This document shows, in pieces, positions 1-64,000 of a stretch of DNA of 64,000 bases. A program made the translations under genes and the position numbers. The first letter of the stretch is position 1. Every line of letters starts with the position of its first letter. Under the pieces are notes generated by a model. It was given only the letters and a program-made list of their open reading frames with translations, searched no databases and was not told the origin of the DNA. Source of the DNA: Cafeteria roenbergensis (taxonomy: Eukaryota; Sar; Bigyra; Bicosoecida; Cafeteriaceae); assembly GCA_008330645.1 (NCBI GenBank), contig VLTN01000041.1:248001-312000 (forward strand), given 5' to 3'.

Positions 1-323
1 GCGTCGTGCAGGCGACGCTTGCGAGCATGGCGGAGGAGCAGGCCCAGCTCGCGGGCAACGGGGTCGAGGATTACGAGACGTTCGAAGAGGCTCTGGCGAG
101 GACAACCGCGGAGGCGGAGGCGGAGGCTCAAGCGGAGGCGGAGGCAGCGCTGAGGGGGGCAGCCAGTGGGGAGGAGGCGGGGGAGGCGGCGGCCATGGCC
201 GGGGACCCCGCCGACGGCGAGACCTTTGAGGAGGCCCTGGCGAGAGCCGCCGCGGAGGCGGAGGCGGGGGAGGAAGAGGCAGAATCGGAGGGGGCCGATG
301 CAGACTCCTCAGGTCGGGCTTAG
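1..323 (+). CDS. 3' end of an acidic Glu/Ala-rich protein (partial)
   Basis: Only the C-terminal end of this gene is in the window, and the product is not recognised. The frame is open from the window edge to a TAG stop at 321-323. The visible protein is about 100 residues, nearly all Glu, Ala and Gly. It carries two copies of ETFEEALAR, each followed by an (A/E)n stretch, which suggests a repeated, probably helical acidic unit. The bases GTGCAG at 6-11 match the GCAG acceptor used by other genes here, so the last exon may begin at base 12 in phase 0. The ATG at 27-29 could instead be a start, but an upstream continuation is more likely because the repeat already starts close to the edge. Confidence 0.5.
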   Translation, partial: VVQATLASMAEEQAQLAGNGVEDYETFEEALARTTAEAEAEAQAEAEAALRGAASGEEAGEAAAMAGDPADGETFEEALARAAAEAEAGEEEAESEGADADSSGRA

Positions 324-658
324 GTGGCACATCATGTCGTCGGCTCGTGGTATGGCTTGAGGCCCAGCTGCCGTGTTGCACGTTGACCGCGGCTCTGTGC
401 GCGCCGTGATTCGCAGCGGGGGCCTTTGCCCCGCCCGCGGCCAGCTGCTGGCTGCGCCAGTTGTAGCGCTGGCGCCTGCAAGCATTCTGTGTGTTGTGAG
501 AGCCGACCCCTAGAGGGGTTCGAACTAGATGTTGCGAGCGCAAACCGGGCGCATGGCTCTGCAGGGCTGATTTTTCGTTGCACGCCGGGAGGCCAGAGCG
601 CCAACGAGAGGCACCCGCCCTTCGTAACACAGGCTGGTCGGGCTAATTCAGCTGCCCG
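324..658. other. Intergenic spacer with small hairpin
   Basis: This 335-bp spacer holds no supported gene. A short inverted repeat (ACCCC/GGGGT around TAGA, about 507-520) precedes a TTCGAA palindrome. It probably contains the promoter of the gene starting at 659, but no core promoter element is recognised. Confidence 0.4.
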
Positions 659-3600
659 ATGGACCCCAGTCCGCCCGCTGCGTGGCAGGCAAAAGTTGCA
701 CAGCTGGAGGCCGACGCTCTGGCTGCCGCGTCGTGCGGCGCAGCCAGCCTTGCGGAACTCTGGGACCGCACGGCCGCCAGGCTCGCCGATTCCCACCCGC
801 GCGTGGTCGAGGTGAGTTGCCGTTGTGTGGCGCGCGCAGCTCAAGGTTTAGGCCCGAGGCAGATGCAACAGGACACGGAAAGCCGGTGGTGCAGCTCGGC
901 GCTACCGAGCGCGTGCGAGCCGCATCCCACAGCCTCCCCCTGGTCCAGCAAGCCCCCCTGTGTGCCGTGCAGAATGCAACTGCGTTGTTTGCCACGCTGG
1001 CTCTTCGGACGCGACCCGAGGACCTGCCCCTGGCGACCGCCAAGGCCGTCGCACTTGATCGTGCGAGTTTGAAGAAACTCCTGCAGCCGGGGCGTCGCCC
1101 AGGCCCACAGCTTGTGAATTGCTTGACAGGACTTGCTGCCACATGGGCGGGCTTGGCCGCGGCCGAGCCGGGGACCACGGGCCCCGCTGTTGCGGCGGTT
1201 GTGACTGCCGCAGCCAAGGACAAGACCTGGGCGCCCTTCCGCGCCGGCCAGCCCTCGCCCCGCGCTGCCCTGCTAGCTGCGGCCCTGCTTGCGGATGCCT
1301 TCATGGACCTTCGCGACGCGGCGTCGCCCCGGGGCTACGCTACGGCCTCTGCTGCGGCTGCTGCAGTTGCAGACTCGGCTGCGACACGGAGCGCGGAGCC
1401 GACAGCCACGGGACTGCTGCGCGACGTCGAACCGCACACCCTCAGCGCGCTTCAGGGCCACCGGCGAGACTCCGTCTCCGCGGCGCTTGCAGTGGCGTGC
1501 TCGTGGGTGGCGCGTGGACCGGGGGAGCGACTGGCGGGCGCGGCTGGCGCGAGTGCTTGTGCCGCAGCTGCGGCGGCTCTCGGGGCGCCGGAGGACCAGT
1601 GGAGGGACGCGATGATGTCTTCCACTGCTGCAGTGCTCGCCTGGTCTTCGCTCTTTGGCATGCTGTTCCCCGGAGCAACGGTGGCTCAGGACGCCACTGA
1701 CGCTCCGGCCCGCGATTGCGACCCCGGCACGGACACGGTAGCCCGCGCAGCGGCGGCGGCCGGTAGCGATGAAGTTCTGCCGCCAGAGCACCCGGACCCA
1801 GCGTCTGGAGCGCTCCCGGGACCGTCCGCGCCCGCACCCGCTCCAGCGATGGCGATTGGCCTAGCCGCTGCAAGAGCCGCCGTCCCGTCAGCGTTCTCCG
1901 ACTCAACAGCGCTGCAGGCGGTCGCAGCGTCTGCCTCTGAAGCCTTGCTCTCGCTGGCTCGCTCGCTGCGGCCCCCTGAAGCGGCGGCAGCGGACGACGC
2001 GCGCGTCAGGCCTGCCGATATGTGCTCTGCTGCTCAGCGAGCCGCCGCAGCGACCTGGCCGGCGCTGGACCCCGAGGGCTGGGAGGCCGCGGTTGCAGCC
2101 GCTCTGGCCCCGTGCCTCGAGCCAAGCGCAGCTGCCTCAGGCGAGCCGCGACTGGGGCGCTCCCTGTCGGCCGGAGAGCCCGTGCGGCCCTTCCTGAAGC
2201 GACACAGCGGGTCGCGAGCCAGCTCCCGGATCGACCCAGCGGGGCGAGGGCTGCGCCGGGCAGGGTCCGAAAGCGTGAGCCCAGGGCGCCGCCGTGCAAC
2301 AGGCGGGCAGCTCTCGCCGCGGCGCTCCGCGCCAGGCATCTCAGCGGGCGGTCGAGCGCCGACCGTCGCTGGCGCGGGGAGTGCGCCAGCTTTGCCGTCG
2401 TCGCCTGGCCGCGCACGCCGCGTGGGGGCAGCTCGAGGTCGGGAAATCTCCGGTCGCGGGGTCTCGGCGGCGGAGAGCGGCTCCGCTGCCCGTGCAACGC
2501 GAGGGACCGGCAGCGACGACGACGATGATGACGGCGAGGATGGCGGCGACGACGACAGCGCCTCCCTGTGCGTGCCAGCGTCCCTCGACGACGTGCCCGA
2601 CGTCCTCGAGGTCGCCCAGGCTGCCCCGTTCGGGAGCACCGCTCACCGGCGCGTCTCCCGGCACGGCTCCCGCCCCTCAACGGCGGGCGTCGTTCGCCCG
2701 TCGACGTTCAACGCCTTCTCCAAGGCCATGAACGCCGTCACCATGGCCTGGCTAGCCTCGGCGCCAGTGCCCCCCGAGGCCAGGGCAGAGGCTGCGGCTC
2801 GGGGCGGTGAATGCCTCCAGGCCGGAACAGGAGACGCCGCGCCCGGCCTCGCAGCCGAGGCGGCCGCAGCCGTTGCAGCAGGCTCGGTTGGCGGGGGGTC
2901 GGCGGGGACCGGAGGGTTGAGCGAGAGGCGCCACTGGGCCGGCTCGCTCGCGGGCAAGCCCCTCGTCGCCCTCGGCACCGCAGGCTGCGCCGCGCTCGAG
3001 GTGGTTCGCAGCTACACCCGCCTTGTCCCGATCAAGGCGGATCGCCGGGCGGCCATGGCTGCCGCCATTGCGCTCCTCCGGTCGCCCACGGCCCTGCTCC
3101 CGGATCAGCTGCGCCTGCTCGCCGACGACTGCTTGGCCGCTATGAGCGACACGGACGAGCCGTTTGACGCGCTTGCGGGATTCTGCCTCGACGCGCTTGC
3201 GTCTCGCGCGGGCGTGCCCTTCGTGCTGGCCAGGGCAGCCGCTGCACTTCACCCGCCCAACTCCACCGTGATGAGCGCGGGAGCGCACACGGTGCGCGTG
3301 GAGGAGGATGTTGTGTACATGCACGCGATGGCCACGCCTCCGCTCGCGCCTGGTGCGTCGCTGGACGACGCACCGCCTGACGGACAGGCTGGCGTCGCCT
3401 TCTCGGGGCGGCTGGTGAGGGGCAAGCCGTTGCCGCCGCAGCTGCAGGTTCGGCTGCTCGGCTGGATCGCGATGGCGTTGGCCCGCACCGAGCAGCGCCA
3501 AGTGAGCGACGGTCTCACGCTTTGCATCGCCCGCGCTGCCGTAGCGAGCCTGGAGGACAGAAGCGAGGCAGTTCGCGACGCCGCTGCCGTGGCGCTTGGC

Positions 3601-5415
3601 GAGACGCTGGAGCTACTGCGCAGCAAGGAGGCGCTCCGGGGGCTGATGGACGGCGTGGATCTCCTCAAGGCCTCGCGCCTTGCTGCGACTGGCTTGGGGG
3701 CGGCCATGCGGTCCGGCCATCGTCGCGGGACTTCGGCGGCGCACGTCAGCGCTGGGCCGGTGTGGGGCGCGCCTCCAAGCTCGCGCCAGCCCCGCGTGCC
3801 CTCGCTGCGCAGGCTGTGCGAGCGCCACCTGCAGGCCATGGTCATCACCGATGCCTGGTCCCTCGCCGAGGACGATGTCGCAGCGGCAGCGGAGGCCGCC
3901 GAGGCCGCGGAGGCCGCCGAGGCCGCCGAGGCCGCGGGGGCTGGGAGCAAGGCTGGAGCGGGCGGCGCTGCAGCCGCCGCGGCGCGGGCTGGATGCGTCG
4001 GCAGCAGCGCCTCGCCAGGGCCCTCCAGAAAATTGACTGCCAGGCTCCGCTCCGCGGATACGATCTTGCGCGCAACAATATCCACTGGGGGCTCGTCACC
4101 AGCGATCCGGCGCGCGACAGCGGGAGCCAGAGCGAGGCAGCGCGGGCGGCCCCGGCCGACTGCAGCGGCTGGAACCTCAAGGCCGGTCTCCCCGCCTTCA
4201 CCACCGCGGGCAGGCGCCCCAAGCTCTGCCTCTGCCAAGTCCCCTCGCGCATCGTCCCCGGCAGCCAGCAGGGGGGCTTCGACTGCCAACACGAGCTCAG
4301 GCCCGCTGGGCCAGCCGGACGGCGAGTCCCTCTCCAACGCGCTGGAGCTGCTCGCCATTGCGTCGGACTTGCAGTCCTACCGTCTCAGCATCACCTGCCT
4401 CGTGTACCTCAAGGCTCACTCGCGCGCGCTGGCCTGCTCCGGCCTGCTGCGCTCCTGCCCCGCTGCTGCCACGGACCTGCTCAAGCTCTACCGCATCCCG
4501 TCGAAGCGGTCGCAGGCGTCCTTTCGCGACGTCCGCTCCGGTATGCGCAACCTTTCGGCCCACAGGCTCACCCCCCAGAGTTTCACGCGCACCCTCTCCG
4601 CTACGTGGGCGGTGCGCGTCGCCCACCCTCGCCTCCTGGCCTACTTCATGCGCTTTCGGCGGGAAGCCGTCCCCGAGCTCTACGCAGCCATCAACGCCCA
4701 CTTCCCGGCGGCCGCGGACTGCGACATGGAGCCAGTTCTCCCCGGTAACGTCATGACCTCGGCGGCGGGGGATGCGCCGGCCGCTGCGCCGGCAGCCAGC
4801 AGCCTCTCGCCTCGCCACTCGTCTGCGGGCGCGGTTCGGCCGGTGTCCCCGCGGAAGCAGGTCCCCCCGGCAGCCTTCGATGCGAGCAGCGTGCCCGCAG
4901 ACTTCATGGCGCGCGTGCTCGGGCTCCCAGACGAGGGCGAGCGGGCGGCGGCAGCGAAGCGCTCGCGCGCGTCGGCCTCCTCGCCGGCCCGCCGGGCAAC
5001 CGCCCGCTCGCCTGGGCGGCGCAGCCACCTTGGCTCGCCCGCGCTGAGGCAACCTGGCCAGACGGACGCGGGCGGAGAGCCGGACTCCCAGCCAGGCGCC
5101 GCGGCAAGCGCACCCGGAGACGCCGCTGCGACGGCTGAGCAGGCAAGCAAGCCGCTCGCCCCAGAGGAAGCACTCGCGCTGCTGGCGTGGTGGGGGCGCT
5201 CGCTTGAGGCGGCGGCAAGGGACGGCGCGCCCCCGGCCGTGAGCGGCGCGGCCCTCTCGCGCCTGGCGTCCGCGGTGGACGTCAGCAAGTGCTCTGTCGC
5301 GTGCCTCGCGTGGGCTCGGCGCACCAGCCCTCGCGTCTTCGCCAAGCTCGACGCCGCGGCCGTGTTCGACGTGCTCAGCGGCTCGGCGCGCTCGGATCCA
5401 AGCAGCACGGCTTGA
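659..5415 (+). CDS. Large uncharacterised protein with a HEAT/ARM-like segment (2 exons)
   Basis: The family is not recognised. The ATG at 659 begins a 51-codon exon (659-811) ending GAG|GTGAGT. The next exon starts at 895 after GTGCAG and runs open to a TGA at 5413-5415, giving about 1557 aa. The junction is in phase 0 and joins SHPRVVE to LGATERVRA. Around residues 930-960 a stretch with D-R-S-x-A-V-R-D-A-A-A-x-A-L-G has the look of a HEAT/ARM repeat helix pair. Residues about 1196-1320 are the most protein-like tail, rich in Leu, Tyr and Phe, and may be a conserved helical domain. The rest is Ser/Pro/Ala/Arg low complexity, with an Asp run near 2515-2560 and a (GCCGAGGCC)n-type EAA repeat at about 3890-3938. 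It may be a scaffold; that role is inference only. Confidence 0.7.
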
Positions 5416-5710
5416 GCGCACCGCCTCGCCCACCTCCACGCTCCCGCTGCAGCATCGCGCCCGTCGCCCTGCCCGGCCGGCCGTTCCAAGAGACCGAGCA
5501 GCCCCAGGGGGCGCTTGCGAATGCGGCTGCGTCCGGGTCAAAGAGTGCATCGCTGTTCGCCAATATGTGTGGGGACTGCACTTCGGCGGCGTTGCGACTT
5601 GCGTTTGCAATGACCAATTGCCCAATTTTCGTCACTCGTCGTGCACGCGCGAGAGCGCGCGCGCGCGATCTGCGACTCCCGATCCCAGAAAACGGGAGAC
5701 AGGCAGAAGC

Positions 5711-8503
5711 TCACTCCGACCAGGGTGTGGGGGAGTCTACGCGTCGGAACTCCAGCACGGTTGGGCCGCCGGCCAGCACCCTCGCCAGGCTGGGTGCGGA
5801 GGGCGGCGCACCCCGGCCCTCGCAGGCAGCAGCAGGGGCGTTGCCGCAGCCGCACACGCAGCCAAGAAGCGCGCTCTGGTTGACGAGGGGCTGCGGCAGC
5901 GCGACACCGTTCACGGTGGCGCCCGAGGCGTAGACGGCGCCTCCGCTCACGTCGGAGTCCCACTGGACCCGAAGCACGTCCACGTTGGCCCCATCGCGCT
6001 CGCACAAGGCAGGCGCGCCCGCCGCGCACGCGTGCTCCGCAGACTCGTAGCCAAAGAGCAGGGCAGCCTCGGCAGGCGGGAGAGACAGCGTGAGCGTCTG
6101 GAACGCGGGGGAGCCGAGCACGAAGGTGGGCGACCCAGCCAGCGGGTAGATTCCCATGTTTGCGAGGACTTGCCATGCGGACATGGTCCCAAAGTCGTCG
6201 TTGCCAGGGAGGCCGTCGCCGTCGGGGCCGTACGCAAGCTGCGCCATCGCGCGAGTCCAGAACTGAGTCTTGGCTGCGAACTGAGGCCCTGCAAAGACGA
6301 ACTGCCACGGGTTGAGCAGGCTTGGCTCGTTGCCCGCCCAGTACCAGGGGTTGGGGAGCCAGGAGCGCTCGCCGCCCAGCGGCCACGAGAGGCTGTTGTT
6401 CATGTACAGCTCCAGCTGCGAGGCGAAGACGTCGGCGGACGGGAACGCGCCGATGAGGTCCTCGGGCGCGCCCGGAACGAACCACCGGTAGTTCCAGCCG
6501 TCGCCCTCCACGTAGTGGGTTTCGAGGGGGTAGGGCAGCGTCAGGTCCGACGGGCAGGAGAACTGCCCGGCGGCGTTGCGAGGACACGCGAAGGGGCCCA
6601 CCTCCCCTGCGGGGATAGTGAGCACGTTTCGCCAGTTGCCGCTGCGCTTGGCGGCCGCGTCCCCGGCCGGAGAGCCGGCCGCGCGAGCGAGGCGCGCAGC
6701 CACGGCATCGTCAAACGCGAAAGCGAGCGTGGAGCTGGAGCCGCGCTGGTTCTCTTCGCTGGAGACCCACCCGAGCGAGCCGTAGGTGGAGCCTGCGGCC
6801 TGGGAGTCGACGGTGTTGATGGCCACGTTGAGCACCGAGGAGGCGTCCACTCCGCCTGTGCCACGCAGCACCGCGTCCGCCATAACGACCACGCCGTGGG
6901 AGGCGATCATGCAGCCGGTGTAGACGTTGGCCAGCGGCCAGCGGGGCAGCTTCCCGCCGTCGGCGGTCATCCTCACCAGCGAGTTGGTCACGTCACGGGC
7001 GGCGGAGGGCGCCACCAGGGTCAGCCACGCGGACTGTGAGCGGTGAATGTCCCACAGGGACATGTCGGTGCGGTACCGGGACCCCGCCGCGCCCCCCCAC
7101 TGCCGCACGTCGCCGGCGAAGGACGCATATCGGCCGTCCGACTCGCTGAAGATGGAAGGCGCAAGCATGGAGCGGTAGAGCCCTGAGTAGAGCTCGCGGC
7201 GCTGCTGGGCCTGCCAGTCGCCCAGCGGCCGCGCCGCCCGGCCTCGCGGCTTGCCATGCGAGGCGAGGGCGGCCCGGGCAGTAGCGCGGCCAGCGCGCCA
7301 GTCCAGGTCCTCCTCCGCCGACACCACGCGCCTGTGAGAGGCAGCGCCTCCATCGGTGGCATGCGAGGACGCAGCCGCAGCAGCGGCCGCGATGGTCGAC
7401 GCGGTGGCGCCGGCGCTGTCGCCGCGCAGGGCCTTGCCGGCGGTCCCTCCCGGGACGTGCACGGCGGGCGCTGCGGCCCCCACGCTGAGCCTGCTGAGCT
7501 GCGCCTCCCACTCTGCCTGGCTCTGCTGCTTGGCCGCTTCGAAGCTGGACACGGCAGCTTGCTCTGCCGCGACGTTGGCCTGGGCGTTGGCAACGGACAC
7601 GAAGGAGATGCCTGCGCGCACCACGAATCCAGAGCCCGACGCCGTGTGGAGCACGGCCCCGGCAGAGCCGGACGAGGTGTTGAAGCTCGGCCGAAGCGAG
7701 AGCGCCGACTTGGCGAGGTGGCCCGCGGACCAGAGGGAGAGGGACACGTTGCTGGAGGGCGCTTGCGCAGTGGTCGCCAGCGGCGACACCGTCAGCGAGA
7801 AATAGATGCGGACGCCGCCGCCATGCTGGGAGCGACCCGAGAGCGAGCCGTGCATCAACACGGAGCCAGAGAGCTCAGCCGCCCACGCTGACGCGGGGTT
7901 CCAGGCGTCCTGGACGGGACTGGCGGTCAGCTCCGCGAAGCGGCACGCGTCTGTGATGTTCTCGCTGATACAGTGGCAGACGTCGACCACGAGCGAGCAG
8001 CTGCCGCTGCTGGGGTCGCAGGTGTACTGGTGCACGCCAGAGAAAGGGCCAGTCGCAGTCACCTCGGCCTGCACGCCAGAATCGAGCAGGGTCGCAGCGT
8101 AGTACCCCGGCTGCGCGACCTCCTGGTCGTGGGAGAACCTGGAGCGGTAGCTGCGTGCGTTCGCGACGGCCTCGTCCACCGTCATGTTCGTCGCCATCAC
8201 GCCAACGTTGCCGTAGTCCCCGACGCCCGCACCCACAAAGTGCGTGTGGCTGAATGCGCGGATGTGCGTGTCACTGTCGTAGTACCCGCCGTAGTGGTCA
8301 AACGGGGGAAAGTCAACGCCGAAACCGAGACCGGTATCCGGTCCCAAGCGCATCGAGCCGAAGGGAACCTGGGCGCCCGGGTTGAGCTCGCCAATGGCGA
8401 AGCCGAATCCGCCGGTCCCGATCCGCGTGTCAACGATGTCGGTGAGGGGGCCGGCACGGGCGGCGGCGGCGATTGCCGCAAGCGCGGCGACCAGTCGAAG
8501 CAT
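5711..8503 (-). CDS. Secreted GH92 family alpha-mannosidase
   Basis: This is a single-exon gene of 930 aa. The ATG at 8503-8501 is followed by a clear signal peptide (MLRLVAALAAIAAAARAG), so the enzyme should enter the secretory pathway; the frame stays open upstream to 9607 but lacks this logic. GH92 enzymes are Ca2+-dependent exo-alpha-mannosidases that trim N-glycans or other mannans. Family hallmarks are visible: an N-terminal beta-sandwich region opening with DIVDTRIGTGG and PGAQVPFG, an (alpha/alpha)6 region containing RTDMSLWDIHRSQ, and, near residues 766-776, NDDFGTMSAW followed by GIYPLAGSP, the usual acidic signature of the family. Length fits GH92 (700-1000 aa), with an Ala/Ser-rich low-complexity insertion in the middle. 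The gene is convergent with the gene to the left and shares a 354-bp divergent spacer with the gene at 8858. Substrate specificity (alpha-1,2 or other) cannot be read from the sequence. Confidence 0.93.
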   Translation of the reverse strand: MLRLVAALAAIAAAARAGPLTDIVDTRIGTGGFGFAIGELNPGAQVPFGSMRLGPDTGLGFGVDFPPFDHYGGYYDSDTHIRAFSHTHFVGAGVGDYGNVGVMATNMTVDEAVANARSYRSRFSHDQEVAQPGYYAATLLDSGVQAEVTATGPFSGVHQYTCDPSSGSCSLVVDVCHCISENITDACRFAELTASPVQDAWNPASAWAAELSGSVLMHGSLSGRSQHGGGVRIYFSLTVSPLATTAQAPSSNVSLSLWSAGHLAKSALSLRPSFNTSSGSAGAVLHTASGSGFVVRAGISFVSVANAQANVAAEQAAVSSFEAAKQQSQAEWEAQLSRLSVGAAAPAVHVPGGTAGKALRGDSAGATASTIAAAAAAASSHATDGGAASHRRVVSAEEDLDWRAGRATARAALASHGKPRGRAARPLGDWQAQQRRELYSGLYRSMLAPSIFSESDGRYASFAGDVRQWGGAAGSRYRTDMSLWDIHRSQSAWLTLVAPSAARDVTNSLVRMTADGGKLPRWPLANVYTGCMIASHGVVVMADAVLRGTGGVDASSVLNVAINTVDSQAAGSTYGSLGWVSSEENQRGSSSTLAFAFDDAVAARLARAAGSPAGDAAAKRSGNWRNVLTIPAGEVGPFACPRNAAGQFSCPSDLTLPYPLETHYVEGDGWNYRWFVPGAPEDLIGAFPSADVFASQLELYMNNSLSWPLGGERSWLPNPWYWAGNEPSLLNPWQFVFAGPQFAAKTQFWTRAMAQLAYGPDGDGLPGNDDFGTMSAWQVLANMGIYPLAGSPTFVLGSPAFQTLTLSLPPAEAALLFGYESAEHACAAGAPALCERDGANVDVLRVQWDSDVSGGAVYASGATVNGVALPQPLVNQSALLGCVCGCGNAPAAACEGRGAPPSAPSLARVLAGGPTVLEFRRVDSPTPWSE

Positions 8504-8857
8504 GCTGGCGCGGCGCTTGGCGGGCGTTCTGCCGGAGAGCGAGGAGCGGCCTGCTGGCGACTCCACAGCGGAGCGAGCCCGGAAGAGCAGCGGGACGGCA
8601 AAGGCTGGCAGCCGGGCCGGATGCGGCTGCGCGGGTGCAGTTGCATCGCGCAGCCGTTCCCCAGCCCAGCCGCTGCGACGACGGGTTTTTGTTGAATGAG
8701 CCGGCTCTGCCGTGGGCGGGCTGCCACAACTTGCCCACTCAAACCGGGCTGAGACCCCCCGCATCGCATCCGCCCGGGCAGCAGGCCGGCAGGGGCCCGC
8801 TTGCGGGCAGGCATCGCCGACGCCGCATCGTTGCTGATACGGCGACCGCTGGCGCTC
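8504..8857. promoter_or_regulatory. Divergent promoter region
   Basis: This 354-bp spacer lies between the start of the GH92 gene (minus) and the start of the 2559-aa protein (plus), so it must carry both promoters and 5' leaders. No TATA box or other recognised element is seen. Confidence 0.5.
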
Positions 8858-11800
8858 ATGGCTGAGGGGCGGGCGCATTTCATGGCGGAGGCGCTGGCGC
8901 TGCTCGTGCGCGGCCCCTCGCCGGCGGAGGCCCCTGACGCGCCCCTCGCTGGCGCCACCCCGCTTCACCGCGCTGTTGCAGAGGCAGCAGTGTGCGTGGA
9001 TGCGGCGGCAAGCGCGCTTCGGAGCGCCGCTGGAGGCAAGCTGCTGCCGCCCGCTGCGCTTTGCGCCGCGCCGACCCCGGCTCTCGTGTGGGTGGCCGGG
9101 TTTGCTGTTCCGGCGGCCTTGGACCTGGCAGTGGCGGCGGTCCGAGGCGCTGCGGAGCACGCCGATGGCAGCGCCGCGGCCGGCACATCGGAACTCGCCG
9201 CCCGCGCGCGCACCATTGGCCAGCGAGCTCACGGACTGGCAGCAGAGTCGGCGGCTGCTGTCCACCTGTGGGACGTGGCGCGGGATCACGCCGCCAAGGC
9301 GGTGGGCGCGACTGCGGGCAGCGACGAGCAGCTCCGCGGCCAAGCGTGGGCCGCAGCGCTTCGCCCGGGCCCGACAGCTGGCCCGCGCGGCTTCGGCGTG
9401 CTCGGCTGGGTGGAGCGCGCTGCGGCGGCCGCGCGCCAGCACGGCCGCGCGCTGCTGGAAGCACCCGCAGGGGTGGAGACGCTCTCCGCCAGCGCAGCGG
9501 CGCACGCCTCGGACGCGCTGGGCGAGTTTGTGACGGACCTGCGCGTGCTCTCGGCATTCGCAAGCGGCCAACAGCAGCAGGCGACGGCCCAAGCAGCTGG
9601 GTCGCACCCCGCAATCTCCCAGTCCTCGTCGTCGTCCTCCTCCTCGTCGTCGTCCTCATCCTCATCCTCCTCGTCTTCCTCCTCCTCGAACTCCTCGTCC
9701 TCCTCCACTGCGCCGGGTGCGGCTGACGGGGCGGCGCCACCTCCGTCGACAAGGGAGGCGGCCGAAGCCTTGGGCAGGGCCCTCCGGCTCCCAGAGTCCC
9801 TCGAGCGGGAGGCATCGGAAGCTGCGTGGGGTCGAGAGCGCCGAGTTGCAGTGGCCTTGGCGCTGGAGTCCGGAGCCGGCCCCTGGCCGTCGCTGGACGA
9901 CGCGCCGCTGGGGGCGCTGGTGGCTGCATGCCGCACTGCAGGAGGGGCTGTCTTGATGGCTGGATGCGCGCCGGAGCCCGCGCACTCGCGCGACGTGGAC
10001 GTTCGGCGCTGCGAGGCGGCTGCAGAGCTCTGGGGCCAGGCCGGAGAGCCCGGCAGGGCATCCGCCGCCTGGCTTGCTGCCGCTGTGCTGTGCGCGATGC
10101 CGCCGGAGGAGGGGACCTCGCTCGCAACCGAGCTGCTTGCGCGGCCCACCGAGGCTGCGTTGATGAGGGCGGCCAGGCAGCTGACTGCCCTTGCGGCCGA
10201 GCCAGGCTCTCTCGGCGGCGCCGGCGCAGGAGGGTCCGCCGCCAAGGGCCTGGCCCGCCGCGTGACCAGGGCGGCTTCGGCTGCAGCCGTGAGCGCGGTG
10301 TGCAGCGGCGGCGGGCTTGCGGCCTTGGAGGGCAGTGCTGTCGGCCAGCTGGTGGCCAGCCGAGCAGAGGCCGCAATGCTGTGCTGCCGGCTCTGCGGGG
10401 CGCTGCAGCGGTGGGCGGCCGACACTGGTGCGCGGCTCCCTGGCGTTCGCGCGGTGCACGGCGCTCTGCCTGCCTTCGTGGCCCATCTGGACGACGCGGC
10501 CGCCCGCGAGGCCGCAGTCTCTGCAGAGCCGGACGGGGGCTGCCCGGGTGCGCTCGTGGGGCCCTGCGGTGGCGAGGTGTCGAAGGACGTCGTTCGGCAG
10601 TGGGCCGACGCGCTCGGGGTGCGGTCGATCGCGGCGGCGAGCAGCGGACCATGGACCCTCGAGGCTGCGGGCCCAGCGGCTGGTGGGGAAGCTATAGCGG
10701 CCGATGGCAGTGTGGAAGCTGCTGGCAGCACTCCTGCTGGGAAGCGGCAGCGTCCGCACGGCTGGCTTCCGCGAGCGGACCCTGCGGCTTCGGCTGGAGC
10801 TGCTGCCTCGGCGCCTTGGGGTGGGCTCGGCTGGCTCGCCCACGACGACGAGGTGGCAGCGATTGCGTCGGGGACCGGCAGCGACTCGGACAGCGCCAGG
10901 CCCGCAGACGTCGACGGCACCTTGTGGTGGCAGGAAGAGTTCGACGGCGAGGAGCTGCGCGGCGCCGAGTGCAGCCTCTGGCCGCCAACGCCCATCAGCG
11001 AGGTTCCCTGGAACGTCAGCGCATCGGGCACTGCCGGGACGGAGCCTGCCTCCACGGCTGTGCCTGCGTCGCTCGCGGCGCTGCTGTCAGGTGGAAAGCC
11101 TGCTCCGGTTGGCCGTGTCGGCCTTCGCCAGGCTGTCGCCGCTTGCCAGGCCGAGCTGCGAGACATCGTGCTCGCGGACGACCCACCAGGCATCGCGTGT
11201 CGCCTTGCGCTATCGCAGGTCGCAGCGGAGCGCGCCGGCGGGGAGGCTGGTGCGTCCGAAGGATCGACCTCGTCGCCGACAGCTGCCGACGTGGCAGCGG
11301 CAGCCGGTGGACGCCAGTCCTCTGCCACCGCTCACCTCTCGCAGACCAAGGCGGATGCGGCAGCAGAGGCCGAGCTGGAAGCCGTGTGCCTGGCCCTTGA
11401 TGAGCTTTGTGGGTGTCTCGAGGCGGCGGAGCGGGCGAGCCGCACGCTTCAGGCCGCCGAGGCGGGGCTGCACGACCCGGATGCCGCACGGCGCGAGGCC
11501 AGCGCCCGCTCGCTGGGGGTGGAGCCCGTGACGCCCGCAATGGTCGCCGACGCCGCCGCACTGGCCCGCGTGAGCACTCCGGCGCTGCTGCGCGTGCGAC
11601 AGTCGGGGCTTCGCAAAGTTGTGCGCGCGCTGCATGAGCACGCCGCCGGCTGGGCAGGCCAGGTGCGGCGCAGGGCAGTGGCCGTGATGGCCGCCCTGGC
11701 CAGCTGCGCTGACCAAGGCGCGGTGGATTGGCGCGACGTTGCAGCCGCCGGCATGGGAGCGCCGCTTCACGCCTGGGGCCGAGCCGGCGTGCTTGCCGCC

Positions 11801-14459
11801 ACGGCGCTGTGCTGCGGGGGAGTCCACCCCGCCGCCCTGGGCGCGGGGAGAGCAGGAGACGCTTCCACCGTGGACGACGGCGTCGGGGGCAGGTTCGCCC
11901 TCGCGCTCCCGAACCTGGCTGCCAAGGCAACCGTGGAGCCTGCTGCGCTGGCGGAAGTGGCCTCCGCGCTCCTTGACTGGGCGGCGGAGGCGGGGTCGGA
12001 CTCCGCCACGCAGGCCGTTGACGAGCCGGGAGACGCGCAGGAGCCCCGCTGCACGGCGGCGCTGACGGACGTTGTCCCCGACGCCGCCCCTAGAGACCCG
12101 CGCGGGGCCACCCGGCTGCTGCTTCTGGCGCTGCACACGGCTCGGCTTGCGGCAGCGCTGGGGCCGACCGGCGCGACGATGGAGCACGGGTACGGCGGCA
12201 GGCGGCTGGAGACCGCGCGGCCCGCGTACTGCGAGCTGCTGCTCGCGGCCTGGCAGGCGCTGGGAAGGTGCCTGGGCGCCGCGGGGCTCGGGCTCACAGA
12301 GGCCTCTCCCCTGGTGGCCGGCGGAGGGCGGCCCTCCTCTGCGGCCCGTGACGGTTCGCTGGCGCTGGAGTCGGCTGCGCAGTGGGGCGCCTCGGCGGGG
12401 CTGTCACCGCGAGCCGCCGTGGCCGCGTGCGGCCCAGAGTCCCTCCGCCTCTGGCGCCGCTCCGTGGCGTGCCTGCGCCGATCCCTCGCGCTCTCCTACG
12501 CTGTCGGCACGCAGGAGGAGCGCGTCGTGGCCGACCTGCTCGTGGGACGCGCCTACGCAACGGCGCCGTGCGGCAGCTCGGAGCAGGTGGTCGTGCGCTG
12601 GCGCAGGGCGGTGGTGCATTTCCGCCGCGCGCTGGTCAAGGCGCGCGGCGCCAATGTGGCCGCGCTGCGACCCCTGCGGCTCGCCCGGATCGCGGCCGTC
12701 CATGTGGCGACGGGCCTTCGCGCTCTGGCCGCGAGGTACGCGAGCATGGGAGCAGCGCTCCACGCGTGCGGTCGGGGCGCCGCAGGCCTCGCGCGGCGTG
12801 CCTCCCGTCGCGCTCGGCGCCACTCCGACCGCTCCTGGGCGCCCATCACCTTTTTGATCCGTGTCCTCCGCCCAGTGAGGGCGCCGGGCAGGCCCGGCAT
12901 GCCGGACGCCGTCCCGCTGCCGACCCCCGAAGATGCGGCAATGCGCGCAGAAAACGGCGCACTGGTCGTTGCCCAGCGGCAGGCAGCTGCTGTGAGCATC
13001 GCCAGCGGAAGGTGGCTCCGGGCCCGAGCCGCGCTGGCTGCTGCTGCTGCGGCGCCTGCGCCAGCGCCTGGGGACGAGGACTGGAGCGCGGCAATCGAGC
13101 GCCTGGTGGGAGTGTGCTCTGCCGCGCAAGCGACACTGTGGGATGCGCCGGCGTGCGTGCCGCGGGTTGGTTCACTCTCGCTCTCGCGGGCATGCCTGTC
13201 GCCGGCAGGCACCCTGGTGCCGTCCCCGCACGCAGCACCGCTTGCCGCGGTGGAGGCTGCACTGCTCACGAGTCGGCTCTGCGTCGCTCCGGCGCCGGGG
13301 CTCAGCGGCACTCGCTGCGCCGACGTCGTCCTCGCTGCCGCCCGGTCCAGTGCCGGGTCGGTGCTGGAGGCGCCCGATGTCGCGGCCGGGCCGGACGAGG
13401 CCGACGAGCGGCTGTGGTCAGAGGCCGACGGCTCTGCCGTCCTCACCGCTGCGGACGCCGAGCTTGCGGGGGCGTGGCTGGTGACCCCGTTCGAGTGGCT
13501 GAGCGCCGCCACGTCGCTCCGAGACGCGCTTCAGGCACGGGAGGCGGCCGCGGCGTCGGTTTCGTCTGCCAGCCAGGGCGGGCGCGCCCACCAAATCGAG
13601 GCGAGCGCGGCCGAGACGGAGAGCCGCTCGGCCCTGGCAGCGCGCGCCGAGATGTCACTGGGATTCGCCCGCATGGCCGCGGCATGCACCGTCCTCGTGC
13701 ACGCCGGGGCGGAGGCGTCCCCGGTGGTGGCGGGGCGATTGGGTACTCACGGACGCGCCGCTCCAGACGAGCCCACTGCCGAGGCGCGCCGCGTTGCGTC
13801 TCGCCTCTTCCGCAAGGCGCTGTCCGGACTGCTGTCTCACTCGCAGCAAGCGGTGAGACGCGGGAAGCGCCCTCCGACCCGCATCATCGCGCTTTTGGCG
13901 CGCGTGCAGTCGGCGGTACTGCCTGCATCCGCTTCCGCACAGGGCAGCTCGCTGCCGGAGCCAGAGTCGTCCGTCGCGGCCCTGCTTGCTCACGCGCTGG
14001 CCATGCGGCCCCGCTCTGCAGACTGGCGTCTCGCCACCGCTCGGCTGGCCCTTCCGCTCGCGCTCCTCGTCGACATGCGACGCGCCGCCGCGGGCGCATC
14101 GCTTGGAAGGGAGAGCCGGACTGAGGCCGATCGGGCGGCTGCCGGTGGCGACTCTGACGAGCCGGGGCCGCCCGGCCCTCGCCTGGAATCCGCAGTCAAG
14201 GCCGGCAACCCGCTCTTCTTGCTGCGCCAGCTCCGTGCTGAGCCACCTGACGCCAGCCGGGCGCCGGGTGGTCCCGCTGTCGCTGCGGGTGCGGTCCCCG
14301 CCGAGGAGCCCGCGGAGGTGGCGATGCCAGCCCTCGCGCAACCCGCCCCAGTGGCGACAGTGGGCACTGTGCCCGTGGCTGTGGCCGTGGCGGGCCGCCG
14401 GCTCGCCCTGCTCATGGACGCCAGCGCACTGCATGGCCGGAGCGCAGCTGGCGACGGTG

Positions 14460-14491
<32 letters not shown>

Positions 14492-16537
14492 TCTCGCAGT
14501 GGTGGCGCTGGACCAGTTGAGGCGGGCGGCGGCCCGCTGACGATCTCGGACATGGTTCCCTTGGTGCAGGAGCGCCTGGAGCGGGCAGTGCAGGAGGACG
14601 CGGAGTCGCTTGCTCGCGCTGGCTCGGATGCCGCAAGTCGCCTGATGACGCAGCTGCTCCAGGACGCGGACTCGGGGCTGGCCAGGACGTTCGGGGACGG
14701 GGGCGCGGCTGCCGTTGCTGCTAGCGTGTTTGCTATCCCGGTCGTGACGGCCATCACCCTAGACGGGGGGCAGCTGCCGTCCGACACGCCGGTGAAGGAC
14801 CTCGTGGGCGCGGTGGATGCCGTCACTGGCAAGGCCCTTGTCCTCCAGGCGGAGACGAGCGGGTGGCGGCGGCCGAGCATCGGCGGGGCGCTTCGCGCGA
14901 TTGGCGCGGCTCTCGCGTGCCCGGGCTACGAGCGCATCGCGCCTCTGCTCGACGCCACCGTGGGAACCACCCGTGCGGGTGGCCGCGGCGGCCTCTCTGG
15001 ATCCGTGTCGCTTGAGCTTCCGGGAGTCAGCTGCTCTGGCCGGCTGAGCATCGAGGCAGGGCGGGGCGCGACCGGAGGAGGATGGGTGCACGTCCTCGTG
15101 GGCCCCCCACCGGCATCTGGAACGCTTGCGGCCGCCATTCGTGCGTTTGGAGGCGTGTGCGCAGTGTGCCAGGATGACACCCCAGCGGTTGCATCCGGGA
15201 ACGAGCTCGAGTCGGATGGCGACTCGGACGATGCCCAGGGCGCACCTCCGGGCGCGAGTCGCAGCGAGGCCGATGCGGATGGCCATGGGGGCCAGAGCGA
15301 CTTGGGCAATGCCGCAGGCCACCCTCGTCGCATCTCCGGCCAATCGCTGCCATCGAGCAGCGCACTTGCCGCGACGCACCGAGCGGCTGCGGCGGAGCCG
15401 GTGGCCTGGCCTGCAGCGAGCGACACGGCCCTGCGTGTTGTCCTCGGGCTGGCTGCTCCGCCCGCGGACTCGAGCACGGAAGACGTGATTGCGCTGCTTC
15501 AGGCGTTCGAGGCTGTCTCCGCCGCCCTGCTGCTGGCGCTGAGCGCATGCAGGCCAGAGTCCTTCGACATCGAGCTCGCTGCCGAGCGAGCCACCGCTCG
15601 GAAGGGCGGCTGGGGGCCTGCGCCCGAGATGCTGGACCTGGACCCGCTCCCGAACGGGACGGTGCCACAGGTCCGGCTGCAGGTGCCTTGGCAGCAGAGC
15701 TTTGCGGACGAGGAGGCAGCCCCCCTGCTCGACGGGACGCTCGGAGCTGTGGCGCTGGCGCTGCGAGCTGCGGCGGCTGAGCACGCGGCCGAAGGGTCGG
15801 TCGGGGTGGCCGTGCGCGGCTGGCGCTGCGAGGACGGGCCAGGACTCCGGTCGCTGCTTGCAGCAGTGGGCTGGAGCGCCTCGCAGGGGCTGCAGTTCGG
15901 CCGCTTGGCGATCAAGCAGCTGGACACAGCGTGGATGTGGTCCCTTCTGGACCTGGCCTCACTGCCGGGCGTGGGGGCCGCAGTCCCGCTCGTGCGGAGG
16001 CATCTGGCCGCGCCGCTGCCGTGGAGTGACGATGTCTCGCGGGACCTCGGCTTCGCCCCAGACGTGGGGCAGGCGCCTGCCGACTCGCCGCTGGTCCTCC
16101 TCGCGAGGGCCTTGCTCGCTGTTGCGCGCAACGCATCGGAGCCCCGGCCCGGCCAGGTTGTGATTGGCCCCTGTTTCGGCCTCGGGCCCTTGGCTTGCGG
16201 GGCGCTGGCTCTCAGTCTTGCAGAGTCGGAGGAGGACGCGCGTCGCAGGTCTGCGGTGGAACTCGTGTGTTGCCCCTCCCTTGGCGCGGGCGGCTACGCG
16301 GGCGCAGGCCTTGTGACAGCGCTCGCAGCGTCGCTTGCTGCGGACGCCCCCCTGCACCCTGTCGGCACGACGCCTGAAACTGTTGAATGGGCCGCCCTGC
16401 AGACCTCTCCCGGTTTCGACGCGGTGTTTGTTCGCTGCTTGGCCCGCCCCCGGCCGCCGGAGCGGGCTGCGCGCGACTTGGCTCGCTTCGGAGTCGAATC
16501 GGTTGTGCGTGAATCGCTTGCTGACGCGCGCGAATAG
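8858..16537 (+). CDS. Giant 2559-aa uncharacterised protein, single exon
   Basis: The frame is open for 7.7 kb with no intron needed. The first ATG in frame is at 8858; the frame extends upstream only through a non-ATG region. The protein is Ala/Leu-rich and probably mostly helical, and no family is recognised. The middle (residues about 1200-1310) has TPR-like helical character, with rows of Ala/Leu/Arg and a VVRWRRAVVHFRRAL stretch. Low-complexity inserts include a near-pure Ser run encoded at 9623-9706 and a CAG/AGC run at 14461-14490. The C-terminal 450 residues, with segments such as VIGPCFGLGPLACGALAL, look more globular. A Leu/Ala solenoid scaffold is possible. A separase-like architecture was considered, but no convincing His/Cys catalytic signature was found. 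Composition matches the neighbours, so nothing suggests transfer. Confidence 0.75.
9623..9706 (+). repeat. Poly-serine TCN codon repeat
   Basis: About 28 consecutive TCC/TCG/TCA/AAC codons encode a Ser run broken by one Asn inside the 2559-aa protein. The mixture of synonymous codons indicates an older or selected homopolymer rather than a fresh trinucleotide expansion. Confidence 0.9.
14461..14490 (+). repeat. (CAG)10 microsatellite in coding sequence
   Basis: This is a pure CAG/AGC trinucleotide run, read in the AGC frame as Ser, inside the 2559-aa protein. Unlike the earlier Ser tract it is uninterrupted, so it is likely length-polymorphic. Confidence 0.9.
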
Positions 16538-16777
16538 CGCTGGCAGTTGCCCCACCGCCACGAGCCGCCCGAAGCGGTGCAACGTGCCACCAACGCGCGC
16601 TTGGCTCCGGTCCCCGCCTGCCCCACCGCGTTGCAGCCCTTGCGGAGCGTGCTCCAGCTGCCGCCGCTCGGCGTTGGTGGCCAACTGGGCCGCTGCTCTG
16701 CCCTGCCGGCAGAGCCAGGCTGCAAGAGGGAGGCGGCCGTTAGCCGCTTGGCACTCCTCCCTGCTGCGACAGGCAGC

Positions 16778-19139
16778 ATGGAGACCTTTGCGCATGTCGC
16801 TCAGGTCTCGCAGCAATTCATCGACAAGGCTGCGCGCGGCGATTCGCTGGCGCTTGGCGGCGTGGTGATCATTGCCGGCCTCGTTGCGGCGTCCGGATTC
16901 ATGGTGAGCCCTTCCGCCGTGACTGCCGCATCTTCGCGCTTCGTCCTGCCTTTCGGCGGCTTGTTGCCGCTGCCGCGCCGCGCTGGTCCCAGCCACTTTC
17001 CTTTGCTGCGTGACTCCCCACTCCCCTGACGGCCTGCCGCGCAGCTGTACTCGATGCTTTCGGACAGCAAGCCCCGCCTCTCGGCCGCAAAGCGCGCCGA
17101 CGAAGCCGCCAAGTTCGTCGAGGTCGACCTGTGCCCCGAGGACGAGATCCCTGCCCCCGGCAACATGAAGCCTTTCAAGATCACCACGCCCACCCGCACC
17201 ACCATTTTGCTGGTGGTGTCGGACTCGTCCAAGGTGACGGCCTTTCCCAACAGCTGCAGCCACTACAACCTCCCGCTCTCCGGGAAGTCGGGCAGTGTCC
17301 TCTCCAAGGACCGCATTGTGTGCCCGTTCCACGCCGCCTGCTTCAACGCCGAGACTGGCGACGTGGAGGACGGCCCGGCCATGGACAGCCTTCCCGTTTA
17401 CCCGACTCGCATTCACGGCGGCCGCGTCTACGTCAAGATCCCGCTGACGAACAAGAACAAGCTCGTCTCCAGGCGCCAGCCCTGCCGGCACGTGGTCAAG
17501 GCCCCCGGGTCCAGCGACGGCGGCGACATCGTCATCGTGGGCTGCGGCGCGGCCGCTGCCGGCGCGATCGAGACTATTTTGGCCTCGGGTCACAGCGGAT
17601 CGCTCACCGTCGTGTCCAAGGACAAGGCCGGCTTCTGGGACCGCGTCAAGGTTTCCAAGGCCATCTCGTCCACCGACTACTCGTCCCGCAACGTGTTCAT
17701 CGACCCAGCTGTCTGGAAGGAGGCTGGCGTAAACCTGATGCTCGGCTACGAGGTCACCTCGGTCGACACCGGTTCCAAGTCGCTCGATGCGGTGCCCGTG
17801 GAGGGAGGCGACTCGGTGGCTGTGCGCTACGACAAGCTGCTTTGCGCGTCGGGGGGTCCCGCACGCACCTTCCGCGCAGACCGCGACGAGGGCTTCGCAA
17901 TTGACGGAGCCGAGTTGGGGAACATCTTCGTCCTCCGCGACGCGACCGACAACATCCACGTGCACAAGGCAGTCGAGGAGTACGCCGACGCCGAGCACGG
18001 GGCCCGAGTGGTCATCGTCGGGTCTTCCTTCATCGGGATGGAGGCAGCAGCCTCCTTGCAGTCGTACGTTGCGGACGGGCTCGTGCGCTCCATCGACGTC
18101 ATCGGCATGGAGGCTGAGCCGTTCGAGCGCGTCCTCGGTCTCGAGGTTGGCCGCGTCATGCGCGCCCGGCACGAGCGTGCCGCGGCTGCTCTCGGCCCGG
18201 CGTTCGACCTTCGCTTCCACATGGGCGCGCGGACCAAGGCCTTCAACGGCACCGCCGTTGTGACCAGTGTCACCGTGATCGAGTCCGACGGCGCCGTCGT
18301 GGACCTGGAGGCGGACCTGGTGGTGCTTGGCGCCGGAATGATCCCTGCCGTCGGCTACCTGGCCGGCACCGATGCCAAGGTCGGGATGGCCGTGCGGGTC
18401 GACGAGACCCTCAAGGCGTGCGATCACGTGTGGGCAGCCGGCGACATCGCCGAGCTTCCCAACCGCCGCTTCTCCAGCTGCGAGCGCGACGCCTTCATCC
18501 GCATCGAGCACTGGGACAGCGCCATCGACCAGGGCCGCTGCGCCGCCCGCAACATGCTCAGCGAGCTTGCCGGCCGCCCCGGTGCGCCCTTCGACGTGGT
18601 GCCCTTCTTCTGGACGCAGCAGCTTGGCGTGAACATCCGCTACGCTGGCCACTGCCACTTCGTCACCGAAGCCGACACCATCGTGCACGGCGACAGCAGC
18701 TCGGAGTCCATCAAGCTCACCGTGTTCTACTGCAGCGGCAGCAAGGTGAGACTCGGCTTCGTTTGCTGGTCCACGCGCCATCGGTTCCCTGCAGTCGCCA
18801 ATGATCAACGTGAACAATCTCTGATTATAAGAATCGTGCCTCGGCCACCGTGCCGAGAGCACCACCTGAAGACAACCATGACATACCCTGAGGCTACTAC
18901 TGTGAATCCGCCGCTCTCGTGCCTGCTGTTTGGCCGCGCCGCCTCTCCCAACCCGTTCGCCGCCTTTCTTGCCCTCCCCGTCGTCCGCCTCGCAGGTTTT
19001 GGCCGTCGCCACCCTCAACAACGACCCGCAGGCGGTTGCCGCCGGCGAGCTGTTCCGCCAGGGCCGCATGCCGGCGCGCGCGATCATCGAGGGGTCACCG
19101 GACATCGACCTGGCAGTCCTCCTCAAGGCCGACGAATGA
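16778..19139 (+). CDS. Membrane-anchored Rieske/AIF-type FAD oxidoreductase (3 exons)
   Basis: This resembles the AIF-like branch that carries a Rieske domain (AIFM3/Nfrl type). Exons 16778-16903, 17045-18745 and 18996-19139 join in phase 0 and give 656 aa. Residues about 24-47 form one hydrophobic helix (LALGGVVIIAGLVAASGF). A Rieske [2Fe-2S] site follows, with C113-x-H115 and C135-x-x-H138. Then come two dinucleotide-binding folds: IVIVGCGAAAAG for FAD and, later, VVIVGSSFIGMEAA for NAD(P)H. Near the end, CDHVWAAGDIAELP is the typical second FAD contact (Asp). Family knowledge suggests NAD(P)H-dependent electron transfer through FAD to the Fe-S cluster at a membrane, plausibly mitochondrial; the partner is unknown. 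The 250-bp second intron has a noticeably AT-richer stretch than its surroundings. Confidence 0.88.
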
Positions 19140-19345
19140 GGGCTCTCTCCCCCTCACCACTGACACATGCACTCTTGTCTTGGCCCCGTGCCAGGCATAA
19201 CCACTAATGAACGATCCGTGTTGGCTCTCGGCTGCACCAAATGTTGGAATCGCGCCATGGCTCGGACGAACCTTGTTTGGCACTCAGGATCATTCAACTG
19301 GTGGTCTCCCCGGGTCACATTCATTCCATCACAATACCTAGAGAA

Positions 19346-21126
19346 ATGCGCCGAGCATGTGCCACAGCTTGGATGGTATGGACCTGCCTGCTGCTAGCAT
19401 TTGCGATCAATGGCGCGAGGGGCCAGTGGCATCGGCTAGCTGGTAACCTTGGGCCTCGCATGCGGTACAGCCACGGTGCGGCCGTCGCAGGGGGTCTCGG
19501 GGGCGCTCGCAGGCTGCTTGTCACTCACGGCTACAACAAGCAGCATGGCCCCGAGTTCCTTGACGACACCTGGGCTCGCACCCTCCCGGACGGCGATTGG
19601 GAGGCAGTAGATGTGGGCCCTGAGCGGCCCGCGGCGCGGCTGGGCCACGCGCTAGGTGAGAAGCGGCGCTGTCGGCGCGTCGCGCCCCCGCGGGCGAATT
19701 GCCCCGCGCTGGGAGCGAACGCTTCGCGCGTTGCGACGGTGCGCTGTGCTGCTTTGGCCACTATTGTCGTGCAGTTGCCTTGTCTGCGTCCGAGCTGCTT
19801 CTGTTCGGCGGGGACGATGGAGGAGGCGCAAGCGCTGTGCAGTCGTACAAGGCTGGCAGCTACCTCGACGACGCGTGGGTGCTCCGTCTGAGGCGCGGAG
19901 CAACCGCCGGGGCGTGGCACAAGGGCCTCCCATCTCCGTGCCGCCCGAGCGCGCGGTCGCTTCACACGATGAACGCCGTGCACAGCCCCGCAGAGCCAAC
20001 GGCGCTGGCTGTCCTGTTCGGCGGCCGTGTGCGGTCCGCCACAGACGGCCAAACCGGAGGCTGGGCCCTCAGTGACTCCTCCGAGCTCTGGGTTGGCTCC
20101 GTGACCGCGGCTCAGGAGGGCGGGGTCACGGTGGCGTGGTCGCCGGCGCGGCCGGAAAGCGGCGACGACGCCTGCTCCCTGCAGCCCGGGGCGGGGGACT
20201 GCCGGCCGCGCGTGCTTCTGGAGGACTCAGGCGCAGAGGCTGGGTTGCCTCAGTGGCCCGAGGCCCGCCACGGTCACGCGTCCGCGCTGTCCGTGCGTGC
20301 TGACGGCACGGCATCGCTGTGGGTGTTTGGCGGGGCGGGCGGCCGCTGCCCCTCGCCGGGGGGCGCGGGGAAGGAGCAGCTCCCGCGACAGGGAGGAGGG
20401 TGCCTGCTGGGGGACTTGTGGGTGCTGGAGCTGCGCGCAGCGGCAAGCCGTCAGCCAGCAGACCACGCAGGCTGCCAGCGGCAAGTGCGGCTCGCGGGCT
20501 GGGCGCGCGTGCGACCCGTGAGCGGGAGCGCGCTGAGGCCTCGCCTGGCTGCGTGGCCCGGCCCTCGGAAGCATGCAGCCATGGCGTGGGTGGGCGGCGG
20601 GGAGCTGGTCCTGCACGGAGGAGCGGAGTGCCTGCCGAGCTGCGAGTGCCTCGCAGACACCTGGCTGGGAACTGTGGAGGGCGGCAGAGGGGGCGTGCGC
20701 TGGGAGGCGGTGCTGGGGCGGGGCCGGGCGTCCACATGCAGCGGAGGCAGGCCAGGCGGCGGAGACGTCTGCCCGGCGCCGCGATACCGTCACTCCCTCA
20801 CAGCGGACGCCTTGGTCCTGCAGCGGGCAGCTCGCGACGGCAACGGGACGGGCGAGCAGCCCGACTGCCCCGGGGTGGCAGCAGGGGCTTGCGCCTCGCC
20901 GTTTGCGGGCGGCGCGTGGCTGTTCGGCGGGGAGGCGTACATGCCATCGCGCTACTTCGACGACCTGTGGCGCCTCGCGCCGGCCCGGCGCGGCGCTGCG
21001 GACGCGCTTGTCGATGCGCTCCTGGCTGCAGTGGTCTCCTCCGTGGTTTCGGTTGGGTTCACTGCAGCGTGGGTTCCTGGGAGTGCTTGGATCACTCTGG
21101 GCGGATTCGCTGCGGCGCCCAGTTGA
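19346..21126 (+). CDS. Secreted or membrane Kelch-repeat protein (2 exons)
   Basis: The ATG at 19346 opens an exon to 19655 (phase 1, donor GTGAGA). The second exon starts at 19775 after GTGCAG and runs to a TGA at 21124-21126, giving 553 aa. The N-terminus is a signal peptide (MRRACATAWMVWTCLLLAF). Kelch beta-propeller blades are visible as repeated units of the form R-x-x-H-A, then a hydrophobic strand, G-G, and D-D-x-W. Examples are LLLFGGDDGG followed by YLDDAWVLRL, KHAAMAWVGGGELVLHGG followed by LADTWLG, and GAWLFGGEAY followed by YFDDLWRLA. The splice restores a blade across the junction (GHAL|VALSASELLLFGG), which supports it. After the last blade a hydrophobic segment near the C-terminus may anchor the protein. 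Function is likely ligand or glycan binding, not determinable here. Confidence 0.85.
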
Positions 21127-21549
21127 CGGGAGGGCCGCAGCGGGCTCGCCGAGCTCCAGGCAGGGGTCGCTGTCCAGCCCACTGGCTGTGGCCGTGCCAG
21201 CCGAAGGCTCCAGACGCAAGGGGGGCGCGGAGGACCATCACGCCGTGCCCAGGTGAATTGTTGTTCTGCTCTCTGTCACAGCGCTGCGCCGACCACTGGG
21301 CGCAGCCCAGCTGGTCCGGGTGCCCCATATTGCTGTGCTCGCTTGCGTGTTATCAATGGTGCGTTGGAGCTGCGCGCGGGGCTACCCGCCGTGGCTCCCA
21401 ACCGTGTGCAGCTCTTTGCCAAGGCGGCGCAGGCCGCAAGCATGAAGCGTCAGCATTGCAGTGCCGCGCCCGAAACAGCAATGGGCACTCGCTCCGCTCG
21501 CGTCGCAGCATCCGTCCCCGCGCTCGGCTGTGTGTCACAGTTGCGGTCC
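21127..21549. other. Convergent intergenic spacer
   Basis: This 423-bp spacer lies between the stop codons of the Kelch gene (plus) and GLRX3 (minus). It should contain both 3' UTRs. No gene, repeat or clear poly(A) signal was recognised. Confidence 0.4.
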
Positions 21550-22935
21550 TCAAGCGAGGCCAAGCTGCTCTGCCAGGGGCTCGTCGCCGTCCTCAACCAT
21601 CTCCTTGAGGATGTCAAGTCCTCCCACGAACTCGCCGCCCACGTACAGCTGGGGGAAGGTGGCCCACTTTCCTAGGCACTCCTTGAGTCCCTGGCGGACG
21701 TCGGGGTCGCTGAGCACGTCGAAGCTGTCAAAGGTGACGCCCTGCTCACGCAGCAGCTGCACGGTGCGGGCCGAGAAGCCGCAGCGAGGCGCGTCCGGGG
21801 AGCCCTTCATGAACAGGATGACGGGGGCCGAAGCCACGAGCCGCTCGCACTTGACGTGGGCCGCGGGCTTGGCAGGCGCCGCGGTGTCGAGAGCCTTGGG
21901 GGCAATCGTCGCGGCAAGGGTCCCGTCAGCAGCCATGCGCTCGATGTCGTCGCCGCCCCCAACGAGCGAGCCGGCGACCCACAGCTGCGGGAAGGTCTGG
22001 CGGCCGCCGAACTCCTTGATTCCCTCGCGAACAGCAGGGTCCTCCAGGACGTCGAAGGAGCCGAAGGGAACGCCAGTCGCTGCCATGCGCTCCACCGCGG
22101 GCCGCGAGAACTTGCAGCGAGGGTTCGCGGGGGTGCCCTTCATGAAGAGCACGGCGTGGGCGGACTGCGTGATGCCGCGGATTCGGCTGTGCAGAGCCGG
22201 GTCCGAAGCCAGAGAGCGGGCCGCTGCCGGCGCGGGCGCGGGCGCGCTCGAAGCAGCGGGAGCCGCAGGCGCGGCCGCAGAGGAGGAGGAGGAGGACGAC
22301 GACGACGTCGCGGGTGAAACCAGGGCCTTGGCCTGGGAGAGCTGCGCCGCGATGGCCTTGCCGTCGCTGCTGGTCAGAGACGCGATGACGCGGGGTCCCT
22401 GCGGCCGCGGTCCAGCGGGGTGCACGCCAAGGGGAAGAACCGCGCTCGGCTTGCGCGCGAGCGGAAGGGCGGGCCACCGCCGGTGCGGGGAGCCAGCTGC
22501 AGCCGTGGCACGCGCGCGCCTGTTGCCCACAGCGCCCCAAAGGCCGCCGTCTCACGCTCATGAATACGAAATGGGGCACAGACTCGACCCCGAAGCTATC
22601 TGTGACGTCGTCGACGGACTCGGCGTCCACCTGCGGCCAAGGGGGAGGGTACGTGGTGCGACGGGGCCGGTCGGCAATCGTTCGAACGCACCCCTGGGGC
22701 TTGACAAGCGACGCGCTCGGGAAGAAGCCCTTCTGACCTTGGCAAAGATGGCGTCGCTATGGGCCCGCGCAAGCTCGTTGACAAGGTCTGCCAGCTGGCC
22801 GCCGGGGGCGGAGGCCTCGTGGAAGCTGCCCCAGAAAAAGAGCATGAGGAGCTTGCCCTCGGCCGCCGACTGCGCCTTGAGCTCGCCCAGCCGGGCCTCC
22901 CCAGACACCTCCACTACTGTCGACGCCATCGCCAT
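21550..22935 (-). CDS. GLRX3: Monothiol glutaredoxin-3 / PICOT (Trx-Grx-Grx), 3 exons
   Basis: Exons 22738-22935, 22556-22630 and 21550-22398 join in phase 0 to give 373 aa. The order is a thioredoxin-like domain (residues about 1-115, ending FGVESVPHFVFM), a Ser/Ala/Pro linker, and two monothiol glutaredoxin domains. The second Grx has the canonical C297-G-F-S300 with FPQLYVGGEFVGG and the glutathione-binding D-I-L-K context. The first Grx reads C186-K-F-S, with Lys replacing the usual Gly. The Trx domain has FFWGSFHEAS where PICOT proteins normally have W-A-x-x-C, so it lacks an active cysteine. PICOT-type proteins bridge [2Fe-2S] clusters with glutathione and deliver iron or Fe-S in the cytosol. 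The start at 22935 is the first in-frame ATG; a second ATG lies two codons later. It shares a 168-bp divergent promoter with the gene at 23104. Confidence 0.93.
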
Positions 22936-23103
22936 GCCTGGCACTGCTGCCTGGTACCGCGTGGCCGGCCGGCAACCGCGCGTGCGGGCCACGACCCGGC
23001 AGAGCTCCGGCCGAGCACAGCCGACGCGAGTCCGCCAGCGCTGCGGACTGACCGCGCGCCGCAGCGCACCCCGGGAGCACACGCGCCCCATGGAGCAAGG
23101 AGG
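22936..23103. promoter_or_regulatory. Short divergent promoter (168 bp)
   Basis: Only 168 bp separate the GLRX3 start codon (minus) from the ATG of the 950-aa protein (plus). The promoters and 5' leaders of both genes must fit here or overlap the neighbours. No TATA-like sequence is evident. Confidence 0.5.
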
Positions 23104-26100
23104 ATGGTAACTGTCGAGGCCGTGGAGACGTCCGTGTTCCTTCGGGGGCTTGTGGGCTCGTTTCCGGAGCTGTGGCACCGCGCCTGCAACGAGGCGATGG
23201 TTGTGCTTGTGCCGCAAGTTGCATCCCTCGAGTCCGAACGCATTTCGCTCCAGAGCGCCGGTGAGAGCGTCCGCGGCGCCCCCTGGGACCACCCTCGCTC
23301 TCTGCGCCTGGTTGCAGCGGCGAGTTCCCCGCCACGCCGCTGCGACAGGCACCGGCAACATCGGCGTGCCGCCCGAGCTCAGACCCACGGCCGTACTCCC
23401 CTTCTGCACTTGCCCCCGTCCCGCGCGCCCCTGCCGCGCGCGCGCACGCAGAGGATCACCTGCTGCAGAGGACCCCGGTTGCGGGGGAGTACGTCACAGT
23501 CTCCGGCAAGCGCGTGACCATCACCGGCCTGACCACAGTAACCACCGGCCACGGCTTCCCCGAGCCTGTGACAGCGCGGGCCATGGAGGTCAAGAGGCTG
23601 AGTGCCGGCGTGCGCGAGGCGGGCTTCTCGGCTGCGCCCAGCAGCGATGCCGGCAGCCCCCCCCCCGCCGGCTGCACGGCAATGCTCGTGACGCGCCCGC
23701 TCTGCGGCGGCGTCCCGGCCCCCATGGGATCGAGCGACATGGACGCCGCCATGCTGCGCCGCCTCGACGCAATGCTCAGTGCCCACTCTGACGCGGAGGC
23801 GGTCTTCGTCGCCCTCAGCGAGGTCGCGGACAAGGCCAGGCTCGCCTTCGAGCGCGCCGGCCCGATGCTCCCGCTCGACTCCCTCTCCCCGGGGCTCGTG
23901 CCGCCCCGCCAGCGCGCTCGCCGGTGGACGTTCTTTTCGTCGGCTTCGGGCATTGGCGACGACTTTGCTCGCCCCTCTGGACGACGTGAAACCGCTGGAG
24001 GCATGTCGCCAGCTCTGCCCGCCGCCAGCTCCGCAGCAGAGCTGGGCGCGCGCGTGGCCCACGGCTCTGCCCGCCTGCCCCTACCGCTGTCCTCGCCGTC
24101 CTCCTCCTCCTCCTCCGGCTCCGGCTCCTCCGGGTCCGGGTCCGGCCCGCCATCGCCCCGGTTCCTTGCGTCAGCTGGCCTGGAAAGCCCACCAGGCAGC
24201 TCCCTCCGCTCGCTCACTCCGTCGGTGCTCCTGCCGGCGTCCCCTCCCCAGGTGGCCATCACCAGGGGCCTTTCCTCGCCCGCCGGGCTCTCGCTGCCCG
24301 CGCTCCCGGAGTCGCGGGACAGCTCGCCGCTCCGCTCGCCCAGGGCGCACGGGCGCAGCGGCGCGGCTGCAGGCGGGTCCCCCGCCGGCGGCGCGCCCGA
24401 GATGCAAGCCTTGGGGGGAGCAGGCGCGGCCGGTCGTCGCGACAGCGAGCGCCGGATGAGCTGGGCCACTGACGGCACCGGCGACGCCGCCTTCGACTCG
24501 CCCAGCCAGCCCCCCCGGCCAGACCACTTCGCTTCCGGCGCGGCAGAGCCGCTGATAGCTCTGCCTCCGCCTGCAGGGCGCGCCCTCGTCCTTCCCCGCC
24601 TCCGCTTCCACCCCGGCCGCGGTTTCGGCTGCCTCGACCCGCCGCTGGACCGGCTGCTGGAGCTGCAGAGCGAGACGGCGGGCAGGCTGCTGCTCGGCGG
24701 CAGCCTCTTCAGGGGGCCGGGCCTCGGCCCGGGATCGGCGCCGGCTCGGCAGGTGATGCTGTTGCGACTGCGGCAGCTGGCGGAGTGTCGCATTGCCGCC
24801 ACGCTCCGCGTCACGGCGCTGCACTGGCTTGCTGTGCGGCGAGCAGCCAAGACGCGCCGCTTCTGTGCCGGCCTGGCCGTGCTGCGGCGCCGGCGCCGAC
24901 AGGGGGACGCCTTCGCTGCGCCGGCCGCCTGCGAGCTGGCAGAGGCGATCCGGTGCGACTATGGGCCCGCCCTCGCGGCCCTGCTGTCCGCCAAGCTGGC
25001 GCTGAGCCCGCTGGACGTCAAGCAGCGGCTGGGGAGGGCGCTGCGGGAGGCTGAGGCCTGCGTAACCCGGCACACGGCGGCGCAGGGTCGCGCTGCCGGC
25101 TCGATAGGGATCGCCTCGGAGGACAAGGTGGCTATTGCGGTGCACCTGCTGGTGGCTGGGGCCAGCGACGAGGTGGTGGCGGAAACGGTGGACGTGCCGG
25201 CGGTGGTGGCAGCCTGTGAAGGCGGCGGCACCGGAGCTGCGTCCCCCGTCAGGACGCTAGGCAGTGGCAGCGGCGCCGCAACTTCCCAGGCCGCTGCCGC
25301 CGCCCCGGCCTCCCCGCCGACGGCCGACATGGACACGGCCGCCCCCCTGCGCGGCGCCGCTCGGGGCGGCGCGGAGGCCCTGCAAGACGCGTCGCTCCAG
25401 GCCGCATTCTCCGTGGCGCAGGGCGGCGGGCTCCCGGCACACCTTCGCAGCGCCCTGAGCCGCCTCCCCGCGCACCAGGCGGGGCGGTCGCCAGCCTCAC
25501 GCCGCCTGCCGGCGTCCACAGAGCCGTCGGGGGGAGACGGCGGTGGGGGCAGCGGCTGGTGGTGCTGTCCGTGCCCTTCGCCCGACGGCCCTGCTGGCCA
25601 CGGCCCTGCTGGCGAGAGTGGCGGTCTGCTTGCGCATCGGAGGTTTGCGTCCTCCGGGAGGACGGCGTCGCGCGGTGACTACGGCGCGCTGGACGACGGC
25701 GCGCACGCGGCAGGGGCCAGCGGGGCGGGCAGGCACACCCGCGCGCGTGAGGGGGGCTCCATCCAGCTTCGGCGCCCCCCTTCCAGGGCGGCGAACGCGC
25801 CGCTGGCCCCGGCGGCTGCCTCCGCTGCCGCCCATCAGCTGGCTGCCGTTGCGACGGCAGCGCTGCCGGCGGCCGCTCGCGTGCATCGGGCGCTCTCCCA
25901 GGGCAGGCGCGAGGTCGGGGCGGAGGCAGAGGTCGCGGTCGCCGCCATGCAAGTCGCCGGCGGGACAGAGTCCCTCCTGCCGTTTCTCAGCTTCGGAATG
26001 GCGCTGCACCGAGTGGCGGACAGGTCTGCGGCGGGAATGGAGCTGGACTACGCTGGGGCGACCGTGATGCAGGCTGTGGCGGCCATTTGCGCGCTCGCGC

Positions 26101-26147
26101 CGTGGCCGGCGACCCCAGGCGAGGACATTGACGAAGATGTGCTCTGA
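23104..26147 (+). CDS. Uncharacterised 950-aa protein (2 exons)
   Basis: Family not recognised. Exon 1 is 23104-23260 (MVTVEAVETSVFLRG..., donor GTGAGA, phase 1). Exon 2 starts at 23452 after ACGCAG and runs to TGA at 26145-26147. The total, 2853 nt, is a whole number of codons. The N-terminal 215 residues look globular and helical, with alternating hydrophobic segments and a plausible helix pair near 153-190. They are followed by a Ser/Pro-rich disordered region. Residues about 475-645 form a basic helical region with RRRRRQ and many Leu/Ala. The C-terminal 50 residues (FGMALHRVADRSAAGMELDY) look helical and conserved. A well-folded head, a disordered middle and a helical tail suggest an adaptor or regulatory protein, but that is only inference. 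It is convergent with LIPT2, 143 bp away. Confidence 0.65.
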
Positions 26148-26290
26148 GCTTGCGTGGGAGTCAGTGAAAGCCCCCTCCCCACACAGTGGGCGGCACACCG
26201 CGATCGATGCCCTGCAATACTGCTCCATTCGGCGGGCCGGAGCGGGCCCCTCAGGCAGAGTCGCCGTCACACGCGCGCGAGCACCACCAC

Positions 26291-27334
26291 TCAGGCTCTG
26301 CGCTGCTCGCGCAGGTCCCCGCTGCGGCTCGTGCCGGCCCTGAACACGTCGAAGCGCCCCCCCGCCACCGCGTCCGAGGCGATGGCTGCTTTCTCGGCGT
26401 TGAGAGTGGGGTCAAGCCCGGCAGCGGCAGCAGCCCCTGCCGCACCACGCATCTGCCTTGCCGAAGCAAGCTCAACCCCAAACACCTCCGCAAAGCTGGC
26501 CAGCAAAGCGTCCTCCACCTCGGGCAGCGACGGGCAGGCCTCCGCCCCCATCTCCTCCGCCATGGACGTCACGCCCCGGCCCTCGATTCCGCACGGCACG
26601 ATCCGGTCGAACGCTCGCAAGTCGCAGCTGACGTTAATCGCCAGCCCGTGCACAGTCACCCACCTGCTGGCGGAGGCGCCCAGGGCCGCGATCTTCCGTC
26701 CGCCCGAGGTCCACACGCCGGGGTAGCCGGGCAGGCGAGAGGTCTCCAGCCCGAACCGCCCCAGCGTCGCGATCACAACGTCCTCTAGCCCCTCAACGTA
26801 GCGATGCAGGTCCTTGGCGAAGGCCCCTCCCGGCCGCGCGAGGTCGAGAACCGGGTAGGCGACCAGCTGGTCCGGCCCGTGCCACGTGACCTGTCCCCCC
26901 CGGTCGCACCTGTGGAGCGAGAACCGGCCCCCGTCCGCGCACTCGCCGTCCAGCGCCGCGCCTCGGGCCCGGACCGATTCGAGGTGCTCCAGGACATCCG
27001 GCCCCAGACCGCCGCTGGCACCGTGCCCGCACAGCCCAGTGGGGTCAAACTGCAGGCCAAGCACACTGGCGCCCCTGCCCATTGTGTACACCGAGGCGTG
27101 CTCCAGCATCAGCAAAACGTCCGGGAGCTCGTCATCGCCGGCCTCCGCCTCGCCACGCTGCCGCCTGATTGCTGCAGCGGCCCGCTGCCCGTGGAGGCCT
27201 CGCTGCAGTGCCCACGCATCCACGTAGTCGACTTGGCCAAGGCGCCATGCCTGGACTTCGTGCGCGGCCCGGCGAGCGCTGCTGAACAGCCGCCGCTGCG
27301 GACAGCCGGCAACAGCTGCGCGCGCCGCGCGCAT
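26291..27334 (-). CDS. LIPT2: Octanoyl-[acyl-carrier-protein] transferase, lipoate biosynthesis
   Basis: LipB/LIPT2 moves the octanoyl chain from acyl-carrier protein to the lipoyl domains of mitochondrial enzymes (first H protein, then pyruvate and oxoglutarate dehydrogenases), the first step of lipoic acid synthesis. The single exon encodes 347 aa. I chose the ATG at 27334 because it gives a mitochondrial presequence (MRAARAAVAGCPQRRLFSSARR); an in-frame ATG at 27460 would begin inside the flanking repeat. Catalytic hallmarks are visible: RGGQVTWHGPDQLVAYP, the lysine K214 in GGRKIAALG, HGLAINV, and the cysteine C248 in DRIVPCGI. A C-terminal extension of roughly 60 Ala-rich residues is unusual. 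The adjacent repeat block starts only 116 bp upstream and may disturb its promoter. Confidence 0.95.
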   Translation of the reverse strand: MRAARAAVAGCPQRRLFSSARRAAHEVQAWRLGQVDYVDAWALQRGLHGQRAAAAIRRQRGEAEAGDDELPDVLLMLEHASVYTMGRGASVLGLQFDPTGLCGHGASGGLGPDVLEHLESVRARGAALDGECADGGRFSLHRCDRGGQVTWHGPDQLVAYPVLDLARPGGAFAKDLHRYVEGLEDVVIATLGRFGLETSRLPGYPGVWTSGGRKIAALGASASRWVTVHGLAINVSCDLRAFDRIVPCGIEGRGVTSMAEEMGAEACPSLPEVEDALLASFAEVFGVELASARQMRGAAGAAAAAGLDPTLNAEKAAIASDAVAGGRFDVFRAGTSRSGDLREQRRA

Positions 27335-27449
27335 GGCCCACGCAGCAAGCCCGGGGTTGTGATGGCACCCCCCGCAGGCAAGCCTTCCCTGCGAAGGTGC
27401 CAGCTGCGGTGCGCGAGGCAGGAGGCTGAGCGGCCAAATGCCACCGCGT

Positions 27450-27712
27450 GCAGAGCTCACCGTGCTTTCGTCGGTCAGAGTTGTGGCCGGCGATGTTGTG
27501 TCGCCGGGTCGATGTTGAACGCGTCACCGAGTGTGTTCCCGTGCAACCTGGTTTGTGGCGATCGAGGGGACTCGCCGCCAGCCGGGGGGAGGGGTCAGTG
27601 GCGGCTGCGTTTCGCAGCGCGCCGTGCCTGACCCCTTTTCCCGTGGTCGGTTCGCGGGTCCTGCTCTGCAGGCTCCTCGCGACCTTCCCGGGCCCCGACC
27701 GGTGGCGCCTCC
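27450..27712 (+). repeat. Repeat A, copy 1
   Basis: This 263-bp copy starts with GCAGAGCTCACC. It matches 27871-28133 across its whole length with a single difference. An A-run-containing 34-bp spacer (27713-27746) separates it from repeat B copy 1. Confidence 0.92.
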
Positions 27713-27746
27713 CCGCTGGGTCACACAGACACATCTTATTTAAAAA

Positions 27747-27877
27747 AAAAACGAAAGACGAGGACCCTGGCCCCGCGCTGGCACGCGGGGCCCGTTCTCG
27801 GGATTCCGTTGGTCGGAATGAGTGCCCGACTCCCGCATGCTTGCTCTGCACACGGAGCGGGCTCAGTTCGGCAGAGC
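27747..27877 (+). repeat. Repeat B, copy 1
   Basis: This 131-bp copy starts within an A run and ends GCAGAGC. It is identical to 31774-31904, 4027 bp away. Its last seven bases are also the first seven of repeat A copy 2. Confidence 0.93.
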
Positions 27878-28133
27878 TCACCGTGCTTTCGTCGGTCAGA
27901 GTTGTGGCCGGCGATGTTGTGTCGCCGGGTCGATGTTGAACGCGTCACCGAGTGTGTTCCCGTGCAACCTGGTTTGTGGCGATCGAGGGGACTCGCCGCC
28001 AGCCGGGGGGAGGGGTCAGTGGCGGCTGCGTTTCGCAGCGCGCCGTGGCTGACCCCTTTTCCCGTGGTCGGTTCGCGGGTCCTGCTCTGCAGGCTCCTCG
28101 CGACCTTCCCGGGCCCCGACCGGTGGCGCCTCC
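27871..28133 (+). repeat. Repeat A, copy 2
   Basis: This is the second 263-bp copy, joined directly to repeat B copy 1 through the shared GCAGAGC. Downstream it grades into the related but more diverged units at 28204 and 28607. Confidence 0.92.
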
Positions 28134-28203
28134 ACTCCTCTCGCCGAGGTCGCTGCGGTGATGGCTTGTCGCCGCTCGTTCGGCGGTGAGTTACCGAGGT
28201 CCT

Positions 28204-28539
28204 CCTCCGCTGGTGCGGCGTGGGATTGTGTCCCGCTTCCGCCTGGGGTCCGTCAGCGGGTTGGCCGGCTGCCGGGTCGACGCGCCCGGCATGGTCCGCC
28301 AGTCGCGTCCATACTGGTCTCGAAGTGTGTCACTGATTGTAGTTCCCCTGAAACCTGGCTCGTGGCGGTCGAGGGGACTCGCCGCCAGCCGGGGAGGGGG
28401 TCAGTGGCGGCTGCGTTTCGCAGCGCGCCGTGACTGACACCCTTGTCCGTGGTCGGTTCGCGGGTCCTGCTCTGCAGGCTCCTCGCGACCTTCCCGGGCC
28501 CCGACCGGTGGCGCTTCCACCTCTCCCGCCAGGTCGCCG
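28204..28539 (+). repeat. A-related tandem unit, copy 3
   Basis: This roughly 336-bp unit contains the core of repeat A (from CGAGGGGACTCGCCGCCAGC to GGGCCCCGACCGGTGGCG) in a different 5' context. It matches 28607-28944 closely. Core-to-core spacing from copy 2 is about 386 bp. Confidence 0.85.
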
Positions 28540-28606
28540 TGGTGATGCCTGTCATCGCTCGTACAGCGGTGAGGTGTAACTTGGTCCTCCTCCACTGGTA
28601 TATGCT

Positions 28607-28944
28607 CCTCCGCTGGTGCGACGAGGGCTTGTGTCCCGCTTCCGCCTGGGGTCCGTCAGCGGGTTGGCCGGCTGCCGGGTCGACGGCGCCCGGCATGGTC
28701 CGCCAGTCGCGTCCATACTGGTCTCGAAGTGTGTCACTGATTGTAGTTCCCCTGAAACCTGGCTCGTGGCGGTCGAGGGGACTCGCCGCCAGCCGGGGGG
28801 AGGGGTCAGTGGCGGCTGCGTTTCGCAGCGCGCCGTGACTGACACCCTTGTCCGTGGTCGGTTCGCGGGTCCTGCTCTGCAGGTACCTCGCGACCTTCCC
28901 GGGCCCCGACCGGTTGCGCTCCCACCTCTCCCGCCAGGTCGCCG
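28607..28944 (+). repeat. A-related tandem unit, copy 4
   Basis: This is the fourth unit, with a core-to-core spacing of about 404 bp from copy 3 and near identity to it. The sequence after it (about 28955-29010) still resembles the start of another unit, then becomes unrelated. Confidence 0.85.
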
Positions 28945-31773
28945 CAGTGAGAACGGGTTGACGTACCCGGCTCGGTGCGCCGGTCGTGCCTTAATTGAAC
29001 TCAATTGGTGTCGTTTGGCGGGTCCTCCGAGGCTGTCGTTCCGATGTCCGGGCTGTGGAGTCCGTCGAACTGCCGAGTGGCGTCGCGTGTCCTGGGGATG
29101 GGCCATTGTACTCTGGCTGCCAGCGCGCGACGGGGCCTTGGGCCGTTGTTCCCATTGACCTGGGTGGTTGCCGTCGGCATGTGCCACGCGTGGGTCCGGT
29201 GGGTGGTTGTGAGAACCTGCGAGCGGGCGAATACGGAGCGTTGGGCAGCGATAGGGTTCGTGACGGTAGTCAGCGTGGCTGGCCCTTTCCGGGGGGAGGA
29301 GCCACACGACGGGTGTTCAGGCTTGCATACGGGTCGCCAGAGCCCTGACGCCGGCGGTTGTCCTTGCCGTTCCGGGGCGGCGTCCCCGCTTCGGTCCGCG
29401 CCTGCTGTCGCCGGCTGGCCATGACCTCGACCCGGGTTCCGATGCGGCATCTGTAGGCCCCATCCAGTGCCCGGCGATGAAGCGGCCGCGGCTGCACCGC
29501 TGTCGGGTGCGTCTGTGATTGCGGCGGGACTCGGGGCGTCGGGTCGAGCGCCAAGAGCGCGGCCTCCCGGCGGGCGGCTGATGGCAGCACGGGAGCATCC
29601 GAGGTGCGTCTTCATCGCCGCTGCTACCCGTGATAGCTACTGTGCCCGCGTACAGGGGCAGGCTCCACCCCGTGTATTGTCGACCTCATGTCCGGCCCGA
29701 GGGCCGACGCCAAGTTGCGGAGCTTCCCGCTTTGCGGCCGCCACTCCCCTTCGCTTGCGGAGATGCGCCGCAGAACTTGGCTCGGGTGTCGCGCCAGGCG
29801 TCCCTCCCGCCCAGGAAGGGCGGGCGGGCAGCACCTGGCTCAAGGCCCTGGTGCTCGGATCTGCGGGCTGATCTCTTGAGTTCCGCCCATTTGATCTGTA
29901 TCCCATGCGCCGCCAGGCGTCGACTATGAGCCTGGTGAGTGCCCCACTGCGGTGCGGCGGTGCTGCGCCGCTGCTATCGTTCCTGAGAGCCTCCGCTGCC
30001 TTAGAGCCTCCCGATCCGGCCGCCCAGACTCGCTGGTCTCAGGTACCCTGAACAAATACCGTCTCGACTACGTGAGTCCCGGGATGTGCGTCGTGAGGAC
30101 CGCCGCTACCGACCCGTCGGGCGTCCTCCCTGCCTGAGGGGGCCGGCTTTGGGGTAGGGAGACCACGGCGCGCTGGGGCCGGCTGTCTCGTTCGTCCACC
30201 TCGCCTACCACGTCCAGTGGGGCGTGATCGCAGCCGTATTGCGTCGTCGCTGATGCTTTTCAGCGGGGTCCGGCCGCAGGTCGGCGAACCTGTTCTGGCC
30301 CCGAGCGATGACCTCTGCCCCGCGGGAACACAGGGTCGCTCGTGGCCGGCGCGGAATCCCCGCGCTGGTTGCCGGCCCGAGCCCTGTCGTCACCTGATAG
30401 GGGTGGTAATTGTGTCGCGCGGTGACGGCTCAAGGATGCCCGGGCCGACGGGCGCTCCCATCTGTGGGCCGGCCGTCGCCCCATGACTGCCGTGCGTGGA
30501 TAGCCGAGCTCGACAGGATTCCGGTGAGCCTCGTCCCAGTCTTCCCCGCTCCGTTGACTGGGCGCCTGCCGACGTCCTTGCAATTAGCCGGCGGCGGGGG
30601 TGTCCGTTTTGGAGATTGTTCGGACCTGGTCTTCCGTCGACCGTACCAGCGGTGTGATCTCCGTCCCCGACTCGATGTGCAGGATGGCCTTGTCCGCCAT
30701 CCAGCACGGGTGGGTGACCGTACCACGCTGTCGCGCCCCCGGGGTGCCCGGGTTGAAGAGCGCTCCCCTCTGGATGTCGACCGCCGCAGCTGCGGCTGGC
30801 TTGTGTGGTTCGGTCGGCTTCTCCTGGACCTCGTTCCGGTCTTGCCCCTGTAGCTAGGCCGGTCGCAGGCCGCCGAGCGCGGGCGTGTCGGTGTCATCCA
30901 TATCGATGGGTAGCGCGGCCGGAACTGGCTACTGGGCGTGCGCAGCTCGTTGCCTGACTCCCGTGTGTATCGACGACCCGACGGCTCGGTGAGTATATTC
31001 GGGGTCGGGTTTCCCCGGCCCCGATCTAGGCGTCGTCGAGAGCCCGTCCGGCGCGTCTGGACCTCGGGGCGTGCGTATTCCCCCGAGCCCAAGAACCCCG
31101 CCGTCTGCACCTGCGCACGACGGACGAGGCTCTTCGAGTCAAGGCTGCCGAAATCGGCCGAATGGCTCGTTCGGCCAGGGGCGCCGTCGCGTTCGCCAAG
31201 CTGGCTGCTAAGCCGTGAGGGCTGGGGGAGGGAGCTTGGCCGTGCCTCGAGGGTGGAAGCACCCGTCCCGCGATGGGGCGATCGCTGGGGTCTGCAGCAG
31301 ATTCTGCTGCTTCTCCGGCCACGGCTTGGGGCTCTGCCGCTGCGCGCTGTCCTGGCTGCGCTCGCCGTGGCCGCCGGCGCATCCGGGGTAGCCGTCAACC
31401 AATCCCCGGCCTCAACCTGGGTCACGTACCAGCGTGTGCCCCTGGTACTCGAGCCTTAGTCTGGGAAGGCCATGCCATGCGCCCCGATCCCGCGAAACCA
31501 AATTCGAAGTCCCTTGCGTTTGATCGTGAGCTGTCGGCCCTTGGCCACCCGCATGGGTCATTGTCGTCAGGGCCCTGCTCGGAGTCCTTTTCGGTGCCGA
31601 CCCGGCGTGTCCGCGATCTGGGATCATCCCCAATCCCGTTCCCGGAGCGTCGGGCTCCGGGTCGGGGGCTTCCGGTGCCTGACCCCACTGAAAGAGGGGT
31701 GGGACTCCATTCCCGTCTTCCTTGCCTCTCGGCCGGAATGGCTGAGGGGAGAGCGGGAGGAAGAGGGGGGGAC
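28945..31773. other. Interior of the repeat block, no gene recognised
   Basis: This 2.8-kb sequence is less GC-skewed at codon positions than the flanking genes. All six frames are arginine/proline-rich short frames without family motifs, and the longest do not look like real proteins. I see nothing more than non-coding or heavily decayed element interior. Confidence 0.5.
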
Positions 31774-31904
31774 AAAAACGAAAGACGAGGACCCTGGCCC
31801 CGCGCTGGCACGCGGGGCCCGTTCTCGGGATTCCGTTGGTCGGAATGAGTGCCCGACTCCCGCATGCTTGCTCTGCACACGGAGCGGGCTCAGTTCGGCA
31901 GAGC
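31774..31904 (+). repeat. Repeat B, copy 2
   Basis: This copy is identical to 27747-27877. It ends the repeat block with GCAGAGC, after which the sequence (CGTCTGTGAACGG) is unrelated. Confidence 0.93.
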
Positions 31905-32249
31905 CGTCTGTGAACGGTGTTTTGCCCTTGCGGCGCCGCGACTCGGTAGCATCACAGCAGGAGCGTGTGGGCGTGCCTTCCTCGTCACGCGCGCAGGCTT
32001 GACGGGTGACGCCGCTCTGAGGCTTTGAGCCTGAACCATGTTTCGACCGTTTTGTCGTCGCGTGCGCACTGTCAGCGAAGCTCTGTCGCAGCCAAGCCAT
32101 GGAGGTGCTCACAGGGGGGGGCTGGCTGCAGCGCCCCGCGGGGTCGCCCCTTTCCTCCGTGTGTCACTAACAAGCCTGCTGGCTGGTGCGCCAGTTGGCC
32201 TCGCTCGCGCGCGCTCCTGCGGCGGCGGTTTTCCGGAGAATCAGCGCCA
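31905..32249. other. Spacer between repeat block and Kir gene
   Basis: This 345-bp segment holds the 3' side of the Kir gene (minus). No poly(A) signal, repeat or gene is recognised. Confidence 0.4.
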
Positions 32250-34217
32250 TCACTCGTCTGAGTCAAAGGGCAGGACGACGGGAGCCTGATAGGTGTCCTC
32301 TGCCACCAGCTCCGTCTCGTGGAAGAGATCGTAGTCCACGGTACAGGACCCGCGAAAGCCGCGGCGAACGCAGGGCACGAAGCGGTGACCCACGCGGATA
32401 TCGCCCGCGACGTACGAGTGTCGCGCCTGCGTGGTGTCGGAGGACACGCTGTCGATGCCCTCAACGATGCAGATGACCTCCACCTCGGCCTCTCGCCAGA
32501 AGCGCAGGACCGTGTCCGGGTCCACGGCGGCGGTCAGCGTTGCAATGGTGTCCGCCTGGGAGTCGGCATCCGCGTCACGCCCGGACTCCGCCCAGCGCGG
32601 GGCGGGGTCGGCCCCCGGCAGCCCGACGGCCACGCTGGCGCCCGTGGCTCCCGCCGCGACGATGGCGGTGCCGTGCATGCCCAGCTGGGCCTGCCACCTG
32701 AGCGCATCGTCCCCGCCCTCGGACCCGTTGAGGCTCCCCTGCGGCCCCGTGGACAGCGTGCTGCCGGCCTGGCGAGAGCGGCCCCGCCACGGAGCGCGGG
32801 GCGCCACGTCCCCCGGGGCGATGGGGCCTGCCATGGCCGGCGGGACCGGGGCCGCGCACGTGCGCGCGTCCACAAGGTCCGCCGGCAGCGGAGGCGAGGC
32901 GCGCGCCGCGGAGCCATCGCCAAGCGCGCCGCCGCCGCTTCGCCCCGCGGCGTGAGTGCGCGCCCGGCGCGGGCTGTCATCGGCGATGCCGCTTCCCATG
33001 CTGCGCACGGAGGGGCGGGTTCGGATGCGCTGCTGGCCCGCGGTCTCGCCCTCGTCCTGGCCGGGGTCGGATGGGCTGCTGCCGCGCACGTCGATGGCCA
33101 CGCCGGAGGGGTGAGCAGCGGACTGCTCCCCGTACCGGCCCGCCGACGCCGCGCTGCGGTGCGGCGACCGCATGGCGCCGGCACCGGCGACGGCTTCGGC
33201 GGGGGGGCCGGCCAAGGCGTGGCCCGTCGGTGCGTCGCACGTGATGCCGGCCAGCGTGGGCGCGCCGCCCTGCGCCTCTGCCCGCTGGCGCTCTCGCCAC
33301 TCCCACGCCGTGAGCGTGCCTGGCCGCACGCCTGCCTCCTCCATCTGCCGCCACGCGTCCATGTAGCCGGGGGGCGGGAGCAGGATGGAGCGGGGGTTGG
33401 TGCGGTCGGCGGCGCGCGGGAGCATCACGTGCGTGACCACCTGCGGCACGATGAGCAGCAGCATGCCGCCAAGCTCGTCGTCTGGCGAGTGCACTCTGAG
33501 ATTCTCGCTGTGGAAGAACCTGACTCGCTCTCCCGCCGGCCCGACGTCGTGCCAGAACGTCACGATGCGGACGTGGGCCTCGCTCAGCTGGTGCTTGCGG
33601 ATGTCCGCCACGCGAAACTGAAAGTGCCACAGCCCCCCAATGTTGCACATGGTGGCCGTGTTGCTGAAGACGATGGTGCGGCCACGGTTGCCGGCCGCGC
33701 TGATGCGGTCGTACACCACGCCGATGCAGAAGGCGTCCAGGAGCATGCCCAGGATGGACTGCAGCGTGATGAGCACGCCCATCTGCCAGCAGCCCCCGAA
33801 GGTCACGTCTGCGGTCCCGTAGCCAATGGTCACCTCGGTCTGGACCGAAAACTGGTAAAAGTCGGAAAACGTCTTGAGGTGCTCCAGCGAGCACGCCTTG
33901 GCGGGCGTAATCATGTACAGAATCGCAAACGCGAGGAACGAAAGGGTGTACATCAGCGAGACCAGCAGCACGAGCTTCCACGTCCGCATCCCGAGGATGG
34001 AGTGCCAAAGGTCCGCCGCGTAGAGGCTAAGCGCGGCGGTCTTGCGCTGCCCCACGCGGAACTCGCCAATGGCTTGGCTGAACATCCCAACGCCGCGCTT
34101 GAGGATGCGCTTTCGCGGCTCCTGTTTGAGTCCCATGTCGGTCCGAAGCCTGGTGCAGAGGCTCGGCTCAGTGACCTCGCGCCGCTGGCAGCACGTCCAG
34201 ATCGAGGCTATGCCCAT
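32250..34217 (-). CDS. Inward-rectifier potassium channel (Kir) with large cytoplasmic insertion
   Basis: Single exon, 655 aa from the ATG at 34217; a second ATG at 34136 is possible. Two membrane helices, about residues 80-103 and 143-172, flank the pore loop FSVQTEVTIGYG, with the K+ selectivity filter T-I-G-Y-G at 130-134. The cytoplasmic immunoglobulin-like domain begins GRTIVFSNTATM, continues through VHSPDDELGG, and ends with EVICIVEGIDS, TTQARHSYVAGDI and GHRFVPCV, all typical of eukaryotic Kir proteins. Between residues about 291 and 565 a roughly 275-residue Pro/Ala/Ser/Arg-rich insertion interrupts this domain, which normally runs on without a break. Kir channels are tetramers that pass K+ inward at hyperpolarised potentials and are usually gated by PIP2 or ligands. 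It is divergent from the gene at 34540. Confidence 0.93.
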   Translation of the reverse strand: MGIASIWTCCQRREVTEPSLCTRLRTDMGLKQEPRKRILKRGVGMFSQAIGEFRVGQRKTAALSLYAADLWHSILGMRTWKLVLLVSLMYTLSFLAFAILYMITPAKACSLEHLKTFSDFYQFSVQTEVTIGYGTADVTFGGCWQMGVLITLQSILGMLLDAFCIGVVYDRISAAGNRGRTIVFSNTATMCNIGGLWHFQFRVADIRKHQLSEAHVRIVTFWHDVGPAGERVRFFHSENLRVHSPDDELGGMLLLIVPQVVTHVMLPRAADRTNPRSILLPPPGYMDAWRQMEEAGVRPGTLTAWEWRERQRAEAQGGAPTLAGITCDAPTGHALAGPPAEAVAGAGAMRSPHRSAASAGRYGEQSAAHPSGVAIDVRGSSPSDPGQDEGETAGQQRIRTRPSVRSMGSGIADDSPRRARTHAAGRSGGGALGDGSAARASPPLPADLVDARTCAAPVPPAMAGPIAPGDVAPRAPWRGRSRQAGSTLSTGPQGSLNGSEGGDDALRWQAQLGMHGTAIVAAGATGASVAVGLPGADPAPRWAESGRDADADSQADTIATLTAAVDPDTVLRFWREAEVEVICIVEGIDSVSSDTTQARHSYVAGDIRVGHRFVPCVRRGFRGSCTVDYDLFHETELVAEDTYQAPVVLPFDSDE

Positions 34218-34539
34218 TCACGGACGAAGCCAGTGCCCCAGACTGGCTCCTGTGCCTAGGTGCGTCACAGGCCCCGGCGGTCGCTCCGCTGGCGCGAGCG
34301 TGGCCGCGGCAGTGGGGGGGCGACCGTTTCGTTCGCGGGTGGCGCTCAGCTCTGCCTGGCGCCGCTGCCGCCGGGGCTTTGCCGGCGGCGGTCCCACCAC
34401 GCCGGCAGCTGCGCTGGGCAGGCGCACCCGCGGTGGGCACAGCTTGGACTGCTGTGGGCGATCCCATTCTTTGTCTCCGCAGGGGCTTCTCCGCTCGTCT
34501 TGAAGCGCCTCATCGGCAGGGGGGAGGGAGGCCCTCAGC
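34218..34539. promoter_or_regulatory. Divergent promoter region
   Basis: This 322-bp spacer is shared by the Kir gene (minus) and the 561-aa protein (plus). No core element is recognised. Confidence 0.45.
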
Positions 34540-36225
34540 ATGTCGGACGGTTTTTTCGACCTGGGCGTGATTGGAAGCGAGCCTGTGAGCGTGCCGCCTG
34601 GGCTCGAAGAGGAAGACGGTGGTTTTGCTGAAGAGGACGAGTTTCCGGCGCTTGAGGACGCCCCTCCGTGCGAGAGCAGCTATGTTGCGGCACCGCCGTC
34701 CCAGAAGCTGCGCGGCGAGCTGGCCAGCGTCATGCTGGCCGCCAGCCAGGTGTTCGCGGCCGTTACCGCTGAGCTGGCCGACCAGCTCGCCAGTCCAGAG
34801 GGCGCGCCGGACGCCTCTGTCCCTGGGGCGCTACCGGCAGGCGCTCCGGCGCCTGAGCAGCCTTCGCTCCTGGACCTCCTCGACGCGGATGGTGGCGGCA
34901 CCGACGTCGCGGGGTCGTCCCCAGAACCGGGCGCTGTGCCTGCGGAGGCAGGGGCGACTCGTGCTGCGCCCCCGCTCGTCCCCCCGCCGACGGCCAGCCG
35001 AGCACCGTCCGCGCGCGCTGACCTCGTCGCCGGAGCCTCCGACGCCGGGCTGGCCCGGCAGAGATGCCTAGACGCTTCCCCAGACGCAGGGGCTGTGGAG
35101 GGTGACGTCCTGGGTGGGGACATCGACGCAAGCGACGATGACTCTGGCGCGCTGGAGCTGCTGGGGGCACCACTTGCGCCGGACGGGGACAAGACGGGCG
35201 CGCCGGCCAGTGAAGGGGCTGGGTCTGGCGCTGCGGGTACTGCTGCTGCTGCGAGTACTGCTCTGGGTGCTGCCCCGGCTGCGGGTACTGCTCTGGGTGC
35301 TGCCCCGGCTGCTGTCGAAATCGGCAGCGATGGCAGGGGGGAGCTCCCCGCTGCAGCGGCCTGCGGAGGGGCAGCGTTCGACTCGGTGGACCGGCTGTGT
35401 GCGGCAGCCGCGCCTGGGCGCGAGGAGGCAGCCCAGCCCACGCCTGGGTCACGCGGCGCTCTGGCTGGACATGCTGACGCGGGGCCTGGGCAGGCCGTCG
35501 CGCCTGTGCCAGGCACTGCGGCGGTGCCAGCGCCTTCGCCGCAGCCGGCTCGGCCCCAGCGCAGAGCTCTTCGGCAGCGAGGCCCCACGATGCTTTCCAT
35601 GGCCGAAGCAGCCACCGAAGCAGCCGCTCCTGTGGCGGCGGGGGGGGCTGCCGAGCACGCGGCCGAAGAAGCTGCCGCCGCCAAGGCGTCCCGGGAGCAC
35701 ACAGCGCTGCGTGAGCGGGAGGAGGCCGCCTCCGCTGACGCAGTGGCCTGGGAGTGGTCCCGCATTTGCGCTGAATGGGGCATCGTAGCGGCGTCCAGCT
35801 CACAGCGGGCGGTTGCTGGAGCACCCGCAGAGCTCCCAGGGGCGGCCTTCGATGCCGTGGGCGCGGCTGAGGCGCCGGGGGCCTCCCCGCCTGCGCATGG
35901 GGATGCGGGGATGGCGCCTGGGACGCAGAGCGGCTCGGCGGCCAGCGAAACGCCAGGCGCTGCCACTGCTGGAGTCGCCGCTGCCGGTGCCACGGCAGGG
36001 GGTGTTGCAGAGGGCAGCGGCGGCGCGCGCGGGACTGCTGCTGGGCTGTTCGGTGGCGGTCACCAGGACGCGGATGACGCGCCACCAGGGGATGACTGGG
36101 ACGCGCAGGGGCCGCGGGACGCTGAGCAGGTGTTGCGGGAGGCTGCGGAGGCGCTGCCGGAGGACTTGGCGGCCGACGCGCAAGACGCGCTCCGCGCGGT
36201 GATGAGGCAATTTGGGCGCGGCTGA
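34540..36225 (+). CDS. Low-complexity 561-aa protein with clathrin-box-like LLDLLD motif
   Basis: The ATG at 34540 opens an intron-free frame to TGA at 36223-36225. The N-terminus (MSDGFFDLGV) is acidic. Residues about 55-90 form an amphipathic helix. A LLDLLD motif at residues 110-115 matches the clathrin-box consensus seen in endocytic adaptors. Most of the rest is Ala/Gly/Pro/Glu disorder. A predicted helical segment, with HTALREREEAASADAVAWEW at its centre, and a helical C-terminus (AEALPEDLAADAQDALRAVM) are the only other structured parts. A 30-bp tandem duplication at 35251-35310 encodes two near-identical decapeptides. The family is not recognised; an endocytic or trafficking adaptor is a weak inference from the motif alone. 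Confidence 0.65.
   Translation: MSDGFFDLGVIGSEPVSVPPGLEEEDGGFAEEDEFPALEDAPPCESSYVAAPPSQKLRGELASVMLAASQVFAAVTAELADQLASPEGAPDASVPGALPAGAPAPEQPSLLDLLDADGGGTDVAGSSPEPGAVPAEAGATRAAPPLVPPPTASRAPSARADLVAGASDAGLARQRCLDASPDAGAVEGDVLGGDIDASDDDSGALELLGAPLAPDGDKTGAPASEGAGSGAAGTAAAASTALGAAPAAGTALGAAPAAVEIGSDGRGELPAAAACGGAAFDSVDRLCAAAAPGREEAAQPTPGSRGALAGHADAGPGQAVAPVPGTAAVPAPSPQPARPQRRALRQRGPTMLSMAEAATEAAAPVAAGGAAEHAAEEAAAAKASREHTALREREEAASADAVAWEWSRICAEWGIVAASSSQRAVAGAPAELPGAAFDAVGAAEAPGASPPAHGDAGMAPGTQSGSAASETPGAATAGVAAAGATAGGVAEGSGGARGTAAGLFGGGHQDADDAPPGDDWDAQGPRDAEQVLREAAEALPEDLAADAQDALRAVMRQFGRG
35251..35310 (+). repeat. 30-bp in-frame tandem duplication
   Basis: Two copies of a 30-bp unit (GCGRGTACTGCTCTGGGTGC...) lie back to back with one difference, inside the low-complexity protein. 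The length keeps the reading frame. Confidence 0.9.
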
Positions 36226-36586
36226 CGGGCGGGCCTGGTGCGCGACGGGCGGGGCGTGAGGGACCCCCTTGCGGCCGCCCATCCGAATCAGGCGAGGGCG
36301 ATTTGTCGAGCAACTCCGGCAGGCACAGACTGCAAACAAAGACAGAGCGCGCAAAGCTCGCCACCCAGAAGAACCGCTCGAAGCCCGAAGGAACACTGAA
36401 TCCGCGCCACCGGAGCAGGCGAGAAGCGACCCCGACGCCGCCTTGGGGGTGCACGGCCAGGTAGGAGGCCGCAGCTTTGCAAACGGCGTGCTGCTCTGTG
36501 GCAGGGCAGCCCTGCGGGCGCAGTACACGTGTGCTCAATCGGCGCGCCCGGAGGCAGGTTGTCGTTGATCGCTTCGCGCCGCCGAA
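36226..36586. other. Intergenic spacer
   Basis: This 361-bp spacer separates two plus-strand genes. It presumably contains the 3' UTR of the first and the promoter of the second. No gene or repeat is seen. Confidence 0.4.
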
Positions 36587-39500
36587 ATGGCCGGGCGATC
36601 CGCGCTGCTCGCCACGTCTGCCCAGAGGATCAAGTCGTACGACGCTGCGATCATCGGCTGCGGCGTAGTCGGCGTGTCTGTCGCGCGCGCGCTGTCGCTG
36701 ACCGGGCTTTCGACCGTGATTCTCGAAGCCGGCGATGGACCCTTCTCCGGGGCGTCCGGGAACAACTCGGGGATCGTGTGCACGGGCTTCGACGCGCCCC
36801 TGCGCTCGCTGGAACGCCGGAGCCTCGTCGCGGGCCGAGCGGAGCTGCTTTCGCTGGGAAACCGAGTGCTTGAGCCCCACGCGTTTGACCCGCGAGGGTC
36901 CTTGGTCGCCGACTTTGGCGAGACGGACTCGACGCACCCCCTCGCGGCCCCGGCACAGGAAGAGGCCGAGGCCGCCTATGCGCTGCAGCGCATTGTGGAC
37001 GAATGCCGTGACGTTGAGGACGTGCACTCGCGCGTGCTGGGCCGGACCGAAGCGCTTCTTCGCGAGCCGTCGCTGGCAGCGAACCTGCGCTCGGCAGCCC
37101 TTGTCGCCGGCGAGGTCGTGTTTGACCCCTTCATGCTGTACATGGCGCTTCTGCGGGATGCCATCACTGCTGGCGCGGAGCTGCGGGTGGGATGCCGGGT
37201 CGTGGAAGCCGCAGCGCCAGTGCCTGTGACCCGCGACCAGTCCGACACCGAAGTTGCATGCGGCGGCTGGGGCGAGGTGGACAGGGCTGCGGCAGTGACT
37301 CGCGCGCGCTCCGCGTCTCGCGCCCTCGCCGGCATCGGTGTTCCCTGGGCCCTGGAGGCCGGGCGCCTGGTGGAGGGGCGCAACCTGCCAGAGGAAGAGC
37401 AAGCGGGCGGCGGCGCCTCTGAGGGGGTCTTCCGCTCCCTCGAAGCCGGCGACTACTGGCTCCTGCAGCTGCGCCAGCGGCAGGTGGGCAAGAGCGCGCC
37501 CCTGCGCGGCGCGGGCGGCGGCGCGGCGACGAGGGGGAGCGCGAAGGCACGGACCCAGCCGGAAGGCGAGCCCCGCCCCGACGAGGCAGCGGAACGGCGG
37601 GTCACGGGGGATGAGGCGGATGCAGCGGCGGAGGAGGCGGCGAGCGTGCGCGCCGGGATGGTGTTCAACTGCACCGGCAACGGCGCCGACATGGTCGACG
37701 TGCTCATGCGCGCCGCGCTGGGCGAGCACTACGGAGGCATCGCGCCCGCGTCAGCGCTGGTCTCGGGCAGGGACCGACCAGCCAGTGCTGTCACGGACGG
37801 CACGTGGCGCGTGCGGCCTCGTCGCGGCCAGTACGCAGTTCTCGGGCCCTTGCCTCCGCCAGGCACCCCCGCCACGGGCCCCGTCGTGGCGGCGGACGCG
37901 GCCCCCGCGAGCGGCTCCGCCGGGTCGGCAAGCTCTGCCTCTGGCGCCACGCACGGCCCCGCTCACCCCGGCGGCTCGGCCGGAATGGGCCTGACTGTGG
38001 CCGCGGCATCGGCCGCCGTTCCGCGCAGCCCGCTCCAGCCGCTGCCGTCGGACGCCACCAAGGGCGTCTACCTCTTCGCGCCTGCCATGCCCCCCGGCGC
38101 CAACGCGGCCCTCGTGGTCGGGCCCACGGCCCAGGACGTGCCTGCCGACGACCCGGTCGCCCAGTGGTCGGAGTCGCTGGAAGGCGCGTCTGAGCGTCCC
38201 GCTCCCGCGCTGGACAGGGGCGTGCACGAGCGATGGAGCGCCAGCCTGAGCCCCACCGAAGAGGCTCTGCTATCGACTCTGGCAGAGCACCGCCTTCGCA
38301 ACTTCGAAGTGGCCAGGGAAGCGCCCAAAGGCGTCAAGGGGGCGGCCACGGTCCCAGCGGGCGGCAACATCGGCAGCAACGTGTGGGGTGTGGTAGGGCG
38401 GTACGGCGGCCTGCGGCCGGCCGTGGAGGGCAGGCGCGACTATCGCGTGCGGCACGAGGGCTGCGGCTGGTGGACCGTGGCTGGCATTCGCAGCACCGGC
38501 GCCAGCGCCTCGCTCGGCCTCGGCAGGATGGTGGCATCCGCCGCCCTTGCTGAGGCGATCTGCGCCGGCGCGGGGGCGGCCGCCGTGGCCGACTTGGCTG
38601 CCCACTCTTCGGGCGCCAAGCACGGGTCGGCGGCGGATTACTTTGCCGGGAGGGAGCGGCTGGGGGCGTCGGCAACGGCAGCCGGAGGCGCGCCCGGCGG
38701 CCCCGTGCGGGGGGCTGCCGAACGCGGCCCCACCGGCCAGGGCGCCCGCCGCTGCTCCGAGGCGGCCGCAAGGGTCGAGGCGCAAGGCGTGTGGTGGGTG
38801 GGGGGCGACTCCGCGGGCCCGGAGCACGCGAGGCCCGACGCCGCGCCGGCCTTCACGGAGGAGCCCTCTGCCGGCGGAAGCGGCTGGGCTGACGGCTTGT
38901 CCGAGCAGTCGCTGGAGTACGACCACGAGGCGCGCAGGGCGGCGGCGAATCTCCGCGCTAGCCAGACGGAGCCGCCGTCCGCCTGGCGAGAGTACGGCAG
39001 GGCCGCGCTCGCCTCCGTGTTCTGGGGCCACAGGGAGGAGACCACGGCGGTGGCCGCAGCGGCAGCGCGCCTGCGGGCAGACGCCGCCAGCTTCGCGGCG
39101 CCAGCAACGACGCAAGGCCTCTCGGCGACGGGCCTGCCGCGCCCAGCGCCCACGGCCCTTGCAACCTGGGACACCGACGACTCGGACTGCGATACCAGCT
39201 CGCTTGCCGACCTCCAAGAGGCGCCCGACGCTGAGCCGCTCCAGCCCTCTGATGCTCAGCGGCGAGAGGTCCGCGCCAAGCTGCCTGAGGCGTCAGAGCT
39301 TGACACGGCGGCCTTGCTCGCGGGGGGCGCCTTCGACTTTGGGAACCCCAAGGCGGCCGAGGCGCTGGCGGTGGAGGCATCTCTGCTGGGCGAAGAGCAC
39401 GTGCTATCGGGGGTGTCCTCTGCCCTGGCTGCAGTCGCAGAGGCAATCGAGTCGGCCTCTCTGGATGCCGCTGACATGGCGCTGGACGAGTGCTATGGGA

Positions 39501-39862
39501 GCGGGGGCATGGCGGCGTCGGCCATGCCAACCGCCATGTCTGCCGGCTTCGAGATTCCTGGCGATTTGGACGCGGGCAGAGCGTTCCAGGACCGGAGGCT
39601 TCGCTCCAGTCCACTGGTGGAGGAGTTTTGTCTGTCCCTCATGCAAGAAATTCGCAGGCACGGACTGGACGCAGAGCAGGTGCTCAGGCTGCCCGCGCAC
39701 GAATGGCCAGTCACTGGCTCCGTGACAGTCGCTGGCCAGACCATCCCAGTCATGCACGCTTTGACGCGAATCGTTTGGGCAGTGCGCGGGGGACTGCTAC
39801 GGGCCGTTCCACTGGGCTCGGACTGGGAGACTGCGTACGGAGAGCACCCCGCTCGCCGTTGA
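36587..39862 (+). CDS. FAD-dependent oxidoreductase, DAO/GlpA-like, with long extension
   Basis: Single exon, 1091 aa, ATG at 36587. The N-terminus carries the FAD-binding Rossmann signature IIGCGVVG (residues 22-29), an acidic residue at the end of the second strand (VILEAG), and SGASGNNSGIVCTGFD, the typical flavin-contact segment of DAO-family enzymes such as glycerol-3-phosphate and L-2-hydroxyglutarate dehydrogenases. Residues about 600-660 show YGGLRPAVEG, DYRV and VAGIRSTGASASLGLGRM, matching the family's C-terminal FAD/substrate region (GLRP, GI-S-G-T/A). Ala/Gly-rich insertions separate the conserved blocks. A further roughly 430 residues follow that have no counterpart in ordinary 400-550 aa members. 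The first residues could be a short targeting sequence. The substrate is undetermined. Confidence 0.85.
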   Translation: MAGRSALLATSAQRIKSYDAAIIGCGVVGVSVARALSLTGLSTVILEAGDGPFSGASGNNSGIVCTGFDAPLRSLERRSLVAGRAELLSLGNRVLEPHAFDPRGSLVADFGETDSTHPLAAPAQEEAEAAYALQRIVDECRDVEDVHSRVLGRTEALLREPSLAANLRSAALVAGEVVFDPFMLYMALLRDAITAGAELRVGCRVVEAAAPVPVTRDQSDTEVACGGWGEVDRAAAVTRARSASRALAGIGVPWALEAGRLVEGRNLPEEEQAGGGASEGVFRSLEAGDYWLLQLRQRQVGKSAPLRGAGGGAATRGSAKARTQPEGEPRPDEAAERRVTGDEADAAAEEAASVRAGMVFNCTGNGADMVDVLMRAALGEHYGGIAPASALVSGRDRPASAVTDGTWRVRPRRGQYAVLGPLPPPGTPATGPVVAADAAPASGSAGSASSASGATHGPAHPGGSAGMGLTVAAASAAVPRSPLQPLPSDATKGVYLFAPAMPPGANAALVVGPTAQDVPADDPVAQWSESLEGASERPAPALDRGVHERWSASLSPTEEALLSTLAEHRLRNFEVAREAPKGVKGAATVPAGGNIGSNVWGVVGRYGGLRPAVEGRRDYRVRHEGCGWWTVAGIRSTGASASLGLGRMVASAALAEAICAGAGAAAVADLAAHSSGAKHGSAADYFAGRERLGASATAAGGAPGGPVRGAAERGPTGQGARRCSEAAARVEAQGVWWVGGDSAGPEHARPDAAPAFTEEPSAGGSGWADGLSEQSLEYDHEARRAAANLRASQTEPPSAWREYGRAALASVFWGHREETTAVAAAAARLRADAASFAAPATTQGLSATGLPRPAPTALATWDTDDSDCDTSSLADLQEAPDAEPLQPSDAQRREVRAKLPEASELDTAALLAGGAFDFGNPKAAEALAVEASLLGEEHVLSGVSSALAAVAEAIESASLDAADMALDECYGSGGMAASAMPTAMSAGFEIPGDLDAGRAFQDRRLRSSPLVEEFCLSLMQEIRRHGLDAEQVLRLPAHEWPVTGSVTVAGQTIPVMHALTRIVWAVRGGLLRAVPLGSDWETAYGEHPARR

Positions 39863-40210
39863 GTGAATGTTGCGGGATTGCTAGCTCTGCAGTTTCTGCC
39901 AAAGCTGCGGGCTATGCTGTTCACCTGACTGATGGCTGAGCGCATTCAAGCAACGGAGGGAGGGGAGGCGATGGGTTGACGGCGCGTCGTAGTGTGGGCA
40001 GATGTGCGCCCCCTGTTTGCGTGTGCCTGGGTCCTCACCGGGCTGCGCGTGCGCGAGACACGCCAAGGTTTCACGTTGCCAGACCGACCTGAGCCCCGCT
40101 CACGCAACTCTCCCCGGCACACCCACGTTCGGAGCCACGCGCAAAACAAAATTCGCAGGATCGACGGGACCCAGCCTAGCAGTGCGCCCGCACCACCATG
40201 GGATTCGGCA
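39863..40210. other. Convergent intergenic spacer
   Basis: This 348-bp spacer lies between two stop codons. No gene, repeat or poly(A) signal was recognised. An AT-richer run occurs near 40140-40160. Confidence 0.4.
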
Positions 40211-40969
40211 CTAGGTGGATCGAGCGCTGCGATGCGTCGAATCTTGCCGTTGCGGGACCGCGTCGCCGTCCGCGACAGGGCAGTGGCTGGCCCTCTGAAG
40301 TGCATTGTCCTTGAACAACAGGAACGGAACGACCGCGGTGGGCGACCTGGCGGAACTCGACGTGGGGGCGCCGGCGCTGCCGTTCCTTTCAGAATGTGGC
40401 ACGCGCTTACCAGTCTCGACGACTTCGTCTGTTGCCTTCTTGGCGGTCGGGGAGATGCCGAGGTGGGCCACAGAGGGTGAAGCAGTGGCGGGCGCATCCG
40501 TGCCAGCCACGGGTGTGACTTCGGAGGGCGTGGTCTCGCGCGTGGCCACGTTCCAATCCGCCGCGCTGAGCCAGGTGCGATGGACGTCGCACTGCAAGCG
40601 CTGGTCGGCCACTGCGGCGCCGGTCTCGGCAGCTGCACTGGCTTCCTCGACGGCCAAGGTCTTGCTGCCGGTGTGGCCGCTCACAGACTGGGTGGCCAAC
40701 ATTGGTTGCAAGTCGTGCTCCCGCTCCACCCAGTAGTAGCCAACTGCGCATTTCGCGGCAATGGCGGCTGGAACCCCGAGCGCCCCACTTTGTAGCGGCT
40801 GGGCTCCGCTGTGGGAGCCTTCTGGCTCGGGCGCGCCCCGCGAGGCGTCAGCTGTGGCCTTGGTGCTGGCGATTGCAATTGCGGCGCGGATCAAGAACGG
40901 CAGGGCGCATACCGAGATCGTGCAGCCGACGGCAGCGATGCTTCCGACAAGGGTGACTAGAGCGCGCAT
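40211..40969 (-). CDS. Putative small membrane protein (hypothetical)
   Basis: An intron-free frame of 252 aa begins at the ATG at 40969-40967; the frame continues upstream only from a non-ATG codon. Residues about 3-35 are strongly hydrophobic (ALVTLVGSIAAVGCTISVCA) and would make a signal anchor or transmembrane helix. A second, weaker hydrophobic patch (GALGVPAAIAAKCAVGYYW) follows near residue 70. The remainder is Thr/Ser/Ala-rich. Amino-acid use is more balanced than in the frame shadows around it, including Tyr, Trp, Lys and Asp in plausible numbers. No family is recognised, and this could still be a chance frame. Confidence 0.4.
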   Translation of the reverse strand: MRALVTLVGSIAAVGCTISVCALPFLIRAAIAIASTKATADASRGAPEPEGSHSGAQPLQSGALGVPAAIAAKCAVGYYWVEREHDLQPMLATQSVSGHTGSKTLAVEEASAAAETGAAVADQRLQCDVHRTWLSAADWNVATRETTPSEVTPVAGTDAPATASPSVAHLGISPTAKKATDEVVETGKRVPHSERNGSAGAPTSSSARSPTAVVPFLLFKDNALQRASHCPVADGDAVPQRQDSTHRSARST

Positions 40970-41439
40970 GATGAACGCACTGCGAGGGTCGAAAGCGGCC
41001 GAGCAGGACGCACGAGTGGGCGCCCTCGGACGGACAGGTTGAAGCGCAGCCAGCTGCAAACGACATTGTTTACCAACACTCTGTAGTCAATGGTTGTCCA
41101 GCACACCCTTGCGCGCGACCGCTCGGGGAGTCGACCCTAGCACTGGCAGCGAGCACTACTGGCGCCGCTGCTCGGTGGCTCAGGCTCACGGGGTCGTCGC
41201 AGCGCAGCGCAAGGCGGTGTGCTGCCCGGCGGTTTGCTGTTGCTCTATGCTTTGCCACGTGTCGTGCCTGGAGCAGAGCCCGCCGCGCCCCGCCCCGGAC
41301 GAAGCAAGTCGCGTGTCATGCGAGGCGCAGCAAGGCAACACTTCGATTGGCAACGCAAAGGCTTGTGGCTGAGGGAAACCGCGTCGCTGTGGTCAATTTC
41401 ACAGCAAGCAACCAAGGGAGTGACGCGCTCAACTGCCGT
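40970..41439. other. Intergenic spacer
   Basis: This 470-bp spacer lies between two minus-strand genes. It contains the 3' side of the SANT gene and the upstream side of the putative membrane protein. No gene, repeat or RNA was recognised. Confidence 0.4.
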
Positions 41440-42850
41440 TCACACTCGGGCCGGTGGCCTGAAAGTGGCTTTCCAGCGGGCGTAGTTCTTGCTCTTCTTC
41501 CAAGCATAGTAGAACTCCATCACATCCTGTTCCGTCTTGCCCTCCACGAGGTCGGCAATGGCGTTGAAGTCCTTTCCCACCAAGCAAATCGCGCTCTCGA
41601 ACAGGGCAGCCTGGTACGGCGACCACTTGTCGAGCACAGTCGGCCTTCGCAGCGGGCTCGTGAGCCGCCCAAGTACAGTCCGCCGCAACACAATGAAGCC
41701 GGACCCGTCAGCCGAGCTGACGCCGGTCTCTGGCTCCCTGTAGTAGACTCGGCCGACGAGCGTGAGGAAGTCGTCCAGTGCCGCCAGGGTAGGCGCTGCG
41801 GGGCACGCGCTCATGACCAACAGCAAGCGGGGTCGCGGGTGGCATACAGGCGTCCGGGGCACGCTGGCAGGACGGTGCCGCCGGGGCCCAAGTCTCTGCG
41901 GCAGAAGCAGGACGCGCAGGACCACACTCACCTCGGGCGACGCGCGCCATTTCAGCAGCCCCCTCCGTGACGCCCCGTGCCAGCGCCATCGAGGCCTCAG
42001 CCCCCGAGCACGCGCCCGATGCGCGCGAGTCGTGCGCGCCACGAGCTAGCGCCCGCTCTTCCGTCTCCGTGAGCTGGAACCCGGTGTCCGACCCGGGCGG
42101 CCCCGAGCCGTCCGGGGCCGGAACGGCTGTGGCTGGCCCGCGGGCCCGCTTGGACAGAGGCCCCGCACGGCTGCTGCTTCCCGCGCGTCGGGGCTCGTCG
42201 AGCACAGTCGGGTCGTCCAGCGACGCGCCCTGGGCGGCTGACGCTTTGGCCCGCGCTGAGGCCGACGAGTCTGTTGCCGCAGCAACGTCCCCCGGCACGG
42301 GCATGCCTTCGTCGTCGACCACGCGGAGCTTGGGCTCCGCTTGGAGCACAAGCCGCGAGGCTGTGACGGGGTCGAGGGGCGGCACGAAGGCCTCAGTTGG
42401 CCTGGCAAACATGTACTTGTCCGGCGGCAATGGCGCACCGTGGACCAGGGCCGGAGAGCAAAGCACCCCAGACGCAGAGAATGCCTCTTCCTGCTCGGCG
42501 TCCAGGGCTTGCCGCTGGCGCTTGGGGGCGCGGCGGCCAGGAATGTGCGCCATTGCTGCTTCCATCTGCGTCCGACGCACCTCCAGCACTGCTTCCCTCC
42601 CCGCCGCCGCATTGTCGGTCCTGCGGTCACGCGCGGGACCAGCACACTCTCCAAGAGCCCAGGGCGGGGACGCAAGTCGTGGAGGCGCCCCTCGCAAGCC
42701 AGCTGAGCCGGCACGCTTGAACCGCGCGCCTGCCGCCGGCGCATCCAGCGGGCCCTCAGGGCAGCCACTAGGCGCGCCGAGCACTCAGACACGGAGGACT
42801 CACGATGCAGTCGGGTCCCTCGCAACGGCCGCTGCAAACGACGCAGCCAT
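41440..42850 (-). CDS. SANT-domain nuclear protein (3 exons)
   Basis: Exons 42804-42850, 41932-42620 and 41440-41795 join as 47+689+356 nt, a whole number of codons (363 aa). Both donors are GTGAGT and both acceptors CCGCAG. The C-terminal exon encodes a SANT domain at residues about 302-357: DKWSPYQAALFESAICLVGK, then DFNAIADLV and VMEFYYAWKKSKNY. This is the pattern of the SANT domains paired with ELM2 in co-repressors (RCOR, MTA and MIER types). A basic KRQRQ cluster (residues about 45-50) may be a nuclear signal. The region before SANT (LDDFLTLVGRVYY) could hold a degenerate ELM2 part, but I do not see the core motif. The likely role is histone-deacetylase-type complex assembly, by family analogy only. 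It is separated from RPL27A by 392 bp. Confidence 0.85.
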
Positions 42851-43242
42851 GGTGTCCACTGCCGAGCCTGGCTGGCCTGCAAACACAGGCAGAAGCTCGA
42901 CGCCCGGCGAGCGGTCCTCGTGGGCCAGTGCACTCGCTGCCAAGCACTTGCGGCCGGGCGCACCCATGCCCCGCTGCCTCACCTCTCCGCCTCGGCGCCG
43001 TTTCTGAGGCCATGTTGCCAGCGGAGCTGACTGTGTTGCCAACGCAGCAATTCGCCTCCCGCCTCGCAACGTCCACGCTCTGCTTGGCTGCGGCACGGCT
43101 TCTTCGGTTTGCGCGGCGAAAAGGGTGTGTGGAGCTGCTGCGAGTGTCCGAGCATCTGTTAGTGTTGGTGGTGAGGCCAGGGCGTTTATTGAAGGCGAGG
43201 CGCGCGAACGCGACATCTCCAAAAACTGGGGGGGACTGAAGC
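42851..43242. other. Spacer downstream of RPL27A
   Basis: This 392-bp region contains the SANT gene's promoter and the RPL27A 3' UTR (both genes minus). On the minus strand an AATAAA lies at 43190-43185. Nothing else is recognised. Confidence 0.5.
43185..43190 (-). terminator. Candidate poly(A) signal AATAAA of RPL27A
   Basis: TTTATT on the plus strand reads AATAAA in the direction of RPL27A, 53 bases past its stop codon, a reasonable 3' UTR distance. Such an AT hexamer is rare in this GC-rich sequence, which makes it more credible. Other genes here lack an obvious copy. Confidence 0.4.
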
Positions 43243-44311
<1,069 letters not shown>

Positions 44312-44684
44312 GGTAGCCGGAGAACCTCGCCAACCCTGGCCCGCGAGTGAGATGCCTGGCTGGACCCAGCCGCCAAAACGATGATGCCAGCAGGGCCGCA
44401 GACGTCGACGAGCCCGGCGCAGCTCTGCCCCGATATTTGCGCCGCTCGGCGATTGCAAGCGCTTCGGCAAAGGCACCAAAGCCCTCTCCACGCGGCCTCT
44501 AAGCGGCCGCCCTCAGGGCGAGCGGCGCCCCCCGCCCTCCCCGGGCACCATTTCCAGCAACAGGGGGCGTTTGTGCGTGCACGGTAGACTCTGCGGCAGC
44601 GCTCAGCAGCCAGGCTCAAACTGTCTGTCGGGCGGGCAACACAATCACTCGTTGGTGCACACAGCAGACACACGGGCAGGCTGC
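44312..44684. other. Intergenic spacer upstream of RPL27A
   Basis: This 373-bp spacer carries the RPL27A promoter (minus strand) and the 3' side of the BAH/SANT gene. No recognisable promoter motif is seen. Confidence 0.4.
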
Positions 44685-47600
44685 TCACGCCCCGCGGCGG
44701 GTGCGCAAGGCATCCTCAACGAGGAAGCGCAGGTGCTCAGGCACAAAGCCGCCAAGCTGCTGCAGGAGGGTGTCCGGAGCCTCTCTGAGGAGGGACAGGA
44801 TGTTCCTGACGAGCGTTTCAGGGCCCATCTCCTTTCGTTGGAACGCGTCCAGGTGCCGCACCAGCGTCGCATACACGACCGGGGTCGACCTGTAGGTCCA
44901 GCGGACAGAGTCGATGAAGTTCGCCGCGCCGGGAGCTGGCGTGGCAGGGGCCGGTGCCTGCGGGCCTCGAAGCGGCGTCGCCGCGGGAGGCGGCCTGTGC
45001 TGGGCCCTTCGATTGTCGTAGCCGTAGAACGAAGGGTCGAATGCCTGCATGGCCGCCCGAGATGCGGCCGACTCCGCTGCCTGCAGCGCCAGTCGCTGCC
45101 GCTCGAGGGCCATGCGGTACACGTCTTCGTGGCCGAGTCCGTACACGCCGGCCGCGCCGATGTGACTGGGCAGGCCGAAGGCGGCCGCTTCCCATGAGTA
45201 CCCAAGGTACCCCAGGCTCGTGCAGTAGGCCGCCGTCCCGCTCTCGCCTGGCGTCGGGAACTGACTCGCAGCGAGCTGTGGGTAGTCGCTCGGGTACACG
45301 GGGACCGCGTTGCGAGCAGGCTGCGGCCCCGGGAATGCGAACGGTGCTGAAGCAGCGCTAGGTGTGCGCGCCCACGGGCGAGCCGGCACCCCGCTGCTGG
45401 GCGCCACGAAACCAGGCGGTCCCTGCGGCGTGGGTCGCTTGGAGGCAGTCCCCTCCGCCGCGCCGCCTTCGCGCTCTCGCTTCGCAGCCCGAACGCGCGC
45501 CGCCTCCCGAAGAGACTCCGCCTTGGCCTCCGCGAGGGTGCCGCCAGCGAAGCGCCCCTTTGCCTGCCCGCGTGCCTGGCGCCCCGACCGGGCACTCCCT
45601 CCTGCCACAAAGCGCTCTGGGGCCTTGGCCCGGCGCCTCTGCCTCGAGGCGGCGATGCTGGCGTCGTCGAATGCGCGGGCCGTTCTACTTGGCGCTTTGG
45701 TGGCGTAGAGGGTCTCGATCTCCTTGCCGAGCTGCAGCACGGCCAGCTCAGCGGGCCGCAGGCCAGCCGAGCCCTCCGCCGGCCCCGCTTGCCCCTTCGA
45801 GGTGCCCAAGCCGTCCGGCCCTCCGGACGCGGCCACCAGCCGAGACTGGGGCCTGGCACCCGCCCTCTCCTCCTCGTCCCCGAGCTCTTGCGCGCAGAAC
45901 AGCGCGTACTCGGCCAGGCCGTCGATGCAGTGCAGGCCTGTGCGGACGTCGGCGGCGTCCGGGAAGGGCGGGCAGCAGTCGAAGCACAGCCACCAGTTGT
46001 TTTGGCAGGCCAGGCTCCAGCTTGCCTTGCACGGCTTCTTGAGCGCCGTCACCCTGGCGCGGAAGCACTTCTCGCACATTGTCCTGCAGCAGCGCAGGTT
46101 TGCGCACATGCGCACCGCCGGACGCACGGCGTGGCAGCAAGAGCACCATCGGAGTCCCGACTGGGCCGCCTCCGTGGCCGACTCGAGGGGGCTGCGCGCC
46201 GACGAGCGCACGCGCCGGCGAGGCTGTCGGCGGCGGCCGGCGGCGGCTGCGTCCGGGTTGGACGCAGAGGCTCCAGCTGGCGACGATGCACTCCCGGCAC
46301 TGCCGGCAGCAGCCGCTCCCAGAATCGGGTCGGCGAGGGCCAGGCTGGGGACCGCAACCGCTGGCTTGGGTGCGCTGGAGAGTGGGGAAGCCGCCGAGTG
46401 GGAGGTCACTGGCCCATCCATCGGCTCTGCCTTGAGCGAGGCGGACGCGACTGCGACGCCGGAAGGGGGGGCAGGCTCAACGCCATCGCGTGGATGCGCC
46501 GACTGCGCGGAGAGCGCGGACTGTTGACTGCTGGGACGGCCAGCACCGCGCACGAGGCGGCTCGCACCTGCCTCGTCGTCCAAGCCGTCGTCGTCCGTGT
46601 CGTCTCGGTCGTCGTCTCCGTCTCCGCCTGCGTCTCCGGCCTCCCCATCGTCGCCAGTATGGTCAGCGGTGTCGCTGCGTGGGGACTGCTGGCCGTCGCC
46701 GGCACTGCTGCCGTTCCCGGCGCTGCGGCTTCGGCACTGTTCGTCGCCCTCGTCGTCGCCCGCGTCGTCGCCCGCGTCGTCGCAGTCGCTGGCGTCGTCG
46801 TCGGACCCGACGCCGGGCTCCACCACTGGCTCATTCGGACCGTCCCTGCGACCACCGCCGTCTGCGCTGGCTTCCCCCGCCGAGCTTGGGGTGCCAGTGC
46901 GGTGGGGAGCAGCGCCGCTCCCCTCCTCTGCGCTTTGCCTACGGGACGCCTCTACGGCGGCGTCCAGCATGGCCGCGTCGGGCGCGTCGCCCGAGCTTCG
47001 GGCGTTCATGAGCCAGTAGTAATGCTCCACCACGCGCAGCGTGCTCTTTCCCGGGCACTTGGCCGCAACTTGGTGGAACTGCTTGCCGAACCGCGTGAAG
47101 CCACGCGCAAAGCCCAGACCGTCGGCCTCCGTCCAGCCTGGCGGGAGCACGCGCAGGGCAGCGACGAGCCGCTGGTGGAGCTGGAGCCCGAGGGACGGCC
47201 CGCCGGAGGCCTGGCAGGCGATTGCTGTGCCTGTGCAGGTGGCGAGCGACACCGCGACTGAATCGACCACGGAAGCCTCTGACAGCACTGTCTGGCCTGC
47301 CAGGCCGGCTGCGGGCCGCTCTCCCGGGCCTGCAGCTGCGAGGCCCACCGCTCCAGCCTCGCTGGAGCCGGGCAGCGCTTGTGCCAGCGCGGATGCCGTC
47401 GCCAGCATAGCGTCTGCCGCCCCAGGCAAGAGGGACACGCCCCGATCCGCAAGCCTCGTTGTGTGCAGCCTCGCAACGACTGCCATCGCCCTCTGCGCGT
47501 CCCCAGCCTCGGTCCTCAGCGCCTCAAGGGCCCGCTCCGGGCTAACCGTCTGGTATTGGCCGTGCAATTCGATGGAGCTGAGCGGCACGGCGTCCGGGGT

Positions 47601-50383
47601 GTGTCTGTCGGCAAATAGCACAATCACAGAATCCGAGCCGCGGGCTCCGGCACCGGGCTTGGGGGGAGCCACGACATCGACGGGCTCTCCTGCGGGGACC
47701 CCAGTCGTGGACAACACAACCTTTCCAGCGACTGGCAAACCCGCGACGCTGACGACGACGCAGGGAAACGTTCGAGCGCGTCGGCCAGGATGCGGAGCGC
47801 CGCAGCGGAGGCCCACGTGGGCAAAGACTGTGGCCTTGCGTGCAGCCGAAACAAAGGAATCCAGCGCAGGCCATCCGTGCTTCCAGCAGTCCGGCTCCCA
47901 GCGGGGTTCCAATACGGTCTTGGTCGGGGGCGCCCGCTCTGCGCCTGCGGGAAACTGGTACCCGCCGCCTACCCGAGACGCCTGGGGCCTCGACTCCGGT
48001 TCAACCTCACACTTGGCAGGGAACCGGGCCGCGGTGCGCCGAGGCATGTCGAACCGCAACGGGAGCGCAGGAGGCTCGGGCAGGCGCCCCAGTTGGCCCG
48101 CTGACCAGAGTGGCTCGGCCGGCCTCGACCCCGTCCAACGCGACGCGGCGTCGCTGGAGGTGCGAGCTGAGTCTCCGCGTGACCCAGGCCCGGCGTCGGG
48201 CGCCAAATCCCGAAGGGCTGCTTGGGGCGGGGCTCTAGTCCGATGCTGCTGCTGGGTGTTGCCAGCCGCGGCCTCTGTGCCCGACCGGGGCCCTCCAGGC
48301 ACTTTTGCGGCAGCCACACTTTCTCTACTGTCAGCGCCCGCCCCCTCTGCATCAGCGGGCTCCGTGGAAACGCTGCTCTTGCGGTCGGGTTCGCCGAGGT
48401 GAGGACCCACAACGAACCGAGCGAAGCGTTCCCTCGAGGCATCTGCGAGCCCCTGGCCGTTGACCGAGGTGCTGTCGGAGTGTCCAGCCCGGACTTCGGT
48501 GTTGCTGGGCGCCCTGACATCGCCTCTGGCGGACGCATCGTGGCCTGCTGATAAAGGCGAAACCACGCCATCAGCTCCCGGCGCGCTAGGCGCGCGAGCA
48601 GTCGCGGCCCTCGGGGCGAGGGGCGCCCCGCCCACGGGCGTAGTCACCGGCGCGCGAGGCAGACTGCTGTGGCTCGGTTTTGTGCTGACGAGGGCGTCGG
48701 AACTGGCCTCTGCTGAGCCATCTTTGGCAAAAGATGAATTCATGGGGGCATGTGCAACTCCGTCGCCGTCGACGAATGCAAGCAAACTCGCGTCCCGCCC
48801 CGCCAGCCCGATCGGGGTCATTTTGGCCTTGGCAGTGTCAAACTCTCGCCTGCAAACGAGCAGCTCGTAGTCCGGAGACCCCCCGCGCAGTCGCTTTTTG
48901 GACGGGGTTGCAAGTTGCTGGGACAGCTTTGAGCTTGCCGGAACCAAGACGATGGGCGCCAGGGCCGCGAAGGACTCAACCGAATTCACGTCCCTCTGGT
49001 TCGACAGAACGACTTCATGAGGCTGCAGCCAAGGCAAGGAGGGAAGGAGGCGGGGGTGCAAGCGAGCTTGCACGGCAGCAGTCAGGCGCTTGTCACTTGG
49101 TTTGCGCACGCGACCAACGCAACGGCTGGAGCTGCCCCCCGACACCGGCGCATTGCCCGCTCCAGGCGATGGCGGAGGGGGTCTCAGGGGGCGGAGCGCA
49201 AGCAGGTGGATGGAAGGCGGGTCTCCGGGCCGTGCCCGGCGTCAGGGGCGCGGCGCAAGCGCCCGGAACGTTGTCTGTTCCGCCGGCTACAACCCTGAGT
49301 GACGACCAGCGAGCTGGCCCGCCGGCAGAACGTGGAGCCCGCCGCACCAGCGCACCGAAAGGGCGTCCCGGCCGGCCCTGCCGCGAGGAGGCTCTAGGGC
49401 CGCCATTCGGGCGGGCGGACCGAGGCCACGGGCGTCGCAAGCTCGCGGCCAAGGCGGGCAGAACGGCACGGAAAGCCATTCCGGGGACTGGCATCATCGG
49501 GCGACAATCCCTGAAAACGGGTGGATGCAAGAGTCGGCACCGGCCCCCAAGGCTTCCCCCGCGCCGCAGCACTGAGCCCCAGTGCCCCGTTCCCGGCCAG
49601 CCACCCCCAGTACCACTTTTACGCCCACTGGGGCCGCGACTCCGGGCGCAGCCCTCGTCGCTGGGCCGCCGTGGGCGCTGTCGGCTTGGCTTCCAGGTCG
49701 GAGCTTCGGCGTGGTCCCCCGCTGCGCGTTTCCAGACGACTGGCAGCCAGCCAGCCGCAGGAAGAACCTCCCCCGCGCCCGTTGCAGCGCACGCCCCTCC
49801 GTCTCTCTCGGCCCCGGCCGGCCTGCGCCTCGTGGGCACGCAGGCGCGGGCGGAAGGCGCGCCAAGCGGCCGACCACAAAGGCAGGACGGCAGCAACCCC
49901 ACGAAGGGCATTCCCTTCCGGCAAGGGGCTCCCCGCCACCCCCCCAGCAGCCAGTCTGAGGATCAGGGCCCATATGGATGCCCTCCTGGTGCGCCCCTCA
50001 CGCGCTCGGCAAGCGGCGCAGGGCTGGTGCTCGCTCTGGGCGGGCTCTGGGCACGAAGGCAAGGTCGCTCCGTTGTGAAACGCAGCCCAAACAGCCAAAC
50101 CTTTGTTCTTACTCACGAGCATCCCTGGGGGGCGCTGGCGGGCCGGAACATCCTCCACACGATAGAACCAGCGTGTCCCCATCATCTGGTTACCTTTGGG
50201 GGTCTCGTACAAATTCTCCACAAGCGCCACGTAAGGCAGCTCTCCGGGAGGAGCCTTCAGCAGTACCGCACTCCCCACGCGAGCCGAGACCTCGACCTGG
50301 CCCACCTTGGCCACCATGGCGTCAAAGAAGGTTCGGGTCCCCTTGCGGCGGCCGGAGCCGCGCCATTCGTAGGTCACAGCCAT
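44685..50383 (-). CDS. BAH + SANT + Cys-rich-finger chromatin protein (MTA-like layout), 2 exons
   Basis: Exon 1 (50117-50383, donor GTGAGT) encodes the front of a BAH domain: VGSAVLLKAPPGELPYVALV, then GTRWFYRVEDVPA. Exon 2 (44685-49022, acceptor CTGCAG) resumes at PHEVVLSNQRDVNSVESF, the expected BAH continuation. Both exons are in phase and the product is 1534 aa. A SANT-type domain lies near residues 715-765 (GWTEADGLGFARGFTRFGKQ, then VVEHYYWL). A cysteine-rich finger (CSCCHAV, CANLRCC, MCEKCF, CFDCCPPF) lies near 1053-1115. BAH, SANT and zinc finger in this order recalls MTA subunits of NuRD, although an ELM2 domain and a GATA-type finger are not recognised. Long acidic (ED-rich) and disordered stretches lie between the domains. 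The 1094-bp intron is by far the longest in the window. Confidence 0.85.
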
Positions 50384-50950
50384 GGGGCCGAGTGCGGTTC
50401 GGAGCGCGCGCGGGCTCGCAGAGCGGCGCAGCCCGACGTCGGCGCACGAGCTGCGCGACAAGCTCGGTTGCCCCCTGCGAGCCAGCGCACTCAAGGAGCT
50501 CTGGCGGCGAGCAAGAGTGCCAGGCCATCGGCAGGCGTCTGCGCGCCGCAGTTACGGTGGCTTGCGGGTGGCCCATCGCTCCGCACGAGCGGAGGGGCGC
50601 CTGCGCAATTCGGTTGCGATTCGCTCAGGTCTCTCCATTTCGTTTGGCGACCCCATGTCGCGGGGCGACTTGCCGAGCGCTCGAATTTTCGGACCCGAGG
50701 ACGGCTCCGCGCCCCGGGCAAAGGGCATCGCGACTCAGGCCAGAAGGCAGGCAGACGGGCTCGCCCCGCTGCCCGCAGGGCGGGCCTGCCAGTTTCCCTC
50801 GCGCTTTTGCCGGTGGCGAGCCCGTTTTGCCCGGCAGAGCCAGCGACCCGCCCCGCTCGAGCGACAGAGCAGGGCGCCTGCCGGGCCATGCTTGCACTAT
50901 CAGCTGGGATGTCAGATCAGGGCGCACTTCAGCCCCTAATCAAGCGGAGC
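50384..50950. promoter_or_regulatory. Divergent promoter region
   Basis: This 567-bp spacer lies between the BAH/SANT gene (minus) and the YeeE-type gene (plus), the longest shared promoter in the window. A CGTTTGGCGACC stretch near 50640 resembles an E2F-like site but is a weak match. Nothing else is recognised. Confidence 0.4.
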
Positions 50951-52731
50951 ATGGCCTCGACCCAGAACCCCAAGGAGGGCGCCGAGCTCCGGACGGAGTC
51001 GCCGACCGAGGCCGGCCACAAGCCGGCCGATTCCGCGACTGCGTTCATGGCGGAGCCCGCTGCCGCCGCGCCCGCCAAGAAGGAGGCCGGCATCGAGCCC
51101 TGGAAGGGCATCTCCGCGGTGGAGATGTTCTGGACCCTCTTCTCCGGGCTGTGGTTTGGCTTCGCGCTGCAGGTGAGGGGCAGCAATTGCGGCCTTCTGA
51201 CGGCCTCGTGGCGATCAGCTGCTCGGGGACCGCTCACGACACGTCCCCCGCGCGCGCGCGCTGGGGACTTGCTGCGGCGGGTCCCACCTGCCCCATTGCC
51301 ACAGCTGCTGGCCGGGGAGGTTGCCCTCTGGGCCTGCGGTGTGCGCGGCGGCCTCTGTCCGGCGGGGCGGTCGTGCTCGCGCGCTGGTTGGGTTTCCCTC
51401 GCCGCGACCGCGGACTCGCGCCTCGGCGTTCCGCCCCTGCCTCGGGCTCTCCCGCACGCGCACCGCGAGGAGGTGGCGCCTGCATTGACGAGCCCGCGCC
51501 CACGGCGACCACGCCCCCGGAGCGCTGCGTGCTTTGGCCTCGGCGTCTCGCAGAAGGCTGGTGTTGGCAACGCGGACGTCATTCGCGATCAGTTTACGTT
51601 CAAGTGAGGCTCACCAGAAGGCAAACGCTGCGCCGTCCGCGCTGGCTTGGGCGCGCGCGCTTCCGCTGGCGGGCCATGCAAGCGCGTCCTGGCCAGCCAG
51701 GCGCCGCTGACGGATGCATTGGAGCCAGCTGCTACTTGTCAGCTGCCCGGGAGCTTCGCTTCCGCGTCTCTGCAACCCCCGCCCGCAGGCAAAACACGAT
51801 GCTGGTCATGTTCCTGTCCGCCAGTGCCACGAGCCTTCTTGCCATCGCCGCCATGAAGACCGCGTCGGAGTCGTCCAAGCAGGCGGCGGAGAAGGCAGGC
51901 AAGAAGTACATGTCGTCCGCGACACAGGGACTCTTCGCCGTCGGCATCGGCGGCTGCCTCATCGGAGCCGGGATGGCCGTCGCCGGCACGTGCCCGGGAA
52001 CCATCTGGGCCCAGCTTGGAGCGGGGCAGCCCAAGGCCCTGATCACCTTCGCGGGCGCGCTCGTTGGCGCTGCCATCATCGCCCTCATCCACTGCTACAT
52101 TGTCCCGTTCCTCAAGACCATTGCCCCCAAGTCGCGCACGCTTGCATCCGTGACAGGCCTCCACCCCATGGTCGCAGCGCTCATCCTCCTCGCCATCTTT
52201 GCCGCCGTAATCATCGTCGTGCTCGTGGTGCCCGGCGCCTACAAGCCGCTGCCCGGGGCGGCCGACGTGTTCGGCTACCCCTACTGGCACCCGATCGTTG
52301 GCGGCGTCATGGTCGGCCTCACCCAGATCCCGTTGACCCTCGGCGTTGGGAAGAACCTCGGCGCGTCGACCTCCTTCTCGGTCATCGTGAGCAACGCCTT
52401 TCAGCTCGTGGGCTTCAACAACGACTACACCCGCCCGCTCATCGGCGGCACGTCGTGGTGGAACGTCCTCTTCGTTGTCTTTGCCACCGGCGGCGCCGCC
52501 CTGTCCGCCCTGAGCGGGAACTCGTGGTACGCCTATGATGCCATGGCGGTGACGGAGGTCGAGGCTTTCTTTGGCGGCATCCTGCTCCTCCTCGGGGCCC
52601 GCCTCGCTTCCGGGTGCACCTCCGGCCACGGCATCACCGGGGTCGGCCACGGCTCCCTCATCTCCATTGTGGGAGTCGCGGGCATCTTTGCGGGCGGCAT
52701 GGTTGTCGCCTTCCCGGCCTACAACAACTGA
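50951..52731 (+). CDS. YeeE/YedE-family (thiosulfate-transporter-like) membrane protein, 3 exons
   Basis: Exons 50951-51172, 51554-51603 and 51789-52731 join (222+50+943 nt) to give 404 aa; the 50-nt middle exon encodes DVIRDQF, which continues into FTFKQNTMLVMFLSASATS. About nine hydrophobic helices follow. Signature cysteines of the sulfur-transport (DUF395) family are present: GIGGCLIGAGMAVAGTCPG in the first half and LASGCTSGHGITGVG in the second. Bacterial relatives such as TsuA import thiosulfate through stacked cysteines. The first 60 residues are a hydrophilic, Ala/Glu/Lys-rich cytosolic extension not found in bacterial members. Other parts of the sequence suggest no bacterial gene: composition and introns match the host. 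The real substrate and membrane are not shown. Confidence 0.92.
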
Positions 52732-53147
52732 GCTCCGACGGCCCCGCCGATGCTTGCCTGCCCCGCCTTGGCCCGTGGCAGCGCCTGCCGCTTTATTGTC
52801 GACAGGCTCGTCAGCCGCGCGCCTCCTTGCGCGTCTGCCCGTGTGTGCCCCAGCGTGCCCGGCTGCACCGGCCGCTGCGCAAGGCACTCCCCGCTCCACT
52901 TGCGGGGGTGCTCTGTCTGTCTCCTGTGTCCACCCACCCTCCCCCTCTCGACCGCTGCCTCCTGAGTATGCATGTGCGTGCCGATGCTTCGGCTGCGATG
53001 CAGCGACGGCGCTATCCAAGAAGCGCGCCCCTGCCTTGCCTGTCTCGCGCTCGCAGCAGCCCCAGCCCAGCCAAGTCGCCACGCACTAATTTCTCTCGGC
53101 CACGGCAGCACTCGCACCGTCGCTCGCTCACTCGCTCGCACCGTCGC
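52732..53147. other. Convergent intergenic spacer with short tandem repeat
   Basis: This 416-bp spacer separates the YeeE-type and MDR genes. A CTCGCACCGTCGCTC motif is repeated with 24-bp spacing at about 53111-53149, overlapping the end of the MDR gene. No gene is recognised. Confidence 0.5.
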
Positions 53148-54842
53148 TCACTTTTCCCTCCCCAGCAAGGTCCCAGGCAGCGAGGCGTCTGCCGAAAACT
53201 CCACCACCACAGCCTCGTCCTCCCACCCAGCGCGGCAGAGCAGCCCGGGAAGCCGCGCCGCATCGCTCGGCGCGGCCTCCAGCGGCGGACGGCACGATTC
53301 CACGTTGACTACGCCCTTGGCACACAGCGTAACCGCCGACGAGGCGGCAGCTAGGAAGGCGTCGTACCGCAGCGGGCACGCCAGCGCCACGTCCTCGGGC
53401 TTGCCGAACAGAAGCGAGAGCCCCTTGAGCCGCACCAGCCGCAGCAGGTCGGCGTCCACGTCCGCGTCGTCCCGGTTCCAGGGGCACGTGAGGACGATGC
53501 CCCCCGCCACCGCGCAGCGCACCAGGTCGCTGAAGCCCACCTCCTCCACGCAGCCCTCGGAGGGCTCGAGAACCACGTCCACGCCCGTGCCGCTGGTGGC
53601 GCCCAGACACGCGTGGAGGACGGCGCTGGCGCCCTCGCCCCCGCTGACGTCCACCACGGACACCGGCGGGGGGTCCACGCCGGGCCGCGAGCCCACGGCC
53701 CCGGCTGGCGGCGTCGCTGCTGTTGCCGCCGCGGTTGCTCCAGCGCCCCCGACGGCGCCCGCTCCAGCTGCCAGCTCCGCCCGACGTTCCGCCGGCCCGG
53801 AGCCGGTGACAGCCGCCGCTGCCGGGCCACGCCCCCGGTCCCCCTCCCGGCTCGCCGCGAGGCCTCCCGCCTGGGCCCATTCGAGGGCCGGCCGCCACGT
53901 GGCGTCACGCTCCGCCGTGGCCCGCTCCTCGTCCGACCTCACAGCGGCGACCACGGCGGACGCCCCCATGACCAAGCAGAGCTGGGCGGCGGCCAGGCCA
54001 AAGGGGGAAGCAGCGTCCAGCACCAGGACCGCCCGCCCCTGCACGCCGCCCGGCACCCTCGCCAAGCAAAGAAGGGCCCTGACCGCGGGCCTGAAGGCGG
54101 CAAGCAGCGCTGTCGGAGCCAGGTCCGTCTGCGGCACGGCGATGACGCTGTGCCAGCAGGCAGCCACGCGAGCGGCCGCAGCGGCGACGGGCGCCACGGG
54201 GCTGCTCCAGGTCACCACAGCGTCACCGGCGGCCAGGCAGCCGTCGCCGTGTCGCTGCAGCGCCCCCCCCACCGCTAATACCCGCCCAACGCTCACGCCT
54301 CCCATCAGCACCGGGGCGCGTCCCGTGCTCCACCCGCCCTGGCGGTCGCCGGCTCCCCGGGGCCCGTCGCCGGCGGCGGCACGATGGCTGGTCGTGACGC
54401 TTGTGGACGACGAAGCCAGAAATGACGGCGATGCCGTGCCGAGCCCGCCCAGCGGCAGCTCAGGCATTGCGCCCCCCGCAGCCTGTGGGCCGGCGGAGGG
54501 CTCGTCTGTCGGGTGCGCGGCCAAGCACCGGATGGTGTCAGCGCTCAGAGCGCAGGCAAACGCCTCGAGGAGCACCTCGTCGCCCCTCAGCTCAGAGGCA
54601 AGGGGCGGACGGGCCTGCGCGCGCAAGGCAAAGCTTGGGCGGAGAGGGCATGCGCACCGTTGGGAGCGCAAGCGGCGCTGCCAAAGCCACTGCGTTCCCC
54701 CCTCCCCCCCCCACGCGCTCATTGCGGTGCCCGCGCGCTCTCATCTGACGCGCTGCGCCCGGCCTCGTCTCACGGACGTTGCGAGCGCAAGCTCCGCAAA
54801 CGGGGCGTCCGCAAGGCGCCTCGGGACCACAATCGCGTTCAT
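53148..54842 (-). CDS. MDR-superfamily (quinone oxidoreductase-like) protein, 2 exons
   Basis: Exon 1 (54774-54842) encodes MNAIVVPRRLADAPFAELAL and ends at donor GTGAGA. Exon 2 (53148-54614) begins ARPPLASELRGDEVLLEAFA after CGCGCAG. Together they give 511 aa. The N-terminal strand pattern (GDEVLLEAFACALSADTIR), the GRVLAVG...GDAVV segment, a nucleotide-binding strand-turn (VLVLDAASPFGLAAAQLCLV) and the late LLRLVRLKGLSLLFG segment fit the zinc-independent MDR family (zeta-crystallin/CRYZL1-like). The usual GxGxxG turn is degenerate (AASPFG), so cofactor use is uncertain. A roughly 65-residue Ala/Gly/Arg insertion splits the cofactor domain. Another inserted segment lies near residues 70-105. 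CRYZL1-like proteins are often non-catalytic, and that may hold here too. Confidence 0.78.
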
Positions 54843-55042
54843 CCAGCGCGACCCCTCTCCACCGCGGGGCGTGCGGCTGCGCGGCGCCGGCTTGGCAGCC
54901 GGGCAGAGCCGGAGAAACGCTTGGCGCCCTCCGCCCGCCCCCGGGGCAACTCGCCACAAATCGCGCTGCCGAGCAGCGACAGCGGCACGAGCCCGTGCCG
55001 CCTGCAGCAGCACACCGCGCGCAGAGCGCCGACTCGGGCACT
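54843..55042. promoter_or_regulatory. Divergent promoter (200 bp)
   Basis: The 200 bp between the MDR start codon (minus) and the ATG of the double-PH protein (plus) must contain both promoters. No TATA-like element is seen. Confidence 0.5.
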
Positions 55043-58000
55043 ATGGGGTGCGCCGCGTCTGCCCCGGAAGGGTGAGGTCGCGCCGCGCGCCGAGCGCTCG
55101 TGCTTTCCTGAGCATTGCCGCTTGCACAGCGCGCACCAGCCCGGAGGTCGGTGCGCAGGGCGGTGCGCGCTCCTGCGTCAAGCCTGCGCACTGGCGGCGG
55201 CTGCTGCGCCAGCCGAGCCGCGGCCCGGCAGGCGCGTCGGCGCCGGCATCGGCACTGCACGGCCAGAGGAGCGTGTTGCCGGCTCCGCGCCGTTGTTGCC
55301 TCTGGCTCGTCTGCGCCCCGTTCCGGGGCCCTGGTTGCGCCCGAGTCACCCCGCGGTCCCCGAGTGTTGCTGTCTGTCCTGCTGCGCGCAGGCGCACAGA
55401 CGGGGTGTCCAAGGGCGGCCTCTCCATGCCGGCCGCGGCAACCGGGCCGGACTCGGTGAGCATTGCTTGTTGGCGGCGCCGGCAGCGTTCACTGCCCCGC
55501 ATCGGCGCGCCTCCGTCGGAGCGCCGGCCCCGGCCCGGCCGCCCAGGCCTGCAGCGTTTCGGAGCAGCCGTGGGCGACACTGCGCGCCCTTGTCTACGAG
55601 TAGCCCGCCTTTCACTGCCGCTGTTCCCGCAAGGACCTTGCCGTCAATGCTGCTGCGTCGCAGACTGGCTTGCCGCCACAGTCTGGCAACCTCGCAAAGC
55701 TGAGCGCGGGGCTCGTGTCGCAGTGGCAGCAGAGGTTCTTCAAGCTGAACAACTGGTTCCTCGTGTACTGGCCGTCCGAGGAGTCGGTGGGGCCGCCGAT
55801 GGCCATGGTGGACCTCGCTGCGATCGAGGACGTGCAGCTCGACACCAGCGACACCACGCGCTTCTCCATCTTGTTCAGCGACGGGAGCCGCTATCACTTC
55901 AAGGCCCAGGACACCGAGGTTGCGGTGGGGTGGGTCCACGCGCTGCTTGGCCGCGGGAGGTGGGCGCGGGAGCACTCGGACGTCGTGCACGCAGCCCAGG
56001 CCGTGCACTCAACCTCCTCGCTCACCATGGCCGTGTCCTCCTCGACGGGCCTCGCATCCCTGGGCACTACCTCCGCCCCGCACGGCGGGGGGGGGGCGCA
56101 GCCGGCCGCTGCGTTCTCCTTCAGCGGCCTCGACGTGGCGGCCCGCCGGCAGCGGGAGGAGCAGCGCAAGGTGCGCGACCGCCTGTCCGCAGAAGCAGAG
56201 CGCTCCGGAGCCGGAAGCCAACGGCGCGCCTCGCTCCTCACGCGGCCCGCGGCCGGCGCAGCGGCTGCGGCCGCCGCCGCAGCGCCGGCCGCTCTTGGTG
56301 CCATTGCCGAAGACGACAGCAGCTCCGACGGCTCCGACAGCGGCTCAGAGAGCCCGGGCGGGCACGGAAGAGGCGGCGCCGCCGCCAGACGGCGCCGAGG
56401 CAGCAGCGGCGCTGCGAGCGACTCCGACAGCGAGGCAAGCGTGCAGGAAGCGCGACCGCCCCTGTCGCTGGAGGAGGCCATGCGACACACGACGGCTGAG
56501 ATGGACGGGGAGCCGATGCTGGAGGGCAAGATCGAGAAGAGGCAGAAGCCCGACGGCCGCTGGCAGGCCCGGTACATCCGTGTCATGGGCGGCTCGCTCG
56601 CATACTTTGCAAGCAAGGATCTCGCCGAGATCTCCGCCGACCGGCCGCTGGGCCGGCCGCGCGGCGTCATCCCGCTGCGCATCGTTGAGGAGGTTGCCGG
56701 ACTGGGGGATGGCAAGCGAGGCGGATCGCGATCCTTCGCCGTCACGGTGCGCTCGCGCCCCAGGGACGAGGCCTTCGCCCTCGCCATGGAGGCGGCTTGC
56801 GCCCGCGACGCGACGGACCGCCCGAACAACCGGAGGCCCAAGGAGCCGTGGGGCAGATCCTTCCTGTTCCGCTCCCGCAAGGAGGCCCACTGCGAGGGTT
56901 GGATCCTCACGCTGCAGCGGGCCATGGCGTGGTGGGCCCGCTGCGACGAGCTCGTGCTCGGGACCGGGAGGCCCCCCATGACAGCTGGCTCTGCCGGTGC
57001 AGGCGCGGGGGGTGCAGCGGGAGCTGGGGCAGCGGGGGCCGCCGCCGCCGCCTCGGCCAAGGCAGAAGCGTCCAAGCCGAAGTGGCTCGAGACTGCGATC
57101 CGGCACGCGGACGAGACCGCCGTCGTCAGGCAGCGCATTCGCGACCGCAGCCTGGCCTCGCGGGGGGCGGACGGCGCCGTCTGTCCCGAGAACGCCGCCC
57201 GCAACGAGGCCGACACGGCCCTGCTTGCAGGGCTCGACCTCGAGGCGCTGACGTCCTCCTACGAGGTCGCGCAGGAGGCGGCCAACGCGGCCAAGAAGGA
57301 GGCGGAGGCCTCGGCCGAGGACGGCGCGGGCGCCGACGTCGGCGAGGAGCTGGCCCTGCGGCAGCTGGGGCCGGTCATCAACGCGATCACAGAGTCCCTC
57401 ATCGACGTGGTGCAGAAGTGCCAGGACTACAGCTGCGAGCGCGCGGCCAAGGTGATGATTCGGGCCTTCGACATGGCCCTCACGGCAGAGCTGCGCCCGT
57501 TCCAGACCGGCACTGGCGCCGCGGGCACCCTCTCTGCCCAGCGGTTCGACGTGATCCTGGACCGTATTGCGGCGCTGGAGCGCTTCGTGCAGGTGCGCAG
57601 CCACGCCATCACCACGCTGGACGTCAGCTTCCAGCCCGGGGAGACCACAAAGGCGCAGCTGCTGCAGGAGCAGCGCCACGACTTCGTCAAGGGTGCCGTG
57701 GAGCTCGTGCGCGCCAGCTGCCACGAGGTCTGCGTGCGCCTCATCGCCCGCCTGCAGGCGTGGGACAACAGCTCCGCCCTGCCCACGAGGCCCGGCCAGC
57801 CGGTCTGCACCATCGCGCCGCGGGAGATCGCGACCATGTTCAACGGCTACCTCGACCAGGCAGCGGGCAGCCACTGCTCGCTGCTGGTGCACCTGCTGCT
57901 GGGCGTGGTGTGGGTGGAGGTGTCAGGGTACTCGCACGGCGTGCTGGAGCTCGTGGAGAAGAAGTGGAACGACGACCCGGGGGCCCTGCTGCAGGATGAC

Positions 58001-59980
58001 TGCGTCGCGCTCTGCCGAGTGATCAACGACTGCCTGGAGTTTGCCAAGTTCATTGAGGCAAAGGGCGCGGCTGCCAGGCAGGTGCTGGACCAGGAGCGCT
58101 CGCTGCTGGACAGGCGGTTGCTCGAGGTGGCTGAGAAGTCGGGCCTGATGTCGGAGGGGTCCTCGTCGCCCAAGGCCGGCGCCGGTGGCGGTGGCGGCCA
58201 TGGCGACGGCGGGGACGGCAGCGGCGACGACGACGACGACGATGACGACGACGCCGACAACGCCAAGGACGGGCTGACGGCGCAGCTGGAGGAAGAGCGG
58301 GAGGAGCTCGAAGGCCTGGTGACGGACCGCGTTCGCATCCTGCAGGCGCTAATGCAGACGGGGTACTTCATGCTCAACACTCTCCGCGACATCATCATGA
58401 TGGAGCTGACCACCGGCCTCCCGCAGCCCAAGGGGCCCGACGGGGCGCCGCTCCCCAAGGACCGGCCTGGCGCTGCCGGGGACGAGCCTGACGACAAGCC
58501 TCCGCTGAAGCTGCTCTTCCGCGCGGAGTGGGACGCCCCCGGCAGCGAGAAGCAGCGCCCCATCAACTGCGCGTGCGGCATCATCGTCGACTGGATGCGG
58601 GACCTGAGAGGCCTGCTGGCCCGCGTGTGGCTGCGCCGCCTGACCGCCATCCTGTTCGAAAAGGTCATTGCCCACTACCTCACCGAGCTGGCCCGGCAGA
58701 CCAACCGCCAGCCGAACTTCTTGGGCATCGGCGGCTGGAGGCTCACTGACGAGCGGCGCTCGGCTGTTGCCAGGGACGTCGCAGACATGTGTAAGGCCTT
58801 CGGCACGCTGGAGCAGGTCTTCGCCGTCACCTCCACTGAGGCGGCGGCAGCAAAGCGCGCTGAGGAGCTGGCCTCCGACCCGGTCACGGCCAGGGTCCGC
58901 TCCGCGGCCACCAACGCCGACACGTCGCTGGACCCGCTGCGCGAGCTGCTGACGCTGGTCACGAACCTCGTCGTCGTCCCCGCCTCGGCGGTGGAGGCCG
59001 CGGGCACCAGCCTCGTCGAGCAGTACCCGGCCAACAGCGTCGAGATCAGGCACTTCCTTGCGCGCGTGCTTCCTCTCAGGGACGACATGCACAAGCCGGA
59101 GCAGGCAGCCGCGCTCAAAGCCATCGACGCCACGGTCGTGCGCGTGGGCCGCATCGACGTCGACCCCTCCGCGCTGGCGTTCGATGTCCTCCGCTACAAC
59201 GCCAACATGGCAGCCTTCCGCATCATCGACGGCGTGCTCCCCCCGTCCAAAGCCACGCGCGACGCCTTCTGGCGCCACCACCGGCAGAGCTCCGGGTCCA
59301 CCGTGCCCCTCATGGACAGGCTACGCTTCCGCGCCGCACCCCGCGTCGTCACCGCGGCGGAGGCCAAGGAGGCCCGCAGCGCGTTTGAGGGCGCCGCGGT
59401 CGATTTCTCGGACTTCCTGGCGTCGGGGGAGCAGGAGGCAGCCGACGAACCGGCTGCAGCGGCGGCGGCCGCGAGCGCCGCCCCTGCGCCACGCGCCCCT
59501 CCCCCGCCTCTTGGCATGCGCGGCGCCGCTCCCGGCTCGGCCAGCCGAGGCATGGACGGCGAGTCAGTGCAATCGCCAGGGTCGGTGGCTTCCCGCCGGC
59601 GCCGTTCCGTGCGGCCCCAGCCTCTTGCAGCCTTCCGCGTTCGCGCCGGCGACTCCTCCCTCGGGGGTATCGAGGCAGAGCCTTTCAGTGTCCCCGGCGC
59701 GAGCGACCCATCCCCCCACTCCAGGCATCACTCGGGGGGGCTCCGGGCCGATCAAGAGGACGCAGTGACCAGCTCTGCGAAGCTGCCGATGGCGTCCGGA
59801 CCCTTGCATGCACCGCCACCGTCGCCGCCCCGTCACAGCGCTCGCGCGCCGGCCCGTGCCGGGAACCCGTTCGAGGACGCCGCGCCTGCTCCGCCACCCA
59901 TGGCGGCCAAGAGCGGCCACGGCGGCATCGACGGAAAGGCCATTGAGGCCAAGGAGGAGAGCGAGTGCGCCTCGCAGTGA
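55043..59980 (+). CDS. N-acylated double-PH-domain protein with Sec6-like helical region (3 exons)
   Basis: Exons 55043-55071, 55392-55455 and 55664-59980 (29+64+4317 nt) give 1469 aa. The N-terminus MGCAASAPEG is a classical myristoylation (Gly2) plus palmitoylation (Cys3) signal. A first PH domain spans residues about 38-137 (WQQRFFKLNNWFLVYW, FSILFSDGSRYHFKA, AVGWVHALL). A second spans about 313-445 (MLEGKIEKRQKPDGRWQARY to GWILTLQRAM). Helical sequence follows from about 530 to 1240, interrupted by a poly-Asp stretch near residue 885. It contains IVDWMRDLRGLLARVWLRRL and LFEKVIAHYLTELA, recalling the helical bundles of exocyst Sec6/EXOC3 proteins; this part is a weak resemblance. The tail is disordered and basic. 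It is probably a peripheral membrane protein linking phosphoinositides to trafficking. Confidence 0.82.
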
Positions 59981-60761
59981 CCCAGAGCGCGCCGGCGGTG
60001 TGTGTGGGTGTGTGGGTGTGTGGGTGTGGACCGTGCCAGGAGGAGTGCCGGGCGGTGTGCGCGACGCCGAGCCGCGCGGTGGAGGGCGGCAGTGCCCGTG
60101 TCGTCGTCCTTGTATTCTGAGTGTGAGCGTTTCGTGAGGCGAAACTCGGCTGTTGAGCGCGCGTGCGCGATTCACGAGAGGGCGCAGGGCAGGCTCCGCG
60201 CTGCGGGGAGCGCCAAGCCACAAGAGCGAACCTCGCTGTTGGGGAGGGGGGAAGGGGCTATATGGCGCTCTCACATCACACATCACGCGTTGTCGCAAGC
60301 ACGCGCTCGAAGCAGGGGCCGTGCCAAGGTCGCGGTGCCGGTCGGTAGGTTGCGGCACGCCCCAGCACGGAGCTGGGGACTGCCGCCGCATGTCCCGGCG
60401 CTGGGAGGCAGCCGCTTTCGCGGCCAGGCTCGGAGAGCTCGACGTGGCAGTTGCCGGGCGGTGGCCTCGGGCGCGCTGGGCCGAGCACTGGCAGAACACG
60501 ATGCAAAACTGATTCAACGAGGAGGCGTCCAGGACGAGCGGGGGGGGGGGGGGACGGAGGAACAATGCCGGCAGCGGCCGCGGCCCCGGCAGCGTTGCAA
60601 GCGGGAGAGCTGGCGCGCTCCTGCACCTCCCTCGCGGGTGAGGGGAGGCGGCTTGACAGCTGCCAAGGGCCGCGACGCAGGCCGCTGGTGGAGCGGGCCG
60701 CTGCTGCGGCTCGGTTCCAGCCAGGCGGCCCGCAGGACCCGTCACGGCCGCGGCTGGCGCC
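59981..60761. other. Long convergent spacer with simple repeats
   Basis: This 781-bp spacer is the largest gene-free stretch outside the repeat block. It holds a GTGTGTGGG-type simple repeat (about 59999-60029) and a G homopolymer (about 60540-60553). No gene or family repeat was recognised; both 3' UTRs must lie here. Confidence 0.5.
59999..60029 (+). repeat. GT/GTGGG simple repeat
   Basis: A run of TGTGTGGG units follows the stop codon of the double-PH gene by about 20 bases and so lies in its 3' UTR. Confidence 0.85.
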
Positions 60762-62264
60762 TCAGAAGAGCTGAAGCTTCTTCTTCTGCTGCACCTGCTT
60801 CCACTTGGGCTGGGCGTAAAATGCCGCCTTGTCCATGCCCACGACCTCGTGGAACTCAGCGAGGGTGAGGTGGGCCTCGCGGTGTCTGGGGTCCACGCCA
60901 GCGGGGTACGGCACGGCCTTGAGGTCGTCGTAGGCTGCCACCACGCCGAGGTGGCCGTCGGCGGTGGGGTCCGGAAGGTCGTCGTCGCCGCTGGCAGTGG
61001 CAGCGGCCGGCTTGGCAGCAGCGGGCCGGGGGGCTGCCTGGGGAGGCGCGGGGGCTGGGGCGCGGGAGGCAGCTGCGCCGGCGAATGAGGTCGACGCGGC
61101 GCGGGCGGCTGCGGGGGCGGGGGCAGGGGCGGGGGCGGGAGCGGCCGCCTTGGGAGGCGGGTGCGCCCTACCAACGGCGGGCTCGACGTCCGGGGCCTTG
61201 ACTCCCTCTCCGCGCGCGAGGGCGTCCTTGGAGAGCTTGAGGCCGTTGACGGCGTGTGTGTTGGAGGGATCGGCTTCCGCGACCACTTGGAAAGCCTCGA
61301 TCGCCTCAGCATAGCGCTTAAGCTTGAAGCAGCTCACTCCCATGGCGCGGAGCACCTCGTGCCGTGTTGCGTCGTCGCCGGCGTCGGCCGCGGCGGAGGC
61401 GCTCATGCGCAGAACAGGCACCGCCTCCTCGTACCGGCCCTCCTGCGCCAGCCACGTGCCCAGCGCGGTGAGCGCCAGCGAGTGCGTGGGGTCGGCGCCG
61501 ATGACCTCGCGGAGCAGCGGCTCGGCCTCGGCAGAGCGGCCGTTTTGCATGTACATCACCGCGAGGTTGTGCAGCGCGTGCGTCGGCCGCCCGCAGTCCA
61601 AACAGCGCAGGTACAGCGCTTCGGCGGCGTCAATGCTGCCGGCTTCGTGCTGCCCGCGGCCCGCGTTGAACAGCGCAAGGCCAAAGTTGGCTGTGTCGGC
61701 ATCGCTTGTGAGGGCGCCGTGGGCATCCAAGCTCGCCTGGTACGACGCCGCGGCCGCCTCCCAGTCCTCCGCGCGGCAGTAAACCTCTCCGCGCTGGCAC
61801 AGCACTGCGTTCGGAGCGGCCACGCCCTCTTCCTCGCACTGGTCGACAACCAGCTGGTACAGTGCCAGGGCGGCTTCCAACTCCCCGGCCTGTTTGTGCA
61901 TCTGCGCGCGCGCCGTGCGCGAGCTCTTGAGCTGCTCCGCCGAGCCTGCCTCCGCGGCGGACTCGATGGCCCGGTCGAATGCGTCGGCAGCACCCGCGTC
62001 GTCGTCCTTGGCCAGCAGCAGCGCGCCGAGGTTGTGCCACGCCACGGCGCGGGCAGGGTCGAGCTCCAGGCAGGACCTGATCGCCTCCTCCGCATCCGTA
62101 GAGTGGCCCATTTTGGACAAGCACAGCCCCCTGTTGAAGTGGAGCGTCGCATGGGACTCCTCGGAGGCCTCGAGAAGCACCTCGTCGAACTTCGACAGTG
62201 CCGTCTCGTAGTCGCCGTTGCTGAAGGCGGCGGAAGCCTCGCCGAGCGTCTCCTGGAGCGACAT
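60762..62264 (-). CDS. TPR-repeat protein with C-terminal villin headpiece
   Basis: Single exon, 500 aa, ATG at 62264. Residues 1-350 are tetratricopeptide repeats with canonical W/L-G-Y-A-F-A-P spacing, for example AFSNGDYETALSKFDEVLLE, AVAWHNLGALLLAKDD, ALHNLAVMYMQNGRSAEAEP and KLKRYAEAIEAFQVV. An Ala/Pro-rich linker (about 365-430) follows. The last 48 residues (453-500) look like a villin headpiece: YPAGVDPRHREAHLTLAEFH with the LTLAEF, VGM, AF, P-x-W-K-Q and terminal LF positions. By memory comparison with the human villin HP35 core, 15 of 35 positions are identical. Headpieces usually bind F-actin and sit at the end of gelsolin/villin-type proteins; their use after TPRs is unusual. The likely role is linking a TPR-bound partner or chaperone to actin. 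Confidence 0.9.
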   Translation of the reverse strand: MSLQETLGEASAAFSNGDYETALSKFDEVLLEASEESHATLHFNRGLCLSKMGHSTDAEEAIRSCLELDPARAVAWHNLGALLLAKDDDAGAADAFDRAIESAAEAGSAEQLKSSRTARAQMHKQAGELEAALALYQLVVDQCEEEGVAAPNAVLCQRGEVYCRAEDWEAAAASYQASLDAHGALTSDADTANFGLALFNAGRGQHEAGSIDAAEALYLRCLDCGRPTHALHNLAVMYMQNGRSAEAEPLLREVIGADPTHSLALTALGTWLAQEGRYEEAVPVLRMSASAAADAGDDATRHEVLRAMGVSCFKLKRYAEAIEAFQVVAEADPSNTHAVNGLKLSKDALARGEGVKAPDVEPAVGRAHPPPKAAAPAPAPAPAPAAARAASTSFAGAAASRAPAPAPPQAAPRPAAAKPAAATASGDDDLPDPTADGHLGVVAAYDDLKAVPYPAGVDPRHREAHLTLAEFHEVVGMDKAAFYAQPKWKQVQQKKKLQLF

Positions 62265-62690
62265 TTCAGCGCGCGCGGCAGGCGGGCAGCACCCAAGGGG
62301 CAGCGACAGGGCCGTCCGGGCCGGCCCGCGAGGTGGCCGGCCCCGGCTGCCAGCTCCCGGCGGCTGACTTGCCCCGGATCTGCCGGCAGCGTTTTTGGTG
62401 CTGGCAGCCGCCTCTGCCGAAGCAGAGACCCCGGTCCCGCGGCGCCGCAGCGCCCAGAGCAGTGGCGCAGCTCGCCGGCCGCGAACCGCGCACAGGTCCG
62501 TGACAGCGCCACCGCCGCGCCTCCAGGCCCGTCACGCTCCGCATGGGGGGTCGAATCGCGTTGCCCGCGCACGCAGCCCCGTGTGCTGCGCCCCAAACCG
62601 GCTCTTTTTTGTCGCGCGTGCGGCAGAGTCGCTGCCCGGTCAGGCAGCAAGTCGCAGCGATCGGGCCACTCGCACCCCGCCCAGCCGACG
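62265..62690. promoter_or_regulatory. Divergent promoter region
   Basis: This 426-bp spacer is shared by the TPR-headpiece gene (minus) and the sulfurtransferase gene (plus). A short T run (CTCTTTTTTGTCGC) lies near 62600. No core element is recognised. Confidence 0.4.
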
Positions 62691-64000
62691 ATGCTGCGCC
62701 GGACTCTCACCACTCTCTCGCAGAGCGCTGCCGCGACCAGCCCGAAGCCGTTTGGGCGGTGGTTCGCGGGGCTGGACCAGCTCACGGAGCCGGGTACCGT
62801 GGTTGTCGACTGCAGCGGGCCGCCTGCCTACGAGCGCGCCGTGAGAGCGCTGCACGACACGCTGCGCTGCTCCTCCGGCCGAGGGCAGCCGCTGCGTCTT
62901 CGCGTGCGACTGCCCTCGTCCGGGGCGCCTGGGCGTGGCGGCCGCCGCTCGGCCTTCCAGCTGCCCGACGCTTGCCCCCCGTGCTTCAACCACCGCCAAA
63001 GTCGCGAGCCAGCAGCCCCGCTCCCCCCCCCGACCGCACGGCACTGCCCCGAGCACCACGCTGACCACGTTTCGCAGCACTTGGCGGGTGCTAGGTGCCT
63101 CTCTGTGCCCCCGACGTTCAAGCAAGCCGGGAGTGAGCCACGTCAGCTGGGTGCGCTGGGCCGCAGCGACGATCGGCTGGATTCCCCCGCCCCCTTCCCC
63201 CTGCCGGGTCGGGCAGAACAGCCGCTTGCGAGGCGCGGGCGCGGGCAGGCTTGCGGGAAGGCCGCCCCGTCTGCCATCGCTCGTGCGGCTGCTCGTGCGC
63301 CGGCGACCTGCACTTCCGTCTCGCCCCGTGGCTTGCTCGCGATGACGCAGCCAACTCCGTCTCCTCGGAAGCCGAGGTCCAGGCGTGCGCTGCGCAGCTC
63401 GGCATCGGGAAGAACACCAAGGTCATTGCCTACGATGACATGGGCGGCCTCTTTGCGGCCCGCTTTTGGTGGGTGATGAGCATGTACGGCCACGACAACG
63501 TTCAGGTTCTGCACGCCGGCTGGCGCGGCGCGGCCAATTCTGGCGCCAAGGTCGAGAGCGGCCCGTGCCAGAACCCGCCGTCTGCCGACGTGGACGCGTT
63601 CACGGCCCAGCGCCGCGACGACTGGTTCGCGTCCACGGAGGACATGGTGGCCATGTCGCTTGACCCGCCCGTGAGCACGCTTGCCCAGCTCGCCTGCGCT
63701 CGCCACGCGCAGGCTCGCATTGACACGCCCGTGCTTGTTCCAGCGCGCCTGCTGCTTTTGCCGGCGTCCCTCGCCGTGGGCGCGGAGGCCGGAGGCACCG
63801 CACCAGCCTCTCTGTCTCCCCGACCTTTGGCGAGCCCGAGTCCGCAAGCCACGCCCCTGGAGACGCGCCCTCTCCGCTAGCCTCCGCCCCGATGCGCAGG
63901 TGGGCGTGCAGCCAGGAGTTGCCCGGCTGGTGGACGTGCGGTCCCCGCTCGAGGTGTCCGGCGAGGACCTTCGCGGAAACCCCGTTGGCGGCCACGTGCG
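62691..64000 (+). CDS. Two-domain rhodanese / mercaptopyruvate sulfurtransferase (5' part, 4 exons)
   Basis: The ATG at 62691 begins a mitochondrial-type presequence (MLRRTLTTLSQSAAATSP). Exons 62691-62840, 63078-63132, 63351-63670 and 63900 to the window edge connect in matching phases with donors GTGAGA, GTGAGC and GTGAGC. Together they build an N-terminal rhodanese domain: VVVDCSGPPAYERA, HLAGARCLSVPPTFKQAG, QLGIGKNTKVIAYDDMGGLF, ARFWWVMSMYGHDNVQVL. The second rhodanese domain has begun (ARLVDVRSPLEVSGEDL...GGHV) and continues off the window, where the catalytic Cys should lie. The family transfers sulfur from thiosulfate or 3-mercaptopyruvate to thiols or cyanide. The substrate cannot be told without the active-site loop. 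The second exon is only 55 nt but carries the diagnostic HLAGAR turn, supporting the model. Confidence 0.87.

Follow-up and report, generated by a model that had tools for sequence, protein, structure and literature searches.

Structure of the locus

In the 64,000-nucleotide stretch analyzed here of the genome of Cafeteria roenbergensis, a small flagellate living in the sea (contig VLTN01000041.1, positions 248,001–312,000; hereafter, the window), an ORF on the minus strand encodes a protein that consists of nine TPR motifs, an Ala/Pro-rich linker and a C-terminal villin headpiece (Table 1). Its boundaries are exactly those given in the initial annotation.

Table 1. Coordinates of the TPR-headpiece gene in the window, its parts, and the villin-tail copies found elsewhere in the genome
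Feature	Coordinates	Strand	Basis or remarks
Whole ORF, TPR-linker-headpiece protein	60762..62264	minus	ATG to TGA, 500 aa plus stop codon
Nine TPR motifs, residues 3-335	61260..62258	minus	Pfam TPR families over cut-off; register placed by hand
Ala/Pro-rich linker, residues 352-426	60987..61211	minus	composition; pLDDT under 50 at 356-469
Villin headpiece, residues 445-500	60765..60932	minus	Pfam VHP, phmmer, script comparison
C19 villin-tail copies	L011:5003-5860 (about 151.0-151.9 kb); L012:3836-4309 (about 213.8-214.3 kb)		

An ORF at window positions 63251–63880 (+) lies upstream of the TPR-headpiece gene, on the opposite strand and in divergent orientation; its match to rhodanese is weak (20.8 bits, just under the cut-off of 22.2). 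Two PH stretches (54.6 bits) are all that Pfam gave up to E 0.001 for a 1436-codon ORF at 55670–59980 (+). In the ORF at 49978–52731 (+), the C-terminal third scored 110.7 bits with the sulphur transport family PF04143.

The G+C content of the window is 66–76%, about 71%. Since long antisense ORFs are common at about 71% G+C, an open frame by itself is little evidence. It should be mentioned that a 582-codon ORF overlaps the TPR-headpiece ORF on the same strand in another frame. Because of this overlap, and because long open frames are cheap in a G+C-rich genome, codon usage was scored with a model trained on three other ORFs from the same genome: the PH-domain ORF, a villin ORF, which carries a headpiece itself, and a glycosidase-like ORF, whose likeness to glycosidases was judged by eye. 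The annotated frame scored +183.9 bits in the TPRs, +25.2 bits in the linker and +52.8 bits in the headpiece; both of the remaining forward frames scored negative in all three parts alike.

These scores bear on whether the gene has been mis-read, i.e., whether the headpiece exon comes from another transcript or a frame-breaking intron lies between the two domains. According to PMC6972860, C. roenbergensis genes contain 1.67–1.89 introns on average. Furthermore, the Ala/Pro core of the linker (residues 362–425) is weakly coding by codon usage, with only +3.2 bits, and the block 401–425 scored −0.6 bits. When residues 346 to 445 were scanned for seven donor tetramers, one donor-like GTAG was revealed with eight possible AG partners, three of which would shift the frame. 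The other five are in frame; judging by the sequence, the linker could conceal such an in-frame intron, which would only make it shorter. Against a mis-reading, the coding bias lies in one frame on both sides of the linker. In-frame Met residues occur only at positions 1, 52, 122, 237, 239, 287, 308 and 477; there is thus no in-frame ATG from the last TPR to the headpiece core, 308 and 477 being successive Met positions, and the core therefore lacks an upstream in-frame start of its own. We regard a mis-read gene, or two genes taken for one, as very improbable.

The TPR region and the linker

The description of the protein outside the headpiece as a TPR solenoid and a linker was borne out. The Pfam model TPR_2 matched in five stretches with 106.2 bits (cut-off 27), and several further TPR models exceeded their cut-offs, so that the protein contains the tandem 34-residue helix-turn-helix repeats, scoring above the Pfam cut-off, by which the TPR superfamily is recognized. 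In the hand-placed register the nine motifs are spaced by 36, 34, 40, 39, 43, 33, 34 and 40 residues. Single-sequence AlphaFold modelling predicted paired helices up to residue 350; in the full-protein model both ends of the TPR region are good (residues 1–120 and about 231–350) and the middle is weak, with low confidence at 127–209.

TPRs were found in three further places of the genome at only 27–32% identity, none of them a close relative, and for this reason a conserved TPR groove is not readable. Foldseek with the full-protein model placed the TPR domain of OGT on top, although with a query-based TM-score of only 0.29, and LGN ranked first in the VIA-align comparison. The scores of LGN, OGT, BBSome and designed TPR matches are too close to choose among them, and the similarity, by phmmer as well as by structure, is generic, with nothing specific to TPR proteins of the BBS4, LGN or kinesin light chain type. 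In aligned TPR rows, LGN/Pins, OGT and BBSome chain 4, which we take to be BBS4, are 12–16% identical to the protein. All 20 NCBIfam families matched, mostly of bacterial TPR proteins, were below cut-off. A whole-protein scan of bacterial and archaeal contigs gave 63 pattern matches, one of which was confirmed; it lies on a Myxococcota contig and covers TPR residues 6–70 (35%).

The possibility that the protein is an Hsp70/Hsp90 co-chaperone is not supported and was rejected. The two-carboxylate clamp was defined as K5,N9/N6/K2,R6 across three successive TPRs, and the best of the seven TPR triplets in the hand-placed register had one of the five clamp residues.

The linker contains 31 Ala and 17 Pro among its 75 residues and, judging by this composition and the model, is probably disordered.

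The C-terminal villin headpiece

The proposal that the C-terminus is a villin headpiece core, made from a core motif that turned out to be right, was confirmed by several comparisons. Pfam VHP (PF02209) matched residues 465–500 with 47.8 bits (cut-off 27; E 1.4e-12) over profile positions 1–36 of 36, and when all six frames of the genome were searched with this profile, the locus scored 52.6 bits as one of four places. Up to E 0.001, comparison of residues 422–500 with PDB sequences by phmmer revealed 12 distinct sequences, each of them named villin, villin-1, villin-4 or supervillin. The best was villin-4 (5vnt, presumably from Arabidopsis; E 8.3e-9), with 28 of 56 positions identical from residue 445 to 500, while the alignment with villin-1 (1qqv) has 23 of 51 identical positions and no gaps. 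The last 47 residues share 22 ungapped identities with the villin-1 row; none of 100,000 shuffled segments reached at least 22, the maximum being 13. A chance match was rejected on the E-value and the shuffles.

The similarity extends ahead of the 36-residue core by about 15–20 residues (the villin-4 alignment begins at residue 445 and that with villin-1 at 450); it is weak around 451–455 and leaves the beginning of the 67-residue headpiece chain uncovered. Structure prediction was of little help here. Mean pLDDT of the headpiece blocks was 39–52 in the full-protein model and a poor 58.1 when the headpiece was modelled alone from its single sequence. Foldseek with the latter model gave five matches up to E 10, none of them a headpiece, a result without weight because model confidence is too low.

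As the initial annotation had claimed, a gelsolin domain is absent, at least among the best 25 of 29 Pfam matches (the other four rank below E 0.032), so that the protein does not show the three to six gelsolin domains typical of the villin/gelsolin family. In a genome-wide gelsolin search, none of the eight matches was on contig C41. A villin fragment was rejected as an explanation of the ORF both on the absence of gelsolin domains among those best 25 of 29 matches and on the presence of a separate villin in the genome.

Viral contigs were also searched for the headpiece. As a single sequence it gave 19 pattern matches, and as a three-row alignment, whose third row was the degenerate C26 copy described below, 38; none in either set was confirmed by tblastn.

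Actin-contact residues and other headpieces of the genome

PMC12674126 describes how villin, crystallised on an actin trimer, touches two actins in lateral relation through Trp812, Lys813 and the carboxylate of its terminal Phe824; Trp393, Lys394 and Phe405 of dematin contact actin in the same way. The corresponding residues of the TPR-headpiece protein are W488, K489 and F500, the last being followed by the stop codon, and the step from Trp to the terminal Phe is 12 residues, as in both these proteins.

In the villin gene on contig C19, an 831-residue frame accounts for five gelsolin matches, and another frame upstream adds a sixth, which is partial; the headpiece of this villin likewise keeps Trp, Lys and terminal Phe. 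Two more gelsolin matches are on C35 and C99. Actin genes are present in the same genome (best match 482.9 bits).

The tail of the C19 villin, consisting of an acidic linker and the headpiece, is duplicated about 63 kb apart on this contig (Table 1), the copies being 97.5% identical across 474 alignment columns. The second copy follows an expanded Glu/Ala/Pro repeat within an open frame of 286 codons, and no gelsolin match was found for it in the genome-wide gelsolin search. This copy may be a relic, may belong to another gene as its last exon, or may result from assembly; it has the look of a headpiece that was duplicated as one unit.

A divergent C-terminal headpiece (29.5 bits; match at 344029–344133) was found in an ORF on C26 (L010:6135-7658). 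It is preceded by a long AADKA repeat and lacks both the Trp and the terminal Phe; from these losses it is probably not actin-binding. Another ORF, L010:626-4717, appears by eye to encode a kinesin-like motor followed by ankyrin-like repeats.

A headpiece match is no guarantee of F-actin binding; the headpiece of supervillin, for instance, is not known to bind F-actin. The supervillin headpiece (2k6m) is also among the PDB matches of the TPR-headpiece protein, and the C26 copy demonstrates that headpieces do decay in this genome by losing Trp and the terminal Phe. The fold might therefore have been kept for some other protein contact, as may be the case in supervillin. This is quite unlikely, given that all three contacts described in PMC12674126, the free C-terminal Phe included, are kept here.

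A putative actin tether

Since a TPR solenoid is joined to a headpiece without a gelsolin domain, the protein is likely an actin tether. Specifically, we consider it fairly probable that it is an F-actin tether in which a flexible linker carries the TPR platform, so that a partner is held on filaments: the headpiece would grip an actin filament, the flexible linker would join it to the solenoid, and the solenoid would hold a partner, thereby tethered to the filament. This is supported by the VHP match over cut-off with full profile coverage, by the kept contact residues, and by codon usage, which favours one and the same frame ahead of the linker and after it; actin and villin genes are found in the same genome. 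Of the tether for a TPR client suggested in the initial annotation, the tether is likely, as TPRs and headpiece are both present with the contacts kept, and the chaperone client is not supported, given the absence of the clamp. The generic TPR matches speak neither for nor against a motor or ciliary cargo.

TPR proteins often oligomerise. The protein might accordingly act as an actin bundler or cross-linker, in which the solenoid self-associates and two headpieces join two filaments with no other client. With a single headpiece per chain, a second site would be needed for bundling; the tail of talin B does bundle actin when its VHP is present (PMC6449030). That tail, however, has a second actin-binding domain, I/LWEQ, and none was found here among the best 25 of 29 Pfam matches, so that we consider a bundler unlikely.

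The tether reading may be extended to a bicosoecid-specific class of actin adaptors, in which a TPR cargo platform on F-actin would link vesicle, motor or ciliary cargo to cortical or feeding-related actin via the villin headpiece. Such a class is a conceivable but rather doubtful proposal.

Comparison with known headpiece proteins

No title on a TPR-headpiece protein was found in the literature searched; InterPro-type annotation databases may list such a fusion, and the predictions published for this genome may well include the protein without a name. Outside its headpiece, dematin is largely disordered. Dematin and villin headpieces on actin share with the present one the Trp, Lys and terminal Phe contacts and their spacing of 12, while villin differs by its six gelsolin-type domains (PMC12674126). 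OGT differs by its catalytic domain, which is absent here among the best 25 of 29 Pfam matches. In PMC4427158, TPRs and a headpiece belong to different proteins, formin 1 and type IV coronins, respectively.

Class-4 coronins (villidin) are similar in having a C-terminal headpiece and an N-terminal repeat scaffold, the coronin domain, but this scaffold is a propeller instead of TPRs, and most of them have PH and gelsolin domains in between, according to PMC3203266. Talin B of Dictyostelium, like the TPR-headpiece protein, lacks gelsolin domains and carries its C-terminal headpiece on a proline-rich linker. As PMC6449030 states, its VHP behind the proline-rich region (PRR) is needed for strong actin binding and bundling by the tail, and the PRR-VHP part by itself becomes concentrated at the leading edge. 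Talin B differs in having N-terminal FERM and I/LWEQ instead of TPRs, and hence a second actin-binding domain. By analogy, the putative tether would be built like the end of talin B, the nearest experimental precedent that we have seen.

Headpieces on unrelated N-terminal domains are thus an established kind, represented by talin B and class-4 coronins; since several unrelated proteins are well known to carry one, the principle is not new. To these known headpiece partners the present protein adds TPRs, in a heterotrophic stramenopile, and provides a small candidate, easy to test, for a direct physical connection of actin filaments with a TPR client.
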